In this document: positions 1-64,000 of the stretch, one piece after another
Layout of the letters: every line of letters starts with the position of its first letter
Numbering within the stretch: the first letter of the stretch is position 1
Assembly: GCA_900316625.1 (NCBI GenBank)
Contig: ONDO01000003.1
Location: 35,484 to 99,483, forward strand
DNA: 64,000 nucleotides
DNA from: an uncultured Lachnospiraceae bacterium
GTDB lineage: Bacteria; Bacillota; Clostridia; Lachnospirales; Lachnospiraceae
Direction of reading: 5' to 3'
Notes under the pieces: generated by a model
Seen by the model: the letters and a program-made list of their open reading frames with translations, nothing else
What the model was told of the DNA's origin: nothing
The model's database searches: none
Program-made: the position numbers and the translations under genes

Positions 1-738
1 GCTGTTCCGAAAATCGATGGAGCCCTTGCGGTTCTGATCTTCTCTCTCCACACCAAACTTGATAATACGTCTGTGTAATTCTCTCGCCGTACCTTCTGCT
101 CCGTCGTAGATCTTGACGCCTGGCCCAAGCACTACCTGGATATCTGCTTTTACGAAGGGATAGTGGGTGCACCCAAGTACAACAGCATCCACTGGTTTCT
201 CCAGGTATTCCCAGAGTAACTGGCGCAGGAATTCTCTTACTTCCTGGGTTCCGGTACATCCACGTTCTACATATTCCATCAGTCCTGCACAGGGCTGGAG
301 AATAATCTCTGCCTGATCATCGAATCTTGCCTTTAGACGCTGGAATTTACCCTCCTGTAAGGTTCTGGGAGTCGCCATAACAAGCACTCTGCCACCCTGA
401 TTCTGCTCTACTGCAGGTTTTAAGGCAGGTTCAATTCCAACAACTGGTAATTTGGGGTATGCTGCACGAAGGGGCTTGATGGCTGCTGCGGTTGCTGTGT
501 TGCAGGCGATTGCCACTGCCTTCACACCCTCTGAAACAAAATCTTCCACATGCCCAAATACCAGATTCTTAACCTCTTCGGATGATTTGGTTCCGTAAGG
601 CGCATTTTTGGTATCCCCATAATATATAAAATCTTCCCAGGGCATTTCTTTTATGATCTCTCGAAGTACGGATAAGCCACCGGCTCCAGAATCAAAAACT
701 GCAATGGGGAGTTTACTCTGATCTACTGTATTATTCAT
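1..738 (-). CDS. murI: Glutamate racemase (3' end outside window)
   Basis: Cofactor-independent racemase that makes D-glutamate from L-glutamate for peptidoglycan. The minus strand translates from an ATG at 738 as MNNTVDQSKLPIAVFDSGAGG. The motif FDSGAGGLSVL is the family's N-terminal signature. Both catalytic cysteines are visible, in ACNTATA and in LGCTHYP. The frame stays open for 246 codons to base 1, so only the C-terminus is missing. The ribosome site is weak (AGAAGA). It is transcribed away from the plus-strand gene at 909. Identity is secure from the two cysteine motifs. Confidence 0.95.
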   Translation of the reverse strand, partial: MNNTVDQSKLPIAVFDSGAGGLSVLREIIKEMPWEDFIYYGDTKNAPYGTKSSEEVKNLVFGHVEDFVSEGVKAVAIACNTATAAAIKPLRAAYPKLPVVGIEPALKPAVEQNQGGRVLVMATPRTLQEGKFQRLKARFDDQAEIILQPCAGLMEYVERGCTGTQEVREFLRQLLWEYLEKPVDAVVLGCTHYPFVKADIQVVLGPGVKIYDGAEGTARELHRRIIKFGVEREDQNRKGSIDFRNS

Positions 739-908
739 ATCTATCTTCTTCTGCTGAAAAATCTAATGAGTCAAAACTCTTTGTTCATTCTACCACCAGC
801 CTATATCCCTCGCAATCTAGATGAAATAGTTTACAGATATTTTATAATTTATGACTAATGTTATCTGATAATTAATCCGATATATGAATTAGAAAGGAGG
901 AATCCATC

Positions 909-1292
909 ATGATTACAGTAGCAGATATTTCAATGATCCCGAAAACAAATGCTGACACACTTCATCTTCAAACCGAACGCATTGAAGAGAAACAAAAGAA
1001 CTTCCAGGCCAAGCTCGACCAGGAGAGTGATAAACTTCGCGACAGTTACGTCAACTATCTGCACAATGTATCTGCAGGCGATGTCCTCTGGTTTAGCATC
1101 GTCGGCTCCATCACACAGCCCCCTCCTCCGGAAATGCATCCTGCCGATATGATAAACCCTGACGCCGTCAGCAATTCCCTTCGTCGTATTCAGCAGGTCA
1201 CCAGCGTTACCGCAATACGCCCCAGCAGCCTCGACGATAGTGATAGTGAGCAGGACAATAATAACAGAGATAAGGACAAGAATAAGCATTAA
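909..1292 (+). CDS. Hypothetical protein, 127 aa
   Basis: I do not recognise this protein. A strong ribosome site (GAAAGGAGG) lies 8 bases before the ATG, and an intrinsic terminator follows at 1323, so it is probably a real monocistronic gene. The middle is amphipathic and likely helical (about residues 20-55). A proline run (PPPPEMHPADM) follows at about 72-82. The tail is very polar, rich in Asp, Asn and Lys. There is no signal peptide or membrane segment. The open frame on the opposite strand has no ribosome site and is taken as a shadow. Confidence 0.75.
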   Translation: MITVADISMIPKTNADTLHLQTERIEEKQKNFQAKLDQESDKLRDSYVNYLHNVSAGDVLWFSIVGSITQPPPPEMHPADMINPDAVSNSLRRIQQVTSVTAIRPSSLDDSDSEQDNNNRDKDKNKH

Positions 1293-1322
1293 TCCAGGAG
1301 AGAAAAATGGCAGATCAGCATT

Positions 1323-1356
1323 AACGACCCGTAGTTCAGACTGCGGGTCGTTTTTT
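1323..1356 (+). terminator. Intrinsic terminator after the 127-aa gene
   Basis: The arm AACGACCCGTAG (1323-1334) pairs with CTGCGGGTCGTT (1341-1352), 12 bp with one G-U pair and a 6-base loop. A run of T residues follows. It sits 31 bases after the stop of the upstream gene. Confidence 0.9.
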
Positions 1357-1439
1357 CTTCAAAGAGTACAAAAATCATGCTATAATTTTGGGGCAATAAT
1401 ACTTCAAATCTATTGTATAAACCGCGGGGTCAAATATTA

Positions 1440-1688
1440 ATGAGCAAAGTAGATATTTTCAGGCAGGAGCTTTCCCGCAAGGTATGCAGAAATTGTGGAA
1501 AGCCTATTCCCCAGAGCAGAATCAACGGACTCTGCGCACAGTGCGAGGATCTCGAACTTTTCCAGAAAGTAAAAGTCTATGTAAACGAGAACAATGTCAC
1601 TGAGGAGGAGGTTGCAGAACACTTCAACATCCCCCTTCGCAAGGTCCATCAATGGATTCACCAGTACGATCTGGGATATAACAAATAA
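1440..1688 (+). CDS. Small zinc-ribbon plus helix-turn-helix protein (YvyF-like)
   Basis: An 82-aa protein with CRNC and CAQC pairs at about residues 15-37, which look like a zinc ribbon. A short helix-turn-helix follows at about 55-75 (TEEEVAEHFNIPLRKVHQWI). The arrangement resembles the small YvyF/TIGR03826 proteins found in some flagellar operons, but no flagellar gene is in view, so the assignment is by architecture only. I chose the ATG at 1440 over the in-frame TTG at 1413. The ribosome site is poor for both. Likely role: DNA- or RNA-binding regulator. Confidence 0.65.
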   Translation: MSKVDIFRQELSRKVCRNCGKPIPQSRINGLCAQCEDLELFQKVKVYVNENNVTEEEVAEHFNIPLRKVHQWIHQYDLGYNK

Positions 1689-1732
1689 ATTCTTCCAATA
1701 CACAGTTAAAACGAGTATAGACGAACAAACTA

Positions 1733-1784
1733 GAGTCACGTAAGCATGTGATATGCTACCCCCACATGTAACTTACGTGGCTCT
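1733..1784. terminator. Possible bidirectional terminator between convergent genes
   Basis: CACGTAAG (1737-1744) pairs with CTTACGTG (1772-1779), with flanking and inner partial pairing (CATGTG/CACATG). It lies between the stop of the plus-strand small protein gene and the stop of the minus-strand ABC gene. The T tracts are short, so termination strength is uncertain. Confidence 0.5.
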
Positions 1785-1788
1785 TGAT

Positions 1789-3540
1789 TTACGCTTCTAC
1801 TCCTTCAAACTGGGAATGATAGAGTTTCGAATAGAAACCGTCCTCTTTTAACAAGCTATCATGATTCCCCTGCTCAATGATCTTCCCATCCTTCATGACA
1901 AGGATTACATCTGCAGTACGAATGGTCGAGAGTCTGTGTGCGACGATGAAACTGGTGTGACCATTCATCAGCTTGTCGAAAGCTGACTGGATCTTCAGTT
2001 CCGTTCTGGTATCTATGCTGGACGTTGCTTCATCGAGGATAAGCATCTGGGGGTGGCAAAGCATAACTCTCGTGATACAGAGAAGCTGCTTTTCCCCCTG
2101 GCTCATATCACTGTCCGTAATAACAGTATCCAGCTTCTGCGGCATACGGCGAATGAATTCCCAGCTGTGTGCTTCCTTAGCCGCTGCAATAATCTCTTCA
2201 TCTGTAGCTTCCGGACGTCCAAAAGCGATATTCTCACGTACGGTTCCATTTCTAAGCCAGGTTTCCTGGAGAACCATTCCATAATTCCTACGAAGAGAAT
2301 GACGCGTCACATCTGTAATCTTCCGATCATCCACCTGAATGCTTCCCGCATCTGTCTCATAGAATCTCATCAGAAGGTTGATCAAGGTTGTTTTGCCGCA
2401 ACCGGTAGGACCTACAATGGCAACTCTCATACCTGGCGTCACATCCAGGTTAAAGTCCTTAATCAGTTCCTTGTCCTTATCATAAGAGAAGGCCAGATCC
2501 TTGATCTTAATCTTCCCTTTTATACTTCCGAGTTCTTCCGGCTTCTCTTCCACTTCCGCAGGTTCTTCGATCAGTTCGAAGATACGATCTGCACAGGCAA
2601 GCGCGTTCTGCAGTTCTGTAACAACAGAAGAGATATCATTGAAAGGTTTCATGTACTGGTTGGCATAAGTCAAAAGCACGGAGAGACCACCGACTGTAAG
2701 TCTTCCAATCAGAATCATCTGTGCACCCACAAGAGCCACAAAAGCATAGATGACGGAGTTTACGGCTCGGGTACAGGGATTGGTAAGGCTGGAATAGAAG
2801 ATTGCCTTCTGAGAGTACTCCTGAAGCTCCGTATTGATCTTCTCGAAGCGTTCCGATGCAGTCTTTCCATAACCAAAAGCCTGAACCACACGCTGATTAC
2901 CAACCATCTCATTAATCAGCCCCGTCTCATCGCCTCTTGCTTCTGCCTGCTTACGGAACATGGAGTAGCTTCGTCTGGCAATGAATCTGGCAACCAGGAA
3001 GGTCACAGGCGTCAGCACAACAACGATCAGAGTGATCTGCCAGGATTTACGGATCATGAAGACCAGTGTCACCACGATCGTAACGACACCGGTGAAAAGC
3101 TGGGTCAGACCCATCAGAAGTCCATCTGAGAACTGATCGCAATCGGCAATGACACGACCAACCACATCTCCTGTAGAATGACTGTCCAGGTAGGAGAGCG
3201 GTAACTTCTGAATACGACGGATTGCCTTGGCGCGGATATTTCGAACAACGCTGTAGGTCAGACGGTTGTTCATGGTGTTCATCACCCAGGTCAGAACCGA
3301 ATTCAGTACGATCAGGATCGTAATATACTTGGAATATTCCGCAACAAGTCCAAAATCAACCCGGCTCTTACCAATCAGTGCATCAATAGCATCACCGAAG
3401 AGGAAGGGAATATAGAGCTGAAGGAATACCGTAAGTGCAGCCAGAATGGTACTTATGAAGAGCAGGAACCTATATCTTCCAATCTCATGCAGAACTTTTT
3501 TCAGAGTTGCAGCATTGCCTTTATTCTTGAACTTCTTCAT
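1789..3540 (-). CDS. ABC exporter half-transporter with canonical ATP site (BmrD/LmrD type)
   Basis: A 583-aa fusion of six membrane helices (about 1-320) and an ATPase domain. Walker A is GPTGCGKTT near residue 375, the signature is the divergent MSQGEKQ, Walker B is MLILDEATSS with the catalytic Glu, and the H-loop is AHRLST. The ATG overlaps the stop of the upstream half-transporter by 4 bases and has a perfect GGAGAGGAGG site, so the two are coupled. The partner has a degenerate catalytic site, so the pair should form an asymmetric heterodimer in which this subunit supplies the working Walker motifs. Likely role: drug or peptide efflux. The substrate cannot be read from the sequence. Confidence 0.9.
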   Translation of the reverse strand: MKKFKNKGNAATLKKVLHEIGRYRFLLFISTILAALTVFLQLYIPFLFGDAIDALIGKSRVDFGLVAEYSKYITILIVLNSVLTWVMNTMNNRLTYSVVRNIRAKAIRRIQKLPLSYLDSHSTGDVVGRVIADCDQFSDGLLMGLTQLFTGVVTIVVTLVFMIRKSWQITLIVVVLTPVTFLVARFIARRSYSMFRKQAEARGDETGLINEMVGNQRVVQAFGYGKTASERFEKINTELQEYSQKAIFYSSLTNPCTRAVNSVIYAFVALVGAQMILIGRLTVGGLSVLLTYANQYMKPFNDISSVVTELQNALACADRIFELIEEPAEVEEKPEELGSIKGKIKIKDLAFSYDKDKELIKDFNLDVTPGMRVAIVGPTGCGKTTLINLLMRFYETDAGSIQVDDRKITDVTRHSLRRNYGMVLQETWLRNGTVRENIAFGRPEATDEEIIAAAKEAHSWEFIRRMPQKLDTVITDSDMSQGEKQLLCITRVMLCHPQMLILDEATSSIDTRTELKIQSAFDKLMNGHTSFIVAHRLSTIRTADVILVMKDGKIIEQGNHDSLLKEDGFYSKLYHSQFEGVEA

Positions 3541-5303
3541 GCCTGCACCTCCTCTCCAGGGAACTGGGACGCATGGATTTCCTGATATACCTCACAGGTC
3601 TTCAGGAGCTCATCATGGCTTCCCTTTCCAACCAGCTTACCATCATCTAATACCAGGATCTGGTCCGCATTTCTGATACTTGACGTTCTCTGGGAGACGA
3701 TAAATACCGTAAGATCTCCCTCGAGATTGTTGATTGCCTTACGAAGTGCAGCGTCCGTTGCGAAGTCCAGTGCACTCGAAGAATCATCGAGTACCAGAAT
3801 CTCCGGCTTTCTTGCCAGGGCCCTCGCAATCGTTAGTCTCTGTTTCTGGCCGCCCGAGAAATTACGGCCGTTTTGTTCTACGCCGGCGTCGAGTTTACCA
3901 TCTTTACCTTCTACAACTTCCTTAGCCTGAGCAGTTTCGAGTGCCTTCCAGAGGTCCTCATCGCTCACACCAGTCAGTCCCATGGTCAGATTATCCCGGA
4001 TACTTCCTTCGAAGAGGACTGCTTTCTGAGGAACCATGGCAATACGATCCGTCAGGCCATTCTTGGGATAGTCCTTTACATTGATTCCGTCCACTTCGAC
4101 AGCACCTTCTGTCACATCGTAGAATCGGGGAATCAGATTCACCAGCGTCGACTTACCAGAGCCCGTACCACCGATGATACCGATGGTCTCTCCTCTCCTA
4201 GCCGTGAATTCGATGTCAGTAAGTGCTTCGTCGCCCCCACCCTCATAGCAGAAGGACACATGGGAGAAATGTACAGCATCCGCTGCACTTGCCGCCTGAT
4301 TGTCTTCTGCACCATCTCGCTCTGTCGCATGAGAGATGAGTTCTTCCGGAAATTCCATGCCAGGATTGATATCAAGAACCTGTGCTACACGGTCACCACA
4401 TGCAAGTGCACGGTTAATGGTAACAATGAGATTGGCAAGTTTAATCAATTCTACGATCATCTGTGCCATGTAGTTATACATAGCTACGACAGCACCCGTC
4501 TCGAGAACCCCTGCATTCACACGGATGGCTCCAACCTGAATCAGAACAACCGTTGCAACATTAATGAGGACATAGGTTACGGGATTCATGAGAGCAGAGA
4601 TTCTGCCGACAAGGAGATTCAGATGGGTAAGCTCTTCATTTGCGAAGTCAAAAGAAGCTACCTCATCCTCTTCGCGACAGAATGCGCGGATGACCCTCAC
4701 TCCGGTGAGGTTCTCACTGGTAAGGCCGAGAACGCGGTCAAGCTTAGCCTGCACCTTGCGGTAGAGGGGAATGGATAAGGCCATGAGGCCGTAGATTACC
4801 AGGGAGAGAATGGGAATCGCAACTACGAAAACCAGGGCGCTCTTCACATCGATGAAGAAAGAACATACCATGGCACCAAGCACAATGAAGGGGCTGCGGA
4901 GCAGAAGGCGAAGCACCATATTGACGCCATTCTGCAGCGTATTCATATCGCTGGTCATTCGAGTGATCAGGGTATCTGTTCCCAGCGTATCCACGCGGGA
5001 ATATGAGAGACTCTGGATATGATCAAAGAGTTTCTGTCTTAGATCCGTCGCAAAACCAACAGATGCCTTCGCAGCAAACCACTGTGCTGTGATCGAGAAA
5101 GCTAGTCCGACGGCTGCAAGAAGCAGTAGGAAGATGAAGCGCTCCAGGATATAGACCTTGTCCCCATTAGCGATTCCTCGATCGATAATATCTGCAATTA
5201 CCAGGGGCACAATCAGGTCCATCAGCGCTTCTAATAACTTAAAAAGCGGAGCCAGTATGGATTCCTTGCGGTAGGGTCGCAGGAATGGGAATAATTTCTT
5301 CAC
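3537..5303 (-). CDS. ABC exporter half-transporter with degenerate ATP site (BmrC/LmrC type)
   Basis: Half-transporter with six membrane helices and an ATPase domain. Walker A is GGTGSGKS, the signature is a standard FSGGQKQR, but Walker B reads ILVLDDSSSALD, so the catalytic Glu is Asp. The H-loop His is Gln (IVSQRTSS). These changes are the hallmark of the inactive site of heterodimeric exporters. The frame is open back to a TTG at 5351, but I chose the GTG at 5303 because AGAGAAGGGA sits just upstream of it (589 aa). It is the first large gene of the unit and lies behind a leader ORF and terminator (5452-5590). Confidence 0.85.
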   Translation of the reverse strand: MKKLFPFLRPYRKESILAPLFKLLEALMDLIVPLVIADIIDRGIANGDKVYILERFIFLLLLAAVGLAFSITAQWFAAKASVGFATDLRQKLFDHIQSLSYSRVDTLGTDTLITRMTSDMNTLQNGVNMVLRLLLRSPFIVLGAMVCSFFIDVKSALVFVVAIPILSLVIYGLMALSIPLYRKVQAKLDRVLGLTSENLTGVRVIRAFCREEDEVASFDFANEELTHLNLLVGRISALMNPVTYVLINVATVVLIQVGAIRVNAGVLETGAVVAMYNYMAQMIVELIKLANLIVTINRALACGDRVAQVLDINPGMEFPEELISHATERDGAEDNQAASAADAVHFSHVSFCYEGGGDEALTDIEFTARRGETIGIIGGTGSGKSTLVNLIPRFYDVTEGAVEVDGINVKDYPKNGLTDRIAMVPQKAVLFEGSIRDNLTMGLTGVSDEDLWKALETAQAKEVVEGKDGKLDAGVEQNGRNFSGGQKQRLTIARALARKPEILVLDDSSSALDFATDAALRKAINNLEGDLTVFIVSQRTSSIRNADQILVLDDGKLVGKGSHDELLKTCEVYQEIHASQFPGEEVQA

Positions 5304-5451
5304 GATATGGTCCCTTCTCTTTACTGCTTTCCATGAGTCAGAAAGCCACAATAGCTTCTCGCATTATGACATGAAAAAGGACTTTACTCAAATTCGATCG
5401 TGAATATTCGTGACAATCACCAGCGATTGTCTTCCCCATGCCAGATAGACG

Positions 5452-5480
5452 AAAAAGAGGGAAGGCTTCCGCCTTCCCCC
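5452..5480 (-). terminator. Leader terminator (attenuator) upstream of the ABC exporter
   Basis: Read on the minus strand, GGGAAGGC (5478-5471), loop GGAA and GCCTTCCC (5466-5459) form a perfect 8-bp stem. TCTTTTT follows. It lies just after the stop of the leader ORF and about 150 bases before the ABC start, so it is placed to attenuate the operon. Confidence 0.85.
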
Positions 5481-5482
5481 GG

Positions 5483-5590
5483 TTACGACTCCTGACCTGC
5501 AAATCCGTGAAGCACACGCCACTTCATCTGATCACTTGTCTGATACGTCGACATTCCATCTTCAAATCGGTGAAGCACTCGCCACCTCAT
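5483..5590 (-). CDS. Predicted leader peptide, 35 aa, with internal repeat
   Basis: The minus strand from the ATG at 5590 encodes a 35-residue peptide in which M-R/K-WRVLH-R/G-F occurs twice (residues 1-9 and 22-30). AGAGAAG lies a few bases upstream of the ATG. A consensus promoter starts transcription about 23 bases before it, and an intrinsic terminator follows directly after the TAA. The position (promoter, short ORF, terminator, heterodimeric ABC exporter) is like the BmrB leader of bmrCD in Bacillus subtilis, where ribosome stalling controls read-through. The sequence itself is not one I recognise. Function is inferred. Confidence 0.6.
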   Translation of the reverse strand: MRWRVLHRFEDGMSTYQTSDQMKWRVLHGFAGQES

Positions 5591-5592
5591 CT
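5500..5592. repeat. Two imperfect 30-bp direct repeats inside the leader ORF
   Basis: 5500-5529 and 5563-5592 match at 27 of 30 bases. The spacing of 63 bases equals 21 codons, so the repeat keeps the reading frame of the leader peptide. Each copy can also fold weakly (TGAAG with CTTCA in the first), so both peptide-level and RNA-level roles are possible. Confidence 0.85.
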
Positions 5593-5619
5593 CTGACTTC
5601 TCTGTCATTTGTTAATGCT

Positions 5620-5648
5620 ATTGTATTATTGACTAGGCAATTTGTCAA
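5620..5648 (-). promoter_or_regulatory. Promoter with MarR-like operator for the ABC exporter unit
   Basis: On the minus strand TTGACA (5648-5643) and TACAAT (5625-5620) are separated by exactly 17 bases. The spacer holds TTGCCTAGTCAA, a near-palindrome. The larger span 5629-5648 is an inverted repeat, TTGAC-10-GTCAA. Such sites are typical MarR-family operators, but no marR gene is in the window. Confidence 0.75.
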
Positions 5649-5781
5649 TCAGTTTTTGTGCATTTCTTATAGTTTTTATACTCTATTTAATAATTATATT
5701 GTGCAAATCTATGTATTGTACCCGCAATAAAACATCACAACAAGATGTAGTGGCCTTCCTGTCCGTTACATATACAAAGCA

Positions 5782-7011
5782 CTATAACTTTGTCTTGATC
5801 AGCTTGGAATACTTATCCATATAGAGCTTATGCTCTTTTCTCGCATTGGTCTTCATAATCGCTACGGGGTTCTCCAGCATTCCCGCCATGCAATTCTTCT
5901 CAACCAGAAGAGCTACAATCTTCGCTTCCTTCTCGTCGGTTCCTGCACAGATAGCTCCGTGGCCGGTCAGGAAAACGGCTCCATTCTTCTCCGGGAGTCC
6001 TTTTAGAATTTCCTTACCGCCTGCTTCCTCAGGAACAGAGATCATCTCGATACCCGCTGTCATTGCAAAATCATCGATATAGGGAAGGATTCCTTCTCCG
6101 CGCTGGCTATAGAGTACGGTTGCCGGCAGAGCTGACAGGTATGCCGTCTTGCCCGGCAGGGGATATACGGTGCAATAGCGATAGAGATCAGCTTCCGGAA
6201 TCGGTTCTTCTAAGAGATCCTTCATTCTGGGAGGAACCGGCTTCTTGGATTCCTTCTCCTCTGCTTCCATCTCTTCGATGACATCCGACTTGGCCTGCTC
6301 ATTCTCATAAGCTTCTGCATCTTCATATGCGCCAACTTTTTCACCATAGATCTGACGACACATATCTTCAAGGGAGCGAACGACTGCAGCTGCCTCCTTA
6401 TAGTCTTTTCCGAAGCAGATAGCTCCATGGTTTCTCATCAGGATAGCAAGGGAATCCGGTGTGTCCTGCACACGACTCTCCACAGCCTTGATCAGCTTAT
6501 CTGTACCATTCATTCCATACTCAGCACAAGGAACACTACTTCCGAAGAACTGCCACATATTCTGGCTGCCCTCATCCAGCCCAAAAGATGCCTGCGCTCC
6601 CTGACCGTCCTTCGTGGATGTATCCGTCTGCCCTTCATTTTCCGAGGGGTCTACAATGGTAACAGTTGGTGCGGGTAAGTCTTCGCCCAGTGTGGATAAG
6701 ACTGTCGCATATGTCTGATGGGTGTGGATAACGAAAGCGATGTCTGCGCGATTACGGTAGATTGCTGCGTGAACTCCGAGTTCGGAAGAAGGCTTGATCT
6801 CGCCAGACCAGGACAGATCTTCGATCTTCACTGCCACAAGATCCGCCGCCTTCAGATTCTCATAGGGGATTCCGCTCGGTGTAATGACGAACTCGTCGTC
6901 GGAGATACGAGCCGATATATTGCCATACGTACGGGTAATCAGCGACTCAGCCTTCATGCGAAGACCTGCTTCGATCACCTGCTCACGTGCTTTTTGGTCA
7001 TTGATAAACAT
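5782..7011 (-). CDS. Class II aldolase/adducin-like protein with a degenerate second domain
   Basis: A 409-aa protein. The N-terminal half (about 1-220) is a class II aldolase fold with its metal and catalytic set: SSELGVH (Glu), VIHTHQTYA (two His) and RNHGAICFGKD (third His). The C-terminal half (about 290-400) looks like a second copy. It keeps GHGAICAGTDEKEA but lacks the HxH pair, so it is probably not catalytic. An acidic stretch (EEMEAEEKE) links them. The usual family length is about 200-250 aa, so this is a tandem fusion. AGGAG precedes the ATG. Substrate unknown; sugar-phosphate aldolase or epimerase activity is possible for domain 1. Confidence 0.85.
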   Translation of the reverse strand: MFINDQKAREQVIEAGLRMKAESLITRTYGNISARISDDEFVITPSGIPYENLKAADLVAVKIEDLSWSGEIKPSSELGVHAAIYRNRADIAFVIHTHQTYATVLSTLGEDLPAPTVTIVDPSENEGQTDTSTKDGQGAQASFGLDEGSQNMWQFFGSSVPCAEYGMNGTDKLIKAVESRVQDTPDSLAILMRNHGAICFGKDYKEAAAVVRSLEDMCRQIYGEKVGAYEDAEAYENEQAKSDVIEEMEAEEKESKKPVPPRMKDLLEEPIPEADLYRYCTVYPLPGKTAYLSALPATVLYSQRGEGILPYIDDFAMTAGIEMISVPEEAGGKEILKGLPEKNGAVFLTGHGAICAGTDEKEAKIVALLVEKNCMAGMLENPVAIMKTNARKEHKLYMDKYSKLIKTKL

Positions 7012-7065
7012 AGAACGCTCCTAAGGTAAGCTTAGACAGGCTTTTCACCCGCCATAAGTCGTTAG

Positions 7066-7311
7066 TTATTTGCGAAGTGCGTCCAGGAGATTCAGATCCG
7101 CAGCCATATTCTTCAGGATTTCGAGATTATCCTTCATATACTGCTCTAACAGCCCTATCTCCTCATCAGTAAAGCCCTCTGACTTCATGATCTTACACAC
7201 CGGGATGACTCCCTCAGCACTTCTGTCGATATCCTCAAAGGTAACATAAGCCAGTTTCTTACCATCCTTCTTCACGATGGAAGATACTCGCATTGTCATT
7301 GTATCTCTCAT
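7066..7311 (-). CDS. Hypothetical protein, 81 aa
   Basis: I do not recognise the family. It is a soluble, mostly helical small protein (for example DEEIGLLEQYMKDNLEILK at about 49-67). The ribosome site AGAAGGGAG lies before the ATG at 7311. It is 54 bases upstream of the class II aldolase gene on the same strand and probably co-transcribed with it. Confidence 0.7.
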   Translation of the reverse strand: MRDTMTMRVSSIVKKDGKKLAYVTFEDIDRSAEGVIPVCKIMKSEGFTDEEIGLLEQYMKDNLEILKNMAADLNLLDALRK

Positions 7312-7411
7312 AAGCGCTCCCTTCTCTTACTTTGGGGATATTATAACATATCCGATGAGAATGCATTTTCCTGTCTTTTAAGCGAAGACCCCCCTTTGAT
7401 CCACTCATCCT

Positions 7412-7563
7412 GCGCTAGACGGGGCGCTGCGGTCCTGTGGACCGCGTTCAGCGCCGACCGAGCCGGAGGCGAGAACTCGAACCTTCGAGTTCTCGGCCGG
7501 GCTCGGTTACGAAAAAGGGAGGTCGAATGACCTCCCCTTTTTCGTAATAGAGCGCTAGACGGG
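7412..7563. repeat. GC-rich hairpin island bounded by a duplicated tRNA-Gly 3' end
   Basis: The last 12 bases of the tRNA-Gly acceptor region (GCGCTAGACGGG on the plus strand, 7552-7563) recur at 7412-7423. Between the copies lie three hairpins: 7423-7455 (GGCGCTG and CGGTCC arms), 7458-7506 (GAGAACTCGAA with TTCGAGTTCTC) and 7507-7547 (terminator-like). The segment is much richer in G+C than its surroundings and has no credible gene. Confidence 0.7.
7507..7547 (-). terminator. Long hairpin terminator after the tRNA-Gly pair
   Basis: TTACGAAAAAGGGAGGTC pairs with its near-complement across a GAAT loop, with a one-base bulge. Both outer arms give T-rich 3' ends, so it can act in either direction. 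It lies just downstream of the tRNA genes on the minus strand. Confidence 0.7.
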
Positions 7564-7623
7564 ACTCGAACCCGCGACCCCAACCTTGGGAAGGTCGTGC
7601 TCCACCAACTGAGCCACTAGCGC
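7551..7623 (-). tRNA. tRNA-Gly (anticodon CCC)
   Basis: The minus strand folds as a full cloverleaf. Acceptor GCGCTAG pairs with CTAGCGC, the D arm is GCTCAGTTGGTGGAGC, the anticodon stem CGACC/GGTTG carries loop TTCCCAA, and the T arm is GCGGGTTCGAGTCCCGT. The anticodon CCC reads GGG. The CCA end is not encoded. Confidence 0.93.
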
Positions 7624-7646
7624 ATATGATTAATTCAAATAAAATA

Positions 7647-7717
7647 AGCGGGTGATGGGAATCGAACCCACATATCCAGCTTGGAAGGCTGGTGTTCTAC
7701 CACTGAACTACACCCGC
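7647..7717 (-). tRNA. tRNA-Gly (anticodon TCC)
   Basis: Full cloverleaf on the minus strand. Acceptor GCGGGTG pairs with CACCCGC, the anticodon stem CCAGC/GCTGG carries loop CTTCCAA, and the T arm contains GGGTTCGATTCCC. The anticodon TCC reads GGA and GGG. The CCA end is not encoded. It lies 23 bases upstream of tRNA-Gly(CCC), so the two are likely one transcript. Confidence 0.95.
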
Positions 7718-7756
7718 GTATTGCTTTTTGCAACATGTAAAATTTATCAAAACAAG

Positions 7757-7801
7757 GGCCATGTGTCAAGGACTTTTCCAAAGAAAAGCCGACACATGGC
7801 C
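7757..7801 (-). terminator. Terminator-like hairpin after the SbcC-like gene
   Basis: GGCCATGTGTC (7757-7767) and GACACATGGCC (7791-7801) form an 11-bp stem. On the minus strand it is followed by CTTGTTTTG, a moderate T tract. It closes the GTPase-NYN/SbcD/SbcC-like operon. Confidence 0.65.
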
Positions 7802-7830
7802 GAAATACGTTCTACATTTGCGAAGCGGTA

Positions 7831-10503
7831 TTACATTCTGCTCTCGTGGCAGGTGAAGTAGATGATCTGCTTCTTCTGTGAGAGCCTCTCCAGGAGGTCT
7901 GTTCCCGCCTTGATCTTCTCTGGATCCAGGTTCGTGAAGGGATCATCTAAGATGACCATGGGCTGTTCCTGCCGATAGAGGACATCAATCAGGGCGAATC
8001 TGGCGCAGAGGAAGGCGAGATCCTGGTAACCTGCACTCAGGTAGGCCGAGCTTCTCGTCTGACCGCGATAGTGGAAGAGGATAGACAGATCCATATCCAG
8101 TTCGAAGTCCTCCGGACTTAGTTCCTGTCCTTCTCCCGGATTCAGCATGCCGAGATATACTCTCATGCCATCCTGCAAGGGTCTCATATATCTCAGCTGG
8201 AACTTATCCTTGGCTTTCTGCAGATATTCCACCGTCTTATTCAGGATATTCACTCTCTCCTTGAGGTAGCGTTCTTCCTCCTGCATGGCCTGCAGGCGGT
8301 CCTTCTCTTCCTCATGCTGGACCAGGGACTCTGAGATCTGGCTCACATCCTCTGCATCCTTGGGAATGAATCGATTCAGCTCAGCGATCTTCTCATCGAG
8401 ATTTGCCTGCTCTTCCTGAAGGGATTCGATGGTTCCCTCGTCTTCCTCAGGAGCTTCTTCCGCCATAGCCTCAATCTCCTTGCCCAGAGCATCTGCTTCT
8501 TCTGTCAGTTGGCCATAGAGCTTGGTATTGCTTCGAATCTCGGTCAGACGCTTTGTAATATCGTCATCTTCGCCTTCTTCCATGGGGAAGCGGCCCAGAT
8601 ATGCATCGAGACTCTTTCGATTCTCTTCTATTCTCTTCTGCAGACTCTCGATCTGTTCCAGGCGGTCCAGATATTCACGTTCCGCCTTGGAGTCACGTTC
8701 CAGTCGTGCTATCACATCTTGCTCGTTCATCTCATGGAAGAGGTCTGCCCCATAATTCTCAGCATAGGGACGCAGTGCGGTATAAAGCGTAAGCTGCAGG
8801 TCAGACAGGGTATCCAGTACGCCTGACGTATGGTCTAACATGGTATCTTCGAGACTCTTCAGGTGCTCGAAGCGGTCCACTTTCCTCTGTACCTCACGAA
8901 GTCGGTCCAGTACAGACTCTTCTTCGCCAGGATAATGCTCCTTGAAGGCATCTCCGACCTTCTTCAGTCTCTCCTCTTCCTCCCTAAGTTCCAGAATTCT
9001 CTCTTCGAGCTCTCCGAGTTTTGCCTCTTCTGCCTCGCGTTCCCTCCTGTTACGGTATCTGCGAAGGACAGCACCAATAATCGTAAATCCCAGGATCACA
9101 ATTCCGGCCAAGAGGCAGCCTAGTGAGATATAGGGGGCCCGGATACTCTTCGAGAAGGAGACAAAGGAATAAGAAGCTCCGAAGAAGAGTAGTGACAGGA
9201 CCAGTCCCAAGAGCGTTCTGCCTCTTCCATCCCGGATGCGTTCTTCCTTATGATCCTTCTCTTCACTCGAAGACTTTGCGCGTTCCAGGCTCTCTTCCAG
9301 CTCGTTTGTCTTGCCATAGAGCGTCAGCAGCTTCTGCTCAGCCGACTGGACGCTCTGCGCCAGTTTTGCATCCGGTAGGCCACCGTGGAAGTATTCCTTC
9401 AGTTCCATGAGCTCATGCTTGTCGCTTTCCGACATCTGAACACTTCTGGACCGCATGCGAAGTTCCATCAGACGATCCGCCTGACCCTTCCATGCATTCT
9501 GGTCCTCCTCACTCGGAATCTCCTTATGGAAGAGGGCATCGAGACGATTGATCTCACTCTCTTCCGGAAGCTTCGAAATCACTTCCTGCAGGCTGGTCTC
9601 ATCCGCACGGATTCTCTGGTCCATCTCCTCCGCTGCTGTCTGGTCTTCATCCAAGGGCACGCCCTGGGCGAAGAAATCATCGAGAATTCCAAGACGCTCT
9701 CTGTCTCGATCCAGCTGAGCCTTCTTCTCGTGATAAGCACCTAAGGCCTGTTCCATACGGCTTCTCTCCGCAATCTTCTGGCCAAGCTCTCTCTTCTGTT
9801 TCTCTAATTCCTTCAGGTCGGCTTTCCGTTTATTCAGAAGCTCCCTCTGGTGAAGATAAGTCTCCGTCAGAAGCGGAATCTCCTCCACCTGTGCCTTGGA
9901 TTCCAGGATGGATTCCCTGATCTTCGTCAGCTTACCAGGATTAATCTGGCTGTTCCTCAGGTACTCCTTCTTCGCATCCTCTACACGCTTTAGAGCTGCA
10001 TCGAACTGATTGATATCATCCCGCGCCGCCTGCAGGTTGCCCATCTTGGCATTGAGAGAATCTGTCATGGAAGCCTGGATGGATAACTGAGGGATAAATA
10101 TAGAACGTTCATAAGACTCGCGGTCTACGCCAAATAGCTCTTCCCCCACCTTCTCGCTGTAATCCGTCGACTCGCGACCCGTGCTGGTATCGATGAGCGT
10201 GAAGGTATCGTCGATGTCCTTCTTACCGAAGGTTCGCTCGATGCGATAACTGCCCTTGTCCGTCGTAAATGTAAGGCTTCCTCCGTAGATTCCGCCACTC
10301 CAGGGTTCGTAATGCTCTCTTTCCGTCAGTTCCTTTCTGCGCGGTGCATAAGGAAGACCATAGAACATAGACTTGAGGAAGACAGAAAAGGTCGTCTTAC
10401 CCCATCCATTCTCTTCAAGAATCTTATTCATACCTGGCTTGAAATCATACTTCAAGTCACAGAGCCGGCCAAAACCGGTGATATAACATGATTCCAGTCT
10501 CAT
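7831..10503 (-). CDS. SMC-like ATPase, SbcC/YhaN type
   Basis: An 890-aa ATPase with an N-terminal half-site (EENGWGKTTF at about 31-40, where Glu replaces the usual first Gly of the P-loop), long coiled coils, two membrane helices in the middle (about 425-485, TLLGLVLSLLFFGASY and the following segment) and a C-terminal half-site. The signature is YLSAGYQDLAF and Walker B is QPMVILDDPFTNLD. The central membrane segments match B. subtilis YhaN rather than soluble SbcC. The start overlaps the metallophosphoesterase stop by 4 bases, so the two form an SbcCD-like nuclease pair, probably membrane-tethered. Role in DNA end processing is inferred from the family. Confidence 0.88.
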   Translation of the reverse strand: MRLESCYITGFGRLCDLKYDFKPGMNKILEENGWGKTTFSVFLKSMFYGLPYAPRRKELTEREHYEPWSGGIYGGSLTFTTDKGSYRIERTFGKKDIDDTFTLIDTSTGRESTDYSEKVGEELFGVDRESYERSIFIPQLSIQASMTDSLNAKMGNLQAARDDINQFDAALKRVEDAKKEYLRNSQINPGKLTKIRESILESKAQVEEIPLLTETYLHQRELLNKRKADLKELEKQKRELGQKIAERSRMEQALGAYHEKKAQLDRDRERLGILDDFFAQGVPLDEDQTAAEEMDQRIRADETSLQEVISKLPEESEINRLDALFHKEIPSEEDQNAWKGQADRLMELRMRSRSVQMSESDKHELMELKEYFHGGLPDAKLAQSVQSAEQKLLTLYGKTNELEESLERAKSSSEEKDHKEERIRDGRGRTLLGLVLSLLFFGASYSFVSFSKSIRAPYISLGCLLAGIVILGFTIIGAVLRRYRNRREREAEEAKLGELEERILELREEEERLKKVGDAFKEHYPGEEESVLDRLREVQRKVDRFEHLKSLEDTMLDHTSGVLDTLSDLQLTLYTALRPYAENYGADLFHEMNEQDVIARLERDSKAEREYLDRLEQIESLQKRIEENRKSLDAYLGRFPMEEGEDDDITKRLTEIRSNTKLYGQLTEEADALGKEIEAMAEEAPEEDEGTIESLQEEQANLDEKIAELNRFIPKDAEDVSQISESLVQHEEEKDRLQAMQEEERYLKERVNILNKTVEYLQKAKDKFQLRYMRPLQDGMRVYLGMLNPGEGQELSPEDFELDMDLSILFHYRGQTRSSAYLSAGYQDLAFLCARFALIDVLYRQEQPMVILDDPFTNLDPEKIKAGTDLLERLSQKKQIIYFTCHESRM

Positions 10504-11603
10504 TCGTCAATGTCCTCTCCTAGGATGGCCCGCATCCCGGTTTCAATAATGGAAGCCCGCATCTTCTCATCGAGATCCTCGCCTTCCAACAATCGAACGA
10601 ACTCTCCCTTGAGGGAGTGATCGTTACGAAAACTCTCATAATCAATCTTCAAACTGGTCTGATCTACAGCTTTCACGAAATAGAATCTCTCTCCGAAAAT
10701 TCTCTCGATGCGTCGAAGATCCAGGTCCAGGTTCATATCCGTTCTTCCGCTCAGGGTGATCTTCACCAGGTCCTGGGACGGAATTCCAAGGACTGCATCT
10801 TCTACCATCTTGAGCACAGCCGGCATATCCATGTCCTCATCGAGCTCAACCTCGACCTCGTGCAGGGTACGATAAGCAAAAGGGACAAAGTTCGCCTTAA
10901 CCTGTCGATCCTCGATATCGAGCAGGACATAACCCTTCGGTCCACATTCATCGAAACCTCTGCCCTCCAGGCAACCTGCATAGCAATAGCTTCCTCGGTC
11001 ATCGAGTCTGTCCTTACGGAAGGAATGAATATGACCCAGGGCGAGATAATCAATATTCTTACCACGATACTCTGTCCTGTTGATCACCTCTGCCTTATCA
11101 TTCCCGTCATACAGGGACTCCTGTCCATGCAGCATGACAATATTCACATTGGCCTGATCCAGAACCAGTCCGGTTGCCATATTACGGCTGTTCTCCGCTG
11201 TAATCTCACGTCCTGTCACAGTAATCGTAATATCATCTTCTTCATAGAAGTAGGTGGTCCACTGGTCCTGGCGGAAGCTCTTCAGGTTCGAAGGGATATC
11301 CTCCGGGCGAACATCCACGAGAAAGTCCGTATCATCATGATTGCCCTTCAGGTACAAGAAGTCGATGTCGGGATGACTTGTAATCTGGTCAAGAACACGT
11401 CTTCTGGCTGCTTTTCGATTGTGTGGTTTATCAAAGAGATCTCCTGCGATGAGAATAGCGCGTACTCTCCCCGCCTCTGCCGCTTCCACCATTCTCTCGA
11501 AGGTCTGTAGCAGTTCCTCTCTCCGTTCTCTTGCCTTCTCCGTGGACAGATTACTCTCCATCTTCGAATCAAGATGCAGATCTGCACAATGGATCATCTT
11601 CAT
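10500..11603 (-). CDS. Metallophosphoesterase / DNA exonuclease, SbcD/YhaO type
   Basis: A 367-aa calcineurin-like nuclease. The metal-binding motifs are in order: HCADLHLDS (residues 5-13), AGDLFDKP, KGNHDD, MLHGQ and ALGHIHSF. These match the SbcD/YhaO family, which needs manganese and works with an SMC-like partner, here the next gene. A ribosome site (GGAGAGC) precedes the ATG. The start overlaps the GTPase-NYN stop by 4 bases (ATGA), so all three genes are translationally coupled. Confidence 0.9.
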   Translation of the reverse strand: MKMIHCADLHLDSKMESNLSTEKARERREELLQTFERMVEAAEAGRVRAILIAGDLFDKPHNRKAARRRVLDQITSHPDIDFLYLKGNHDDTDFLVDVRPEDIPSNLKSFRQDQWTTYFYEEDDITITVTGREITAENSRNMATGLVLDQANVNIVMLHGQESLYDGNDKAEVINRTEYRGKNIDYLALGHIHSFRKDRLDDRGSYCYAGCLEGRGFDECGPKGYVLLDIEDRQVKANFVPFAYRTLHEVEVELDEDMDMPAVLKMVEDAVLGIPSQDLVKITLSGRTDMNLDLDLRRIERIFGERFYFVKAVDQTSLKIDYESFRNDHSLKGEFVRLLEGEDLDEKMRASIIETGMRAILGEDIDE

Positions 11604-14305
11604 GTATAGCTCTCCTGTCCCTCCCGGTTCACTCGATCCACCTCATGGATAAACTCCCTGGAAGAAATTCTTGTAGCACCTTCACCGATCACAATCATCT
11701 GCTCTAAGCCATCGGATGTTACTACCGTAATATCCGCATCGCCGCCGTGCATGATCTCATGCGTCGTACGCTCAATATAAGCATCTGCCGTCTGGGCTTC
11801 TCTGGTATAAACAACATGGATATTGTGATAATCCATGACACTTCCCGGATTGCCCTTTACCTTATATGCATCAAATACAGCAATCACTTCCGCTCCGATA
11901 TAGCCCTGATAATTCGACAGGATATCGAGTAACCGGCCTCTGGCACTGTCTGTATTAATATTCATAAGATCCCGAAGTTCTGGCCATTGGAAGATCAGAT
12001 TATAACAATCTACCAGGACATACTTCTTGCGTGACATCTGCTTGCTTTCCTGCTTCGCTTTCCGATTGGGATGCGCCGCAAGATAGGATGCTTTCGCCTC
12101 TTCTGTCGTCTCCCGGGCCTGCTTCTCTTCTGCCTCGATCACGAGGGACTGTCCGAGATCCTTACGTTCTATTTTACCATAGGTACGTTCGAAAATCTCC
12201 TGAAGGTCATTTTCCAGACCACCGTAGCCCTGATATCCTTTCTCTTCCCTTGGACCACCATATCCATTTCCGATCAGACGTCCCGAAGCATCTCGCATCG
12301 GCTGGTCGCTTCTCTTCTCATATCCTGCGCTTGCAGGATCGAAGCCGTAGGGGCTGGGGCTTCCCTTTCTTCCATCCAGGGAAGGGTCCGGAGGCGCCAC
12401 CTCCTGATGGACATAGACAGAGATATAAGGATGGGCTGGATCTGTGCGATAGTTATATCCCGCATCTTCTATTACCTCATCTTCATTGTGGCAAGGCAGA
12501 TAGCCGCCAGGTTCGAGTGACAGGCTACCCAGGCCGCCCGTATAGGCATTCACCGAAGCCTGATAATCTGCAATCTCCGTTACCGGGACCAGCCCTTCGA
12601 TTAGACAGTTTGTGCCCTGAGTCACTGGAGTCTCAACCGAGCCATGCATATTGGTAAGATCCGTCATGGCGCGTCCCATCTTATCCAGAGGGACTGTGAG
12701 TCGGACTTTATAATAGGGCTCTAAAACCTGGCCCATGCCGTGAATCAGGGCATCTCTGACGGCAAGATCTGTCGCTTTTCTAAAATCACCACCCTCGGTA
12801 TGCTTGGTGTGGGATTTTCCATGCGTCAGAACAAAACGCACATCCGTGAGATCCGCATTTATAAGAACTCCCGTCTGGCGTCCGGACAGAAGACGTCTTA
12901 GGATCTGTCTCTGATAGTTCTCTTCAAGTTCATCGGTACTGCATTCACTCACTGCCGAGATTCCGGAACCGGCTGGCAGTGGTTCCATCCTTAACCAGAC
13001 GTCTGCAAAATGGCGCAGAGGTTCAAAGTGTCCATGTCCCTCGACTGGCTGACGAAGTGTCTCACGATAGGTCACTTTGGATTCGGCAAAGGAGGCTTCA
13101 ATCTGATACTTGTCTCTTAATTCTGTTGCGAGGATCTCCTTCTGGATCGGTCCCATCAGGCTGATGCGAATCTCGTCTGATTTCTGATCCCAGGCCACAT
13201 CCAGAAGCGGATCTTCCTCTTCTAACTCTTTCAGTGCCTGCAGCAGGGTGTGCGACGACACACCGCCCTCGGGCAGAACCCTGTAACGGAAGACTGGTTC
13301 TAATTCATGTGAATTCTGGTCTTCCTGTATACCCAGTCCCTGACCACTGTAAGATTCTGACAGGCCTGTTACAGCGCAGAGTTCTCCTGCCGGAACTTCC
13401 TGCCTGGTTTCATACCTTTCACCGACATATGTGCGGATCTCATTGATCTTCTCATCGCCGATCTCCATCCGGGCTTTTAAGAGGCCACCCGTCACCTTAA
13501 GATAGGTCAGACGATTCCCCTTTTGATCCCGGTCCACCTTATAGCAGAGAGCTCCGAATTCCTCAGGCCACTTCCTCACTGGCATGTATTCTTCCAAAAT
13601 GGAGAGCAGTTCCTTGGTTCCCTGACTGTTCCTTGCCGAACCGAAGATCGTAGGGAAGATAAGTCCCTCGCCAATGATTTCTGTAACGGATGCTTTCTTT
13701 AGTGTCTCCGCCTCCATATATTCGTTCAATAGATCTTCGTGGCAGGATGCGAGTTCTTCTGCGAGTTCTCCGGACAGATATTCTTCCGTCTTCCTGCTCC
13801 CGGAAGCCTCTCCCCCACGACCTGACTGGAAGAGATCTGTAAAGTCTGTAATGCCATCTGACAGTTCGGTCTTCATTTGCCGAAGGAGATCAGAAGCGGA
13901 CTCATGTGCGATGTCCATCTTATTCACGAAAATAAATGTCGGGATATGATGTCGTCGCAAAAGGTCCCAGAGGGTCCTTGTATGGCTCTGTACGCCTTCG
14001 GAGCCTGACAGAACGAGAATAGCGCAGTCGAGTACCGACAGGGCGCGCTCTGCCTCTCCTGAGAAGTCCACATGGCCCGGGGTATCGATCAACTGAAGTT
14101 CCATAGCATCTGTACGGATCAGAGCCTCTGATGAATAGATGGTGATTCCGCGATCTGCCTCGATCGCGTTCGAATCCATAACCGTATCACCGGAATCCAC
14201 GGAACCCTTCTTGCGAATTGCCCCGGTCCGGAAGAGAAGATCCTCAGATAGTGTTGTTTTGCCCGCATCTACATGTGCTAAGATGCCAATTACTGCGTGT
14301 TTCAT
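11600..14305 (-). CDS. TetM-like translational GTPase fused to a C-terminal NYN (YacP-like) nuclease domain
   Basis: A 901-aa protein. Residues 1 to about 650 follow ribosomal-protection and EF-G-like GTPases: G1 AHVDAGKTT, switch I DRGITIYS, G3 DTPGHVDF, G4 NKMD, then domains II-V. A low-complexity linker (about 650-750, rich in Gly, Glu and Arg) leads to a NYN/YacP domain (about 765-895). That domain carries acidic positions in VDCYNLIF, AVFDAYK, TADAYIE and VVTSDGLEQ, expected to bind metal for RNA cleavage. Plain TetM proteins are about 640 aa. The pairing suggests a ribosome-bound factor that also cuts RNA. Tetracycline resistance is not implied by the sequence alone. Confidence 0.88.
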   Translation of the reverse strand: MKHAVIGILAHVDAGKTTLSEDLLFRTGAIRKKGSVDSGDTVMDSNAIEADRGITIYSSEALIRTDAMELQLIDTPGHVDFSGEAERALSVLDCAILVLSGSEGVQSHTRTLWDLLRRHHIPTFIFVNKMDIAHESASDLLRQMKTELSDGITDFTDLFQSGRGGEASGSRKTEEYLSGELAEELASCHEDLLNEYMEAETLKKASVTEIIGEGLIFPTIFGSARNSQGTKELLSILEEYMPVRKWPEEFGALCYKVDRDQKGNRLTYLKVTGGLLKARMEIGDEKINEIRTYVGERYETRQEVPAGELCAVTGLSESYSGQGLGIQEDQNSHELEPVFRYRVLPEGGVSSHTLLQALKELEEEDPLLDVAWDQKSDEIRISLMGPIQKEILATELRDKYQIEASFAESKVTYRETLRQPVEGHGHFEPLRHFADVWLRMEPLPAGSGISAVSECSTDELEENYQRQILRRLLSGRQTGVLINADLTDVRFVLTHGKSHTKHTEGGDFRKATDLAVRDALIHGMGQVLEPYYKVRLTVPLDKMGRAMTDLTNMHGSVETPVTQGTNCLIEGLVPVTEIADYQASVNAYTGGLGSLSLEPGGYLPCHNEDEVIEDAGYNYRTDPAHPYISVYVHQEVAPPDPSLDGRKGSPSPYGFDPASAGYEKRSDQPMRDASGRLIGNGYGGPREEKGYQGYGGLENDLQEIFERTYGKIERKDLGQSLVIEAEEKQARETTEEAKASYLAAHPNRKAKQESKQMSRKKYVLVDCYNLIFQWPELRDLMNINTDSARGRLLDILSNYQGYIGAEVIAVFDAYKVKGNPGSVMDYHNIHVVYTREAQTADAYIERTTHEIMHGGDADITVVTSDGLEQMIVIGEGATRISSREFIHEVDRVNREGQESYT

Positions 14306-14560
14306 ATCCTGTCCTCACAAGCGAAAAATCTTGTCTTCTATTGTCGCTTTTCCTAAGACTTCCGTCAACTTATAGACTCTCCAATGGAATCCATGCCCTT
14401 ACGGTCCGGAGATATGACATTCATATAATCAAAATCATGTATGTCACTGCTACTGATCAGGTTGGGTTTTACCACCAGCTTCAGGGCTTCCTTATTGCGA
14501 TCGTTCGGTTGTCAGGCTGTGCTAACAGTTTCACTTCCTATTCCATCAAAGGCTACACAT
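14306..14560. other. Intergenic stretch with no gene seen
   Basis: Open frames here are short and lack ribosome sites. The stretch separates the start of the GTPase-NYN operon from the terminator of the metal ATPase. The promoter of the GTPase-NYN operon should lie here, but I see no convincing -35/-10 pair. Confidence 0.4.
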
Positions 14561-14596
14561 AAAAAAAGCTGCCCGAGCCGACTGGGTCCGGGCAGC
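14561..14596 (-). terminator. Intrinsic terminator of the metal-efflux ATPase
   Basis: GCTGCCCG (14568-14575) pairs with CGGGCAGC (14589-14596), with further pairing inside. On the minus strand seven T residues follow. Confidence 0.92.
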
Positions 14597-14644
14597 AATA
14601 CAGGTACACTTATTCTATTTCACAATCTGATTCTAAGATATGCC

Positions 14645-16546
14645 TTATTCGTCTGCTTGAACATCCTTTAAGAACATACAACGGATAGAATTCAGTACAG
14701 CCAGCACCATAACTCCGACATCGGCGAAGATGGCATACCACATATTGGCAATGCCTAGCGCACCCAGAAGGAGACAGCTAATCTTCACGATTATGGAGAA
14801 GCAGATGTTCTCCTTAACGATACGGAGGCATTTACGGGAGATTCGGATCGCCGTTACGATCTTAAGAGGATCGTCATCCATGAGTACAACGTCTGCAGCC
14901 TCGATTGCTGCATCAGATCCCAGGGCTCCCATAGCAATACCAATATCTGCACGGGAGAGAACCGGCGCATCATTGATACCGTCGCCAACGAAGGCAAGTA
15001 CGTCATTCTCGGATTGCTTCTCATGAATGAGACGCTCTACATTTTCAACCTTATCCTGAGGGAGGAGCTCGGAGAGTACCTCATCGACCTTGAGATCTGC
15101 AGCAACCTGATCTGCTACTTCCTTGCGATCACCGGTCAGCATGACCGTCTTTTTTACACCGCTTCTCTTAAGATCACGGATGGCCTGAGCACTGTGAGGC
15201 TTCTCGATATCTGAGATTACGATATGACCTGCATAGCTACCATCAATCGCAATATGGAGGATGGTTCCGATATGGTGGCAATCCTTCCACTCTGAACCCT
15301 CATTTTGCATGAGAAGCTTATTACCAACAGCTACACGATGGCCATTGATCTGAGCGGTGACACCCTGTCCGGAAATCTCATTGACATCTTCTATGGAACA
15401 ATCATCTGCCTCTTCGACATAGGCCCGGCGGATGGATGCTGCGATGGGATGGCCCGAATATCGCTCTGCATGAGCTGCAAGGTGAAGAAGTTCCTTCTCA
15501 TCGATGTCCTTAGGATGAATTGCTGCGACTTCGAAGACACCCTTGGTCAGGGTTCCTGTCTTATCGAATACGACAGTCTTGGTCTGAGACAGGATTTCCA
15601 GATAGTTGGAACCCTTGATCAGTATACCATGATGGCTGGCTGCACCAATTCCTGCGAAGAAGGACATGGGAATAGAGACCACAAGTGCGCAAGGGCAGGA
15701 GATAACCAGGAAGGTCAGGGCTCTATAGACCCAGGTAGGCCAGGATGCATCATAGCCCAGAAGCAGGCTTACGATGGGAGGAAGCACTGCAAGTGCAAGT
15801 GCGGAATATACAACGATCGGAGTGTAGACTCTTGCAAATTTGGTAATGAAGTTCTCGGACCTCGACTTACGGCTGCCGGCATCTTCGATCAGTTCCAGAA
15901 CCTTGGATACCGTGGATTCACCGAATTCCTTCGTGGTACGGATCTTGAGAAGTCCGTTCTGGTTGATGCAGCCGGAGATTACCTCGTCCCCGGGCTTCAC
16001 TTCTCTGGGAAGAGATTCACCGGTCAGGGCTGCGGTATCTAAGAAGGATGTGCCTTCTACCACGATGCCATCGATAGGGATCTTCTCCCCGGCCTTAACG
16101 ACAATCACCGTTCCAATCTCAACATCATCCGGATCTACTTCAGTAAGCTCTCCGTTCTCGCCTTCGATATTGGCGTAGTCAGGGCAGATATCCATAAGAT
16201 CTGCAATGTTCTTACGGCTCCTTCCAACGGCATAGCCCTGGAACCATTCGCCGATCTGATAGAAGAGCATTACAGCGATGGCTTCGTTATAATCACCACT
16301 CTTCTCATAGAGGGCAAGGCCAATGGCGCCGATGGTTGCGACAGCCATGAGCAGGCTCTCATCAAAGGGCTGGCGGTTAATGATTCCCTTACCCGCTTTG
16401 ATAAGGACATCGTATCCAACCACTAAGTAAGCGATCATATAGAGTCCAAATCGAATCCAGCCGGTCACCGGAAGGAAGATCAGGGCGATTACCATAACCA
16501 TAACAATCAGGATACGAATTAAGTTTTTCTTCTGTTTCTTAGACAT
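14645..16546 (-). CDS. Heavy-metal P1B-type ATPase (Cd/Zn/Pb or Cu efflux type)
   Basis: A 633-aa membrane pump. Motifs in order: LTGESLP (actuator), SCPCALV (the CPC metal site in a membrane helix), FDKTGTLTKG (phosphorylated Asp), SGHPIA (HP site) and VGDGINDAP. It lacks the usual N-terminal HMA domain. A free HMA protein is encoded just upstream. I chose the ATG at 16546 (GAGG site) over the in-frame TTG at 16552. The CPC motif and the ArsR partner suggest soft-metal export; which metal is uncertain. Confidence 0.92.
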   Translation of the reverse strand: MSKKQKKNLIRILIVMVMVIALIFLPVTGWIRFGLYMIAYLVVGYDVLIKAGKGIINRQPFDESLLMAVATIGAIGLALYEKSGDYNEAIAVMLFYQIGEWFQGYAVGRSRKNIADLMDICPDYANIEGENGELTEVDPDDVEIGTVIVVKAGEKIPIDGIVVEGTSFLDTAALTGESLPREVKPGDEVISGCINQNGLLKIRTTKEFGESTVSKVLELIEDAGSRKSRSENFITKFARVYTPIVVYSALALAVLPPIVSLLLGYDASWPTWVYRALTFLVISCPCALVVSIPMSFFAGIGAASHHGILIKGSNYLEILSQTKTVVFDKTGTLTKGVFEVAAIHPKDIDEKELLHLAAHAERYSGHPIAASIRRAYVEEADDCSIEDVNEISGQGVTAQINGHRVAVGNKLLMQNEGSEWKDCHHIGTILHIAIDGSYAGHIVISDIEKPHSAQAIRDLKRSGVKKTVMLTGDRKEVADQVAADLKVDEVLSELLPQDKVENVERLIHEKQSENDVLAFVGDGINDAPVLSRADIGIAMGALGSDAAIEAADVVLMDDDPLKIVTAIRISRKCLRIVKENICFSIIVKISCLLLGALGIANMWYAIFADVGVMVLAVLNSIRCMFLKDVQADE

Positions 16547-16566
16547 AAGCAATCCTCAAAATCCAA

Positions 16567-16785
16567 TTAGCGGAAAATCTCGCAGTCACTCTCAACCTTC
16601 TTGCAAGCCTTGGTTACTTCGTCCATAACAGCGTTTTCATCAACGCTGTCTTCAAACTCAACCTTCATTTTAAGTGCCATGAAGTTTACACTTGCATCCT
16701 TAACACCAGCGGTTGCCTTCGCTGCATCTTCCATCTTCTGTGCACAGTTTGCGCAATCAACTTCAATCTTATAAGTCTTCTTCAT
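16567..16785 (-). CDS. HMA-domain metal-binding protein
   Basis: A 72-aa free-standing heavy-metal-associated domain with CANC (residues 10-14) as the metal-binding loop in place of the common GMTCxxC, plus the expected beta-alpha-beta pattern. It lies 20 bases upstream of the P-type ATPase, which has no HMA domain of its own. It is therefore probably the detached N-terminal domain or chaperone that feeds the pump. Strong GGAGATAAG ribosome site. Confidence 0.9.
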   Translation of the reverse strand: MKKTYKIEVDCANCAQKMEDAAKATAGVKDASVNFMALKMKVEFEDSVDENAVMDEVTKACKKVESDCEIFR

Positions 16786-16869
16786 GTTCTTATCTCCTCT
16801 TGTATCCTTTGCCTTTTATATCAATCTGGGATTCTTCGGTCCATCACAGATCAACTTGTTGTGTTTACG

Positions 16870-16887
16870 ATTAAATATTTGTTTAAT
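16870..16887. promoter_or_regulatory. Candidate ArsR/SmtB operator in the divergent metal-module promoter
   Basis: ATTAAATATTTGTTTAAT is an inverted repeat (ATTAAA-6-TTTAAT). It resembles the AT-rich sites bound by ArsR/SmtB regulators. It lies between the divergent HMA gene and the membrane-protein/ArsR pair. A related TTTAATTGTTCT string recurs at about 16947-16958, and a TATAAT at 16970-16975 could serve the plus-strand genes. The cognate regulator is likely the one at 17923. Confidence 0.5.
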
Positions 16888-16999
16888 TGTTCTGAAGATA
16901 GATTACTTCCTTTTTCCATGATTGTCAATATAACGATTAGAAAAACTTTTAATTGTTCTCGTAAGGTTTTATAATAATGGAAAAGAAAGGGGCAAGCCT

Positions 17000-17926
17000 A
17001 TGACTCTACGCAATAAGATCAAATATCTTAAACAACGCATCAGTCTAAATAAGAAGACCTTTATTCTATACTCCGTTTTACGGGCTCTTGTTATCCTGAC
17101 CGCGATACGATGTCTGATCCAGGAAAATTATGAGAGTTTTATGCTCTGCATCCTGTCTCTCTTACTCTTCCTCATGCCATCACTTCTGGAAGTCAAACTG
17201 AAATTAAGATTCCCGCCTCTATTTGAAGCTTTCATCTATCTCTTTATCTATGCAGCTGAGATTCTGGGCGAGATCAATCACTACTATACAATCATCCCGG
17301 GTTGGGATACCATGCTTCACACCATCAACGGTTTCTTATGCGCAGCAATTGGTTTCTCACTGATTGAGATTCTGAACCGAAACAGCAACCACATCAAACT
17401 GTCACCTTTCTACTTGGCCTTGGTTGGCTTCTGCTTTTCCATGACGATCGGTGTTCTCTGGGAGTTCTTCGAGTATAGTTTCGATCACTTCTTCTTCGTC
17501 GATATGCAGAAGGACTTCATCGTAAAAAACATTGGCACTATCACCCTTGATCCAACCGGCAGCCAGACACCTGTTGTAATCCATGATATTACAGATACCG
17601 TAATCCATACTGCAGATGGAAAGACCTATACCATAGACGGTGGTTATCTGGACATTGGTATCAACGATACCATGAAGGATCTGATTGTAAACTTTATCGG
17701 CGCAATCACCTTCAGTGTCCTCAGCTTTATCTACGAGAAGACCAGGGACTTGAAGGAGCGAAACCGAGCCGCTGAAATTGCCGGTTCACTTATGCTTACC
17801 TCACTCACCGATGAGGATCTTGCCCGCCAGGCAACCCAGATCGAAGAACAGCAGGCCGCCATTGCTGAAGAGCGTAGAAAGCGCCGGAAACTTTTAAGAC
17901 ATGGCAAGAAGAAAGAGAACTCATGA
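17000..17926 (+). CDS. Multi-spanning membrane protein, YjdF/DUF2238-like
   Basis: A 308-aa protein with about seven hydrophobic segments. The conserved stretch WDTMLHTINGFLCAAIGFSL and the later GVLWEFFEYSFD match the DUF2238/YjdF family of unknown function. A soluble insertion (about 175-225) and a basic C-terminal tail follow (EERRKRRKLLRHGKKKE). AAAGGGGC lies before the ATG. The last 4 bases overlap the ArsR start, so it belongs to the metal-response unit. A role in metal handling is inferred from context only. Confidence 0.8.
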   Translation: MTLRNKIKYLKQRISLNKKTFILYSVLRALVILTAIRCLIQENYESFMLCILSLLLFLMPSLLEVKLKLRFPPLFEAFIYLFIYAAEILGEINHYYTIIPGWDTMLHTINGFLCAAIGFSLIEILNRNSNHIKLSPFYLALVGFCFSMTIGVLWEFFEYSFDHFFFVDMQKDFIVKNIGTITLDPTGSQTPVVIHDITDTVIHTADGKTYTIDGGYLDIGINDTMKDLIVNFIGAITFSVLSFIYEKTRDLKERNRAAEIAGSLMLTSLTDEDLARQATQIEEQQAAIAEERRKRRKLLRHGKKKENS

Positions 17927-18285
17927 TTACTGAACATCAGCTTCCCCATCATCATAACGATAACTGTGGCGAGATCATCTCCCACATTCCTGATAACGAC
18001 GTCATCCAGTCTGTTGCAGATGCTATGAAGCAACTGGGCGATCCGACTCGACTTCGTATCTTCTGGCTGCTCTGCCATACAGAGGAATGCGTAACGGATA
18101 TTGCTTCTGCCATTGATATGTCCAGCCCTGCCGTATCCCATCACCTGAAACTATTAAAGTCAGCCGGTCTGATCGTTCAGCGCCGTGATGGTAAGGAGAT
18201 GCTCTATAAGGCCGCGGAGACACCCCTGGTATCCTATCTCCACCAGACCATCGAGAAGGTGGGCTCGATCTCCTGTCCACAGTAA
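17923..18285 (+). CDS. ArsR/SmtB family metal-sensing repressor
   Basis: A 120-aa winged-helix repressor. The recognition region reads DMSSPAVSHHLKLLKSAGLI. The helix before it contains EECVTDIA, matching the ELCVCDLA alpha-3 metal site of CadC-type sensors but with only one Cys. The N-terminus is rich in His (HQLPHHHND) with a Cys nearby, so an N-terminal/alpha-3 metal site is plausible. It probably represses the divergent HMA/ATPase genes and its own operon. Confidence 0.9.
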   Translation: MITEHQLPHHHNDNCGEIISHIPDNDVIQSVADAMKQLGDPTRLRIFWLLCHTEECVTDIASAIDMSSPAVSHHLKLLKSAGLIVQRRDGKEMLYKAAETPLVSYLHQTIEKVGSISCPQ

Positions 18286-18360
18286 TATCTTCGGAAATAT
18301 AAGGCACCCGGAACTCTCTCGTGAATACCAGGCATCTGGCTGCCTTTAGTATAGAAATAC

Positions 18361-18398
18361 AAAACGGGAAGTCGGACTTAGGTCCAACTTCCCGTTTT
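18361..18398. terminator. Bidirectional terminator between arsR-like gene and pgi
   Basis: AAAACGGGAAGT (18361-18372) pairs with ACTTCCCGTTTT (18387-18398), with inner GGAC/GTCC pairing. A-rich and T-rich edges suit both convergent genes. Confidence 0.85.
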
Positions 18399-18439
18399 GC
18401 TTTACATTTACGAAGCAAGTCTACTTCGGCAATAGTTCA

Positions 18440-20020
18440 TTAGATGTTTAAGAGATCGCTGTATACGCTGAGTGCGCCATCGGTCTCACGTGCAAGTACC
18501 TTCTTAGCGAGGGTCTTACCGAGCTGAACGCCTTCCTGATCGAAGGAGTTTAAGTTCCACAGGAAGCCCTGGAACATTACCTTGTTCTCGAAATGAGCAA
18601 GGAGTGCACCGAGAGTCTTGGGATTGAGTTCCTCACCGATGATGATGGAAGAAGGACGGCCACCCTTGAAGTTCTTGTTCGGGTTCTCATCTTTCTTGCC
18701 GCATGCGAATGCTACGATCTGTGCTGCTACGTTAGCGCAGAGCTTCTGCTGGCTGGTGGAACCCTGGATCACAACATCATTTGCAAGCTGGCTATTCTTG
18801 AAGCCGATGAACTGCAGAGGAATGATGTCAGTTCCCTGATGAAGAAGCTGATAGAAACTGTGCTGACCATTGGTTCCCGGCTCACCGAAGATAACAGGTC
18901 CGGTTACATAATCAACTGCTTCACCGAAGCGGTTTACAGACTTACCATTGGACTCCATGTCAAGCTGCTGCAGATGTGCAGGGAAGCGGGACAGGCCCTG
19001 GGAGTAAGGAAGGATTGCGGTGCTGGGGAAACCGAGTACGTTTCTCTCATATACACCAATCAGTGCATCAAGCATTGCAGGGTTCTTCATAGGATCAGCC
19101 TCAGTGGAGAGCTTATCTTCTTCTGCTGCACCAAGAAGGAAGTCAGCGAAGACTTCAGGTCCGAATGCAAGAGAGAGAACAGCGCCGCCTACTGCGGAAG
19201 TGGAAGAATAACGTCCACCGATGTAGTCATCCATGAAGAATGCATCGAGGTAGTCAGGGTTGCCTGCAAGAGGAGATGTTGCAGAAGTTACTGCGATCAT
19301 GTGCTTTGCAGGATCAAGGCCGGCATTCTTAAGAGCGTCCTTAACGAAAGATTCGTTGGTCAGGGTCTCTAAGGTGGTACCGGACTTGGATACCAGGATG
19401 AAGATAGAACGGGATACATCTACAGAGTTAAGAACCTGGGATGCATCATCGGGATCTACGTTGGAGATGAACTTCGCTTCCATCTTGAAGAGCTTGCTCT
19501 TCTTAGCCCAGTTCTCCAGAGCAAGGTACATGGCACGGGGGCCGAGATCAGATCCGCCGATACCAATCTGTACTACGGTAGTGAACTTCTCACCCTTCTC
19601 GTTTACGATCTCGCCTGCATGAACCTTATTGGCGAATTCAGCAATACGATTCTGCTGCTCTACATAGAAAGCTCTCTTGTCTTCACCGTCAACCTCAATC
19701 TTCTTGCCGAGTTGTCCGCGGGTCAGCTGATGGAGAACCAGTCTCTTCTCACCGGTATTGATAACTGCACCATTGTAGAGTTCAGCGTACTTATCTGCGA
19801 GCTCTGCCTCTTCTGCAAGTTTCTTCAGTGCAGCAAGAACCTTATCATCTACAGCCTTTGCAGCGTAGTTAAAGGTCATTCCGGCAGCACCCTTCACAGA
19901 GTACTTCTTTACACGCTCTGCACCATTTGCACCGGAAAGTTCCTTTGCAATATCAACCTTTTCGACCTTCTCAAGTTCTTTATAGGACTCAAGAGTATCG
20001 AGATTCTTCCAATCAGCCAT
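18440..20020 (-). CDS. pgi: Glucose-6-phosphate isomerase
   Basis: Interconverts glucose-6-phosphate and fructose-6-phosphate in glycolysis. The 526-aa protein shows GGRYSSTSAVGG, the sugar-phosphate site SKSGTTLET and the family signature GTNGQHSFYQLLHQG, which holds the catalytic Glu/His region. It is a full-length type I enzyme. AGGAGG precedes the ATG. It appears to be a single-gene unit, with convergent arsR on one side and a terminator for the HD-GYP gene upstream. Confidence 0.97.
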   Translation of the reverse strand: MADWKNLDTLESYKELEKVEKVDIAKELSGANGAERVKKYSVKGAAGMTFNYAAKAVDDKVLAALKKLAEEAELADKYAELYNGAVINTGEKRLVLHQLTRGQLGKKIEVDGEDKRAFYVEQQNRIAEFANKVHAGEIVNEKGEKFTTVVQIGIGGSDLGPRAMYLALENWAKKSKLFKMEAKFISNVDPDDASQVLNSVDVSRSIFILVSKSGTTLETLTNESFVKDALKNAGLDPAKHMIAVTSATSPLAGNPDYLDAFFMDDYIGGRYSSTSAVGGAVLSLAFGPEVFADFLLGAAEEDKLSTEADPMKNPAMLDALIGVYERNVLGFPSTAILPYSQGLSRFPAHLQQLDMESNGKSVNRFGEAVDYVTGPVIFGEPGTNGQHSFYQLLHQGTDIIPLQFIGFKNSQLANDVVIQGSTSQQKLCANVAAQIVAFACGKKDENPNKNFKGGRPSSIIIGEELNPKTLGALLAHFENKVMFQGFLWNLNSFDQEGVQLGKTLAKKVLARETDGALSVYSDLLNI

Positions 20021-20130
20021 GGGTAAAACCTCCTAAAACAACACCTGTATATTTAATAAATACTTAAAATTCGCCTTGTTTAGGTTAATTCATAGAATTG
20101 CAAAAATCAAGTGAAATTATAGTAAAGAAA

Positions 20131-20173
20131 ACGTTCTCTTCCATGCAAATTCATGCATCTCGGAAGAGAACGT
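20131..20173 (-). terminator. Intrinsic terminator of the HD-GYP regulator unit
   Basis: ACGTTCTCTTCC (20131-20142) pairs perfectly with GGAAGAGAACGT (20162-20173). On the minus strand the stem is followed by TTTCTTT. Confidence 0.85.
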
Positions 20174-20179
20174 CTCAAT

Positions 20180-21241
20180 TCAGATATTCTGTTTCATTTC
20201 GTAGTTCGTATCTTCATCTATCATCTGCAGCATGATGAGCGCGAGATCCGGATCGAATTGTGTTCCAATTCCACGTACAATCTCTGCCCTTACCTCCGCC
20301 TGAGGACGAATCGTTGTGTAGGTACGTTTGGAGGTCATTGCATCATATGCATCACAGATTCCAATGATTCTCGCTTCTTCCGGAATATCCTTGCCGCGGA
20401 TTCCATCAGGATAACCGCTGCCGTCATACCTCTCGTGATGCCAGTGGGCACCTACCGCGAGTCCCGGTATATCCGAAATCTTCTCCAGAATCTTAGCTCC
20501 TATCTCCGGATGCTTCTGAATCTCCTGATATTCTTCTTCCGTCAGACGGCTTCTTTTATTGATAATTGCATCAGGAATACCGATCTTCCCAATATCATGG
20601 AGCTTTCCCATATATTCAATATATTCCTGCTCATCGGGGGTCTTCCCCATGCGTCTTGCGATCTCTTTCGCATACCTTGCAACTCTTCTCGAGTGACCAT
20701 TCGTGTACTGGTCCTTGGCATCGACTGCTTCTGCAAGTGCATCAATAATCTGATCCGAAAGATGCTCCACCTTCTGCCTACGAAGTTCTGCCACCATCGT
20801 CTGACGGGCGATCTCTGTCTGGAGGTTCTCCCTCAGGTCCTGGTATTCCAGAATATGTCGAATTCTCTGGAAGAGTACCTTGGGCTCATATGGCTTACGG
20901 ATAAAATCGGTCGCTCCCTCTTCGATTCCACGGATTTCAAGTTCCCGATTGTCATCATCTGTAATCATGACAATGGATGTGTCTGCATTCGCAGGATCAT
21001 TCATGATACGATGCATCAGATCAAAGCCATCAATTTCCGGAAGGGTAACATCGATCATGATGAGATCCCAGTCTCCATGAAGTGCTTTCTCCAGACCTTC
21101 TTTTCCAGTGCCTGCACTATATACTTCGAAGCTGTCATCGAGGATATCTGTTGCAAGCAGGCGATTTTCCGGGTCATCATCTACCACGAGAATTCTGTGT
21201 GATACTCGATTGTCGTTCTGGCGATCAAGCCGTCCTGTCAT
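20180..21241 (-). CDS. Response regulator with HD-GYP output domain
   Basis: A 353-aa protein. The receiver domain (about 15-135) has DDD near its start, the phospho-acceptor Asp in LIMIDVTLPE and the conserved Lys in FIRKPYEP. After a helical linker comes an HD-GYP domain (about 165-340) with LHDIGKIGIPD, HHERYDGSGYPDG and a late CDAYDAM. HD-GYP domains usually hydrolyse cyclic di-GMP or a related dinucleotide. The start overlaps the stop of the 77-aa gene (TGATG), so the two are coupled. No histidine kinase is adjacent. Confidence 0.92.
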   Translation of the reverse strand: MTGRLDRQNDNRVSHRILVVDDDPENRLLATDILDDSFEVYSAGTGKEGLEKALHGDWDLIMIDVTLPEIDGFDLMHRIMNDPANADTSIVMITDDDNRELEIRGIEEGATDFIRKPYEPKVLFQRIRHILEYQDLRENLQTEIARQTMVAELRRQKVEHLSDQIIDALAEAVDAKDQYTNGHSRRVARYAKEIARRMGKTPDEQEYIEYMGKLHDIGKIGIPDAIINKRSRLTEEEYQEIQKHPEIGAKILEKISDIPGLAVGAHWHHERYDGSGYPDGIRGKDIPEEARIIGICDAYDAMTSKRTYTTIRPQAEVRAEIVRGIGTQFDPDLALIMLQMIDEDTNYEMKQNI

Positions 21242-21474
21242 CAGAATTTTCCTCCCATGGAACAGCCCTTTCCTTCCTCTTCAGGAAATTCTGCTACATA
21301 GCTTGTGCTATATGCTGCATTGATCTCTGCGATTTCTCGCTTGCCATCAATATAGTCATTATAGAAATCCATCAGGTCGATCCCGCTGGACTCACATCCC
21401 TCATCCTCTTCCCATTTACGAACCAGGGCGATTCTTTCCTGCATGGTTGTGTCTTTGATGAGATTACTCTTCAT
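21241..21474 (-). CDS. Hypothetical protein, 77 aa, coupled to the HD-GYP regulator
   Basis: I do not recognise the family. It is acidic and helical (VRKWEEDEGCESSGIDLMD) with a Gly-rich tail ending CSMGGKF. AGGAG lies upstream of the ATG. Its stop overlaps the ATG of the response regulator by one base, which argues that it is real and functionally linked, perhaps as an input or binding partner. That role is inference. Confidence 0.7.
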   Translation of the reverse strand: MKSNLIKDTTMQERIALVRKWEEDEGCESSGIDLMDFYNDYIDGKREIAEINAAYSTSYVAEFPEEEGKGCSMGGKF

Positions 21475-21550
21475 AATTTCCTGGTCTCCTCATTTCAATT
21501 CATAAACTGATTGTTATATTATAATATGATAATCATCAGGAGGAAAGAAC

Positions 21551-22786
21551 ATGACAGATCGAAAAATAAAGAGACAAGCCGATAAAATCAGAAAGGCAAG
21601 TCGAAAAGCTGCCATCATTGAGATTATACTCTTACTCCTTGCCATTCTCTGTATCCTGCTCTTCCTGAATAGAGATAATTTAAAGTTCCCTGCTTTCCTC
21701 TCTTCAGATACCAGACAGACCCTGTCACTGGATGAAGATACTGTCAGCTCTGATTCGCTTACTGAGGATGCAGAAGATCCAGATAATTCTTCAGACGAAG
21801 CATCGGATTCGTCTTCTGATACACCTGTCGAAGAGAATCTGCCGGATACAGTTACGATCTCTTCTGTCGGCGACTGTTCCCTGGGAAAGCTGCAGATTCA
21901 CTCCACTGTTGACTCTTTTCTTGACTACTATGATTCATATGGCTCTGACTATTTCATGAAAAATGTAAAGGACTACTTCCTTGCAGATGATCTTACGATC
22001 GCGAATCTCGAAGTCGTCCTCTCTAATACGGAAGCTGCCGGCCAAGATAAGGAATTTTTGATCAAGGGGCGTCCTGAATTCACTTCCATTCTTAAGGATG
22101 CCGGCATTGATGTGGTAGGAACCGGTAACAATCATATCCTCGATTATGGCGAAACCGGTGCCAATGACACCTGGCAGGCTTTAAACGATGCCGGAATCCC
22201 CTATGCTTACAATGACAAGACCGTTCTCTATACCACAGCAAATGGGCATAAGGTCGGAATCGCCGCATCCTGTCTCTTAAACGAATCCCGTATGCAGTTC
22301 CTCTTAAATGGTATCCAGGAATTAAAGGCAGAAGGCGCAGAACTCATTATCGTTATGCCACACTGGGGCGTTGAAAGAGAAAACTATGCCAATGAAAGAC
22401 AGGTTACTCTCGCCCACCAGTTAATCGACGCTGGTGCTGATCTCATTCTGGGTTCTCACCCTCATGTCGTACAGGGATTTGAGATCTACAATGGCAAGAT
22501 GATTGCCTACAGCCAGGGTAATTTCTGCTACGGAGGTCATCATAACCCCGCAGACAAGGACTCCTTTATCTATCAGCAGACCTTTACCTTTACAGATGGT
22601 GCTCTTGATCCTACGGTCGATGTCCACATTGTGCCTTGTCTCATCTCTTCGACTACAAGCAAAAATGATTTCTGCCCCACTCCCCAGACGGGAGAAGCGG
22701 CAGAAACCATTCTGAACCACCTTAATTCTTATAGCGCAGGATATTCTGACTTTAGCCTTGATACGGAGGGTAATTTCTATCGTTAA
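21551..22786 (+). CDS. CapA-family protein (PGA_cap metallophosphoesterase-like), membrane-anchored
   Basis: A 411-aa protein with one N-terminal membrane segment (about 24-43, IIEIILLLLAILCILLF), a Ser/Asp-rich extracellular linker (about 55-100) and a CapA domain (about 105-360). Family motifs include VGDCSLG, IANLEVVLS, GNNHILDYG, MPHWGVE and LGSHPHVVQG, which are calcineurin-like metal ligands. CapA relatives act in poly-glutamate or other surface polymer assembly. No other capsule genes are adjacent, so the substrate is unknown. Strong AGGAGG site. Confidence 0.88.
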   Translation: MTDRKIKRQADKIRKASRKAAIIEIILLLLAILCILLFLNRDNLKFPAFLSSDTRQTLSLDEDTVSSDSLTEDAEDPDNSSDEASDSSSDTPVEENLPDTVTISSVGDCSLGKLQIHSTVDSFLDYYDSYGSDYFMKNVKDYFLADDLTIANLEVVLSNTEAAGQDKEFLIKGRPEFTSILKDAGIDVVGTGNNHILDYGETGANDTWQALNDAGIPYAYNDKTVLYTTANGHKVGIAASCLLNESRMQFLLNGIQELKAEGAELIIVMPHWGVERENYANERQVTLAHQLIDAGADLILGSHPHVVQGFEIYNGKMIAYSQGNFCYGGHHNPADKDSFIYQQTFTFTDGALDPTVDVHIVPCLISSTTSKNDFCPTPQTGEAAETILNHLNSYSAGYSDFSLDTEGNFYR

Positions 22787-22914
22787 TATTCTGGGGCTGG
22801 ACCGGCTAATGATACTGCATCTGACGCTGGACCATGGGTGCCTTACTTCTGCTACGAATAAATGCCAGCAGAACTGCCAGACAGTCCCAACAGAAAAGAT
22901 CTCCTAACACAGAA

Positions 22915-24234
22915 TTAGAGCTGCGTATTGACAAAGATATCGTAGATTGCCTCGATTGCAGTCTCGAAATCCTGATTTGCTACACCGATGATGATATTCA
23001 ACTCAGAAGAACCCTGGTCAATCATTCGTACGTTTACATTGCGATGTGCCAGCGCAGAGAAGATTCTTCCAGCGGTACCACGCATGGACTTCATGCCTCG
23101 GCCTACAACTGCAATCAATGCAAGGTCGGATTCAATCTCAATGGAATCCGGATGAGCAAATCTGTGAATCTCAGATACAACCTGCTGCTCCTTATCGAGG
23201 AATTCATCTTCATGAACTACAACGGTCATGGTATCTATTCCAGAAGGCATATGCTCGAAGGAGATTCCATTGTCCTCAAAGGACTGTAGAACCTTACGTC
23301 CAAAACCAATCTCGGAATTCATAAGACCCTTGGTGATCAGGCAGGCGCAGAAACCTTTCTTACCTGCGATACCGGTAATTGTATAATCTGACTTCTTTGC
23401 CGTGGATTCTACGATCCAGGTACCCTCGTCCTGAGGACGATTGGTATTCTTGATATTGATAGGGATGCCCTTGGAACGAACCGGGAAAATTGCATCCTCA
23501 TGCAGTACGGACGCACCCATGTAGGAAAGCTCGCGGAGTTCTCTATAGGTAATCGTATCAATACCGACCGGATCCTTAACAATACGGGGATCTGCTACCA
23601 AGAAGCCAGATACATCGGTCCAGTTCTCATAGACATCTACGCTTGCAGCAGCAGCTACAATAGAACCTGTCACATCAGAACCACCACGAGAGAAGGTCTT
23701 TACTCTTCCGTCCTTGCCTCTGCCATAGAAACCGGGGACAACGGCACCCTGGGTCTTCTGGAGTGCTGCCTTCATCTCTTTCTCTGTCTTATAAGTGTTC
23801 AGCGAACCTTCTTCATTGAAGAAGATCGTATCGAAGGGATCAACGAAGTCAAATCCCAGATACTTCGCCATAATCTTACCATTCAGGTACTCACCACGGC
23901 TTGCTGCATAATCAAGATAAGGGTCCTTCTTCAGGGTATCCGCAATTACTTCGAATTCGTCATCCAGTGTGAAGTCCAGTCCAAGACCTGTGATAATTTC
24001 ATCATAACGAGCTTTAATATCCGCAAGCTGACGGTCCAGATCACCATCATTGGCTGCAATACGATATGCTTCAATCAGCATGTCCGTAACCTTGGTATCA
24101 CTGCTGTTTCTCTTTCCAGGTGCACTGGGAACTACATAGAGACGAGTCGCGTCTGCGCGAACGATATCTCCGGCCTTTTTGAACTGCTTGGCATCTGCAA
24201 GAGAGCTTCCACCAAATTTGACAACCTTTTTCAT
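22915..24234 (-). CDS. lysC: Aspartate kinase
   Basis: Phosphorylates L-aspartate, the first step to lysine/DAP, threonine and methionine. The 439-aa protein starts with VVKFGGSSLA, the family signature. It carries SRGGSDVTGS in the kinase domain and two C-terminal ACT domains (about 300-435) for allosteric control. It is monofunctional. The DapL gene at 34.6 kb uses the same pathway but is not adjacent. Ribosome site AAAAGGAAAAG. Confidence 0.93.
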   Translation of the reverse strand: MKKVVKFGGSSLADAKQFKKAGDIVRADATRLYVVPSAPGKRNSSDTKVTDMLIEAYRIAANDGDLDRQLADIKARYDEIITGLGLDFTLDDEFEVIADTLKKDPYLDYAASRGEYLNGKIMAKYLGFDFVDPFDTIFFNEEGSLNTYKTEKEMKAALQKTQGAVVPGFYGRGKDGRVKTFSRGGSDVTGSIVAAAASVDVYENWTDVSGFLVADPRIVKDPVGIDTITYRELRELSYMGASVLHEDAIFPVRSKGIPINIKNTNRPQDEGTWIVESTAKKSDYTITGIAGKKGFCACLITKGLMNSEIGFGRKVLQSFEDNGISFEHMPSGIDTMTVVVHEDEFLDKEQQVVSEIHRFAHPDSIEIESDLALIAVVGRGMKSMRGTAGRIFSALAHRNVNVRMIDQGSSELNIIIGVANQDFETAIEAIYDIFVNTQL

Positions 24235-24312
24235 TTTCTTTTCCTTTTTCCTTATTATTTAGAACTCACTTATTTCTGTATTATGCTTCAGAACTTTAAC
24301 TTACTCAAGTAT

Positions 24313-25311
24313 TTATTCAAAACCCAGACAGATCTTGTCAATCTCCTGCAGTTCTTCCTCACTAAATGTCAGATGATCTATCGCCTTTATATTGTCCAGA
24401 ATCTGTGCCGGGCGAGAAGCACCAATCAGGACGGATGTTACAATGCCATCCTTCAGAATCCAGGCCAGAGCCATCTCTGCCAGCGTCTGTCCACGACGAG
24501 CTGCAACTGCATTCAGCTTCCTAACCTTCTCCATCTTCTCCTGGTCGAGTGCCGCTTCCTTCAGGAACCTTCCATCCGTACGCACGCGGCTGTCTGCCGG
24601 AACCCCATCGAGATATCGATCCGTCAGCACACCTTGTGCCAGCGGGGAGAAGCAGATGATCCCCTTCTCAAGACGTGCCGCCGTCTCCTTCAGTCCATTC
24701 TCCTCAATCTTACGATCAAAGATGTTATAACGATTCTGATTGATCACAAAGGGAACATGAAGCTCACTTAGAATCTTCTCTGCCCTCTCCAGGGTCGGCC
24801 CGTCATAGTTCGACAGACCGACATAGAGTGCTTTTCCAGAACGAACAATCTGCGCCAGCGCTTCCATTGTCTCTTCCAGGGGAGTATTCGGATCCATTCT
24901 ATGATGATAGAAGATATCTACATACTCTAATCCCATCCTCTTCAGAGACTGATCCAGACTCGCCATCAGATATTTTCTGCTGCCCCAGTCCCCATAAGGT
25001 CCATCCCACATGGTATAACCAGCTTTGGTCGTAATAATCATCTCATCACGATAAGGCAGGAAATCCTCTTTTAGGATCTTGCCGAAGTTGCGCTCGGCCG
25101 CCCCCGGTTCCGGTCCATAATTATTCGCCAGATCAAACTGGGTAATTCCATGATCAAATGCCGTATGGCACATATCCTTCATATTATCGAAATTGCCATT
25201 GTCGCCGAAATTATGCCAGAGTCCCAGGGAAACCAGCGGAAGCATCAGTCCACTCTTCCCACATCTCTTATACTGCATCTTCTCGTATCTGTCGTCTGCT
25301 GCTCTATACAT
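24313..25311 (-). CDS. Aldo/keto reductase (YghZ/Kv-beta-like)
   Basis: A 332-aa NADPH-dependent oxidoreductase. The catalytic tetrad is visible: Asp in FDLANNYG, Tyr in the same motif, Lys in TTKAGYTMW and His in DIFYHHRMD. The GYTMWDGPYGDWGSRKYL stretch is typical of the YghZ-like subgroup that reduces small aldehydes such as glyceraldehyde-3-phosphate. GAGGGGG precedes the ATG. Likely role: aldehyde detoxification. Confidence 0.9.
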   Translation of the reverse strand: MYRAADDRYEKMQYKRCGKSGLMLPLVSLGLWHNFGDNGNFDNMKDMCHTAFDHGITQFDLANNYGPEPGAAERNFGKILKEDFLPYRDEMIITTKAGYTMWDGPYGDWGSRKYLMASLDQSLKRMGLEYVDIFYHHRMDPNTPLEETMEALAQIVRSGKALYVGLSNYDGPTLERAEKILSELHVPFVINQNRYNIFDRKIEENGLKETAARLEKGIICFSPLAQGVLTDRYLDGVPADSRVRTDGRFLKEAALDQEKMEKVRKLNAVAARRGQTLAEMALAWILKDGIVTSVLIGASRPAQILDNIKAIDHLTFSEEELQEIDKICLGFE

Positions 25312-25424
25312 AAGTACCCCCTCATCTAGTAGCCGCCGGCCCCATGCCGTTACATTCTTTCGTTATTTTAGCACCTTCGAAAATGTAAAACTATCCGTTG
25401 ATTCTTCTTTTTCCTCTGAAAGGA

Positions 25425-25453
25425 TTGCCATTCTCCTTTGCTGGGTGTATATT
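25425..25453 (+). promoter_or_regulatory. Promoter of putP
   Basis: TTGCCA (25425-25430) and TATATT (25448-25453) have a 17-base spacer. The putP ATG is 40 bases downstream behind TAGGAGGA. Confidence 0.7.
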
Positions 25454-25492
25454 TATCAGAAAATTTGCATAATTATTTAGGAGGATTATTTC

Positions 25493-27016
25493 ATGGAGGC
25501 ATCACAGATTATCATGCTGGTTGCCATGGCAGTTTATCTGCTTGGTATGATCGGCATTGGTATCAAACTTTCCGAGAAAACAGAAACCGTTGGCGACTTC
25601 TACCTCGGAGGCAGAAAACTCGGTCCCCTCGTTACCGCTATGAGCGCAGAAGCATCTGATATGTCGAGCTGGCTTCTCATGGGACTGCCCGGTGTTGCAT
25701 ATCTGTCCGGATGTGCGGAACCCGGCTGGACAGCCATCGGACTTGCCATCGGAACCTATCTCAACTGGCTTTTGGTTGCAAGACGCCTGCGTATCTATTC
25801 TGAGAAGACAGATTCCATCACGGTTCCCGAGTTCTTCAGCAATCGTTATGGCGACAAACACTATATTCTGACCGCACTCTCAGCACTGATCATCGTTGTC
25901 TTCTTCGTTCCCTACACGGCATCCGGATTCGCCGCATGTGGCAAACTCTTCCACTCCCTCTTCGGTGTGGACTACCATGCAGCAATGATCATCTCTGCCA
26001 TCGTCATCATGTTCTATACCGCCATGGGTGGCTTTCTTGCAGCTTCTACCACAGATTTCATCCAGTCCATCATTATGACTCTGGCCCTGATCATTATCCT
26101 GGTCTTCGGTACTGCTCAGGCCGGTGGCATCTCCGCTGTTGCCGAAAATGCAGCCTCCCTTCCCGGATATCTCTCCATGACACATGCATATGATGTAAGT
26201 ACTGCCAGTGCTACCCCTTATCCTGTTCTTACGGTTGCATCTCTTCTTGCCTGGGGGCTGGGTTACTTCGGTATGCCCCACATTTTACTTCGCTTCATGG
26301 CAATCGAAGATGATGAAAAAGTAAAGCTCAGCCGTAGGGTTGCATCGATCTGGGTTGTAATCTCCATGGCCGTCGCCATCATTATCGGTATAGTCGGTCT
26401 TGCCATGAGTCGTGCCGGTGTGATTGCTGACTTAGATGGTTCCCAGTCTGAGACCATTATTGTACATATCGCACAGCTGCTCTCCCGTTACGGATTCTTC
26501 GCAGCCATCCTTGCAGGAATTGTTCTCTCCGGCATTCTGGCATCTACCATGTCAACCGCTGATTCTCAGCTCCTTGCCGCTTCATCTTCGATTTCGAACG
26601 ACCTCATGTCCAAGTTCTTCCACATTAAGGCGAGCGAGACAACCCGTCTGGTCGTATCCCGTATCAGCCTGATCATCATTGCCATCATCGGTGTGGTTCT
26701 TGCCTGGGACCCCAATGCATCTGTTTTCCGCATTGTATCTTTCGCCTGGGCTGGTTTCGGAGCCGCATTTGGTCCTGTAATGCTCCTCGCACTCTTCTGG
26801 AAGAGAAGCAACAAGGCAGGCGCCATAGCTGGTATGCTTGCCGGCGGTATCATGGTCTTCGCATGGAAATTCGGTATCTCTCAGCTGGGTGGCACATTTG
26901 CCATCTATGAGTTACTCCCTTCCTTCCTGGTAGGACTCCTGACTGACATCATCGTATCTCTTCTGACTCCGGCTCCGGACCAGAAGATTGTCGAGACCTT
27001 CAATTCCATCAAATAA
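25493..27016 (+). CDS. putP: Sodium/proline symporter
   Basis: A 507-aa member of the solute:sodium symporter family with about 13 membrane helices. The N-terminal region (DFYLGGRKLGP, SAEASDMSSWLLMGLPG) and the segment STADSQLLAASSSISNDL match PutP, where the Ser/Asp residues bind sodium and proline. It imports proline at the cell membrane. It is a single gene between a divergent reductase and a bidirectional terminator. Confidence 0.95.
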   Translation: MEASQIIMLVAMAVYLLGMIGIGIKLSEKTETVGDFYLGGRKLGPLVTAMSAEASDMSSWLLMGLPGVAYLSGCAEPGWTAIGLAIGTYLNWLLVARRLRIYSEKTDSITVPEFFSNRYGDKHYILTALSALIIVVFFVPYTASGFAACGKLFHSLFGVDYHAAMIISAIVIMFYTAMGGFLAASTTDFIQSIIMTLALIIILVFGTAQAGGISAVAENAASLPGYLSMTHAYDVSTASATPYPVLTVASLLAWGLGYFGMPHILLRFMAIEDDEKVKLSRRVASIWVVISMAVAIIIGIVGLAMSRAGVIADLDGSQSETIIVHIAQLLSRYGFFAAILAGIVLSGILASTMSTADSQLLAASSSISNDLMSKFFHIKASETTRLVVSRISLIIIAIIGVVLAWDPNASVFRIVSFAWAGFGAAFGPVMLLALFWKRSNKAGAIAGMLAGGIMVFAWKFGISQLGGTFAIYELLPSFLVGLLTDIIVSLLTPAPDQKIVETFNSIK

Positions 27017-27081
27017 TTCTGGCTCAACAGTATACGAAAATCAGGCGATGCACGACCCGTGCGCCTTATTCGATACTCGAA

Positions 27082-27123
27082 GAAAAAAGGACGTCCGTGG
27101 ATTCCACGAACGTCCTTTTCTTC
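27082..27123. terminator. Bidirectional terminator between putP and superoxide reductase
   Basis: AGAAAAAAGGACGT and ACGTCCTTTTCT form the outer stem, with CGTGG/CCACG inside around an ATT loop. It serves the two convergent genes. Confidence 0.88.
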
Positions 27124-27154
27124 TATGATCCTATATCGGATTTTGCTACTTCGA

Positions 27155-27523
27155 TCAAGCCTTCCACAGTCCATGCAGGTTGCAGTATGCATATACGGCT
27201 ACGCATTCTTCGCCGTCTGCCAGAAGGAATTCTGCCTTGGGTGCATCTCCTGCTTTCAGGAAACGTCTCTGCATTCCGTTACTTGTCTCAATTGCGATCC
27301 ATTCAATGAAATGCTCTTCTAACATGGGGTGCTCTACAGAACCAACCACAACAGAAACCTTATTCCCCTCTACACTTGCTACGGGAAGGTGCTTCTCAAC
27401 TGCTCCATCCGATGTACCAGGAACAAGCAGGGTCATAGGCTGTCCACAACAACTGGGATGACATCCAACGTGTTTGATCTCATCTACCATCGTTCCGCAT
27501 TTTCCACACTTGTAGATATCCAT
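27155..27523 (-). CDS. dfx: Superoxide reductase (desulfoferrodoxin)
   Basis: Reduces superoxide to peroxide without making oxygen, an anaerobe defence. The N-terminal desulforedoxin domain has CGKC and PSCCGQP for the Fe(Cys)4 centre. The catalytic domain has EKHLP (Glu-Lys-His), SVEHPM and the C-terminal CNLHGLWKA, which give the four His and one Cys ligands of the active iron. At 122 aa it is a full-length class I enzyme. A ribosome site (AGAGAGGG) precedes the ATG. Confidence 0.96.
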   Translation of the reverse strand: MDIYKCGKCGTMVDEIKHVGCHPSCCGQPMTLLVPGTSDGAVEKHLPVASVEGNKVSVVVGSVEHPMLEEHFIEWIAIETSNGMQRRFLKAGDAPKAEFLLADGEECVAVYAYCNLHGLWKA

Positions 27524-27686
27524 TTTGTACCCTCTCTTTCAGATGCTTCTTTTTCCTACCTGGTTAACTTATCATCAAGCACTATCACATTTCAATGCCT
27601 TGGTCCAAAATTTCACACAAGTTTCAGAAATTACTCACACTTAACCTTGACCAGGGATCACTGGATCTTGAAATAACAATGGAATC

Positions 27687-30047
27687 CTATCCTAAGAATA
27701 GACCGAATATAAGTTTCACGAAGAATGCACATATCCAGGCTACCAGGCACTGGAATATAACGGTCATCACTGCATATCTTCTACCCTGTTCCTGCTTGAT
27801 CGATGCAACCGCACCAATACAAGGTGTGTAGAGCAGACAGAAAGTCAGGAAGGTTGCCGCACCTTGGGCAGACATAGCCAGAGCCAGGCCTTCTTTTCCC
27901 CCATAGAGCACTGTCATCATAGACACGATGGATTCCTTTGCCATGAAACCTGAGATGATTGCAGTAACAATCTTCCAGTCCCCTAGTCCCAAGGGAGCGA
28001 ATACCGGTGCAATCAGCCCGGCTATTGCTGCTAGCATGCTGTTCGCTGAATCCGATACCATATTCAGCCGAAAATCAAAACTCTGTAAGAACCATACAAT
28101 AATCGTACCGACAAAAATAAAGGTAAATGCTCTCTGCAGGAAGTCCTTCGCCTTGTCCCACATCAATTGCAGAACATTTTTTGCCCCTGGCATACGATAG
28201 TTGGGAAGTTCCATTACGAAAGGAACTGCTTCTCCTCTGAACATGGTTCTCTTACCGATCAGCGCAACCAGAATGGCCACCACTATTCCTCCAAAATAGA
28301 GGAGCATCATAACCGGCATGGCTGCCTTGGGGAAGAATACCGACGTGAAGAAGGCATAGACCGGCATCTTGGCTGAACAGCTCATAAAGGGGATCAGGAG
28401 GGTTGTCATCCTACGATCTCTCTTCGAAGGCAGGGTTCTCGTCGACATAACCGCCGGCACAGAGCAACCGAATCCCACAAGTAGCGGAACGATGGATCTT
28501 CCCGACAGTCCTATCTTACGAAGCAGCTTATCCATAACAAAGGCAATTCTCGCCATATATCCGCTATCTTCCAGAATGGACAGGAAGAAGAAGAGTACAA
28601 CGATGATGGGCACAAAGCTTATAACCGTTCCCACTCCGCTGAAGATCGCATCGATCACAAGCGAATGAATCGGCGCCGAAACATGGGCCGCTGTCATCCC
28701 CTGGTCCACCACTTCAGTAAGTGCATCCACTCCCGCAGCCACCAGATTCTGCAGGAAGAGTCCGATCACATTGAAGGTAAGGAAGAAGATCAGGGCCATG
28801 ATTCCAACAAACATAGGAATTGCGGTCCACTTTCCCGTAAGGATCCGGTCGATCTTGCTACTTCTCTCGTGTTCCCTGCTCTCTCTTGGCTTTATGACCG
28901 TCTCATCACAGAGGCGCTTGATGAAGATGAAGCGCATGTCCGCAATGGCAGCCGCATGATCTAATCCACGCTCCTGCTCCATCTGACTTACGATATGATG
29001 CATCATATCAAGCTCATTCTCGTCTAAATGTAGGGCTTCCTCTACGATGCTGTCTCCCTCAATCAGTTTCGACGCAGCGAAGCGAAGCGGAATGCCTGCA
29101 TCCTCCGCATGATCTTCGATCAGAGCCATCACTCCATGCATAGCACGGTGGACCGCCCCCTTATGATCCTGCTTATCACAGAAATCAGATCGTCCGGGAA
29201 GTTCATGATACTTTGCAATATGAATCGCATGAGTAATAAGCTCCGTAATTCCCTCACCCTTGGCTGCGGAGATAGGAACGACAGGAATCTGTAGCAGGGA
29301 CTCCATCTCATTGATGCGGATGGAACCACCATTTCCTCTCATCTCATCCATCATGTTGACAGCAAGCACCATTGGAAGCCCGAGCTCGAGGAGCTGCATG
29401 GTCAGATAGAGATTCCGTTCGATATTGGTCGCGTCCACGATATTGATGATTGCCGTCGGCTTCTCGTCGAGAATGAACTGCCTTGACACAATCTCCTCGC
29501 TGGTATAGGGAGAGAGGGAGTAGATACCAGGAAGATCTACGACTTCCGTATCCGGATATCCCTTGATGGCACCACTCTTCCGGTCCACTGTAACACCGGG
29601 GAAGTTGCCAACATGCTGATTCGAACCCGTGAGTTCATTAAAGAGGGTCGTCTTACCACAATTCTGATTACCGACCAGTGCAAAGGTCAGCTTTCCCTTT
29701 ACGATCTTGGCCTTGTCATGTTCCTTATGATAGGACTTGGTATCTTCCTCTTCGCCATAACCGGGATGCTCTGCTTCCTTATGGGACTGCTTCCTGGGCT
29801 GATTTTCCAGGCTCTGGCTGGCTCTAACATTTTCGACGATGATCTTCTCTGCATCATCCAGTCGCAGGGTGAGCTCATATCCGCGAACCCTTAGTTCCAT
29901 GGGGTCTCCCATGGGAGCGAACTTCACCAGGGAGATCTCTTCTCCGGGAATTACGCCCATATCCAGGAAGTGCTGGCGCAGTGCCCCACTTCCGCCTACT
30001 TCGATGATTGTTGCCGTCTGACCAATGGATAGATCTCTTAATGTCAT
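27687..30047 (-). CDS. feoB: Ferrous iron transporter FeoB with fused FeoA domain
   Basis: A 786-aa protein. Residues 1-75 form a FeoA (SH3-like) domain. A linker follows, then the FeoB G domain with GNQNCGKTTLFNELTG (G1), DLPGIYSL (G3) and NMMD (G4). The C-terminal membrane part has two Gate regions with the conserved GCSVPAVMSTR and FMSCSAKMPVYA. It imports Fe(II), powered or gated by nucleotide hydrolysis. FeoA is normally a separate gene, so the fusion fixes the two in one polypeptide. Ribosome site GAGG. Confidence 0.96.
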   Translation of the reverse strand: MTLRDLSIGQTATIIEVGGSGALRQHFLDMGVIPGEEISLVKFAPMGDPMELRVRGYELTLRLDDAEKIIVENVRASQSLENQPRKQSHKEAEHPGYGEEEDTKSYHKEHDKAKIVKGKLTFALVGNQNCGKTTLFNELTGSNQHVGNFPGVTVDRKSGAIKGYPDTEVVDLPGIYSLSPYTSEEIVSRQFILDEKPTAIINIVDATNIERNLYLTMQLLELGLPMVLAVNMMDEMRGNGGSIRINEMESLLQIPVVPISAAKGEGITELITHAIHIAKYHELPGRSDFCDKQDHKGAVHRAMHGVMALIEDHAEDAGIPLRFAASKLIEGDSIVEEALHLDENELDMMHHIVSQMEQERGLDHAAAIADMRFIFIKRLCDETVIKPRESREHERSSKIDRILTGKWTAIPMFVGIMALIFFLTFNVIGLFLQNLVAAGVDALTEVVDQGMTAAHVSAPIHSLVIDAIFSGVGTVISFVPIIVVLFFFLSILEDSGYMARIAFVMDKLLRKIGLSGRSIVPLLVGFGCSVPAVMSTRTLPSKRDRRMTTLLIPFMSCSAKMPVYAFFTSVFFPKAAMPVMMLLYFGGIVVAILVALIGKRTMFRGEAVPFVMELPNYRMPGAKNVLQLMWDKAKDFLQRAFTFIFVGTIIVWFLQSFDFRLNMVSDSANSMLAAIAGLIAPVFAPLGLGDWKIVTAIISGFMAKESIVSMMTVLYGGKEGLALAMSAQGAATFLTFCLLYTPCIGAVASIKQEQGRRYAVMTVIFQCLVAWICAFFVKLIFGLFLG

Positions 30048-30146
30048 AGGATTATTTCCTCATTTCATCACTTTTGCCTGATTATCATAGCACGCACAGT
30101 ACTCTTTGGAATATGACCAGAAGCCTCTCGAATGGTACCATCAATA

Positions 30147-30995
30147 TCAGTGAATATGATCTTCGGTGCTTTCATTCTCTTTCCTTCTTATTGCTTTCTG
30201 CTGAACTGCACGGAACAGATTTTTCGCATGTTCCTTTACTTCCGTTGCCCGCCTTACCGGACGATATCCACGCATACTACGCAGATGATAACGCTCTCGA
30301 TTGGTCAGGCCTTCCATGACATCCTTCGCTGCATCCTGCACCATCTGGGCACCATTACCAACGCGGTTGTTCACAGCCTGATATCCACTCTCCACACGGG
30401 CATTTACAGCCTGGTATCCACTCTCGATCTTGGAATTGAAGACTTCTTCTGCTGCATTCATTCTCTCTAAGATCTTGGTCAGACTGGCTACCGTAAGTGC
30501 CAGATCCATTCCCAGGATCATACTGAAGACCAGCATCATACCTTCATTCAGCAAGGGATGGGTAAGCGCTGCCGCCTTCTCGATCAGAGGAAATATAAAG
30601 CGAACCACTACAACGCCGGCTGCTCCGAAACCACAGCTTGCCGGAAAACAGATTCTACCGTGAATATTCAGGGGCATATCGCTGTAATCCCACCATACCG
30701 CATGAAATATCCTCTCTAATACCCAGGAGGTCGAGTACTCAATAATTGCGCTACCAACAAAACAGATGGCAAAGATGGCCCAGATGGGATAATCTGAATG
30801 ACTTGGCAGTTCCGGTAATAGTCTAAATACAATCTGGGCAATGACCACTGCGCTTCCGTAGATAGGACAAACCGGTCCAAAGAGAAAACCCCTGTTTTCC
30901 CAATGGCCCCCCTTCAGAGTACAGTAGAGGCATTCATAGATCCAACCAATCACGCTGAATATAATAAATGTATCAAAATACCTAGCAATTATCAT
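30147..30995 (-). CDS. PF06541-type membrane protein (putative ABC transporter permease, CmpB-like)
   Basis: A 282-aa protein with five or six membrane helices. The N-terminal IIFSVIGWIYECLYCTLKGG and the following ENRGFLFGPVCPIYG are the hallmark of the PF06541 family, which is common in clostridia and has no proven function. The cytosolic C-terminal part (about 190-235) carries a short repeat, ESGYQAVNARV then ESGYQAVNNRV, and a basic tail. The ribosome site is weak. The permease label is inherited from the family name only. Confidence 0.85.
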   Translation of the reverse strand: MIIARYFDTFIIFSVIGWIYECLYCTLKGGHWENRGFLFGPVCPIYGSAVVIAQIVFRLLPELPSHSDYPIWAIFAICFVGSAIIEYSTSWVLERIFHAVWWDYSDMPLNIHGRICFPASCGFGAAGVVVVRFIFPLIEKAAALTHPLLNEGMMLVFSMILGMDLALTVASLTKILERMNAAEEVFNSKIESGYQAVNARVESGYQAVNNRVGNGAQMVQDAAKDVMEGLTNRERYHLRSMRGYRPVRRATEVKEHAKNLFRAVQQKAIRRKENESTEDHIH

Positions 30996-31121
30996 TGTCT
31001 TTCACTCATTCTTTTTCCTGCCAGAATCCATTTCAACCAGATGGCACTTTTATCCGATAACGCCTTCACAATAAACCTCTCATAACCAACCCCTGTCATT
31101 CACTATGGGAAGAACAATTCT

Positions 31122-31580
31122 CTATCTTCTTAGTAGTGTTTCTTCTGACGAGCAGATTTTGTCAGCAATCGTAATCAGCCATGCTTCCCTGGATGCAGGA
31201 ATAGTCAAGATATTCAAGGGCCACATATGGCTTGCTATACTTCTTCTCTCGTGCTCCGTGATATGGAAATCCCGAACTGCATTCTCTGCTGCAATCTTCG
31301 GATGATGATAACCGTGCAGCTTGTCTCCATGATCATGCCAGTCATATAAGAAATAATCATGAAGGAATGCCGCCCTAACAAGCCTCTTCTCGTCCGTATG
31401 CATATGCAGTCTGCGATTGAGATTGAATGCCTCCCTCGCCACACTGATGCAATGATCATAGGTCGTAATTCTTCCATGCTGGATGAAGCTCTTCATTTTC
31501 AGAGCTCTTGTATCTTCCGCAAGTTCCCGGATCAGGTTCCCGAAGATTACTTCTTCATCCTGCGATAATACTCTCTTCAT
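31122..31580 (-). CDS. HD-domain hydrolase, 152 aa
   Basis: A small HD phosphohydrolase. The ordered metal ligands are H in YDHCISVA, HD in AAFLHDYFLYDWHD, H in ASHMWPLN and D in ITIADKICSS. Similar clostridial proteins are annotated as HD-family or nucleotide phosphohydrolases; the substrate is unknown. A good ribosome site (AAGGAAGAGC) precedes the ATG. No operon partner is evident. Confidence 0.85.
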   Translation of the reverse strand: MKRVLSQDEEVIFGNLIRELAEDTRALKMKSFIQHGRITTYDHCISVAREAFNLNRRLHMHTDEKRLVRAAFLHDYFLYDWHDHGDKLHGYHHPKIAAENAVRDFHITEHERRSIASHMWPLNILTIPASREAWLITIADKICSSEETLLRR

Positions 31581-31823
31581 GCTCTTCCTTCGTTTTGTTC
31601 TTCTTCCTCAGGCACTTCGATCTTCTTCGGATAGAGTGTCATACCGATGGCAATATTACTGCTTCTATTTCAAACTCTTATATATTGTATTTTCTTGAAT
31701 TCTTCTGTAACAACAATTTTCCTATCCTGTATTTCATGATAGGATGTCAAGCGTAGTTTTTCAAAACCACTCTTCTGATTATATAATCATTCACGAAGAA
31801 AATACATCGAAAGAGAGCCAAAT

Positions 31824-32243
31824 ATGAGATATATGAAGCAATTTGCTGTAATTCTGGCTGTCACCTGCCTGGGCGATTTCCTGAATTACATCCTGCCGCT
31901 GCCGATCCCCGGCAGTATCTACGGTCTGGTCATCATGCTGACCCTGCTTGTGACTGGCGTCATCAAGATCTACCACGTCAAGGCAACTGCAGAATTCTTG
32001 ATTGATATCATGCCCATGATGTTCATTCCAGCTGCCGTCGGTCTCCTCGTAGCATGGGATGACTTAAGACCTGTCCTGATTCCCATGATCGTTATTACTT
32101 TTGTAACAACCGTCGTCGTTATGATCGTCACCGGTCGTACCACCCAGCTTGTTATGAAGATCCGTCATCGCACAACATCCCGTACTGACGAAGCAATCAG
32201 TAGGGAAATCGCAAAGAGCAGACTGGAGGATATCGATGAATAA
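31824..32243 (+). CDS. lrgA: CidA/LrgA-family holin-like protein
   Basis: A 139-aa membrane protein with four helices. ITCLGDFLNYILPLPIPGSIYG-type residues (CLGDFLNY, LPIPGSIYGL) and FIPAAVGLL match CidA/LrgA. It works with LrgB in murein hydrolase control, pyruvate transport or programmed lysis. A TATAAT lies at 31782-31787. It overlaps lrgB by 8 bases. Confidence 0.9.
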   Translation: MRYMKQFAVILAVTCLGDFLNYILPLPIPGSIYGLVIMLTLLVTGVIKIYHVKATAEFLIDIMPMMFIPAAVGLLVAWDDLRPVLIPMIVITFVTTVVVMIVTGRTTQLVMKIRHRTTSRTDEAISREIAKSRLEDIDE

Positions 32244-32928
32244 TATCGCAGCAAGTTCCGCCACCTTTGGCGTTGTTATTAGTATTATCGGCTACTTCCT
32301 TGGTATGCTGATCAAAAAGAAGACCAGGCTCTCTGTCATGAATCCCCTTCTGATCTCCATCATCTTCGTCATGATCATGTTAGAGCTCTTCGGTGTCGAC
32401 TATAAGAATTACAATGTCAGCGCCAAGTACTTAAGCTATCTTCTGACTCCTGCAACCGTAAGTCTTGCCATCCCTCTCTATCTGCAGTTAGAAAGACTGA
32501 AGAAGAACTGGCTTGCCATCACGGTCGGTCTTGTAAGCGGTGCAATCTCCTCCATGGCAACGGTCCTCTTGCTGAGCATTCTCTTCCGTCTGCCTCATGA
32601 AGACTATGTCACCCTGCTCCCAAAGTCCATCACTACCGCCATTGGTATGGGTGTCTCTGAAGAGCTCGGTGGAATCGTCACCATTACCGTAGCTGTCATC
32701 ATCGTTACCGGTATCTTAGGCAATGTTCTTGCAGATACTGTCTGCAAGTTATTCCGTATCACGGATCCCGTTGCGAAGGGACTGGCAATCGGAGCCTGTT
32801 CCCACGCCATCGGTACAGCGCGTGCCATGGAGATGGGTGAGATCGAAGGCGCCATGTCTTCCCTGGCCATCGTTGTCAGTGGACTCCTCACCGTCATCGG
32901 TGCATCCTTCTTCGCAATGCTCTATTAA
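32236..32928 (+). CDS. lrgB: LrgB/CidB-family membrane protein
   Basis: A 230-aa protein with six or seven helices. Family motifs include LTPATVSLAIPLY, PKSITTAIGM and CSHAIGTARAMEMGEIEGAMSS. The ATG lies inside the end of lrgA behind GGAGGATATCG, so the pair is translationally coupled. No LytTR two-component genes are adjacent, so regulation differs from the staphylococcal case or lies elsewhere. Confidence 0.93.
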   Translation: MNNIAASSATFGVVISIIGYFLGMLIKKKTRLSVMNPLLISIIFVMIMLELFGVDYKNYNVSAKYLSYLLTPATVSLAIPLYLQLERLKKNWLAITVGLVSGAISSMATVLLLSILFRLPHEDYVTLLPKSITTAIGMGVSEELGGIVTITVAVIIVTGILGNVLADTVCKLFRITDPVAKGLAIGACSHAIGTARAMEMGEIEGAMSSLAIVVSGLLTVIGASFFAMLY

Positions 32929-32943
32929 CCTATGAGATTCTCT

Positions 32944-33138
32944 TTACTCATAGTCTTCCGGGAAGAGTTGAACATTCCTTACCATCACTTCGATGAATTC
33001 CTGGCATTTTCCACAGCCTCTGGCACAATTGGTCTTCTCCTGTACGTCAGCGAAGGTCTTTGCCCCAGCTTCTACGGCATCCACGATATCACCGTAAGTC
33101 ACATGGTTGCACTTACACGCTATCTTGTCTCGATCCAT
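32944..33138 (-). CDS. BFD-like [2Fe-2S]-binding small protein
   Basis: A 64-aa protein with CKCNHVT (residues 8-14) and CARGCGKC (about 38-45), the cysteine pattern of bacterioferritin-associated ferredoxin-like [2Fe-2S] domains. Free-standing copies are common in clostridia. The role is unproven: electron transfer or Fe-S handling. A GGAGGG ribosome site precedes the ATG. Confidence 0.88.
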   Translation of the reverse strand: MDRDKIACKCNHVTYGDIVDAVEAGAKTFADVQEKTNCARGCGKCQEFIEVMVRNVQLFPEDYE

Positions 33139-33165
33139 ACCAAGCCCTCCATCTTCTCTTCCTAC

Positions 33166-34458
33166 TTATTTCAAATCATCTCTCGACACTCTCTGCATCA
33201 TCAAAAGCACCAGCAAGGTTCCTGCTTCGGCAGCCAGGTAGGATAACCAGATTCCATTCATACCGAAGAGAAAACCAAATAAAACCGCAAATCCAGCAAT
33301 CAAAACCATTCCCCGGAGGATAGAACCTATCATCACTGGCTTCTCCCTTCCTGTTGCCGAGTAATATGCAATCAGGTAGACATTCACGCCTGCAATCAAA
33401 AAGCCTGTAAAGTAGAGACGCAAGCCCGGCACTGCATAATACGCCAGTGCTTCATCCTTCTGGCTGTTGAATATGCCAACCATGGGCTCTGCGAACAGAA
33501 TTCCAAGAAGAAGGAAGAGAGCAGATGTAACAAACATAATAAGAAGGCCCGTCCGAAGAAGGGAAGCCACCTCCGCTTTCTCCCCCTTACCATAAGAGCG
33601 ACTGATGAGTGGCTGCATACCCTGCGCCACACCGTTGAAGATACAGGTACAGACCAGTGCGATATTCGCAATCACACCATATGCTGCCACTCCAACATTA
33701 CCCGCCAGGGTAAGCGACATGAAGTTAAATACCAGAGACGTCACCGCGAAGGAGAATTCTCCGACAAAACCTGACATCCCCAGCGCACTGCTTCTTCTCA
33801 GAAGGTGAGGATTTAAGTTCTCCATCTTCATTCCCACAGTGTTCTTCGGACTTATGTAGTGGGTTAGACAGATCAGCATGGATATGACCGGACAGCCCAC
33901 GGTTGCCAGAGCCGCACCCGGAAAACCAAATCCCAGCGGGAACATGAAGACATAATCGAACACAATATTATAGAAGCTGCCCGCCAAAGCCCCCACCATG
34001 GCAATCCCTGTCGCATGATCATTGCGTGCAAAGGCCAGAAGCACGTAATTCATCATGAATAGTGGCGATCCGCACATAATGAGGCGAACATAATTCTTCC
34101 CCATCTCTGCCAGTACAGGATCAGCCCCCATCATACCAAGCAGCTGCTCTGGCAGGAAGGCCCCCAGCAGAACGAAGGGCAGGCTCATGATAAGGCACCA
34201 GCGTATGGCTGCCAGGAAGTAGCCATCCGTCGATTCTCCTCTTCCCTTGTCCAGACTGTAACTAACCGCGAATCCCAGGCCCAGCATCTGTCCAATCGCA
34301 TAGATCAGGCCATAGATCGGCAGAATCAGATTCAGCACCGTCAGTCCATCTGCACCAAAACCATAGGAGATGAAATAGGTATCCGCCAAAATATAAACGG
34401 ATACCCCAATCATGCCTAGTACACTCTGCGAAACATATTTTAAAATCTTTTTCTTCAA
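33166..34458 (-). CDS. MATE-family efflux transporter
   Basis: A 430-aa protein with about 12 helices in two related halves. ADTYFISYGFGADGLT is the N-terminal MATE signature with its first helices shortened. The start appears to be a TTG at 34458, with AAAGGA eight bases upstream. The nearby ATG is out of frame and stops at once. It exports organic cations or metabolites in exchange for sodium or protons. Substrate unknown. Confidence 0.88.
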   Translation of the reverse strand: MKKKILKYVSQSVLGMIGVSVYILADTYFISYGFGADGLTVLNLILPIYGLIYAIGQMLGLGFAVSYSLDKGRGESTDGYFLAAIRWCLIMSLPFVLLGAFLPEQLLGMMGADPVLAEMGKNYVRLIMCGSPLFMMNYVLLAFARNDHATGIAMVGALAGSFYNIVFDYVFMFPLGFGFPGAALATVGCPVISMLICLTHYISPKNTVGMKMENLNPHLLRRSSALGMSGFVGEFSFAVTSLVFNFMSLTLAGNVGVAAYGVIANIALVCTCIFNGVAQGMQPLISRSYGKGEKAEVASLLRTGLLIMFVTSALFLLLGILFAEPMVGIFNSQKDEALAYYAVPGLRLYFTGFLIAGVNVYLIAYYSATGREKPVMIGSILRGMVLIAGFAVLFGFLFGMNGIWLSYLAAEAGTLLVLLMMQRVSRDDLK

Positions 34459-34590
34459 ACCATATTTCCTTTAACTGTATCTTAGGCTCTCCATTATATA
34501 TGAAATACAATGGATGTACACCCGAAATACCAGTGAAGGCACAACTATCTGCCACATTCCCTGCCTTCCTCTTCTAGAGAATACCTTTAT

Positions 34591-35814
34591 TTATTTTTGA
34601 AAATGCTTTGTCATTCTGTCTACGGCCTCGACCGTATTCTCATAGCTTCCGAAGGCTGTCAGACGGAAATAACCCTCCCCATGAGGTCCAAAACCTGATC
34701 CAGGTGTACCGACAACGCCGACCTTCTCTAATAATTCATCGAAGAATTCCCAGCTGGTCATCTGATTCGGTGTCTTCAGCCAGATATATGGTGCATCCAC
34801 ACCTCCGGATACTGTAAATCCAGCCTCTTTTAATCCTTTCAGAATATAGGCTGCATTCTTCATATAATAATCTACCAGCTGCTTTACTTCTCTCTGACCT
34901 GCCTCGGAATAGACGGCCTCGCCCGCGCGCTGAATGATGTAAGGCGCACCATTGTACTTGGTGCTGTGTCTTCTTGCCCAGAGCTTATGAAGAGCTACTC
35001 CGTCACGAACCAGATCCTTGGGAACTACGGTATATCCAAGACGCACACCGGTAAAGCCTGCATTCTTGGAGAAGGAATGGAGTTCGATGGCACAGGTTCT
35101 CGCTCCCTTACACTCATAGATACTGTGAGGAATTCCATCTGTTCTGATATATGCTTCATAAGCTGCATCATAGATAATGATGGAGCTATGTTCATTCGCA
35201 TAATCCACCCACTTCTGGAGTTCTTCTTTATTGATGACTGCTCCGGTCGGATTGTTAGGGAAGCAGAGATAGATAAGATCAGCTTCCTGCTCTGGAAGTT
35301 GAGGAGCAAATCCATGCTCTGCATCACAAGGCATATAAACGATGCGGTCAAAGAGACCACGTTCCTCGTCATAATCCCCTGCTCTTCCTGCCATAACATT
35401 CGAATCAACATATACAGGATAAACCGGGTCGCAGACTGCAATTACATTATCTAAGGAGAAGATCTCCTGAATATTGGCACTGTCACTCTTTGCACCATCT
35501 GACACGAAGATTTCATCCGCTGCAATATCACATCCACGCTCTTCGTAATCATGCTTTGCAATCGCTGTGCGAAGGAATTCATATCCAAGATCCGGAGCAT
35601 ATCCATGGAAGGTCTTTGCCTGTCCCATTTCGTCCACAGCACTGTGAAGAGCACTGATGACGGAATCCGTCAGAGGCTGTGTTACATCACCGATTCCCAG
35701 ACGAATGATCTTCTGATCGGGATTTGCTTCCTGATAGGCTGATACTTTCTTTGCAATGTCAGAGAAGAGGTAGCTTCCCGGGAGTTTTTCATAATTGTCG
35801 TTAATCTTTACCAT
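34591..35814 (-). CDS. dapL: LL-diaminopimelate aminotransferase
   Basis: PLP enzyme that converts tetrahydrodipicolinate directly to LL-DAP, bypassing the acylated dap steps. The 407-aa protein has the N-terminal INDNYEKLPGSYLF typical of DapL, CFPNNPTGAV, YDAAYEAYI and the PLP Lys in HSFSKNAGFTGVRLG. I chose the ATG at 35814 (AAAGGAAAAAGAAT upstream) rather than the in-frame GTG at 35832. It gives DAP for lysine and cell wall. Confidence 0.96.
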   Translation of the reverse strand: MVKINDNYEKLPGSYLFSDIAKKVSAYQEANPDQKIIRLGIGDVTQPLTDSVISALHSAVDEMGQAKTFHGYAPDLGYEFLRTAIAKHDYEERGCDIAADEIFVSDGAKSDSANIQEIFSLDNVIAVCDPVYPVYVDSNVMAGRAGDYDEERGLFDRIVYMPCDAEHGFAPQLPEQEADLIYLCFPNNPTGAVINKEELQKWVDYANEHSSIIIYDAAYEAYIRTDGIPHSIYECKGARTCAIELHSFSKNAGFTGVRLGYTVVPKDLVRDGVALHKLWARRHSTKYNGAPYIIQRAGEAVYSEAGQREVKQLVDYYMKNAAYILKGLKEAGFTVSGGVDAPYIWLKTPNQMTSWEFFDELLEKVGVVGTPGSGFGPHGEGYFRLTAFGSYENTVEAVDRMTKHFQK

Positions 35815-35887
35815 ATTCTTTTTCCTTTTCACGCCAAATGCCGGGCAGAAACTGCCCGGCGAACTTAGCTTTTGCTATCTTTTATTT

Positions 35888-37642
35888 TTATTCCACATCC
35901 TGGAGTGCTGCAATATCTTCTTCTCCGGTTCTTACCTTAACAACTTTGGCAATGCTATATACAAAGATTTTACCATCACCAATATGGCCTGTATAGAGCG
36001 CTTTCTTCGCAGCCTCTATCACATCTTCTACAGGAATCTTTGCAACAACAACTTCTACCTTAGTCTTAGGGAGCAGAGTGGAATCGACAATTGCACCACG
36101 ATATCTCTCAGAGGATCCCCTCTGGATTCCACAACCCATGACCTGGCTCATGGTCATGCCGGTGACACCAAGTTCATTCATCGCCTTCTTCAAGGCATCG
36201 AACTTTGCAAGCTTGCAGATGATTACCACCTTATGCATTCCGGTATCTAATTCAGGAGCGAGAGCTGCTTCAGTATGTACAGGAACTGCAGCGCTTATCT
36301 TCGCCTCACTTGCCTCTTCATATACATCCGTTCCCAGATCCGTATTCTCATTTGCATCCACGGTCATATCTGTTACATCAGAGATTGCAAAACCGGAATA
36401 TGCACTGGTCAGACCATGTTCATGATAATCCAGTCCATCGATTTCAACCTGTTCCGGAACTCGAAGGCCGATCGTCTTATCGATCAGCTTGAAGATAATG
36501 AACATTGTTACAAGAACGAAAGCATCAATTGCTACAAGACCAACTGCCTGAATGCCCAGCTGAGCAAATCCACCACCATAGAAGAGGCCAAGACCTACTC
36601 CATCATCACCTGTAGAGAAGAGACCAACAGCAAGGGTGCCCCAGATACCATTTACCATATGAACAGATACCGCACCAACGGGGTCATCAATCTTCGCAAT
36701 GTTATCAAAGAATTCAACAGAGAGTACTACAAGGAATCCAGCAACAAGACCGATGAAGAAAGCTCCTACAGGAGATACACAATCAGCACCGGCTGTAATT
36801 GCAACCAGACCTGCAAGTGAACCATTCAGTGTCATGGATACATCCGGCTTACCATAACGGAACCAGGTGAAGACCATGGTAACTACCGTTGAAACAGCAG
36901 CTGCAAGGTTTGTTGTCATAAATGCCAGGCTTGCTTCGTAAGCTGCATCCGCGCTGTCCATTGCGATGGTAGAACCACCATTGAAACCAAACCAGCAGAA
37001 CCAGAGGATAAATACACCAAGTGCTGCTGCCGTCAGGTTATGTCCGGGAATTGCTCTTGCCTTACCATCTTTGCCATACTTACCAATACGAGGTCCAAGA
37101 AGTGCTGCCCCAAGGCAAGCGATAACACCACCGACGTTATGTACCAGGGCAGATCCGGCGAAATCGTGGAAGCCCATTCCAGCGAGCCAGCCACCGCCCC
37201 AGCCCCAGTGTCCGGTAATCGGATAGACGAGAAGAGAGATTGCTGCAGAGTATACACAATAAGCTTTGAAATTGGTTCTCTCTGCCATGGAGCCTGAAAC
37301 GATTGTTGCTGCTGTTGCACAGAAGACGGTTTCAAAGATAACGAAGCACCAAAGGGGGATTCCCTGGGCTACGGTGCTGTTCTCTGCGGTATACATACCG
37401 CGGATGAAAAAGTCCGGTCTGCCGACCAGTCCACCAAGGCCTCCGTTGAACATTAAGCCGAAGCCAATGAGCCAGAAGCAAGGAGTTCCGATGCAGAAGT
37501 CCATCATATTTTTCATCAGAATGTTACCTGTGTTTTTTGCTCTTGTAAGACCTGCCTCACAAAGTGCAAATCCAGCCTGCATAAAGTAAACCAATGCCGC
37601 ACAGATCAGCACCCAGATGACGGATGTTAAACTGATATCCAT
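35888..37642 (-). CDS. amt: Ammonium transporter with C-terminal PII domain (Amt-GlnB fusion)
   Basis: A 584-aa protein. Residues 1 to about 400 are an Amt channel with eleven helices (FALCEAGLTRAKNT, GGWLAGMGFHDFAGS, HNVGG). A linker (about 400-460) leads to a PII domain (about 465-575) with the C-terminal signature TGHIGDGKIFV. The T-loop keeps its length, but the uridylylated Tyr of GlnB is replaced (YRGAIVDST instead of YRGAEYMVD). It should thus respond to nucleotides or 2-oxoglutarate but not to GlnD. The start is the third in-frame ATG, placed 8 bases after AAAGGAGA. It lies behind its own promoter and attenuator. Confidence 0.93.
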   Translation of the reverse strand: MDISLTSVIWVLICAALVYFMQAGFALCEAGLTRAKNTGNILMKNMMDFCIGTPCFWLIGFGLMFNGGLGGLVGRPDFFIRGMYTAENSTVAQGIPLWCFVIFETVFCATAATIVSGSMAERTNFKAYCVYSAAISLLVYPITGHWGWGGGWLAGMGFHDFAGSALVHNVGGVIACLGAALLGPRIGKYGKDGKARAIPGHNLTAAALGVFILWFCWFGFNGGSTIAMDSADAAYEASLAFMTTNLAAAVSTVVTMVFTWFRYGKPDVSMTLNGSLAGLVAITAGADCVSPVGAFFIGLVAGFLVVLSVEFFDNIAKIDDPVGAVSVHMVNGIWGTLAVGLFSTGDDGVGLGLFYGGGFAQLGIQAVGLVAIDAFVLVTMFIIFKLIDKTIGLRVPEQVEIDGLDYHEHGLTSAYSGFAISDVTDMTVDANENTDLGTDVYEEASEAKISAAVPVHTEAALAPELDTGMHKVVIICKLAKFDALKKAMNELGVTGMTMSQVMGCGIQRGSSERYRGAIVDSTLLPKTKVEVVVAKIPVEDVIEAAKKALYTGHIGDGKIFVYSIAKVVKVRTGEEDIAALQDVE

Positions 37643-37713
37643 TTTCATTCTCCTTTCGAATCCCAATTAATATCTATGCACAACATGTGTTAACCCATGT
37701 TATTGCCAAAGAA

Positions 37714-37750
37714 ACAAAAAAAGTCGGTCGAGGATTTCCTCAACCGACTT
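37714..37750 (-). terminator. Intrinsic terminator in the amt leader / after gltD
   Basis: On the minus strand AAGTCGGT (37750-37743) pairs with ACCGACTT (37728-37721), with GAGG/CCTC inside and one mismatch, followed by seven T residues. It ends the gltBD transcript. Because a promoter lies upstream of it (37775-37803), it can also attenuate amt. Confidence 0.88.
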
Positions 37751-37758
37751 CTTTGTCG
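37745..37758 (-). promoter_or_regulatory. Candidate antiterminator hairpin, amt leader
   Basis: CGAC-AAAGAA-GTCG on the minus strand gives a 4-bp stem and a six-base loop with A at position 1 and G at position 4. It overlaps the 5' arm of the terminator, so the two structures exclude each other. It is weaker than the gltB and glnN copies. Confidence 0.5.
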
Positions 37759-37774
37759 TTCTTTATGTTTTCGG

Positions 37775-37803
37775 AGTATAGACTTTTTGCAAAAATCCGT
37801 CAA
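37775..37803 (-). promoter_or_regulatory. Promoter of the amt leader
   Basis: TTGACG and TATACT on the minus strand with a 17-base spacer, located between the gltD stop and the terminator. The expected start, near 37768, leaves about 10 bases before the antiterminator hairpin. Confidence 0.65.
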
Positions 37804-37828
37804 TACCCTTTTTCAAAAAATTATAAAA

Positions 37829-39325
37829 TTATAAAGCGGAATATCCCATCAGATATTCATCCACCTCTTTGGCAGCCCCTCTGCCTTCTACAATACCCCA
37901 GACAACCAGAGACTGACCACGATGCATATCGCCCGCTGTAAATACTCCCGGGACGGAAGTCTTATAGCTTCCCTCCGCCGTCTCGATCACACTACGATTG
38001 GTTTCCTTTACACCAAAAGCCTCTGGAACATAGTCCTCTGCCCCCAGGAAGCCTGCAGCAATCAGTAACATGTCACAGGGGTAGGTCTTCTCCGAACCAG
38101 CCACTTCTGTCATCTTTCCGGCAGCAAAAGAAACCTGTACGGTAGTAATCGCCTTAATTCCACCATCTTTTTTGGTCTCGACAGACTTCACGGTCGTCTC
38201 ATAGATTCTTGGATCATCTCCAAAGAGAGCAATTGCCTCCTCCTGACCATAATCTGTCTTCAACGTTTTCGGCCACTCCGGCCAGGGATTCGATGCCGCC
38301 CTTTCTACAGGGGGACAGGGCATCATCTCTAACTGTAATACAGACTTCGCCCCCTGACGAATCGAGGTAGCCAGGCAGTCGTTACCAGTATCACCACCAC
38401 CGACGATTACAACATGTTTTCCATAAGCATATTTTGCGAGGTTCTTATAATCTTTGGCCTCCGCACGTCCACCCTTTACTTTTCCATCTAACAGGTATTT
38501 GGTGGCCTGCGTCAGATAATCAACCGCATAATAAACGCCATCCACCTTTTCGGGATCAACCGCAGGCAGACTTCTAGCCTTCTTCGCGCCGCAGCAGAGC
38601 ACAATGGCATCGTAGCGCTTCTTCAGTTCGTCGTATGTGATATCTCTGCCGACATCCACACCGGTACAGAAGACAAGGCCCTCTTCTATCATCAGATCCT
38701 TACGTCTCTGGATCACATCCTTAGGCAGTTTCATATTGGGAATACCGTACATGAGAAGTCCTCCTACCCGGTCTTCCCTCTCATAGACTGTGACATTATG
38801 TCCACGACGATTCAGAAGATCCGCGCATGCAAGTCCGGCAGGCCCCGCACCTATGACGGCAATCTTCTTGTCACTACGGTTCTCAGGAATTCTGGGCTTC
38901 AGCGTTCCCTCTTCATATGCCTTCTCGATAACATAGAGTTCATTATCACGTACCGTTACCGGAGAACCATGTTCTCCTTCCGTGCATGCCTTCTCACAGA
39001 GAGCAGGGCAGACTCTTCCCGTGAATTCCGGGAAAGAATTTGTCTTCTGCAGTCTGGAATACGCATAGCCAGGAAGGCCATGATAGATCTCGTCATTCCA
39101 CTCAGGAATCAGATTATGGAGCGGACAGCCCGTTACCATTCCATGTAACTTCATTCCACTCTGGCAGAGCGGCACACCGCAATTCATGCAGCGTGCACCC
39201 TGCTCCATTCTCTCCGTATCGGACAGAGCCTCGTGGAAATAATCATAATTCTCGATTCTCTGCTGCGGAGGGATGTCCCTATTCTCTATTCTCTTATATT
39301 CTAAAAATCCGGTTGGCTTACCCAT
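37829..39325 (-). CDS. gltD: Glutamate synthase (NADPH) small subunit
   Basis: A 498-aa flavoprotein that passes electrons from NADPH to the large subunit. The N-terminal [4Fe-4S] ligands are in CMNCGVPLC and CPLHN, with CPALCEKAC further on. The first dinucleotide site is AVIGAGPAGLACADLL and the second VIVGGGDTGNDC. AGGAGGGC precedes the ATG. It follows gltB by 16 bases as one operon and ends at the terminator in the amt leader. Confidence 0.96.
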   Translation of the reverse strand: MGKPTGFLEYKRIENRDIPPQQRIENYDYFHEALSDTERMEQGARCMNCGVPLCQSGMKLHGMVTGCPLHNLIPEWNDEIYHGLPGYAYSRLQKTNSFPEFTGRVCPALCEKACTEGEHGSPVTVRDNELYVIEKAYEEGTLKPRIPENRSDKKIAVIGAGPAGLACADLLNRRGHNVTVYEREDRVGGLLMYGIPNMKLPKDVIQRRKDLMIEEGLVFCTGVDVGRDITYDELKKRYDAIVLCCGAKKARSLPAVDPEKVDGVYYAVDYLTQATKYLLDGKVKGGRAEAKDYKNLAKYAYGKHVVIVGGGDTGNDCLATSIRQGAKSVLQLEMMPCPPVERAASNPWPEWPKTLKTDYGQEEAIALFGDDPRIYETTVKSVETKKDGGIKAITTVQVSFAAGKMTEVAGSEKTYPCDMLLIAAGFLGAEDYVPEAFGVKETNRSVIETAEGSYKTSVPGVFTAGDMHRGQSLVVWGIVEGRGAAKEVDEYLMGYSAL

Positions 39326-39341
39326 TGTTCATGCCCTCCTG

Positions 39342-42300
39342 TCAGCCCTTACTGATCTCTTCGAATGCTTCTTCTACTGCATGTTCGTGAGAGATACCCT
39401 GTTCCTCAAATCTACTGATAGCGACGATCATACGCTGATAATCATTCGGTATGATCTTTTTGAAGAAGGGCAGATACTTGTTAAAATGATCTGCAATCTC
39501 TTTGCCAAGAAGAGAATCTGTTTCCTTTACGTAATCCTGTAGGATAGACTTCAGTTCAGCAACATCATATTTCTCTGTTACTTCCGTCATGCTGACCATA
39601 TCCTTGTTCAGCTTGCGATAGAGATCATGATCCATATCCAGAACATAAGCGATACCACCTGACATTCCGGCTGCAAGATTCTTACCGGTCTGACCCAGGA
39701 TAACCGCACGTCCTCCGGTCATGTATTCCAGACCGTGATCACCACAGCCTTCCGCTACAGCAGTTGCTCCAGAATTACGTACCAGGAAGCGCTCACCGGC
39801 AACACCGGTAATATAAGCTTTACCGCTGGTTGCACCGTAGAGTGCAACATTACCAACAATGATATTCTCTGATGCCTTGTAAGCGGCCTTTTTCGGAGGT
39901 ACTACAATGACTTTTCCTCCAGAGAGACCTTTTCCAAAGCCGTCATTTGCATCGCCGACCAGTCGAAGCGTGAGTCCCTTGGGAATGAAGGCGCCAAAGG
40001 ACTGTCCACCGGAACCCTCGCATTCTACCTGATAGGTATCTTCCTTCAGGCTCTCACCGAATTTCTCCGTCAGAACAGAACCGAGAATGGTACCCACGGT
40101 ACGATCCGTTCCCAGTACTCTTACCTTGGCCTTATGCCCTGTCTTCTTCTCAATCGCAGCCTTGAATTCCGGGAGGAGCAGACGTTCATCTACCGTCTTC
40201 TCGAGTTCAAAGTCATAGACCTTAGCCGGATCAAAATGCCTTCCTTCTGCTCCAGCAAAACGATCATCCAGAATTCCGGCAAGGTTAACAGTTGCAGCGC
40301 GATGGGTGATGGGATTCTTCTGAACCATCAGGCAGTCTGTACGTCCAATCATCTCGTCAACGGTTCTGAAGCCTAGCATTGCCATATATTCACGCAGTTC
40401 CTGTGCAACAAAGCACATGAAATTGATAACATGCTCAGGCTTACCCTTGAAGCGCTTTCTCAGTTCCGGATTCTGGGTTGCAATACCTGCAGGGCAGGTA
40501 TCCTTGGAGCATACACGCATCATCATGCATCCCATGGATACCAGCGGTGCGGTTGCAAATCCATATTCTTCTGCACCGAGGAGGGCAGCAATTGCAACGT
40601 CTCTTCCGGTCATCAGCTTACTATCTGTCTCCAGAATAACCTTCTCTCTTAAGCCATTCTCCATCAGGGTCTGGTGTGCTTCTGCAACACCCAGCTCCCA
40701 TGGAAGACCTGCATGGTGTACGGATGAGAAGGGAGCCGCACCGGTACCTCCGTCATATCCAGAGATCAGAATAACCTGAGCACCAGCCTTTGCGACACCG
40801 GATGCAATGGTACCTACACCAGCTTCCGATACCAGTTTTACAGAGATCCTGGCTCTTCTGTTTGCATTCTTAAGATCATAGATGAGCTGAGCCAGATCCT
40901 CAATGGAATAGATATCATGATGAGGAGGGGGTGAGATCAGAGACACACCCGGAGTGGAATAACGGGTACGTGCTACATGCGGATATACCTTTCTTCCAGG
41001 CAGGTTACCGCCTTCACCAGGTTTTGCACCCTGTGCCATCTTAATCTGAATCTCATCTCCGGATACCAGATAAGCTTCTGTCACACCGAATCTGCCGGAT
41101 GCGACCTGCTTCACGCGAGAATTCTTATCTGTTCCGAAACGCTTTTCCTCTTCTCCACCTTCACCGGTATTCGATCTTCCACCTAACTGATTCATGGCAA
41201 TTGCCATCGTCTCATGGGCTTCCGGGGAGATAGAGCCGAAGGACATCGCACCCGTCTGGAAGCGCTTCACGATAGATTCAATCGGTTCTACTTCTTCAAT
41301 GGGTACTGGCTTATTCTTGGGCGCGAAGTCCATAAGTCCACGGAGGGTATGGGGCTTCTCATCATCCACAAGGGCGGTATATTCTTTGAAGGTTTCGTAA
41401 CTCTTTCCTCGTACCGCCTGCTGAAGAGTAACAATGGTTTCCGGACGATACATATGATCTTCTGCCTTGGGGCCGGATCTTAACTTGTGGAATCCATTAC
41501 TATCAAGGGTTGTATCTTCTGTCAGTCCCAGCGGGTCGTAAGCATTATCATGGCGGAAGGTAACTCCTTCTGCGATCTCCTTCAGGCCGATACCACCGAT
41601 ACGGCTGACAGTACCGGTAAAGTACTTATCAATCACCTCTTTGGAGAGACCAATTGCCTCGAAGATTCTGGCAGACTGATAAGACTGCAGGGTAGAGATA
41701 CCCATCTTGGCTGCAATCTTAACAATGCCCATGAGAACAGCCTTATTGTAATCGTCGATGGCCGTATGATAATCCTTATCCAGGATGCCCTTGTCAATCA
41801 GTTCAGCAATGCATTCCTGTGCCAGATATGGATAGATTGCACGCGCGCCAAAGCCCAGAAGAGTTGCAAACTGATGCACTTCCCGAGGCTCTCCGGACTC
41901 CAGGATCAGGGAGACTGCGGTACGCTTCTTGGTACGAACCAGATGCTGTTCCACAGAAGAAACAGCCAGAAGGGACGGCATGGGAACATGGTTCTCATCG
42001 ACGCCACGATCCGACAGAATGATGATATTGTATCCACGCTCAAAAGCACGGTCAACCTGAACATTGAGCTGCTCCAGAGCATGCTCCAGAGAGGTATTCT
42101 TGTAATAGAGGATCGGAATGGTGGTCGAACGGAGTCCCGGCTGATCAAGAGAACGAATCTTCAGAATATCAACACCGGTCAGAATAGGATGGTTAACCTC
42201 AAGCACTCTGCAGTTCTGGCTGGACTCTTCGAGTAGATTACCATCTGATCCGATATAGACCGTGGTATCCGTAACAATCTTCTCACGCAGGGAATCAATC

Positions 42301-43859
42301 GGGGGATTGGTAACCTGCGCAAAGAGCTGCTTAAAGTAGCAGAAGAGATTCTGATGCTTCTCGGACAATACAGCCAGAGGAACATCGTGACCCATCGAAA
42401 CCGTTGGCTCCAGGCCATTCTCAGCCATGGGCAGGATCATCTCATGCACATCTTCATAGGAATAACCGAACACCTTATACAGACGATCTCTTAATTTCTG
42501 TTCGTAAGTCGGAATCTTCTTGTTGGGAATCTTCAGATCCTCCAGATGCAGAAGCGACATATCCAGCCACTCACCATAGGGCTTTCTCTTCGCATAGTAT
42601 TCCTTAACCTCATCATCCGGGATCAGGCGTCCCTCTCTGGTATCGATCAGAAGAATTCTTCCTGGCATCAGACGGGATTTCTTCACAATGTGCTCCGCAG
42701 AAATCTCCAGAACACCAACCTCTGATGACAGGATCAGTCGATTATCATCGGTAATGTAATAACGGCTGGGGCGAAGACCATTACGGTCAAGAGACGCTCC
42801 CACCATATCTCCATCGGAGAAGAGGATCGCTGCCGGTCCATCCCAGGGTTCCATCATCGTCGCATAATAGTGATAGAAATCTGCCTTCTCCTGGTCCATG
42901 AAAGAGTTGTTCTTCCAGGGTTCCGGAATGGTCGCCATCACAGCGAGAGGAAGATCCATTCCATTCATGTAGAGGAATTCCAGCGTATTATCAAGAATTG
43001 CAGAATCCGAACCATCCTTGTCCACAACAGGGCAGATCTTATCCATGTCATCTTCGAGAATCGGGGAAGACATGGTCTCCTCACGAGCAATCATACGGTC
43101 TACATTTCCTCGAATGGTATTGATCTCACCATTATGAGCGATCATACGATAAGGATGGGCCCTCTTCCAGCTGGGAGTTGTATTCGTAGAGAAACGGCTA
43201 TGGACAATCGCAATCGCAGATTCATAGTCCTTGTCTCTCAGATCCGTATAGAAACGACGCAACTGGGTAACCAGAAACATTCCCTTATAGACAATCGTTC
43301 TACTGGACAGGGAGCAGATATAGGTATCCTCTGCGGACTGCTCGAACTCTCTCATTAGAACGAAGAGCTTACGGTCGAAGTCGATTCCCTGTGCAGTATC
43401 CTCCGGTCTCTTTAAGAAGGCCTGAGAAATATAGGGCATGCAGTCATAGGCAGCCTTGCCCAGTATGCCTGCTTCCGTAGGTACATCTCTCCATCCGAGA
43501 ACCATGAGCCCATTCTTCTCTGCGATGACACGGAACATCCGCTGCATCATGGTTCTCTTTACCCTGTCCTGAGGGAAGAAGAACATACCAATTCCGTAGT
43601 CTCTCGCTTCTCCAAGGTCCATCCCCTGGTCTGCACAAACCTTGGAGAAAAACTTGTGGGATATCTGAAGCAGGATGCCGACACCATCACCGACTTTTCC
43701 GCTCGCATCCTTACCTGCGCGATGTTCCAGCCGCTCAACAATGGTCAGTGCATCTTCCACATTTCTGTGATCCGGCTTACCATCGATATTCACGACAGTT
43801 CCGATACCGCAGGCATCATGTTCCCGTTCGTTGTATAGTAACTCCTCACTTAATGCCAT
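39342..43859 (-). CDS. gltB: Glutamate synthase (NADPH) large subunit
   Basis: Makes two glutamates from glutamine and 2-oxoglutarate. I chose the ATG at 43859 (MALSEELL, with GGAAAGGAAAAAG upstream), giving 1505 aa. A short propeptide ends at HDA before CGIG, whose Cys is the amidotransferase nucleophile. The FMN barrel is followed by the 3Fe-4S motif CMMMRVCSKDTC, and a GXG-repeat helix domain ends the protein. It is full length. It lies downstream of pyrG, GS-like and ANTAR genes and behind its own promoter, antiterminator hairpin and terminator. Confidence 0.97.
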   Translation of the reverse strand: MALSEELLYNEREHDACGIGTVVNIDGKPDHRNVEDALTIVERLEHRAGKDASGKVGDGVGILLQISHKFFSKVCADQGMDLGEARDYGIGMFFFPQDRVKRTMMQRMFRVIAEKNGLMVLGWRDVPTEAGILGKAAYDCMPYISQAFLKRPEDTAQGIDFDRKLFVLMREFEQSAEDTYICSLSSRTIVYKGMFLVTQLRRFYTDLRDKDYESAIAIVHSRFSTNTTPSWKRAHPYRMIAHNGEINTIRGNVDRMIAREETMSSPILEDDMDKICPVVDKDGSDSAILDNTLEFLYMNGMDLPLAVMATIPEPWKNNSFMDQEKADFYHYYATMMEPWDGPAAILFSDGDMVGASLDRNGLRPSRYYITDDNRLILSSEVGVLEISAEHIVKKSRLMPGRILLIDTREGRLIPDDEVKEYYAKRKPYGEWLDMSLLHLEDLKIPNKKIPTYEQKLRDRLYKVFGYSYEDVHEMILPMAENGLEPTVSMGHDVPLAVLSEKHQNLFCYFKQLFAQVTNPPIDSLREKIVTDTTVYIGSDGNLLEESSQNCRVLEVNHPILTGVDILKIRSLDQPGLRSTTIPILYYKNTSLEHALEQLNVQVDRAFERGYNIIILSDRGVDENHVPMPSLLAVSSVEQHLVRTKKRTAVSLILESGEPREVHQFATLLGFGARAIYPYLAQECIAELIDKGILDKDYHTAIDDYNKAVLMGIVKIAAKMGISTLQSYQSARIFEAIGLSKEVIDKYFTGTVSRIGGIGLKEIAEGVTFRHDNAYDPLGLTEDTTLDSNGFHKLRSGPKAEDHMYRPETIVTLQQAVRGKSYETFKEYTALVDDEKPHTLRGLMDFAPKNKPVPIEEVEPIESIVKRFQTGAMSFGSISPEAHETMAIAMNQLGGRSNTGEGGEEEKRFGTDKNSRVKQVASGRFGVTEAYLVSGDEIQIKMAQGAKPGEGGNLPGRKVYPHVARTRYSTPGVSLISPPPHHDIYSIEDLAQLIYDLKNANRRARISVKLVSEAGVGTIASGVAKAGAQVILISGYDGGTGAAPFSSVHHAGLPWELGVAEAHQTLMENGLREKVILETDSKLMTGRDVAIAALLGAEEYGFATAPLVSMGCMMMRVCSKDTCPAGIATQNPELRKRFKGKPEHVINFMCFVAQELREYMAMLGFRTVDEMIGRTDCLMVQKNPITHRAATVNLAGILDDRFAGAEGRHFDPAKVYDFELEKTVDERLLLPEFKAAIEKKTGHKAKVRVLGTDRTVGTILGSVLTEKFGESLKEDTYQVECEGSGGQSFGAFIPKGLTLRLVGDANDGFGKGLSGGKVIVVPPKKAAYKASENIIVGNVALYGATSGKAYITGVAGERFLVRNSGATAVAEGCGDHGLEYMTGGRAVILGQTGKNLAAGMSGGIAYVLDMDHDLYRKLNKDMVSMTEVTEKYDVAELKSILQDYVKETDSLLGKEIADHFNKYLPFFKKIIPNDYQRMIVAISRFEEQGISHEHAVEEAFEEISKG

Positions 43860-43915
43860 TTCTTTTTCCTTTCCTGTTATCATGAAGCAGCCAGTCGAAT
43901 ACTGATAACACATTC

Positions 43916-43979
43916 AAAAAGGCGTCTGCAGAAGAAACAACCGAAAAGAATTCTTTCGGAGTCTTCTGCAGACGCCTTT
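43916..43979 (-). terminator. Strong intrinsic terminator in the gltB leader
   Basis: An 18-bp perfect stem: minus-strand AAAGGCGTCTGCAGAAGA (43979-43962) with its complement (43935-43918). The loop contains a secondary hairpin (CCGAAA/TTTCGG), and TTTTT follows. It ends the pyrG/GS-like/ANTAR transcript and also lies within the leader started by the promoter at 44006-44034. Confidence 0.95.
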
Positions 43980-43985
43980 GTCTGC
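43968..43985 (-). promoter_or_regulatory. Candidate ANTAR-target antiterminator hairpin, gltB leader
   Basis: GCAGAC-AAAGGC-GTCTGC on the minus strand is a perfect 6-bp stem with a six-base loop carrying A1 and G4, the pattern known for ANTAR RNA targets. Its 3' half is the start of the terminator stem, so only one can form. The usual upstream partner hairpin (P1) is not clear. Confidence 0.7.
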
Positions 43986-44005
43986 TCATTCTTTGAATTT
44001 AATTC

Positions 44006-44034
44006 ATCTTATACTTGACTTATGTTCATGTCAA
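44006..44034 (-). promoter_or_regulatory. Promoter of the gltB leader
   Basis: TTGACA (44034-44029) and TAAGAT (44011-44006) on the minus strand with a 17-base spacer. The expected start is near 43999. TTGAC-10-GTCAA overlaps the -35 as an inverted repeat and could be an operator. Confidence 0.7.
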
Positions 44035-44065
44035 TACATTTTTTGAGAAACAGAAAAAAACTGCC

Positions 44066-44626
44066 CTACATTTCCTGGAAGGTAAGAATCATCTCAGCCG
44101 TCTCTACCATGGAGCGACCGGTGTCCATACTTGTCTTCTGAATGTAACGGAAGGCCTCTTCTTCCGTCAGATGATTTCGATCCATGATCAGAGCTTTTGC
44201 ATCATCGATCATCTTCTGTTCTTCCGGGCTTCTCTTTTTTGGCTTTGCTTTTTCCTTCTTCTTCTCTCTTCGAAAAGCATATTCCAGCTCACCTAAGATC
44301 ATGGCAACAGTATCTAGGATTGCCGCGCCCTTGGCCGGCAACTCAACTGCCATCACATCATCTTCTCTTCGAGATGCAATATTCTTCGCAGAATCCATAA
44401 GAAGAACTCTCCAGAAAGCCGGAAGATTCGGAAGAATTTCCGTATAGTCCATATCCTTCATGCGGACGGGACAGATCAGGATTCCAATATTCTGTTCTCT
44501 CATATTTCGCAGCGCCTCACCACCGCCGGAGACAATCTGAGTATCCGTAAAACCAGCATGTAAAAGGAGGAGACGGATTTTCTCCGACATGGATCCCGCC
44601 GGGAAGGCAATCAGGATCTGTGTCAT
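44066..44626 (-). CDS. nitR: ANTAR-domain antiterminator with receiver-like N-terminus (NitR-like)
   Basis: A 186-aa protein. The N-terminal part (1 to about 118) looks like a receiver fold but lacks a clear phospho-acceptor signature. A Lys-rich linker (REKKKEKAKPKKR) leads to a C-terminal ANTAR domain (about 135-184, AKALIMDRNHLTEEEAFRYI, then MVETAEMIL). ANTAR domains bind paired RNA hairpins and stop terminators from forming. The gene lies 9 bases after the GS-like gene and upstream of gltBD, the same order as the glnA-nitR-gltAB cluster of solvent-forming clostridia. The start is the ATG at 44626 (AAGGAG upstream). The symbol is given by context and domain. Confidence 0.85.
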   Translation of the reverse strand: MTQILIAFPAGSMSEKIRLLLLHAGFTDTQIVSGGGEALRNMREQNIGILICPVRMKDMDYTEILPNLPAFWRVLLMDSAKNIASRREDDVMAVELPAKGAAILDTVAMILGELEYAFRREKKKEKAKPKKRSPEEQKMIDDAKALIMDRNHLTEEEAFRYIQKTSMDTGRSMVETAEMILTFQEM

Positions 44627-44635
44627 AGGCACTCC

Positions 44636-45925
44636 TTAGATACGATGCAGATATTCACGAATCTCCCAGTCCGTCACCTCACTTGCGTAGGAATCCCATT
44701 CCCCTCGCTTCGAAGCGAGGTAGATCTTGGCATATTTCTCACCGCAAACCTCGGTAAGATATGCGTCCTTACGGAATTCATCCACTGCATCCTTCAGTGT
44801 CTTTGGAAGACTACCAACGCGGGTGTCTGCTTCCGGAAGCATAAGTTTCTTCTCAATTCCATCGAGCCCACTGGCAATCAGATACGCAATGGTAAGATAG
44901 GGATTGGTTGCCCCATCCGGAAGTTCCCAGCGGATTGCGGTATCATTCTCTCCGTCCTTTACAAGGCAGATGGGAGCTTCATAGTCCTCCTGTGACCAGA
45001 AGATCCCCTTATCAGAGCAGAAGCGAGCTCCGGTTCTCTTATAGGAATTCACAATGGGATTGGCAATTACAGACATACCAGGCATATGATGCAGAACACC
45101 TGCCAGGAATTGCTTTCCTAATTCACTCATACCATAGACATCAGTGGCGGATGTCATTTTGGCGACCGTCTCCGCTGTACCAGTCAGTGTAATTGCCATA
45201 GCAGAACCTGGAAGGTCTGTTCTGGGCTTAGGCATGAAGGTTGCATGAAATCCATTTCTTGCACCGATTGTCCTTACGGTATTTCGGAGGGTCAGGATCT
45301 GATCTGCCATCTTGACACCGGATGCTCTCTTGAAGGCTACCGCATGCTGCGCCGGTGCGTCCTCGTGATGAGAAGATTCCATCTCGAAGCCTAATTCCTC
45401 GAGAGCGAAGATAATAGCACGTCTGGCATTCTCACCGGAATCCAGGGGTGCCATATCCAGATACATGGCTCTCTCCTTCGTCTCATTGGTCGGATTCCCT
45501 TCTTCGTCTGTATCGAAGAGGAAGAATTCGCATTCCGGATTGACTTCGAAGCTAAGACCAGCCTTCTCTGCACGATCTAAAACGCTCTGCAGAATGAAGC
45601 GCGGACTCTCCTTGATCATCCTGCCATCTTCATAAGTAAGGTCACAGAGGAATCTGCCAACCTTGCCTTGCTGGGGACGCCAGGGCAGAATTGCGAAAGT
45701 ATCAATATCCGGCTTGAGATAGATCTTACGAAGGCCCATCTCCTTAGCACCACGAATGTGATATCCGTCGATATAGCTGCCACCTTCGATGGCTCTCTCA
45801 ATCTCACTTCCTGTTACCGCAATATTCCTTAATACACCGAAAAAATCTGCGAACTGTAAACGAATGAACTTAATATCTTCTTCTTCGATAATCTGTAACA
45901 CTTGTTCTTTGGTTTTCGATTCCAT
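44636..45925 (-). CDS. Glutamine synthetase I-like protein lacking key active-site residues
   Basis: A 429-aa protein with the GSI fold but altered catalytic sites. Kept: ECEFFLFD (metal Glu pair), SHHE, MPKP, NSYKR and NPYL. Lost: the metal Glu in QHEID (here QHAVA), the His in GSGMH (here GSAMA), the GYEAP flap and the NRSPLIR arginines that bind substrate and ATP. It is also shorter than the usual 444 aa. It therefore probably does not make glutamine and may act as a sensor or a different ligase. True synthesis can come from GSIII at 47907. It sits 17 bases after pyrG (GAGGAG site) and directly before the ANTAR gene. Confidence 0.8.
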   Translation of the reverse strand: MESKTKEQVLQIIEEEDIKFIRLQFADFFGVLRNIAVTGSEIERAIEGGSYIDGYHIRGAKEMGLRKIYLKPDIDTFAILPWRPQQGKVGRFLCDLTYEDGRMIKESPRFILQSVLDRAEKAGLSFEVNPECEFFLFDTDEEGNPTNETKERAMYLDMAPLDSGENARRAIIFALEELGFEMESSHHEDAPAQHAVAFKRASGVKMADQILTLRNTVRTIGARNGFHATFMPKPRTDLPGSAMAITLTGTAETVAKMTSATDVYGMSELGKQFLAGVLHHMPGMSVIANPIVNSYKRTGARFCSDKGIFWSQEDYEAPICLVKDGENDTAIRWELPDGATNPYLTIAYLIASGLDGIEKKLMLPEADTRVGSLPKTLKDAVDEFRKDAYLTEVCGEKYAKIYLASKRGEWDSYASEVTDWEIREYLHRI

Positions 45926-45942
45926 AAGGTGCTCCTCTTCTT

Positions 45943-47547
45943 TTACTTGTGATATTCCACTGCTGCTTTTACCAGTCCCGCAAATAAAGGATGTGCTTTG
46001 TTGGGTCTTGATTTGAATTCCGGATGGGCCTGGGTTCCGATATAGAAGGGATGCCCTTCCACTTCCACCATCTCGACAATTCTATTATCCGGAGAGATTC
46101 CAGATAATGTCAATCCTGCATCTGCCATTGCCTGGCGGAAATCATTATTGAATTCAAATCTGTGTCTGTGACGCTCTGAGATTTCAGCCTTCCCGTAGAG
46201 ACGATATGCGAGACTTCCTTCCTTAACCTTACAAGGATATGCTCCAAGTCTCATTGTACCACCAAGATCCTCAACTTCCCTCTGTTCCGGCATCAGATCA
46301 ATAACAGGATGCAGAGTATCAGGTGCGAATTCGGTCGAATTTGCATCATGGAATCCTAAGACATCCCTTGCAAAGCTAACCACTGCCATCTGCATTCCGA
46401 GACAGATACCAAGATAAGGAATCTTCTTCTCACGGGCATAGCCTGCTGCCATGATCATTCCCTCAGTACCTCTGTCACCGAAACCACCAGGAACCAGAAT
46501 TCCGTCCACTCCTGCAAGCAGCTTCTCTGCTCCTTCCTTCTCAATCTCCTCTGAATCCACCCATCGGATATTCACTTCGGCATGATTCTTAATACCGCCA
46601 TGCTTTAGTGCCTCCACAACGGACAGATATGCATCATGCAGAGCAATATATTTTCCTACAATTGCGATCTCTGCCTTATCTGTCGGATGGCGAAGATCCT
46701 CTACCATATCTTCCCACTCTTTTAAACCCGTTGCCTCCGGCACCGGCATGTGCAGACACTCCAATACAACATCTGCGAGATGCTCCTTCTCCATCATAAG
46801 AGGAAGAGAGTAGAGGGAATCTGCATCCAGGTTCTGTAGTACATATTTAGCAGGTACATTACAGAAGAGGGCGATCTTATCTTTCAGAGACTGGGACAAT
46901 TCCATCTCTGTTCTACATACCAGGATATCCGGCTGAATTCCAATTTCTAAGCACTTCTTAACAGAGGTTTGCGTCGGTTTTGTTTTCAGCTCGCCTGATA
47001 CGCGAAGATAAGGGATGAGCGTTACGTGAATCATAATGGCATTCTCACGTCCGACATCATGCTGGAACTGACGAATCGCTTCTAAGAAAGGCTGGCTCTC
47101 GATATCACCAACTGTACCGCCCACCTCAATGATTGCAACTCTGTCTTCAGACTGATCTTCACTACGATAGAATCTGGACTTTATTTCATTCGTAATATGA
47201 GGAATGACCTGAACGGTTCCTCCGCCATAATCTCCATGACGTTCCTTATTCAGAACGGACCAGTAGATCTTACCTGAAGTCACATTCGCATTATGGTCTA
47301 AGGACTCGTCGATAAATCTCTCATAATGGCCCAAGTCAAGATCTGTCTCCGTACCATCATCTGTAACAAAGACTTCTCCATGCTGAATCGGGTTCATGGT
47401 TCCAGGATCCACATTGATATAAGGATCAAACTTCTGCATGGTGACCTTGATACCGCGTGCCTTCAGAAGTCTTCCAAGGGAAGCTGCTGTAATACCTTTT
47501 CCAAGACCAGATACAACACCACCTGTTACAAATACATACTTAACCAT
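45943..47547 (-). CDS. pyrG: CTP synthase
   Basis: Makes CTP from UTP with glutamine as nitrogen donor. The start is the ATG at 47547 ([18 protein letters not shown], with GGAGGAAGCAG upstream), giving 534 aa. The frame runs open further upstream into the leader but without a start signal. The synthetase domain has [11 protein letters not shown] and the glutaminase domain has GICLGMQ with the nucleophile Cys and a C-terminal HPEF. It is the first gene of a unit with the GS-like and ANTAR genes. Confidence 0.97.
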
Positions 47548-47613
47548 CTGCTTCCTCCATCGATTTACACTCTTGCCGTCGCACACTTTTTTGCATTTCA
47601 TCAGATACTCACG

Positions 47614-47668
47614 AAAAAAGGTGTCGAAAAGTAAGAGGTCTTTTGCCTCTCTCTCTGACACCTTTGTC
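47614..47668 (-). terminator. Attenuator in the pyrG leader
   Basis: On the minus strand AAAGGTGTC (47665-47657) pairs with GACACCTTT (47625-47617), with AGAGG/CCTCT inside and six T residues at the end. A short GAC-AAAGGT-GTC hairpin (47668-47657) overlaps its 5' arm and repeats the loop pattern of the gltB, glnN and amt leaders, but with a stem of only 3 bp. pyrG leaders of Gram-positives are often attenuated in response to CTP, so that is an alternative. Confidence 0.75.
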
Positions 47669-47694
47669 GCCCTAATATAAAAAACACGTTCAAT

Positions 47695-47723
47695 AATATA
47701 CGCCCGAAAAATTCATTTGTAAA
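47695..47723 (-). promoter_or_regulatory. Promoter of the pyrG leader
   Basis: TTTACA (47723-47718) and TATATT (47700-47695) on the minus strand with a 17-base spacer. Transcription would start near 47688, about 20 bases before the attenuator. Confidence 0.6.
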
Positions 47724-47767
47724 TTCTTTTGCTGCAAGTCCTTCAAAAAATTTTTTTCAAAAAACAT

Positions 47768-47796
47768 TTGACATATGTTTTTCTGAGTTCTATGAT
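47768..47796 (+). promoter_or_regulatory. Promoter of glnN
   Basis: TTGACA (47768-47773) and TATGAT (47791-47796) with a 17-base spacer, near consensus. The start should be about 47803, so the RNA would begin about 17 bases before the antiterminator hairpin. Confidence 0.8.
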
Positions 47797-47819
47797 TCAT
47801 AACATCAAATTATGAACAG

Positions 47820-47837
47820 CAAAGCAAAGGCGCTTTG
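47820..47837 (+). promoter_or_regulatory. Candidate ANTAR-target antiterminator hairpin, glnN leader
   Basis: CAAAGC-AAAGGC-GCTTTG is a perfect 6-bp stem with the same six-base loop (A1, G4) as in the gltB leader. Its 3' half overlaps the 5' arm of the terminator. An upstream stem TTCATAA-7-TTATGAA (47795-47815) exists, but the predicted start site would cut it. Confidence 0.7.
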
Positions 47838-47868
47838 GGCAGACTATTCTGCTCAGGGCGCCTTTTTT
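47826..47868 (+). terminator. Intrinsic terminator in the glnN leader
   Basis: AAAGGCGC (47826-47833) pairs with GCGCCTTT (47858-47865), with GCAGA/TCTGC inside, and six T residues run to 47868. It precedes the glnN ATG by 38 bases, so it can only be an attenuator for glnN. Confidence 0.9.
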
Positions 47869-47906
47869 GCTACATAAAAACTCGAAGCATCGAAAGGAGA
47901 TACAAT

Positions 47907-50012
47907 ATGTCTAAGGCATCAGTACCCGAACTCTATGGAAGTATGGTTTTTAATGACCGTATCATGAAAGAACGCCTGCCCAAGGCAACCTACAAGGCTC
48001 TCCGTAAGACTATTGCGGATGGAACTTCTCTGGAACTTGAAACCGCAAATACCATTGCTGCTGTAATGAAGGAATGGGCTATTGAAAAGGGTGCTACACA
48101 TTTCACCCATTGGTTCCAGCCCATGACTGGTTTCACCGCTGAGAAGCATGACAGCTTTATCACTCCTCAGGAGGATGGTTCCGTTCTCATGAGTTTCTCT
48201 GGTAAGGAACTGATCAAGGGTGAACCGGATGCATCTTCCTTCCCTTCCGGTGGTATCCGCGCCACCTTCGAAGCACGTGGCTATACTGCATGGGATCCTT
48301 CCTCTCCTGCCTTTGTTAAGGATGGCACACTTTATATCCCCACTGCATTTTGCTCCTATGGCGGTGAATCCTTGGATAAGAAGACTCCCCTGCTTCGTTC
48401 TATGGACGCTCTCAATCATGAGGCTGTAAGAATGCTCCGCCTGCTTGGCAATACCACAGTAAAGAGAGTCGATACCACCGTTGGTTCCGAACAGGAATAC
48501 TTCCTGATTGATAAGGATCTCTACATGCAGAGAAAGGATCTTCTCTTCTGTGGAAGAACCCTTCTCGGTGCACCTGCTCCTAAGGGACAGGAGATGGAAG
48601 ATCATTACTTCGGCGTTTTAAAACCCAAGGTATCTGCCTTCATGCATGATCTCGATGAAGAGCTCTGGAAGCTTGGTGTTCCTGCTAAGACCAAACATAA
48701 TGAGGTTGCTCCTGCACAGCATGAGCTTGCCCCCATCTTCGAAACCGCAAATATCGCCGTAGATCACAACCAGCTGACCATGGAGATGATGAAGAAGGTT
48801 GCAGACCGTCACAATATGGCCTGCCTCCTGCACGAGAAGCCTTTCGAAGGAATCAATGGTTCCGGAAAGCATGTCAACTGGTCCATCGTTACTGATGAGG
48901 GTGAGAACCTGCTTGAACCTGGTAAGACTCCCGCTGAGAACACCCAGTTCCTTGTCTTCCTGATTGCTGTCATTGCAGCTGTTGATAAGTATGCAAAGCT
49001 TCTTCGTGTCAGCGTTGCATCAGCAGGTAACGACCACAGACTTGGTGCCAACGAAGCACCTCCCGCTGTTATCTCTATCTTCCTTGGTGACGAGCTTGAG
49101 TCCATTCTCTCTGCCATTGACAAGGGCATTAGTCCTGAAGATGCAGAACATACCTTAATGAATATCGGTGCCAAGATTCTCCCGACCTTCACCAAGGATA
49201 CTACCGATCGTAACAGAACTTCTCCTTTTGCCTTCACTGGTAACAAGTTCGAGTTCCGTATGCCTGGTTCTTCTGTCTCCGTAGCAGATCCGAATGTCAT
49301 CCTGAATACTGCAGTCGCAGACTCTCTTAGACATATGAGAAAAGAACTCGAGGGAACCTCTGAAGATAAGCTTCAGGATAGTCTGATGAAGCTTCTGCAG
49401 AAAACCCTGAAAGAGCATAAGCGAGTTCTCTTTAATGGTAACGGTTATACCGACGAATGGCTTACAGAAGCTGAGAAGAGAGGCCTTCCTAACTTAAAGT
49501 CTCTTCCGGATGCAATGCCAGCACTGATTGAAGACGACAGCATTGCCCTCTTCACTGCCTATCACATCTTTAGCGAGACCGAACTCCGTGCCCGCTATGA
49601 GATTCTTCTGGAGAACTATTCCAAGCTGATCCATATCGAGAGCCTGACCCTGCAGGATATGGTCAAGAAGGACTTCACGACCGGACTTCTCTCCTATATG
49701 TCCGATGTCACTGCAGAAGCATTACAGAAGCAGGAGTTCTCTGATACGATCTCTGTTTCCTATGAGAAGGAGATTCTCGAAACCCTGTCCTCTTCTTCCG
49801 AGGCTATCAACGCAAGCCTGAAGAAGCTTGCAGAGGATACAGCAAGCGCTGAATCCGAAGCTGACGAACAGAAGAGAGCTGTAAAGTATCACGAGACGAT
49901 TCTTGCTGACATGGAAGACGTACGTAAGGCGGTTGATACTGCCGAGGCCATCATTCCTCAGGAATACCTCACCTACCCGACCTACGACCAGTTGCTCTTC
50001 TCTCTTAGATAA
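47907..50012 (+). CDS. glnN: Glutamine synthetase type III
   Basis: A 701-aa enzyme of the large GSIII class that makes glutamine from glutamate, ammonia and ATP. Family motifs are present: VGSEQEYFLID, KHNEVAPAQHELAPIFE, HEKPFEGINGSGKHVNWS, GNDHRLGANEAPPA, DRNRTSPFAFTGNKFEFR. The residues lost in the GS-like protein at 44636 are all intact here. The start is the ATG at 47907 behind GAAAGGAGA. Expression is probably controlled by the leader attenuator. asnB follows after 26 bases. Confidence 0.96.
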   Translation: MSKASVPELYGSMVFNDRIMKERLPKATYKALRKTIADGTSLELETANTIAAVMKEWAIEKGATHFTHWFQPMTGFTAEKHDSFITPQEDGSVLMSFSGKELIKGEPDASSFPSGGIRATFEARGYTAWDPSSPAFVKDGTLYIPTAFCSYGGESLDKKTPLLRSMDALNHEAVRMLRLLGNTTVKRVDTTVGSEQEYFLIDKDLYMQRKDLLFCGRTLLGAPAPKGQEMEDHYFGVLKPKVSAFMHDLDEELWKLGVPAKTKHNEVAPAQHELAPIFETANIAVDHNQLTMEMMKKVADRHNMACLLHEKPFEGINGSGKHVNWSIVTDEGENLLEPGKTPAENTQFLVFLIAVIAAVDKYAKLLRVSVASAGNDHRLGANEAPPAVISIFLGDELESILSAIDKGISPEDAEHTLMNIGAKILPTFTKDTTDRNRTSPFAFTGNKFEFRMPGSSVSVADPNVILNTAVADSLRHMRKELEGTSEDKLQDSLMKLLQKTLKEHKRVLFNGNGYTDEWLTEAEKRGLPNLKSLPDAMPALIEDDSIALFTAYHIFSETELRARYEILLENYSKLIHIESLTLQDMVKKDFTTGLLSYMSDVTAEALQKQEFSDTISVSYEKEILETLSSSSEAINASLKKLAEDTASAESEADEQKRAVKYHETILADMEDVRKAVDTAEAIIPQEYLTYPTYDQLLFSLR

Positions 50013-50038
50013 TTTCGTTTAGATAAGGAAAAAGAAAA

Positions 50039-51622
50039 ATGTGTTCAATTCTCGCCTGGTGCAGTCCATCTGCATCCTTCGACACCTTCAAGGAAGCCCT
50101 TGATCGTTCTATCCCACGCGGCCCTGACATGCAGCGGATCACCCCTGTCCCCGGTGGACTTATGGGCTTTAACCGCCTTGCCATCATGGGCTTAAATGAG
50201 GAGGGCATGCAGCCCTTTACCCTGGATCAGGATGTACTGATCTGCAACGGCGAAATCTATAACTTCCGTTCTAAGAAGGAAGAACTCATCCGCATCGGTT
50301 ACGACTTCAGAAGCGAATCTGACTGTGAGATCCTTCTCCCTCTATACCATGAGTATGGCCTTTCGCTCTTCGGGATGCTGGATGCTGAATTTGCCCTCGT
50401 ACTCTACGATCACGAAAAGAAGTCTTTTGTAGCCGCCAGGGACCCCATCGGTATCCGCCCACTCTATTATGGTATCGACTCTTCTGGCTACACTCTCTTC
50501 GCATCTGAACCGAAGAATCTGGTCGGCCTCTGTGACATGATTCTTCCCTTCCCTCCCGGTCACTACTACGTAGATGGCAAATTCGTATCCTACCTCGACC
50601 CTTCGAAAGTGGAACGCGTCTCTTACGACTCTTCGGAGCTTGTCTCCAAGATGATCCATGACAGACTGGTGGAGGGTGTAAGGAAGCGTCTCGATGCGGA
50701 TGCTCCGGTTGGTTTCCTTCTCTCCGGCGGCCTGGATTCCAGCCTTGTCTGCGGCATTGCAGCCAAGCTCTCCAAGCAACCATTAGAAACCTTTGCCATC
50801 GGCATGGATATCGATGCGATCGATCTCAAGTACGCCCGCGAGGTCGCTGACTTCATCGGCTCAAACCATCATGAAGTCATCATCACAAAGGAAGATGTCC
50901 TAGCCGCATTAGAACCCGTCATCGAAGCCCTTGGCACCTACGACATTACGACCATTCGTGCTTCCATCGGCATGTACCTCTGTTGCAAGTACATCCACGA
51001 GAACACCTCTGTCCGTGTCCTGCTGACCGGCGAGATCTCCGATGAACTCTTCGGCTACAAGTACACTGACTTCGCGCCCAGCGCCCAGGCCTTCCAGGAA
51101 GAAGCCGAGAAGCGTATCCGCGAACTTCACATGTATGATGTTCTCCGCGCAGACCGCTGTATCAGCGCCAACTCCTTGGAAGCCCGTGTGCCTTTCGGCG
51201 ACCTGGCCTTTGTCCGCTATGTTATGTCGATCGACCCCGAGAAGAAGCTGAACATCTATCATAAAGGCAAGTATCTCCTCCGTCATGCCTTCGAAGCAGA
51301 TAACCTGATTCCTTACGACATTCTCATGCGTGAGAAGGCAGCCTTCTCCGATGCTGTCGGCCACTCCCTTAGAGACGACCTCATCGAGTATGCTTCGCAA
51401 AAGTATACCGACTCGGAGTTTTCGGAAAAGATCCGGAAATATTCCCACGCTCGTCCTTTCACCAAAGAGTCTCTGCTCTATCGCGAGATCTTCGAGAAAT
51501 ACTATCCCGGTCAGTCCCAGATGGTTACCACCTTCTGGATGCCCAACCAATCCTGGGAAGGCTGTAACGTAAATGACCCTTCCGCCCGCGTCCTCTCGAA
51601 TTACGGAGAAAGCGGTAAGTAG
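50039..51622 (+). CDS. asnB: Asparagine synthase (glutamine-hydrolysing)
   Basis: A 527-aa enzyme. Cys2 right after the initiator Met (MCSILAW) is the glutaminase nucleophile, with CNGEIYNF and ESDCEIL completing that domain. The synthetase domain has the PP-loop LLSGGLDSSL (about 240-250) and LTGEISDELFGYKY. It transfers glutamine nitrogen to aspartate. It lies 26 bases after glnN, so glutamine made there can feed it directly. It lacks the N-terminal extension of some AsnB types. Confidence 0.95.
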   Translation: MCSILAWCSPSASFDTFKEALDRSIPRGPDMQRITPVPGGLMGFNRLAIMGLNEEGMQPFTLDQDVLICNGEIYNFRSKKEELIRIGYDFRSESDCEILLPLYHEYGLSLFGMLDAEFALVLYDHEKKSFVAARDPIGIRPLYYGIDSSGYTLFASEPKNLVGLCDMILPFPPGHYYVDGKFVSYLDPSKVERVSYDSSELVSKMIHDRLVEGVRKRLDADAPVGFLLSGGLDSSLVCGIAAKLSKQPLETFAIGMDIDAIDLKYAREVADFIGSNHHEVIITKEDVLAALEPVIEALGTYDITTIRASIGMYLCCKYIHENTSVRVLLTGEISDELFGYKYTDFAPSAQAFQEEAEKRIRELHMYDVLRADRCISANSLEARVPFGDLAFVRYVMSIDPEKKLNIYHKGKYLLRHAFEADNLIPYDILMREKAAFSDAVGHSLRDDLIEYASQKYTDSEFSEKIRKYSHARPFTKESLLYREIFEKYYPGQSQMVTTFWMPNQSWEGCNVNDPSARVLSNYGESGK

Positions 51623-51672
51623 GGCCAAAGAACCGAATATTGAACTCCAACTCAATAGAGTAAGCTTTACAT

Positions 51673-52006
51673 TTACACGAAGGGATTATAGAATCTGCTT
51701 CCGTCATAGAAAGTGAACACCAAGGCTGCAATTGCGAAGACCGCACTTGCAGCCATACTTATGTAATCCGCTGCCTTAAGCTTCTTCGCTGAATACCAGC
51801 TACGCTTCTTATTCTTACCAAATCCTCGAAGCTCCATAGCATTGGAAACAACGTCGATTCTCTCCATTGTCGAGAAGAGCAGAGGGAAGATAATAGCTGA
51901 TGTATGCTTGATGCGGTCCATCAGCTTGGCCTTGCCACTCATCTCGATACCACGCGCCTGCTGGGCATTGTGGATTCTCGTATAATCATCCTGCACATCC
52001 GGAATC
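51673..52006 (-). pseudogene. ecfT: EcfT remnant (energy-coupling factor membrane subunit), 5' end lost at an IS
   Basis: The reading frame ends at 51673 and can be followed back in frame to the IS border. It shows the EcfT C-terminal signature (IPDVQDDYTRIHNAQQARG, then SNAMELRGFG) and a last membrane helix. About 60% of the usual length is missing upstream, where the IS200/IS605 element begins. The missing N-terminus is not found on the far side of the element, so a deletion or rearrangement accompanied the insertion. Confidence 0.85.
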
Positions 52007-52207
52007 TGACTACTCCCACGGGCAAGCCCGTGGGGTTCTGGTTGCCAAGTTTAGCTTGCAATCGTACACCATTTTCAGGCTTTGGAGCTACAAGTGTAAA
52101 TCTATTTGAACCAGGACTTTTATTACCAAGCAATCCAACGACCACATTAACGGCAAATTTCTGCTTTTCAGCAAGGACGTACAGTCAATCGCCCTGATAT
52201 TAACTTG
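52007..52207 (-). ncRNA. Putative omega-RNA region and right end of the element
   Basis: The 200 bases after the tnpB stop have no credible gene and end in the right-end hairpin. In this family the guide RNA of TnpB is made from the end of tnpB through the right end, and its guide is the flanking DNA, here the ecfT remnant beginning near 52006. The assignment is positional. Confidence 0.4.
52015..52034. repeat. Right-end hairpin of the IS element
   Basis: A perfect 9-bp palindrome around AA (CCCACGGGC / GCCCGTGGG). It matches the left-end hairpin at 54538 except for one base per arm. Confidence 0.9.
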
Positions 52208-53818
52208 TTAAGCTACTTTGATTCCGCTATTTAATATTCTGATCTTATTAGCCTTAATCCATGCGATTAGGGCTTTTTCTTTGTTGTATTGAGCCTTAAA
52301 TTGTGCAATACATTTTTCTTTATCTATGTTCTGTGTTCTATAATCGTAGCAATAAAGCAGATATGATGAATACCAGTCTCTTTGTACTTCAGTACCATCA
52401 CGGAGTTTATACATCCTGTCAGACAATTTCTTTTTGATGTAATCATCAGCCGTATGGTCGTACTGGCTTGCCCTGTAATTGTTCGGAACTTCTATATATG
52501 TACCACCCGTGACCTTAAACTTCTTTTCTACTGTAGTCTGAAATCCCGAAGGGCAACGGTTCTTTATAGATTTTCCAAAACGCTTTTTCTTGTTAAATTT
52601 GCCTTTACTGTTTTTAGTAGTTTCCTTAGCCCTCCTCATCAGCTTGCTTGCATTTTTAGGCTCTGTCACAAATATGTCTCCGAGGCTTCGCAAATGGTTT
52701 GCATCCTCATTTATTGCGAGCTGTCTGTTTACTGCATTGATACGGCACAATTCAGCATGTTTAGATTTCAGCTTCTTATAATGATTTGAATATTTCCAGG
52801 TCTTACGACCTTTCTTAATCGTGCCATCATCATTATAATTCTGTGGATTCGCTGCCCGCCTTGACCTGTCCATGGCGCGGTAAAGGAGTCGTTCCTTTCT
52901 TTCGGATGTCTGGATACTGTTACCACGCTCCGAAAGATTTTTTAAGCCAACCTCGGTATCTGATGTATATGCAACCGTCTGCGTTCCGATATCAGCGCCT
53001 ATCGTACCCTTGCCGTATATGTGACGGGGATTGCCGTACTTGTCATATTTAGGCATCGCCTTTCCTTCGATGGTTAGATGCAGATATAGTCTGTATTTGC
53101 CTCTTATCAGCTTAGGCACGAGAGTAGCATAGCATGGTCTGTATGTATCTATGCAGCAGGCATCTTCGATCAGTGTATTAACAGCTTTATTATCTATATT
53201 CTCTGGTTCGGCAAGATAAGATAAAACGGCATCTACTTCATCCTGTTGAAATCTGTCATTTTCCTGTATCCCAAATAGAGTTTTACCAAGCCTGAATTGC
53301 AATCTGTCATCTTTTACAGACATTGGAATACCACGATTTATCTGTTTTGCTCGAATGCAAGGTAGTTCTCCGTATTTTGAGAAATGAATACTTTTACCAT
53401 TACCACACAAGCATTTTTCGATACCACGCCATACATCCTCAGCTTTGGTGAGGGCGAATATGGCATCTATACCATATTTCTTGCCTATCGGAATCATGGA
53501 CTTTCTGCAAAAATCCCATGTGACGTTATATTCAGACTGCATTTCGTTAAGTTGCCCTGCCAGAGCTTTGCGCTTATCTTTATCTTGGACGTCGCCATAA
53601 AGTTTGAGCAGTTTGCGGTATTTCTTTGTGCGCAGCAACTGGTCATAATTCTTTCTCATAAGCCCGACCAGTTCATTACCTGCTTTGCGTATCTTATCGG
53701 AAAGAGTAACTACCTTCAAGACATCAGAATACGGCATATCAGTTTCAGCAACAAGGATATGCCTGTCGGAAAGTTTATGAAATTGCTTCAATGCTTTCCT
53801 ATATTCTTCTTCAGTCAT
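52208..53818 (-). CDS. tnpB: TnpB-like RNA-guided nuclease lacking the zinc-ribbon cysteines
   Basis: A 536-aa protein, longer than the common TnpB of about 400 aa. The RuvC-like triad seems intact: Asp in TIGADIGTQTVAY, Glu in DIFVTEPKN and Asp in VQRDWYSSYLL. The segment that normally carries two CxxC pairs reads NNYRASQYDHTADDYIKKKL, with no cysteines. A long N-terminal part (about 1-240) is rich in helices. It is coupled to tnpA by an 8-base overlap. Probably an active or recently active nuclease; nuclease activity is inferred. Confidence 0.85.
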   Translation of the reverse strand: MTEEEYRKALKQFHKLSDRHILVAETDMPYSDVLKVVTLSDKIRKAGNELVGLMRKNYDQLLRTKKYRKLLKLYGDVQDKDKRKALAGQLNEMQSEYNVTWDFCRKSMIPIGKKYGIDAIFALTKAEDVWRGIEKCLCGNGKSIHFSKYGELPCIRAKQINRGIPMSVKDDRLQFRLGKTLFGIQENDRFQQDEVDAVLSYLAEPENIDNKAVNTLIEDACCIDTYRPCYATLVPKLIRGKYRLYLHLTIEGKAMPKYDKYGNPRHIYGKGTIGADIGTQTVAYTSDTEVGLKNLSERGNSIQTSERKERLLYRAMDRSRRAANPQNYNDDGTIKKGRKTWKYSNHYKKLKSKHAELCRINAVNRQLAINEDANHLRSLGDIFVTEPKNASKLMRRAKETTKNSKGKFNKKKRFGKSIKNRCPSGFQTTVEKKFKVTGGTYIEVPNNYRASQYDHTADDYIKKKLSDRMYKLRDGTEVQRDWYSSYLLYCYDYRTQNIDKEKCIAQFKAQYNKEKALIAWIKANKIRILNSGIKVA

Positions 53819-54224
53819 GATTTTTCTGTTCCTCGATATATTTCTTAACTGTAGCTTCGCTTATATGTCCTACCGTTGATACAAAATATCCTCTTGACCA
53901 TAACACTCCACAACGGGTGTAAAACTGTTTCAACTGCGGGAAAGCCTTAAACATTTCAATAGCGCTGATACTTTTAAGCGTCCTTACTATATCGCAGGGG
54001 GCAACTGTCTGCGGGCAATCCACGAATATTTGTATATGGTCTGGCATCACTTCCAATGCTTTGATTTCATATCCGTATTGATTGCAGATGTCAGCAAGGA
54101 TGTTTTTTAGTTTATCGTCAGCGCCTTTCTGCAAGACAGAAAATCTGAACTTAGGGCACCAGATGATATGATACTGCGTCAGATATTTACAATGCGAAGC
54201 ACTATGATATTGTTCCTCGCTCAT
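53811..54224 (-). CDS. tnpA: IS200/IS605 TnpA transposase (Y1, HUQ variant)
   Basis: A 137-aa single-strand DNA transposase. The metal motif reads MPDHIQIFV, with Gln where most family members have the second His. The catalytic Tyr lies in TVKKYIEEQ near the C-terminus, after GYFVSTVG. The length is normal and no stop or frameshift interrupts it, so the element could still be mobile. Confidence 0.92.
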   Translation of the reverse strand: MSEEQYHSASHCKYLTQYHIIWCPKFRFSVLQKGADDKLKNILADICNQYGYEIKALEVMPDHIQIFVDCPQTVAPCDIVRTLKSISAIEMFKAFPQLKQFYTRCGVLWSRGYFVSTVGHISEATVKKYIEEQKNHD

Positions 54225-54399
54225 TGTCTTTTTCTCCTAATTGATATTTTTCCTGTATTCCTCTGCGCATCAGGTCAAGAAATGTAATGGTCTCACCTTC
54301 CTCGACAGAATAGATGCGTGCAAGGTTCTCAAGCTGGGCCTTCCATTCAGACGGAATAGAAATATTGATTTGTACGTTATTACTTTTAGAACGTGCCAT
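54202..54399 (-). CDS. Ribbon-helix-helix protein encoded in the IS element
   Basis: A 65-aa basic protein. VQINISIPSEWKAQLENLA has the strand-helix pattern of a ribbon-helix-helix DNA-binding domain (CopG/MetJ type). It overlaps tnpA by 23 bases and is inside the element ends. A likely role is control of transposase expression, by inference. There is no toxin gene next to it. Confidence 0.7.
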   Translation of the reverse strand: MARSKSNNVQINISIPSEWKAQLENLARIYSVEEGETITFLDLMRRGIQEKYQLGEKDNERGTIS

Positions 54400-54537
54400 T
54401 ATTTATAATCCCTCTATGTTCTCATCATGATGCGTTGTTATTGTAAAAGTATCGCCTCATATGCATAGACTATATATCCAGTCTATGTATATGTCAAGTA
54501 GCAAAAATGTAGTTTTACATAGAAAAGCGGCTTTCAT

Positions 54538-54557
54538 CCCACAGGCAAGCCTGTGGG
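54538..54557. repeat. Left-end hairpin of the IS element
   Basis: CCCACAGGC-AA-GCCTGTGGG, a perfect 9-bp palindrome, placed upstream of the RHH and tnpA genes. Confidence 0.9.
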
Positions 54558-54581
54558 TTTTACACCGCAATTTATAACTAC

Positions 54582-55997
54582 TTATGCTTTTGCATCCAGC
54601 TTCTGGTCTTCTTCAACCGTAAGATTTCGAAGCCAGAGTTCCTTCTTCAGCCAGAAGTGGAAGATGAATACCTTGATGATATCAAGTATTTTTACCACGC
54701 CATAGAGGAAGACTGGTCCAACCTCTGTGAAGATGCCCAGGAGCAGGACAGCCGGGATCAGGATGAGAATGGTAAGTCCCGCATCTGTATAGGCGCCCAT
54801 CTTGGTGTCACCACCTGCACGGGCAATTGCCTGCTGTGCATTCATATATACCCAGGTCGGCATGAAGAAGGACATGAGGATGACCATCTCCCTACAGATC
54901 ATAAGCGCTTCCCGGCTCAGTCTTCCGAAGACAATCGGAATCAGGAAGGTCGTGCACAGCCCAAAGACCGTCATGACACAGCCAAACACGCCACAACCGG
55001 ATAGGAGCCAGCGCTTCTGTTTCTTTGCAAGCTCAAGGTCTCCTTCGCCCAGGGACTTTCCAATAATAACCGCCGTAGCAGAATAGATTCCACCAAAAGC
55101 AACGAAGTAGAGATTCGCGATCGCAAAGCTAGCAGACATTCCGGATACTACATCTGCACCACCACGTCCGTTGTAAACCGCTGTCGTAAGTGTCTCAGAG
55201 AATACCCATACCATCTCGCAGAAGAGAATCAGAGATCCCTTCTTCAGAATCTCTCCGAAGAGCTTCCAGTCTACATGGAGGAATTCTTTGATTCCAACAT
55301 AGAATTTCGGTCTTCTCTTAAGGAAGATGATAATGAAGAGCACAAGCTCCACGCTTCTTGCAATGACCGTTGCTACTGCTGCGCCCCTTACTCCCATTCG
55401 GGGAGCACCGAGATTTCCATAGATTAATACCCAGTTAAAGAAGGTATTGGTAAGCGTTGCGATAATGGTTGCAACGAGCGGCTGCTTCACCTCACCGATA
55501 TCACGCAGAGAGGATGCCATACACATAGAGATCGTCATGGGGATTCCCATAAAGAAAACCAGACGTATGTAGCTTACCGCTTCATCAAGAATCAGATCTG
55601 CCTGTGTATTCCCAATCAGCAGAAGGGATAATACTTCCCTGGGGAAGATCAGGCACACCAGGGTAAATGGAATGAATGCAGCAAGTCCCATAATGATCTT
55701 GAAGCGATATGCCTGCTTCATTCCTTCTTCATCCTTAGCCCCAAAGAACTGGGTCAGGAAGATTCCTCCAGACATACAGATTGTATTCAGGTAAACAAGG
55801 AAGACAAAGAGAAGCTGTCCTGCCACATTGACACCGGACATGGAGATATCTCCAAGTCCTGCCACCATAAAATTATCAATGAGAGACACCAGGTTCTGGA
55901 TCAGCTGCTGCAGCATAATCGGCAGGGCCAGTCCCAATGCACGCATATAGAAAGAACCGCTGCCGAACAGGGGAACTTTCTTCGTATTTTCATTCAT
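54582..55997 (-). CDS. MATE-family efflux transporter, second copy
   Basis: A 471-aa protein with about 12 helices. PIMLQQLIQNLVSLIDNFMV is the N-terminal MATE signature. It is not closely similar to the MATE protein at 33166. The start chosen is the ATG at 55997 (AAGGAAG upstream) rather than the ATG at 56015. It begins 24 bases after the jetD stop, so it may be transcribed with the Wadjet genes, which is unusual company. Its stop lies only about 22 bases from the IS left end. Confidence 0.9.
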   Translation of the reverse strand: MNENTKKVPLFGSGSFYMRALGLALPIMLQQLIQNLVSLIDNFMVAGLGDISMSGVNVAGQLLFVFLVYLNTICMSGGIFLTQFFGAKDEEGMKQAYRFKIIMGLAAFIPFTLVCLIFPREVLSLLLIGNTQADLILDEAVSYIRLVFFMGIPMTISMCMASSLRDIGEVKQPLVATIIATLTNTFFNWVLIYGNLGAPRMGVRGAAVATVIARSVELVLFIIIFLKRRPKFYVGIKEFLHVDWKLFGEILKKGSLILFCEMVWVFSETLTTAVYNGRGGADVVSGMSASFAIANLYFVAFGGIYSATAVIIGKSLGEGDLELAKKQKRWLLSGCGVFGCVMTVFGLCTTFLIPIVFGRLSREALMICREMVILMSFFMPTWVYMNAQQAIARAGGDTKMGAYTDAGLTILILIPAVLLLGIFTEVGPVFLYGVVKILDIIKVFIFHFWLKKELWLRNLTVEEDQKLDAKA

Positions 55998-56021
55998 AAT
56001 AACTTCCTTCAGCATTAGTGT

Positions 56022-57203
56022 CTATTGCTCTATCGCTTCCTGCTCCAATTTACAGTCATGCTCAAGCATATATCTAACTACCAAGTCAAACTCGCCACCA
56101 AGCAGATTCTTCAAACGGCTTTTATCGTTTTCTGTAAGCTTCTTGGTAAAATCTTTATACTTTTCTAACGTTGCAACGTCCATATTGTACGGCACAAAAG
56201 AAATGCCAGTCTTAGCACGCAGGTCCAACAGAATATTGAATCCTCCTGCATCTATATCTCCATAATGGAAATAAGCCAGATCCGGATTCTGCTCATGTAT
56301 CTTCCGGATCAGCTTTCTTCTTATGCTGTTGTGATAACCGCCTAAATAAATAGCAAATGCATCCTTATCCGCATAGCTATTGAAGGTCGTAAGATTCTCA
56401 ATAGTAATAACCTTGGACGCATAAACCTGCACACTCTCGATGTTATCCAGAAGCGCCGAACTCAGTCCTAAGTCACCATCCAAACTGCCAAAATCAATTA
56501 CTTGTCCGGATACCGTAATCCGCCCATTCCCCTTAGCATAAACGTACCCCGGATTATTAACGATATTCAGATTTTCCAACACATGATCCTTATCCGCGTA
56601 CTCACCGTACTTACACAAGATCGATACAACAGATGTCTTTATTTTATCAAATGCTTTTGAATCGCCTAATACTCGGATAGAGAAATTCCGGATAAAAACC
56701 TCTTCCTCGACGTTTTCTACTTCAGCAAGCACTTTCAAAATCCGCTCAAGCTTGACCAAATCACCCGAGTACTGAGGCTTCCTATTACTGTTTATTCTAT
56801 CTACCTGCTCCTGGCAAAAGTCATGTAGTAGCGGCGTACAATTCATATACTGGTTTAGTAAACTCAGTATTTCATCGTTCCGATCAGCTTTCGGCCGTCT
56901 TCCAAGTAATCTGTATGCATCACTCAGTTTTTCGAGATTAAGCTGAACGGACGCAATCACATCTGTTTCAATCTTTCCTCTCTTTTTCCTTTTAACCGTA
57001 ATCATTCCGGTCTTTTCAAGATTCTGGACCTGTTCATTTACACTTGAAAACACATCATACTGTGCCGCATCTGCGTAGTCTGGAAACAAGTCTTCTATCT
57101 TTTTACTGAACGACTGATTCTGTTTATTTGCCCCGATAAAGCTTTTGCTTCTCTCATACTGATCCAAAAGAACATTCAGTATTACGCCTTCATACTTCTT
57201 CAT
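56022..57203 (-). CDS. jetD: Wadjet system nuclease subunit JetD
   Basis: A 393-aa protein. The C-terminal half (about 240-390) is a Toprim domain related to topoisomerase VI subunit A, with Glu in VITIENLTTF and the DxD in YFHYGDIDAGGFN. JetD is the subunit that cuts circular plasmid DNA extruded by the JetABC motor. The start overlaps the jetC stop by 4 bases. The N-terminal half is helical and probably forms the DUF3322-like arm and dimer contacts. Confidence 0.92.
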   Translation of the reverse strand: MKKYEGVILNVLLDQYERSKSFIGANKQNQSFSKKIEDLFPDYADAAQYDVFSSVNEQVQNLEKTGMITVKRKKRGKIETDVIASVQLNLEKLSDAYRLLGRRPKADRNDEILSLLNQYMNCTPLLHDFCQEQVDRINSNRKPQYSGDLVKLERILKVLAEVENVEEEVFIRNFSIRVLGDSKAFDKIKTSVVSILCKYGEYADKDHVLENLNIVNNPGYVYAKGNGRITVSGQVIDFGSLDGDLGLSSALLDNIESVQVYASKVITIENLTTFNSYADKDAFAIYLGGYHNSIRRKLIRKIHEQNPDLAYFHYGDIDAGGFNILLDLRAKTGISFVPYNMDVATLEKYKDFTKKLTENDKSRLKNLLGGEFDLVVRYMLEHDCKLEQEAIEQ

Positions 57204-60200
57204 AAAGCATACGCCTCTATAAAACTGTTATAACCTTCTCGGTAAACTATAAAAATATCATCCACATATTCTCCGATGATCTCCATCTTTGCCGGAGGTG
57301 TTGCCAAAATCACCTGGAAATTCTGATCCTTAAAGAATTTCATCATGCTCTCAATACGCTCATCATCCATCTTGTCGAAAGCCTCATCCAGCATCATGAT
57401 CCGAATGCTGTCGCCAAGGCTATACATTTGTGCAAACGATGCTGCAATAGCCACATAATAAGGAGTCTGTGTTTCTCCACCACTCTTTTCACCGTAAATC
57501 TTTGAAAATAGTTGAGGCTTTCCATTGGAGGTAACTTCAATGTCATAATCAAGATATCCACGGTAATCGGTATACTCCTGAAGAATCGAGTCTCCTGCTG
57601 TATCAGACTCGGTGAGTTTAGAGAACAGATCCTCCATCTCTTCGTGATACTGTTCTTCAAAGAAGCTGGAAAACAATGTTGCCCCACCGATATTTATATC
57701 TGAAGTAATCATGTCATACAGTCCTTGTTTTATGGCATTGGATTTCAGAATAAACCGGTATGAGTCATGACCATACTTGATACCCTTCAGTGATTTGTTA
57801 AGCCCGGCAAAGATATCATTTGCTCTTTCAATGTTTTCACGCATCTTCGACAGAAAATTCTCTCTGAACTCCAGCTCGCAATCTTGGCGTGCGTCCTCAA
57901 GTTTTTCCTCGCACTGTATAAGGTCGTGTTTAGATAATTCTGTAAACTCTGTATTATAGGCCGAGATTACATCTTCCAAATCACCTGTCCCAAGCTCTCC
58001 ATCCTTATACTTTGTCTGAAGAGAAGTAAGATCACCATACTTTCTCGTCCTTTGATTTTCCAAGGTTTTCCTTCGGGGCAAGTAATTTTCAAAAATTGTC
58101 CCAGCATTCTTGGACTTTAGATGCTCATCAAGCTTCTGCTTAGCAGCTTCCCGCGCTCCGGGATAGTCAGCTGTCATCACATCAATCTCACACATCAGCG
58201 ATTCACATTCATTTCTTAAGATCTCGATTTTATCAAGTATGTCTTTACAGTCACGTTCAAGATTCACGCCATCTTTCTTTAATCCGTCAAGAATTCTCTT
58301 CTGCTTCTCAATCTCCTCCGCCAGTTTTTGAGCCTTAAAATTCAGTTCTATAATATTAGGATCCGATTCTGCCTCTTTCAGTTCAGCCTTAACACGCGCT
58401 AAATCCGCAGTCACACTCTTCAGTTCGCCAGGTACACTAACGTATCCTAAAAGTAGTTCCTGATTAAATCCCTGCAATGCTGTGATTTTTTCAGCGATTG
58501 TAGTTCTCTTTTCCTGCAATCCTTTTATCTCTTCCTCAATCCGCACGAGATCTTCAGTTTTAATTTCCAATTGTCTTTTATAGGCATACTTGCCGATATA
58601 AGGTGTCTTATATACTTCGGGCTTGATCTTTCGTACAGCTTTACCCTGATACAACATGCAACCAGAAGTAATAGAAACATTATGTTGTTTCAATTCTCTA
58701 ACATCCTTGCAACGTATGACTCTATTTAGAATTTCCCTTGCATAAGCAAGCGCATATCTGTTCTCACTTTTTACAGTTCCTGCCAAGCTCGAATCATCTG
58801 TTAATGCATCTAAATCCAGTGCACCTGTATTAACAAGCGCAACCGTATGTATTTCACTCTTATGTCTGTCATATACTTCTGCAGCGATATCATATACATC
58901 CGGATTTACGATCAAATTGAATCGCTGTGTATTTAAGTAGCCTTCCACTGCGTCCTGCCATTCAGGCTCAGTTACCTCTAAAAGATCCGCAAATACCCTT
59001 ACCTCTGAGTCAATCCTGCGACTTGCAAGTTCGTCAGCAATCAGTTTCTGCAATCTGACCGTATTTGGCGGATAGCTCATTTGGTTCTTTTTCAAGAGTT
59101 CTATTTCTCTCTTTAGCTGCTCTTTCTTTTCATTGGATTCTCGAAGCCTCTGTGCACATGCAGACTGTTCCTCGTAAGCGGCACTCGTTTCCCTCTCTAT
59201 TACGCTACCAAGAGATACAACAATATCTGTTTTTCTCTCGTCGTCTACGTCCGTGCCATTAATTGATCTCACTTCAAGTGCTGTCACCGGACTATTGTCA
59301 GGGCCTATAGCTCGCACTGCAGCTTCCGTCTTAACCAGGCCAGCTGACAATCCTTTCATCTTCTCCTGAAGAGATTTCTTCTTTTCCTCAATGATATTCA
59401 GCTCATTCTGAAGCTTAACAATGAGTGTCGCACAATCACTTGTTTTGATTGCGACCTGAACTTCGTTATGCTTTTCGACTAAAGAATTCAAAGATTTCTC
59501 GGTTTCCTCAATATCATGATTCTTGCGAGAAAACGCACTCTCCTTCTTTGTCTTGTTTTCAAGCTCCGCTTCTATCTTCTGCTCTTTATCTGCCAAAGAA
59601 GCCAGCTTAAGTAAAATATCGATGATCAGAATATCTTTATCATTTTCCTTTAATTCCTCATACTTGGACAGTATGGCTTGTAACTGATCGATCTGCTTAC
59701 GCACCTCCGCAAGTATCGTTTGCATTTCTCGCAGGTTACGAATATTCTCTCGTAGAGTATCCACATCAATCTTTTTTTCCGGGAGAATAAACTTATTGAT
59801 GAAACTCTTTACGTTATCCATCGGCTTGAATGCGATAGATTTCGGAATCATCTCAAAGAAGTTCTCATCGAGATGGCCCAGTCTTGCTCTGAACTGATTT
59901 TTGGCTTCTGATGTCGTCTGTATTAAGGGAACTCTCTTTCCATTTGATGTAAATTGCTCGTCTAAAGCTGGCTTGTTTCCCACAATAAAATTGATGGCAT
60001 CAATAGGAGCCTCAACCTTAAACCATTTCTTCTTCAGTTCACTTTCCACATCCGGGGAATCGATTTTCACTCCAATGGTAAAAAAGCGATCCTTACTCTC
60101 TTCATAAAATTCAAGTGCAACATAAGAAATCACACTTCCCGTGCGATAATATGCATTGCCCTCTTCGCCGGTCTTGCAACGAACGTAACCTTTCAAGTCA

Positions 60201-60418
60201 CGCTTGCTTCGCTTCTCTCCAACCGTAGTCGCGAGGTTAAACGACCTTGTACTTGTAGTCAGCACTAACTGTATCGCATCAAGAATTGTCGATTTGCCGG
60301 ATGCATTTTCTCCGCTTAGAAGAAAAGATCCATCAACATTGATCGTTTCATTTTGAAAATAGTGCCAGTTGATCAGCTTAATCTTCGTCAGCTTCTTCAT
60401 CGTCTGAACTGTCTGCAC
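57200..60418 (-). CDS. jetC: Wadjet system SMC-like ATPase JetC
   Basis: A MukB-like SMC ATPase of about 1072 aa. Walker A is LLSGENASGKSTIL near the N-terminus. Two long coiled-coil arms (about 230-450 and 650-900) surround a hinge-like region. The signature KSGGETQTPYYVAI and Walker B IRIMMLDEAFDKMD are at the C-terminus. The frame is open to 60502. I chose the GTG at 60418 because AGGAGGAG lies 6 bases before it; the ATG at 60400 is an alternative. It extrudes DNA loops with JetA and JetB. Confidence 0.92.
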   Translation of the reverse strand: MQTVQTMKKLTKIKLINWHYFQNETINVDGSFLLSGENASGKSTILDAIQLVLTTSTRSFNLATTVGEKRSKRDLKGYVRCKTGEEGNAYYRTGSVISYVALEFYEESKDRFFTIGVKIDSPDVESELKKKWFKVEAPIDAINFIVGNKPALDEQFTSNGKRVPLIQTTSEAKNQFRARLGHLDENFFEMIPKSIAFKPMDNVKSFINKFILPEKKIDVDTLRENIRNLREMQTILAEVRKQIDQLQAILSKYEELKENDKDILIIDILLKLASLADKEQKIEAELENKTKKESAFSRKNHDIEETEKSLNSLVEKHNEVQVAIKTSDCATLIVKLQNELNIIEEKKKSLQEKMKGLSAGLVKTEAAVRAIGPDNSPVTALEVRSINGTDVDDERKTDIVVSLGSVIERETSAAYEEQSACAQRLRESNEKKEQLKREIELLKKNQMSYPPNTVRLQKLIADELASRRIDSEVRVFADLLEVTEPEWQDAVEGYLNTQRFNLIVNPDVYDIAAEVYDRHKSEIHTVALVNTGALDLDALTDDSSLAGTVKSENRYALAYAREILNRVIRCKDVRELKQHNVSITSGCMLYQGKAVRKIKPEVYKTPYIGKYAYKRQLEIKTEDLVRIEEEIKGLQEKRTTIAEKITALQGFNQELLLGYVSVPGELKSVTADLARVKAELKEAESDPNIIELNFKAQKLAEEIEKQKRILDGLKKDGVNLERDCKDILDKIEILRNECESLMCEIDVMTADYPGAREAAKQKLDEHLKSKNAGTIFENYLPRRKTLENQRTRKYGDLTSLQTKYKDGELGTGDLEDVISAYNTEFTELSKHDLIQCEEKLEDARQDCELEFRENFLSKMRENIERANDIFAGLNKSLKGIKYGHDSYRFILKSNAIKQGLYDMITSDINIGGATLFSSFFEEQYHEEMEDLFSKLTESDTAGDSILQEYTDYRGYLDYDIEVTSNGKPQLFSKIYGEKSGGETQTPYYVAIAASFAQMYSLGDSIRIMMLDEAFDKMDDERIESMMKFFKDQNFQVILATPPAKMEIIGEYVDDIFIVYREGYNSFIEAYAL

Positions 60419-61010
60419 GATCTTCTCCTCCTCTACCATACTTATCGAGCTTATCCTTTGCCGATTGATACAAGTCGTCCAAACTTGTATTGGCAACGGC
60501 AAGTAATATCGAAGGATAAATGATTACTCTCGTATCCGGATTTGACATATCAGAATCCAGATTCTGGAGCAGATGATACCTTCTGAATAAACCCATTGAA
60601 TTTCGGAGTGTTGTTTTATCAAGTTTGTTCTGCATCTTAAGCATGTTGTATTTGTCGTAAACCTGATCAACGATCACAATGACATCCCCAGTCTGGGAAA
60701 CCTTCTTTCTTTCCTCGATATACAAGAGACGAAGAATTAAAAGCAGCATGCTTTCAATCTTTTTCAAATGTATTCTCCCTGTGCCTGCGGGGTTGTTTAT
60801 TCCTATAACGCCCTGATCTTCCTGAATGACCAATTCATATCCGAGTACATCAAATAACGACACGAAATAATCTCGATAGTTCAGGATAAAGTTATACTCT
60901 GAGACGGTATCCTTATTCTTCTTAATGATGAAGCACTCATTGAGAAGCTTATTTGCCGTTGCTTTGAATTTATCTTTCGGAATGTTCTCTAAGACATCTA
61001 TGAACTCCAT
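60378..61010 (-). CDS. jetB: Wadjet system subunit JetB (MukE-like)
   Basis: A 210-aa winged-helix protein of the DUF4194/MukE-like type that bridges JetA and the ATPase. Its C-terminal tail is strongly acidic (DSSDDEEADED). The ATG at 61010 shares its first base with the jetA stop (TGATG) and has AGGAGG upstream, so translation is coupled. Its end overlaps the jetC start by about 40 bases. Confidence 0.88.
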   Translation of the reverse strand: MEFIDVLENIPKDKFKATANKLLNECFIIKKNKDTVSEYNFILNYRDYFVSLFDVLGYELVIQEDQGVIGINNPAGTGRIHLKKIESMLLLILRLLYIEERKKVSQTGDVIVIVDQVYDKYNMLKMQNKLDKTTLRNSMGLFRRYHLLQNLDSDMSNPDTRVIIYPSILLAVANTSLDDLYQSAKDKLDKYGRGGEDRADSSDDEEADED

Positions 61011-62422
61011 CAACGAATCCTCCTCTTGATTTCAAAATCTCGGAACCTGAACCCTTCTTTTTCTATCAGCTCTCCGCAGCTGTTAATCATATACTCCGTT
61101 TTATCCTCTTTTCCATACAGGTATATGAATATGATTCGAATCATATCCCTACGAGACAAAACCTCTATCTCCGATGCCTTTACTACTTGCTTCCCTTCGA
61201 GAATCTCATCAACGAAAGCACTAATATTTTTCTTGGAGAATCTGTTCTTATTTTTCTCTATTATCGCTAACCTTCGACGTTCTCTTTCTTCGTCGGTCAA
61301 AATGAAGCCATCTGTCAGCTCATCAACCTCGGTAATCTTCTTTGAAATGGGTATTGCCTTTAACGACTCCCCACTTAAGAAGCCCTGTGGAAATATATTG
61401 AAAAGTCTACAAATGTCTGTAGATGCATCTTCCGTGAGATTGTTTTCCTCATCCTTATTAAACTGATCCGCCATATATTGCAGTATCTTTGAAATCTTGC
61501 CTTCTGCATTATTACTGTTAAGAAGCAGAAATTTTGCGCGCTCAACAGCATTTCGGATATATTTTGAATTTCTTCGGTCGATTTCATCAACAATCTCATC
61601 GTATGATCTAAAGCGATCTATCGTCTCGGCAATCATGCCGTGAACAATATCTGAAGCCTCTTCAAAATCATTGACGCCCTCAATGTTCATAAAGCCCTGA
61701 ACAATCAGCTCAAACCGTTCCTTGTTCTCAAGCATATCCTGCAATCTACGAAGAATTGTATTTCTGAATCTGGACACATTATCATTTGTCTTGATTCTGT
61801 GGTAAGCCTTTGATCCCACTTCGTCGTGATAGCTAAAGAAGTTCTCCAATATTTCCTCTGCCGTTTTATCAGACGTTATCTCCTCAATATACTTTCGGAT
61901 ACTGGTATTAAGCTTCTTAAGTTCCGTAAATAGCGATAAGGTATGATCATAGACCGGCTTTACAACCTGGACATATGGTCTCGAAAGGAGTTCTTCATTG
62001 GTAAGCAACGAATAAATCGCTGAAATCTCACTCTGATACTCCATCTCTTTCTGATCCGTAATACTATTAATCGTCTGTATTAATGTAACGGAATGGTTAG
62101 GCATTATAACGCGGATCTTTTGATCGTTCCCGATGTCATACTCTACCCATCCATAATCTTTAAGCTTCCTAAGGAAAGTCGAAGCCTTGGATTTAGAATC
62201 CTTCAATGACTCTGTTTCATCCTCAAATTGGATGTCGCCGGTTCCCATACATTCGAAATAATAACTTAGCTTGGCCACGAGAACGTCTCTGTCCGCACCA
62301 TAGGACAGCTCTGTTCGATACGCGTCATATATGATGTTTAGACAATCGACATATATATATTTAAACAGGCTGGTGAGTGGCTTAAAAAAGTCTTCACCGA
62401 CTATGTCAAACAGCTCTGCCAC
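61010..62422 (-). CDS. jetA: Wadjet system kleisin-like subunit JetA
   Basis: About 470 aa, first gene of the operon. The N-terminal winged-helix part and the long helical middle fit the MukF-like JetA role of closing the SMC ring. Family membership (probably the DUF5716 or type III branch) is inferred from the full JetA-B-C-D order and the N-terminal DFFKPLTSLFKYIYVDCLN. AAAGGAG touches the ATG at 62431 directly, so the GTG at 62422, 9 bases further on, is the better start. Confidence 0.88.
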   Translation of the reverse strand: MAELFDIVGEDFFKPLTSLFKYIYVDCLNIIYDAYRTELSYGADRDVLVAKLSYYFECMGTGDIQFEDETESLKDSKSKASTFLRKLKDYGWVEYDIGNDQKIRVIMPNHSVTLIQTINSITDQKEMEYQSEISAIYSLLTNEELLSRPYVQVVKPVYDHTLSLFTELKKLNTSIRKYIEEITSDKTAEEILENFFSYHDEVGSKAYHRIKTNDNVSRFRNTILRRLQDMLENKERFELIVQGFMNIEGVNDFEEASDIVHGMIAETIDRFRSYDEIVDEIDRRNSKYIRNAVERAKFLLLNSNNAEGKISKILQYMADQFNKDEENNLTEDASTDICRLFNIFPQGFLSGESLKAIPISKKITEVDELTDGFILTDEERERRRLAIIEKNKNRFSKKNISAFVDEILEGKQVVKASEIEVLSRRDMIRIIFIYLYGKEDKTEYMINSCGELIEKEGFRFRDFEIKRRIR

Positions 62423-62440
62423 TGTATACATCTCCTTTCA

Positions 62441-62456
62441 TCGGTCATATGACCGA
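62441..62456. promoter_or_regulatory. Perfect 16-bp palindrome upstream of the Wadjet operon
   Basis: TCGGTCATATGACCGA lies about 10-25 bases upstream of jetA, next to its ribosome site. Its symmetry and position suggest a repressor operator. No regulator gene is adjacent. The rest of 62457-62679 holds no gene I can support and should contain the promoter. Confidence 0.6.
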
Positions 62457-62679
62457 CATTGATCTCTTGCCTAAAGTTTTTTCGCCATCCAATAAAGGAC
62501 ATTTATCTCAAATATGTAGTTACAGCTAACTCTCTTCTCCAACAGCGCACCGGCATAGAACACATTAACCTGGCAGAATCAATCAACGCATCTGCAGGCA
62601 AATCATCTGACGGAATCGTTCAATGCGCGACGTTCTGCCATTGACAAATTCCGATTCGTTGCTGAGATCCGTCCGGCAG

Positions 62680-63231
62680 TCACAGCAAGGCTGTTCTAAT
62701 CCCCCTTCTCCCATCAAAATCCGCTTTCCTAAGGACATTCTCAATCTCCGGCAGTGTATAACCGAGAAGGGTGTCTCCTTGGGGATCCGTCCGCACATAG
62801 GTAAACCCAAGTTTTTCCTGCACGCGCTTTGATCTCGCATTAACATCGTAATAGCAGCACCATACGGCGTTGCTGTTCATGTCTTCGAAAGCATGACGGA
62901 GCAGTCTCTCTCCGGCCTCCGTTGCATAACCCTTGCCCCAGAATTGCCTTCCGATCCAGTAGCCAAGCTCCGGCTCGTCCTGCTTTCCTGAACACGAATC
63001 TTTTCCCATCTTTAATCCTGCGCAGCCAATCAGCATGTTGTCTTCCTTTCGGATCAGCGCATAGGTTTCCGGCGTCTGCAAGACATTTCGGATGATCTGC
63101 AGGCTGTCTTCCACCGATTTGTGCGGCGGCCAGCCAGCTTCCGGTCCGACCTGCGGATCACTAGCAAGCGCGAACAGATCAGCGGCATCATTTTCCTCCC
63201 AGGCTCTGAAGATGAGGCGTTCTGTTGTCAT
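62680..63231 (-). CDS. GNAT N-acetyltransferase (RimJ/RimL-like)
   Basis: A 183-aa acetyltransferase. MTTERLIFRAWEENDAADL is the RimL-like start. The acetyl-CoA loop reads GRQFWGKGYATEAG and is followed by NARSKRVQEKLGF. The ATG at 63231 overlaps the deformylase stop by 4 bases. The target could be a protein N-terminus, an antibiotic or another amine; the sequence does not say. Confidence 0.9.
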   Translation of the reverse strand: MTTERLIFRAWEENDAADLFALASDPQVGPEAGWPPHKSVEDSLQIIRNVLQTPETYALIRKEDNMLIGCAGLKMGKDSCSGKQDEPELGYWIGRQFWGKGYATEAGERLLRHAFEDMNSNAVWCCYYDVNARSKRVQEKLGFTYVRTDPQGDTLLGYTLPEIENVLRKADFDGRRGIRTALL

Positions 63232-63638
63232 ATGATAATCCCCTCCAAATGATCGCACTCATGCTGGATGATCTGCGCGGTCCAGCCGGTAAATCTCTGA
63301 ACATGCTTCTTCATGTCCAGATCCTGGTATTCCAGTTCAATTTCACAAAACCGCTTTGTCTTCCGGGTTCCAGTAAGAGAAAGGCAGCCCTCTTCCGTTT
63401 CGAATGGCCTGGTCTTCTTACGAATAGCCGGATTCAGCATAGCTACGTTGACAAGGCCCATATTGACGGCGATAATCTGCTTCTTCTCGCCGATCATATT
63501 GGCCGCCATTCCGACGCACTCGTTTGCATGTGCTTCCAGCGTATCCAAAAGATCACGCGCGACCTGAAGATCAGCTTCCGTCGCCGGCTCCGATTTCTGT
63601 GCGAGAAAGAAGACATCCCTCATGATTTCTCTTACCAT
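63228..63638 (-). CDS. def: Peptide deformylase, short form
   Basis: Removes the formyl group from new proteins. Motif 2 is EEGCLSL (metal Cys) and motif 3 is QHECDHLEG (metal His pair). Motif 1 reads VGMAANMIG, with Asn where Gln is standard. At 136 aa it lacks the usual N-terminal extension, like other short clostridial forms. The ATG at 63638 has GGAG 7 bases upstream and lies 4 bases after the stop of the small ORF at 63643. Pairing with an acetyltransferase suggests N-terminal protein processing. Confidence 0.88.
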   Translation of the reverse strand: MVREIMRDVFFLAQKSEPATEADLQVARDLLDTLEAHANECVGMAANMIGEKKQIIAVNMGLVNVAMLNPAIRKKTRPFETEEGCLSLTGTRKTKRFCEIELEYQDLDMKKHVQRFTGWTAQIIQHECDHLEGIII

Positions 63639-63642
63639 TCGT

Positions 63643-63795
63643 TTACTCCCTATTCTTCCCATGGTCTATATTTACCTGAATGCTTCTCTTGCCGTGGGTA
63701 TATTCAAATGATTCCGGTTCTTTCCCGCGCCACAGAGTAAAAAGTTCGTCCAGTGTAGAAGCATCCTCAATTTTCTTCTGATAATCAGCAGGCAT
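63643..63795 (-). CDS. Small ORF, 50 aa, upstream of def
   Basis: The minus strand from the ATG at 63795 encodes a 50-aa peptide that begins MPADYQKKIEDAS and ends DHGKNRE. GGAAGG lies 4 bases before the ATG, and its stop is 4 bases before the def start, so it fits an operon. I do not recognise it. It could be a real small protein or the N-terminal piece of a longer, truncated gene. Confidence 0.5.
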   Translation of the reverse strand: MPADYQKKIEDASTLDELFTLWRGKEPESFEYTHGKRSIQVNIDHGKNRE

Positions 63796-63805
63796 ATAAC
63801 CTTCC

Positions 63806-63843
63806 GTGAACTACTCCGACTTCTATAAGTCGGAGTAGTTCAC
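63806..63843. repeat. Perfect 17-bp inverted repeat
   Basis: GTGAACTACTCCGACTT (63806-63822) and its exact complement (63827-63843) flank a CTAT loop. There is no T tract on either strand, so it is not a standard terminator. It lies between the partial upstream gene and the 50-aa ORF. Confidence 0.85.
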
Positions 63844-63855
63844 TGTCACAACCTT

Positions 63856-64000
63856 TTATAAAAACGGTACCATGTATACCGGGATATAACTAATACCATT
63901 ATCCCTCTTATAATCTTTCGTATGAACAACGTATTTTTCGCATATACGACTCCTGAATTTATCACAAAACACATCCAACGACTTATGTCCTCTGTAATTT
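63856..64000 (-). CDS. C-terminal end of a possible DUF4143-type ATPase (5' end outside window)
   Basis: The minus strand is open from the window edge for 48 codons to a TAA at 63856. The piece reads HKSLDVFCDKFRSR, then VVHTKDYKRD and YIPVYMVPFL. This pattern resembles the C-terminus of bacterial AAA ATPases with a DUF4143 domain. Too little is visible to be sure of the family. Confidence 0.5.
   Translation of the reverse strand, partial: NYRGHKSLDVFCDKFRSRICEKYVVHTKDYKRDNGISYIPVYMVPFL

Follow-up and report, generated by a model that had tools for sequence, protein, structure and literature searches.

A glutamine synthetase-like pseudoenzyme encoded beside an ANTAR antiterminator gene in Lachnospiraceae, a possible nitrogen sensor

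Introduction

What does a glutamine synthetase (GS) whose active site has been dismantled do for a bacterium that also encodes an intact one? The question is raised by a gut and rumen bacterial family, the Lachnospiraceae, in which type I GS (GSI) proteins have repeatedly lost their catalytic residues and yet stay paired with the gene of an ANTAR antiterminator. A member of this regulator family, NitR, induces the GS/GOGAT genes of Clostridium saccharobutylicum on nitrogen limitation, and clostridial GS/GOGAT regulation through NitR is described as not fully understood (PMC6316151). A preliminary description of one such locus, within a 64,000-nt stretch of DNA from an uncultured Lachnospiraceae bacterium (hereafter the window), had proposed that the GS-like protein senses glutamine or nitrogen and controls the adjacent antiterminator. 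Herein we examine that proposal computationally.

Results

The locus and the fold of the GSI-like protein

The minus strand of the window carries, in this order, pyrG, the GSI-like gene, the ANTAR gene, gltB and gltD, with a type III GS (GSIII) gene and an asparagine synthetase gene running divergently:

37829..39325, minus strand: gltD, glutamate synthase small subunit, named by position and its flavin/FeS domains
39342..43913, minus strand: gltB, glutamate synthase large subunit by its domains, a predicted ANTAR target from its leader hairpin
43910..43988, minus strand: gltB leader, GCAGAC[AAAGGC]GTCTGC hexaloop hairpin (loop 43979-43974) that excludes an intrinsic terminator
44066..44632, minus strand: ANTAR RNA-binding protein with a pseudo-receiver, NitR/AmiR/EutV-like by domains, model and fold search
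44636..45925, minus strand: GSI-alpha-fold pseudoenzyme of 429 aa, by Pfam, alignment and AlphaFold2 model
45943..47661, minus strand: pyrG (CTP synthase), 17 nt upstream of the GSI-like gene
47817..47873, plus strand: GSIII leader, CAAAGC[AAAGGC]GCTTTG hexaloop hairpin (loop 47826-47831) that excludes an intrinsic terminator
47835..50012, plus strand: GSIII, a predicted ANTAR target and predicted working GS, catalytic motifs intact

The GSI-like open reading frame is full length and begins with ATG. Judged by inspection of the short intergenic gaps, a pyrG-GSI-ANTAR operon with pyrG as its first gene is probable; the real start of the ANTAR gene is likely ATG 44626, preceded by an AAGGAG overlapping the stop codon of GSI, and that of GSIII is likely ATG 47907. 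The pyrG leader (window ~47600-47680, minus strand) holds a terminator and a GGG near the likely start, an arrangement reminiscent of the CTP-dependent attenuation of pyrG in Bacillus. The draft genome (1.93 Mb, 83.65% complete) yielded one GSI, two GSIII and one ANTAR gene. The intact GSIII that the preliminary description had placed nearby is indeed there, and its catalytic-motif glutamates are kept in all ten distinct GSIII frames taken from our loci, both own-genome copies included, although these frames had been selected by one of the same motifs.

The GSI fold is retained, as had been claimed. Both Pfam domains are present (PF03951, Gln-synt_N; PF00120, Gln-synt_C), so that the protein has the beta-grasp N-domain and catalytic C-domain of the GS fold, and its closest solved relatives are the GSI-alpha enzymes of Paenibacillus and Bacillus. 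The AlphaFold2 model (pLDDT 86.1, pTM 0.90), searched with Foldseek against the PDB fold library as was the ANTAR model, superposes on 8s59, 7tdp and 4lnn with a TM of ~0.9. The protein nevertheless scores below the NCBI GlnA equivalog TIGR00653 (276.8 bits against a cut-off of 429.15).

Loss of the phosphoryl-transfer residues

The six metal ligands of Salmonella GSI are E129, E131, E212, E220, H269 and E357 (PMC6529630), and correspond by alignment to E132, E134, E189, E196, H245 and E333 in Bacillus subtilis numbering, which is used below. Three of the six are kept in the query, E196, H245 and E333 being replaced by A, A and R. Compared with B. subtilis GS, QHE has become QHA (loss of E196), GSGMH has become GSAMA (H245), the GYEAP flap RFCSD (E304), NRSPLIR DYEAPIC (R316 and R321) and TRVEVR TAIRWE (R331 lost, E333 to R, R335 to E). 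The flap glutamate and the substrate and phosphate arginines E304, R316, R321, R331 and R335 are thus replaced, R298 excepted, and R62, a feedback-inhibition residue of the B. subtilis enzyme, is likewise lost; D53, E132, E134, E189, G241 and R298 remain. The losses of the active-site histidine, the flap and the substrate arginines noted in the preliminary description all held; its loss of a metal glutamate stood for E196 (Salmonella E220) and needs correcting in that the HHE glutamate, E189 (E212), is retained.

In a Paenibacillus GS structure the arginine that corresponds to R298 holds the substrate carboxylate, and a nitrogen is held by the E134 counterpart together with the carbonyl of the G241 counterpart (PMC9249791; the mapping onto B. 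subtilis residues is our own, with numbering shifted by two). By this pattern of lost and retained residues, the phosphoryl-transfer half of the pocket has gone while an amino-acid clamp of E134, G241 and R298 has been kept. From the active-site losses in their motif context, pseudoenzyme status is well supported.

An alignment with relatives showed that the lost residues are not supplied from displaced positions. Where NRSPL would stand, the query reads YEAP, which had the look of a displaced flap; this idea was set aside: relatives read YRAL, YRAS, YKAP, YNAP or YYAP at the same position, so that its occurrence in the query is put down to chance and the losses are unshifted. The change of E333 to R is special to the query; the five congeners of its type have lost E196 and H245 and retain E333.

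GSI and ANTAR genes are paired across the family

In a sample of 200 Lachnospiraceae genomes, one per genus, the GSI query found a match in 178, an ANTAR domain was present in 175 and GSIII in 198; a few genomes absent from the match lists were identified by elimination. Both GSI and ANTAR occurred in 172 genera, GSI alone in 6, ANTAR alone in 3 and neither in 19 (Fisher p 1.4e-18, with genomes treated as independent and kinship ignored). Four of the six GSI-only genomes hold a distant GS only (G064, G096, G125, G175), and in the other two (G137, G199) the genes lie at contig ends. From 177 of the 178 genomes (G096 was left out) we took 180 GSI frames. A same-strand ANTAR frame follows in 167 of them by a fixed gap rule and, on inspection, in five more where the open frames overlap beyond that rule. 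Of the remaining eight, three are distant GS and three sit at the end of a contig (G057, G126, G137). Two are true exceptions: the second GSI copy in G112, and G053, where GSI and ANTAR are on separate contigs and not near an edge. GSI is therefore tied to the ANTAR gene more strongly than first described, in that pairing is near-universal in the family sample and survives repeated loss of the active site.

Gene copies beyond one per genome were seen in a few cases: G059 (L094, L260) and G194 (L181, L255) each have two GSI copies with an ANTAR gene adjoining every copy, and the second copy of G112 (L259) is the one without. G126 had at first appeared to hold a bare ANTAR domain remote from its GSI, a reading we dropped on finding both genes at contig ends. 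In the genus of the query, eight of nine genomes keep both genes and the ninth (G201) has neither; six of the nine carry the query-type dead GSI and two another dead type (E132R, E333V).

Two candidate correlates were tried and rejected. A WRP loop (R83, P84) that differs from B. subtilis is conserved in intact and dead copies, and is no marker of an ANTAR-specific surface, since the two GSI copies without an adjoining ANTAR gene (L258, L259) also carry it. Compensation for a dead GSI by GSIII fails to separate dead from intact copies because GSIII is near-universal (198 of the 200 genera); in the sole near-complete genome without it (G083, 98% complete) GSI is intact, a single case.

Repeated loss of metal ligands under purifying selection

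Among the 180 GSIs, 147 retain the full set of six metal ligands; 17 retain five, 9 four, 3 three and 4 two. All 13 checked sites are canonical in 71. Since 147 keep the full set, the GSI-ANTAR pair of most genera may hold an active GS, an aspect that the preliminary description, confined to one locus, did not contain. The amino-acid clamp is kept throughout (R298 and G241 in 180 of 180, E134 in 179). In the 16 copies with four ligands or fewer, E132 is retained in 7, H245 in 6, E333 in 5, E196 in 8, E189 in 12 and E134 in 15, and the ligands lost differ between dead lineages.

The number of events was counted on a tree of 197 rows built with the catalytic columns excluded (quick LG+G4, long branches), from which one gapped GSI row (L262) and two GSIII fragments had been dropped. 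Rows with four or fewer of six ligands (16 of 179 from the sample, 29 of the 197 in the tree) require at least 6 changes, of which 5 are forced by the starred branches even when set against the 16 one-ligand-lost rows alone; with the threshold at five or fewer, 16 changes are required. Such counts are blind to gain versus loss, and loss is assumed.

Selection on the dead copies is purifying. By the Nei-Gojobori method, dN/dS in pairs of dead copies was 0.075 (L006/L008), 0.061 (L010/L011) and 0.020 (L030/L031), and 0.063 (L055/L062) and 0.079 (L087/L010) in two pairs with dS above 2, so that usable pairs span 0.02-0.08; four further dead pairs were saturated. Two close dead pairs gave higher values, 0.13 (L285/L286) and 0.37 (L008/L009, with very few differences). 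An intact pair (L012/L013) gave 0.056, as did L025/L027, in which one ligand (E189) is lost; L012, which has its metal ligands intact and carries the GSI-ANTAR pair, comes from Lachnoclostridium phytofermentans. Columns conserved to at least 90% in 136 intact copies and to at most 50% in 15 broken ones were only E132, H187, E196, H245, L319 and E333; the metal ligands enter this list by the definition of "broken", and the finding lies in the stability of nearly all other columns.

These data bear on three other accounts of the protein. That it is a non-functional remnant carried along in the operon is scarcely credible: the loss of two or more metal ligands in 16 of the 180 copies is what decay would give, but dN/dS in dead pairs with enough changes resembles that of the intact pair, conserved columns outside the metal site stay conserved, and among the close matches listed only three have inner stops (G146, G120, G079). 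An enzyme with another reaction, for example a gamma-glutamyl ligase of the GlnA4/PauA7 kind, is suggested by GlnA4 itself, a GS paralogue with an altered flap loop that is a real ligase. Enzymes of this type, however, keep all six metal ligands (both points from PMC6529630), whereas the query is without E196, H245 and E333, different dead lineages have lost different ligands, and the aligned motifs showed no conserved replacement site; we regard such an enzyme as very improbable. A purely structural partner, which would bind no ligand and would constitutively scaffold or stabilise the ANTAR protein, would accord with the replacement of the feedback-inhibition residues E304 and R62 and of several ATP-site arginines. 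It would leave the clamp, kept at each position in 179-180 of 180 copies, dead ones included, hard to explain, and we think it unlikely.

The ANTAR protein has a pseudo-receiver that is missing where GSI is missing

The ANTAR protein carries the ANTAR domain (PF03861, E 3e-18), its model has a pLDDT of 91.7, and Foldseek ranked EutV (6ww6) best together with Rv1626, followed by FixJ and then AmiR. Its C-terminus has no SRF tail. In an alignment of 170 rows, the phospho-acceptor column, placed by eye on the CheY-type motif, is filled in 167 and contains Asp in none of them, with Gly, Asn, Ser and other residues instead; the domain is therefore a pseudo-receiver. Pseudo-receivers of the AmiR type are thought to be run by protein contact (PMC3369931).

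In all three sample genomes that have an ANTAR domain and no GSI match (G019, G063, G121) the receiver is absent. In G019 the CTP synthase gene is fused in frame to a bare ANTAR domain (L274:5628-7382, minus strand); G063 shows the same fusion as far as its contig goes, with only the pyrG end present (L275, 3' end), and so does G208, a genome of the G019 genus that was not part of the GSI search (L290:1-1659, plus strand). These fusions occupy the place of pyrG-GSI-ANTAR in other genomes, and a match to the GSIII leader persists in the G019 locus (L274, 7690-7738, E 0.0026). G121 has a bare ANTAR domain of ~70 aa, while all seven further genomes in that genus pair GSI with an ANTAR gene of full length. 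By these gene structures, the receiver appears to have been lost independently at least twice, a small number of events. The missing receiver in the few genomes with ANTAR and without GSI adds a second line to the proposed link between the two proteins.

It also weighs against the pseudo-GS acting on enzyme activity, either as part of GSIII (or some other GS) or as its inhibitor, with the ANTAR gene merely co-regulated. The position of GSIII, divergent beside pyrG, and its presence in 198 of the 200 genera speak for such a role; the absence of the ANTAR receiver where GSI is absent is left unexplained by it, and GSI tracks ANTAR, 19 of the 22 genomes without a GSI match being also without ANTAR and GSIII being found almost everywhere. 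GSI and GSIII are, moreover, unlike in size and in oligomer type. We judge this role distinctly improbable.

Hexaloop hairpins that compete with terminators precede the GSIII and gltB genes

The two leaders in the window, which lay outside the earlier account, are antiterminator-like. A scan of the 64 kb with a rule written after both had been seen (hexaloop with A1/G4, stem of at least 5, overlapping terminator) gave 4 matches, two of which are the gltB and GSIII leaders with the loop AAAGGC, and ten Markov controls gave 0 or 1 match each. In an alignment of 32 leaders the covariation scores of the hexaloop and competing terminator helices exceeded all 500 shuffles; pairs with two-sided change (5/6 and 5/10) did not (154 and 127 of 500). 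Because the rows were chosen with both helices in mind, the covariation is supportive only. Neither window leader matched an Rfam family at the gathering score, permissive matches being far below the cut-offs.

A leader model was trained on these 32 leaders, which are among the sites that it finds and include both window leaders. In the own genome, at E up to 5, it returned these two training rows and a third match (window 27079-27126, E 0.11), which was discarded as the plain terminator of a desulfoferrodoxin gene. Across the loci, 81 of the 108 listed matches were placed (the window was excluded, as were L281, which coincides in place with L007, any match with E above 0.054, palindromic antisense matches, and L120 at E 0.049), and they precede GSI (58), GSIII (9), gltB (4), asnB (3), pyrG (3) and other genes (4); 23 of the 58 before GSI had served for training, and the 58 include two places twice. 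A match lies directly ahead of GSI in 56 of 177 genera, for example L168:7364-7414 (minus strand), L237:7477-7529 (minus strand) and L112:1398-1446 (plus strand). In the query clade (L005-L011, L086-L088) there was no leader match ahead of GSI, and matches lay instead ahead of GSIII, gltB and asnB. G201, which is without GSI and ANTAR, gave one terminator-like match at E up to 0.05, ahead of no nitrogen gene.

Further matches in congeners (L310, L307, L316, L324, L325, L322, L327, L329; E 4e-5 to 0.04) precede genes for an ABC ATPase, an APH-like kinase, an amino-acid permease, ornithine-cyclodeaminase-like proteins and an FAD oxidoreductase, possibly a wider nitrogen regulon.

The known EutV target consists of dual hairpins with an A1/G4 hexaloop overlapping the terminator (PMC3369931). 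Our leaders share the A1/G4 hexaloop hairpin that excludes a terminator. A -10 box was assignable in 47 of 53 leaders, by a loose promoter rule with no control run, and in 44 of the 47 the hairpin begins 4-14 nt downstream of it. By that rule, a two-hairpin site like the EutV target would probably not fit in these 44 leaders, which would leave no room for the first hairpin; by eye, the 20-30 nt upstream of the two window leaders hold no A1/G4 hexaloop hairpin. From the leader sequences, a candidate new RNA element would be one lone hexaloop hairpin, close to the 5' end of the transcript and in competition with a terminator.

Discussion

We consider it reasonably probable, with real room for doubt, that the GSI pseudoenzyme senses nitrogen on behalf of the ANTAR antiterminator whose gene immediately follows. 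The continued presence of dead GSI copies beside the ANTAR gene suggests that GSI has given up its role as an enzyme for that of a nitrogen sensor. The pseudo-GS, which probably continues to form a ring oligomer, would bind glutamine or glutamate and contact the pseudo-receiver; both the binding and the contact, and hence the sensor role, are inferred. With nitrogen plentiful, it would keep the ANTAR protein inactive, and GSIII and GOGAT transcripts would end early. When glutamine falls, the freed ANTAR protein would stabilise the hexaloop hairpin and RNA polymerase would read through, with glutamine then made by GSIII. We are least sure of the sign of the switch; its direction is taken from NitR, which induces GS/GOGAT genes on nitrogen limitation.

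Several known systems share parts of this arrangement. In C. saccharobutylicum nitR is linked to glnA. The locus described here resembles glnA-nitR in that an ANTAR antiterminator is linked to a GS gene and has sites ahead of GS/GOGAT genes; it differs in that the adjoining GS is predicted to have no catalytic activity, GS activity is expected from GSIII instead, and the leaders precede GSIII and gltB. In AmiC-AmiR (PMC3369931) and NasS-NasT (PMC3795266) a separate ligand-binding protein controls and restrains the ANTAR regulator, and loss of NasS leads to constitutive expression. Common to these pairs and ours is a receiver-like domain that cannot be phosphorylated, the separate sensor being predicted here from the genes; NasS, however, resembles the nitrate-binding NrtA, whereas the sensor proposed here has a glutamine synthetase fold.

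That a GS can report on glutamine has a precedent in Bacillus and relatives, where it senses glutamine and controls GlnR, encoded in the same operon (PMC9249791). Our proposal shares with GS-GlnR/TnrA the use of a GS as a glutamine reporter that controls a regulator. There, in contrast, the GS is active, the regulator binds DNA, docking uses an SRF tail, and E304 and R62 hold the state, neither residue being kept here; since E304, R62 and R316, through which B. subtilis GS senses glutamine, are missing along with the SRF tail, the sensing and docking of Bacillus cannot be copied in this pair. Lengsin, a vertebrate pseudo-GS, has the GS fold without GS activity, but its role and lineage are unrelated. 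A literature search that for the most part did not extend to subscription papers turned up no case of a dead GS serving an ANTAR antiterminator as its sensor.

Extended to the whole family, the proposal would be that Lachnospiraceae GSI in general is the glutamine-sensing subunit of ANTAR, that GSIII is biosynthetic, and that the target recognised by the ANTAR protein is of a new kind, one lone hexaloop hairpin at the extreme 5' end of the transcript. With the two GS types divided in this way, GSI catalysis would be dispensable, and it would have been lost in at least 5-6 lineages. We see this extension as evenly balanced between being right and wrong.

For annotation, the findings are a warning that "glutamine synthetase" in some gut bacteria denotes non-enzymes. 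For the biology of the family, a partner GS that is dead in certain genera but looks intact in other genera may amount to an experiment of nature that parts sensing from catalysis.
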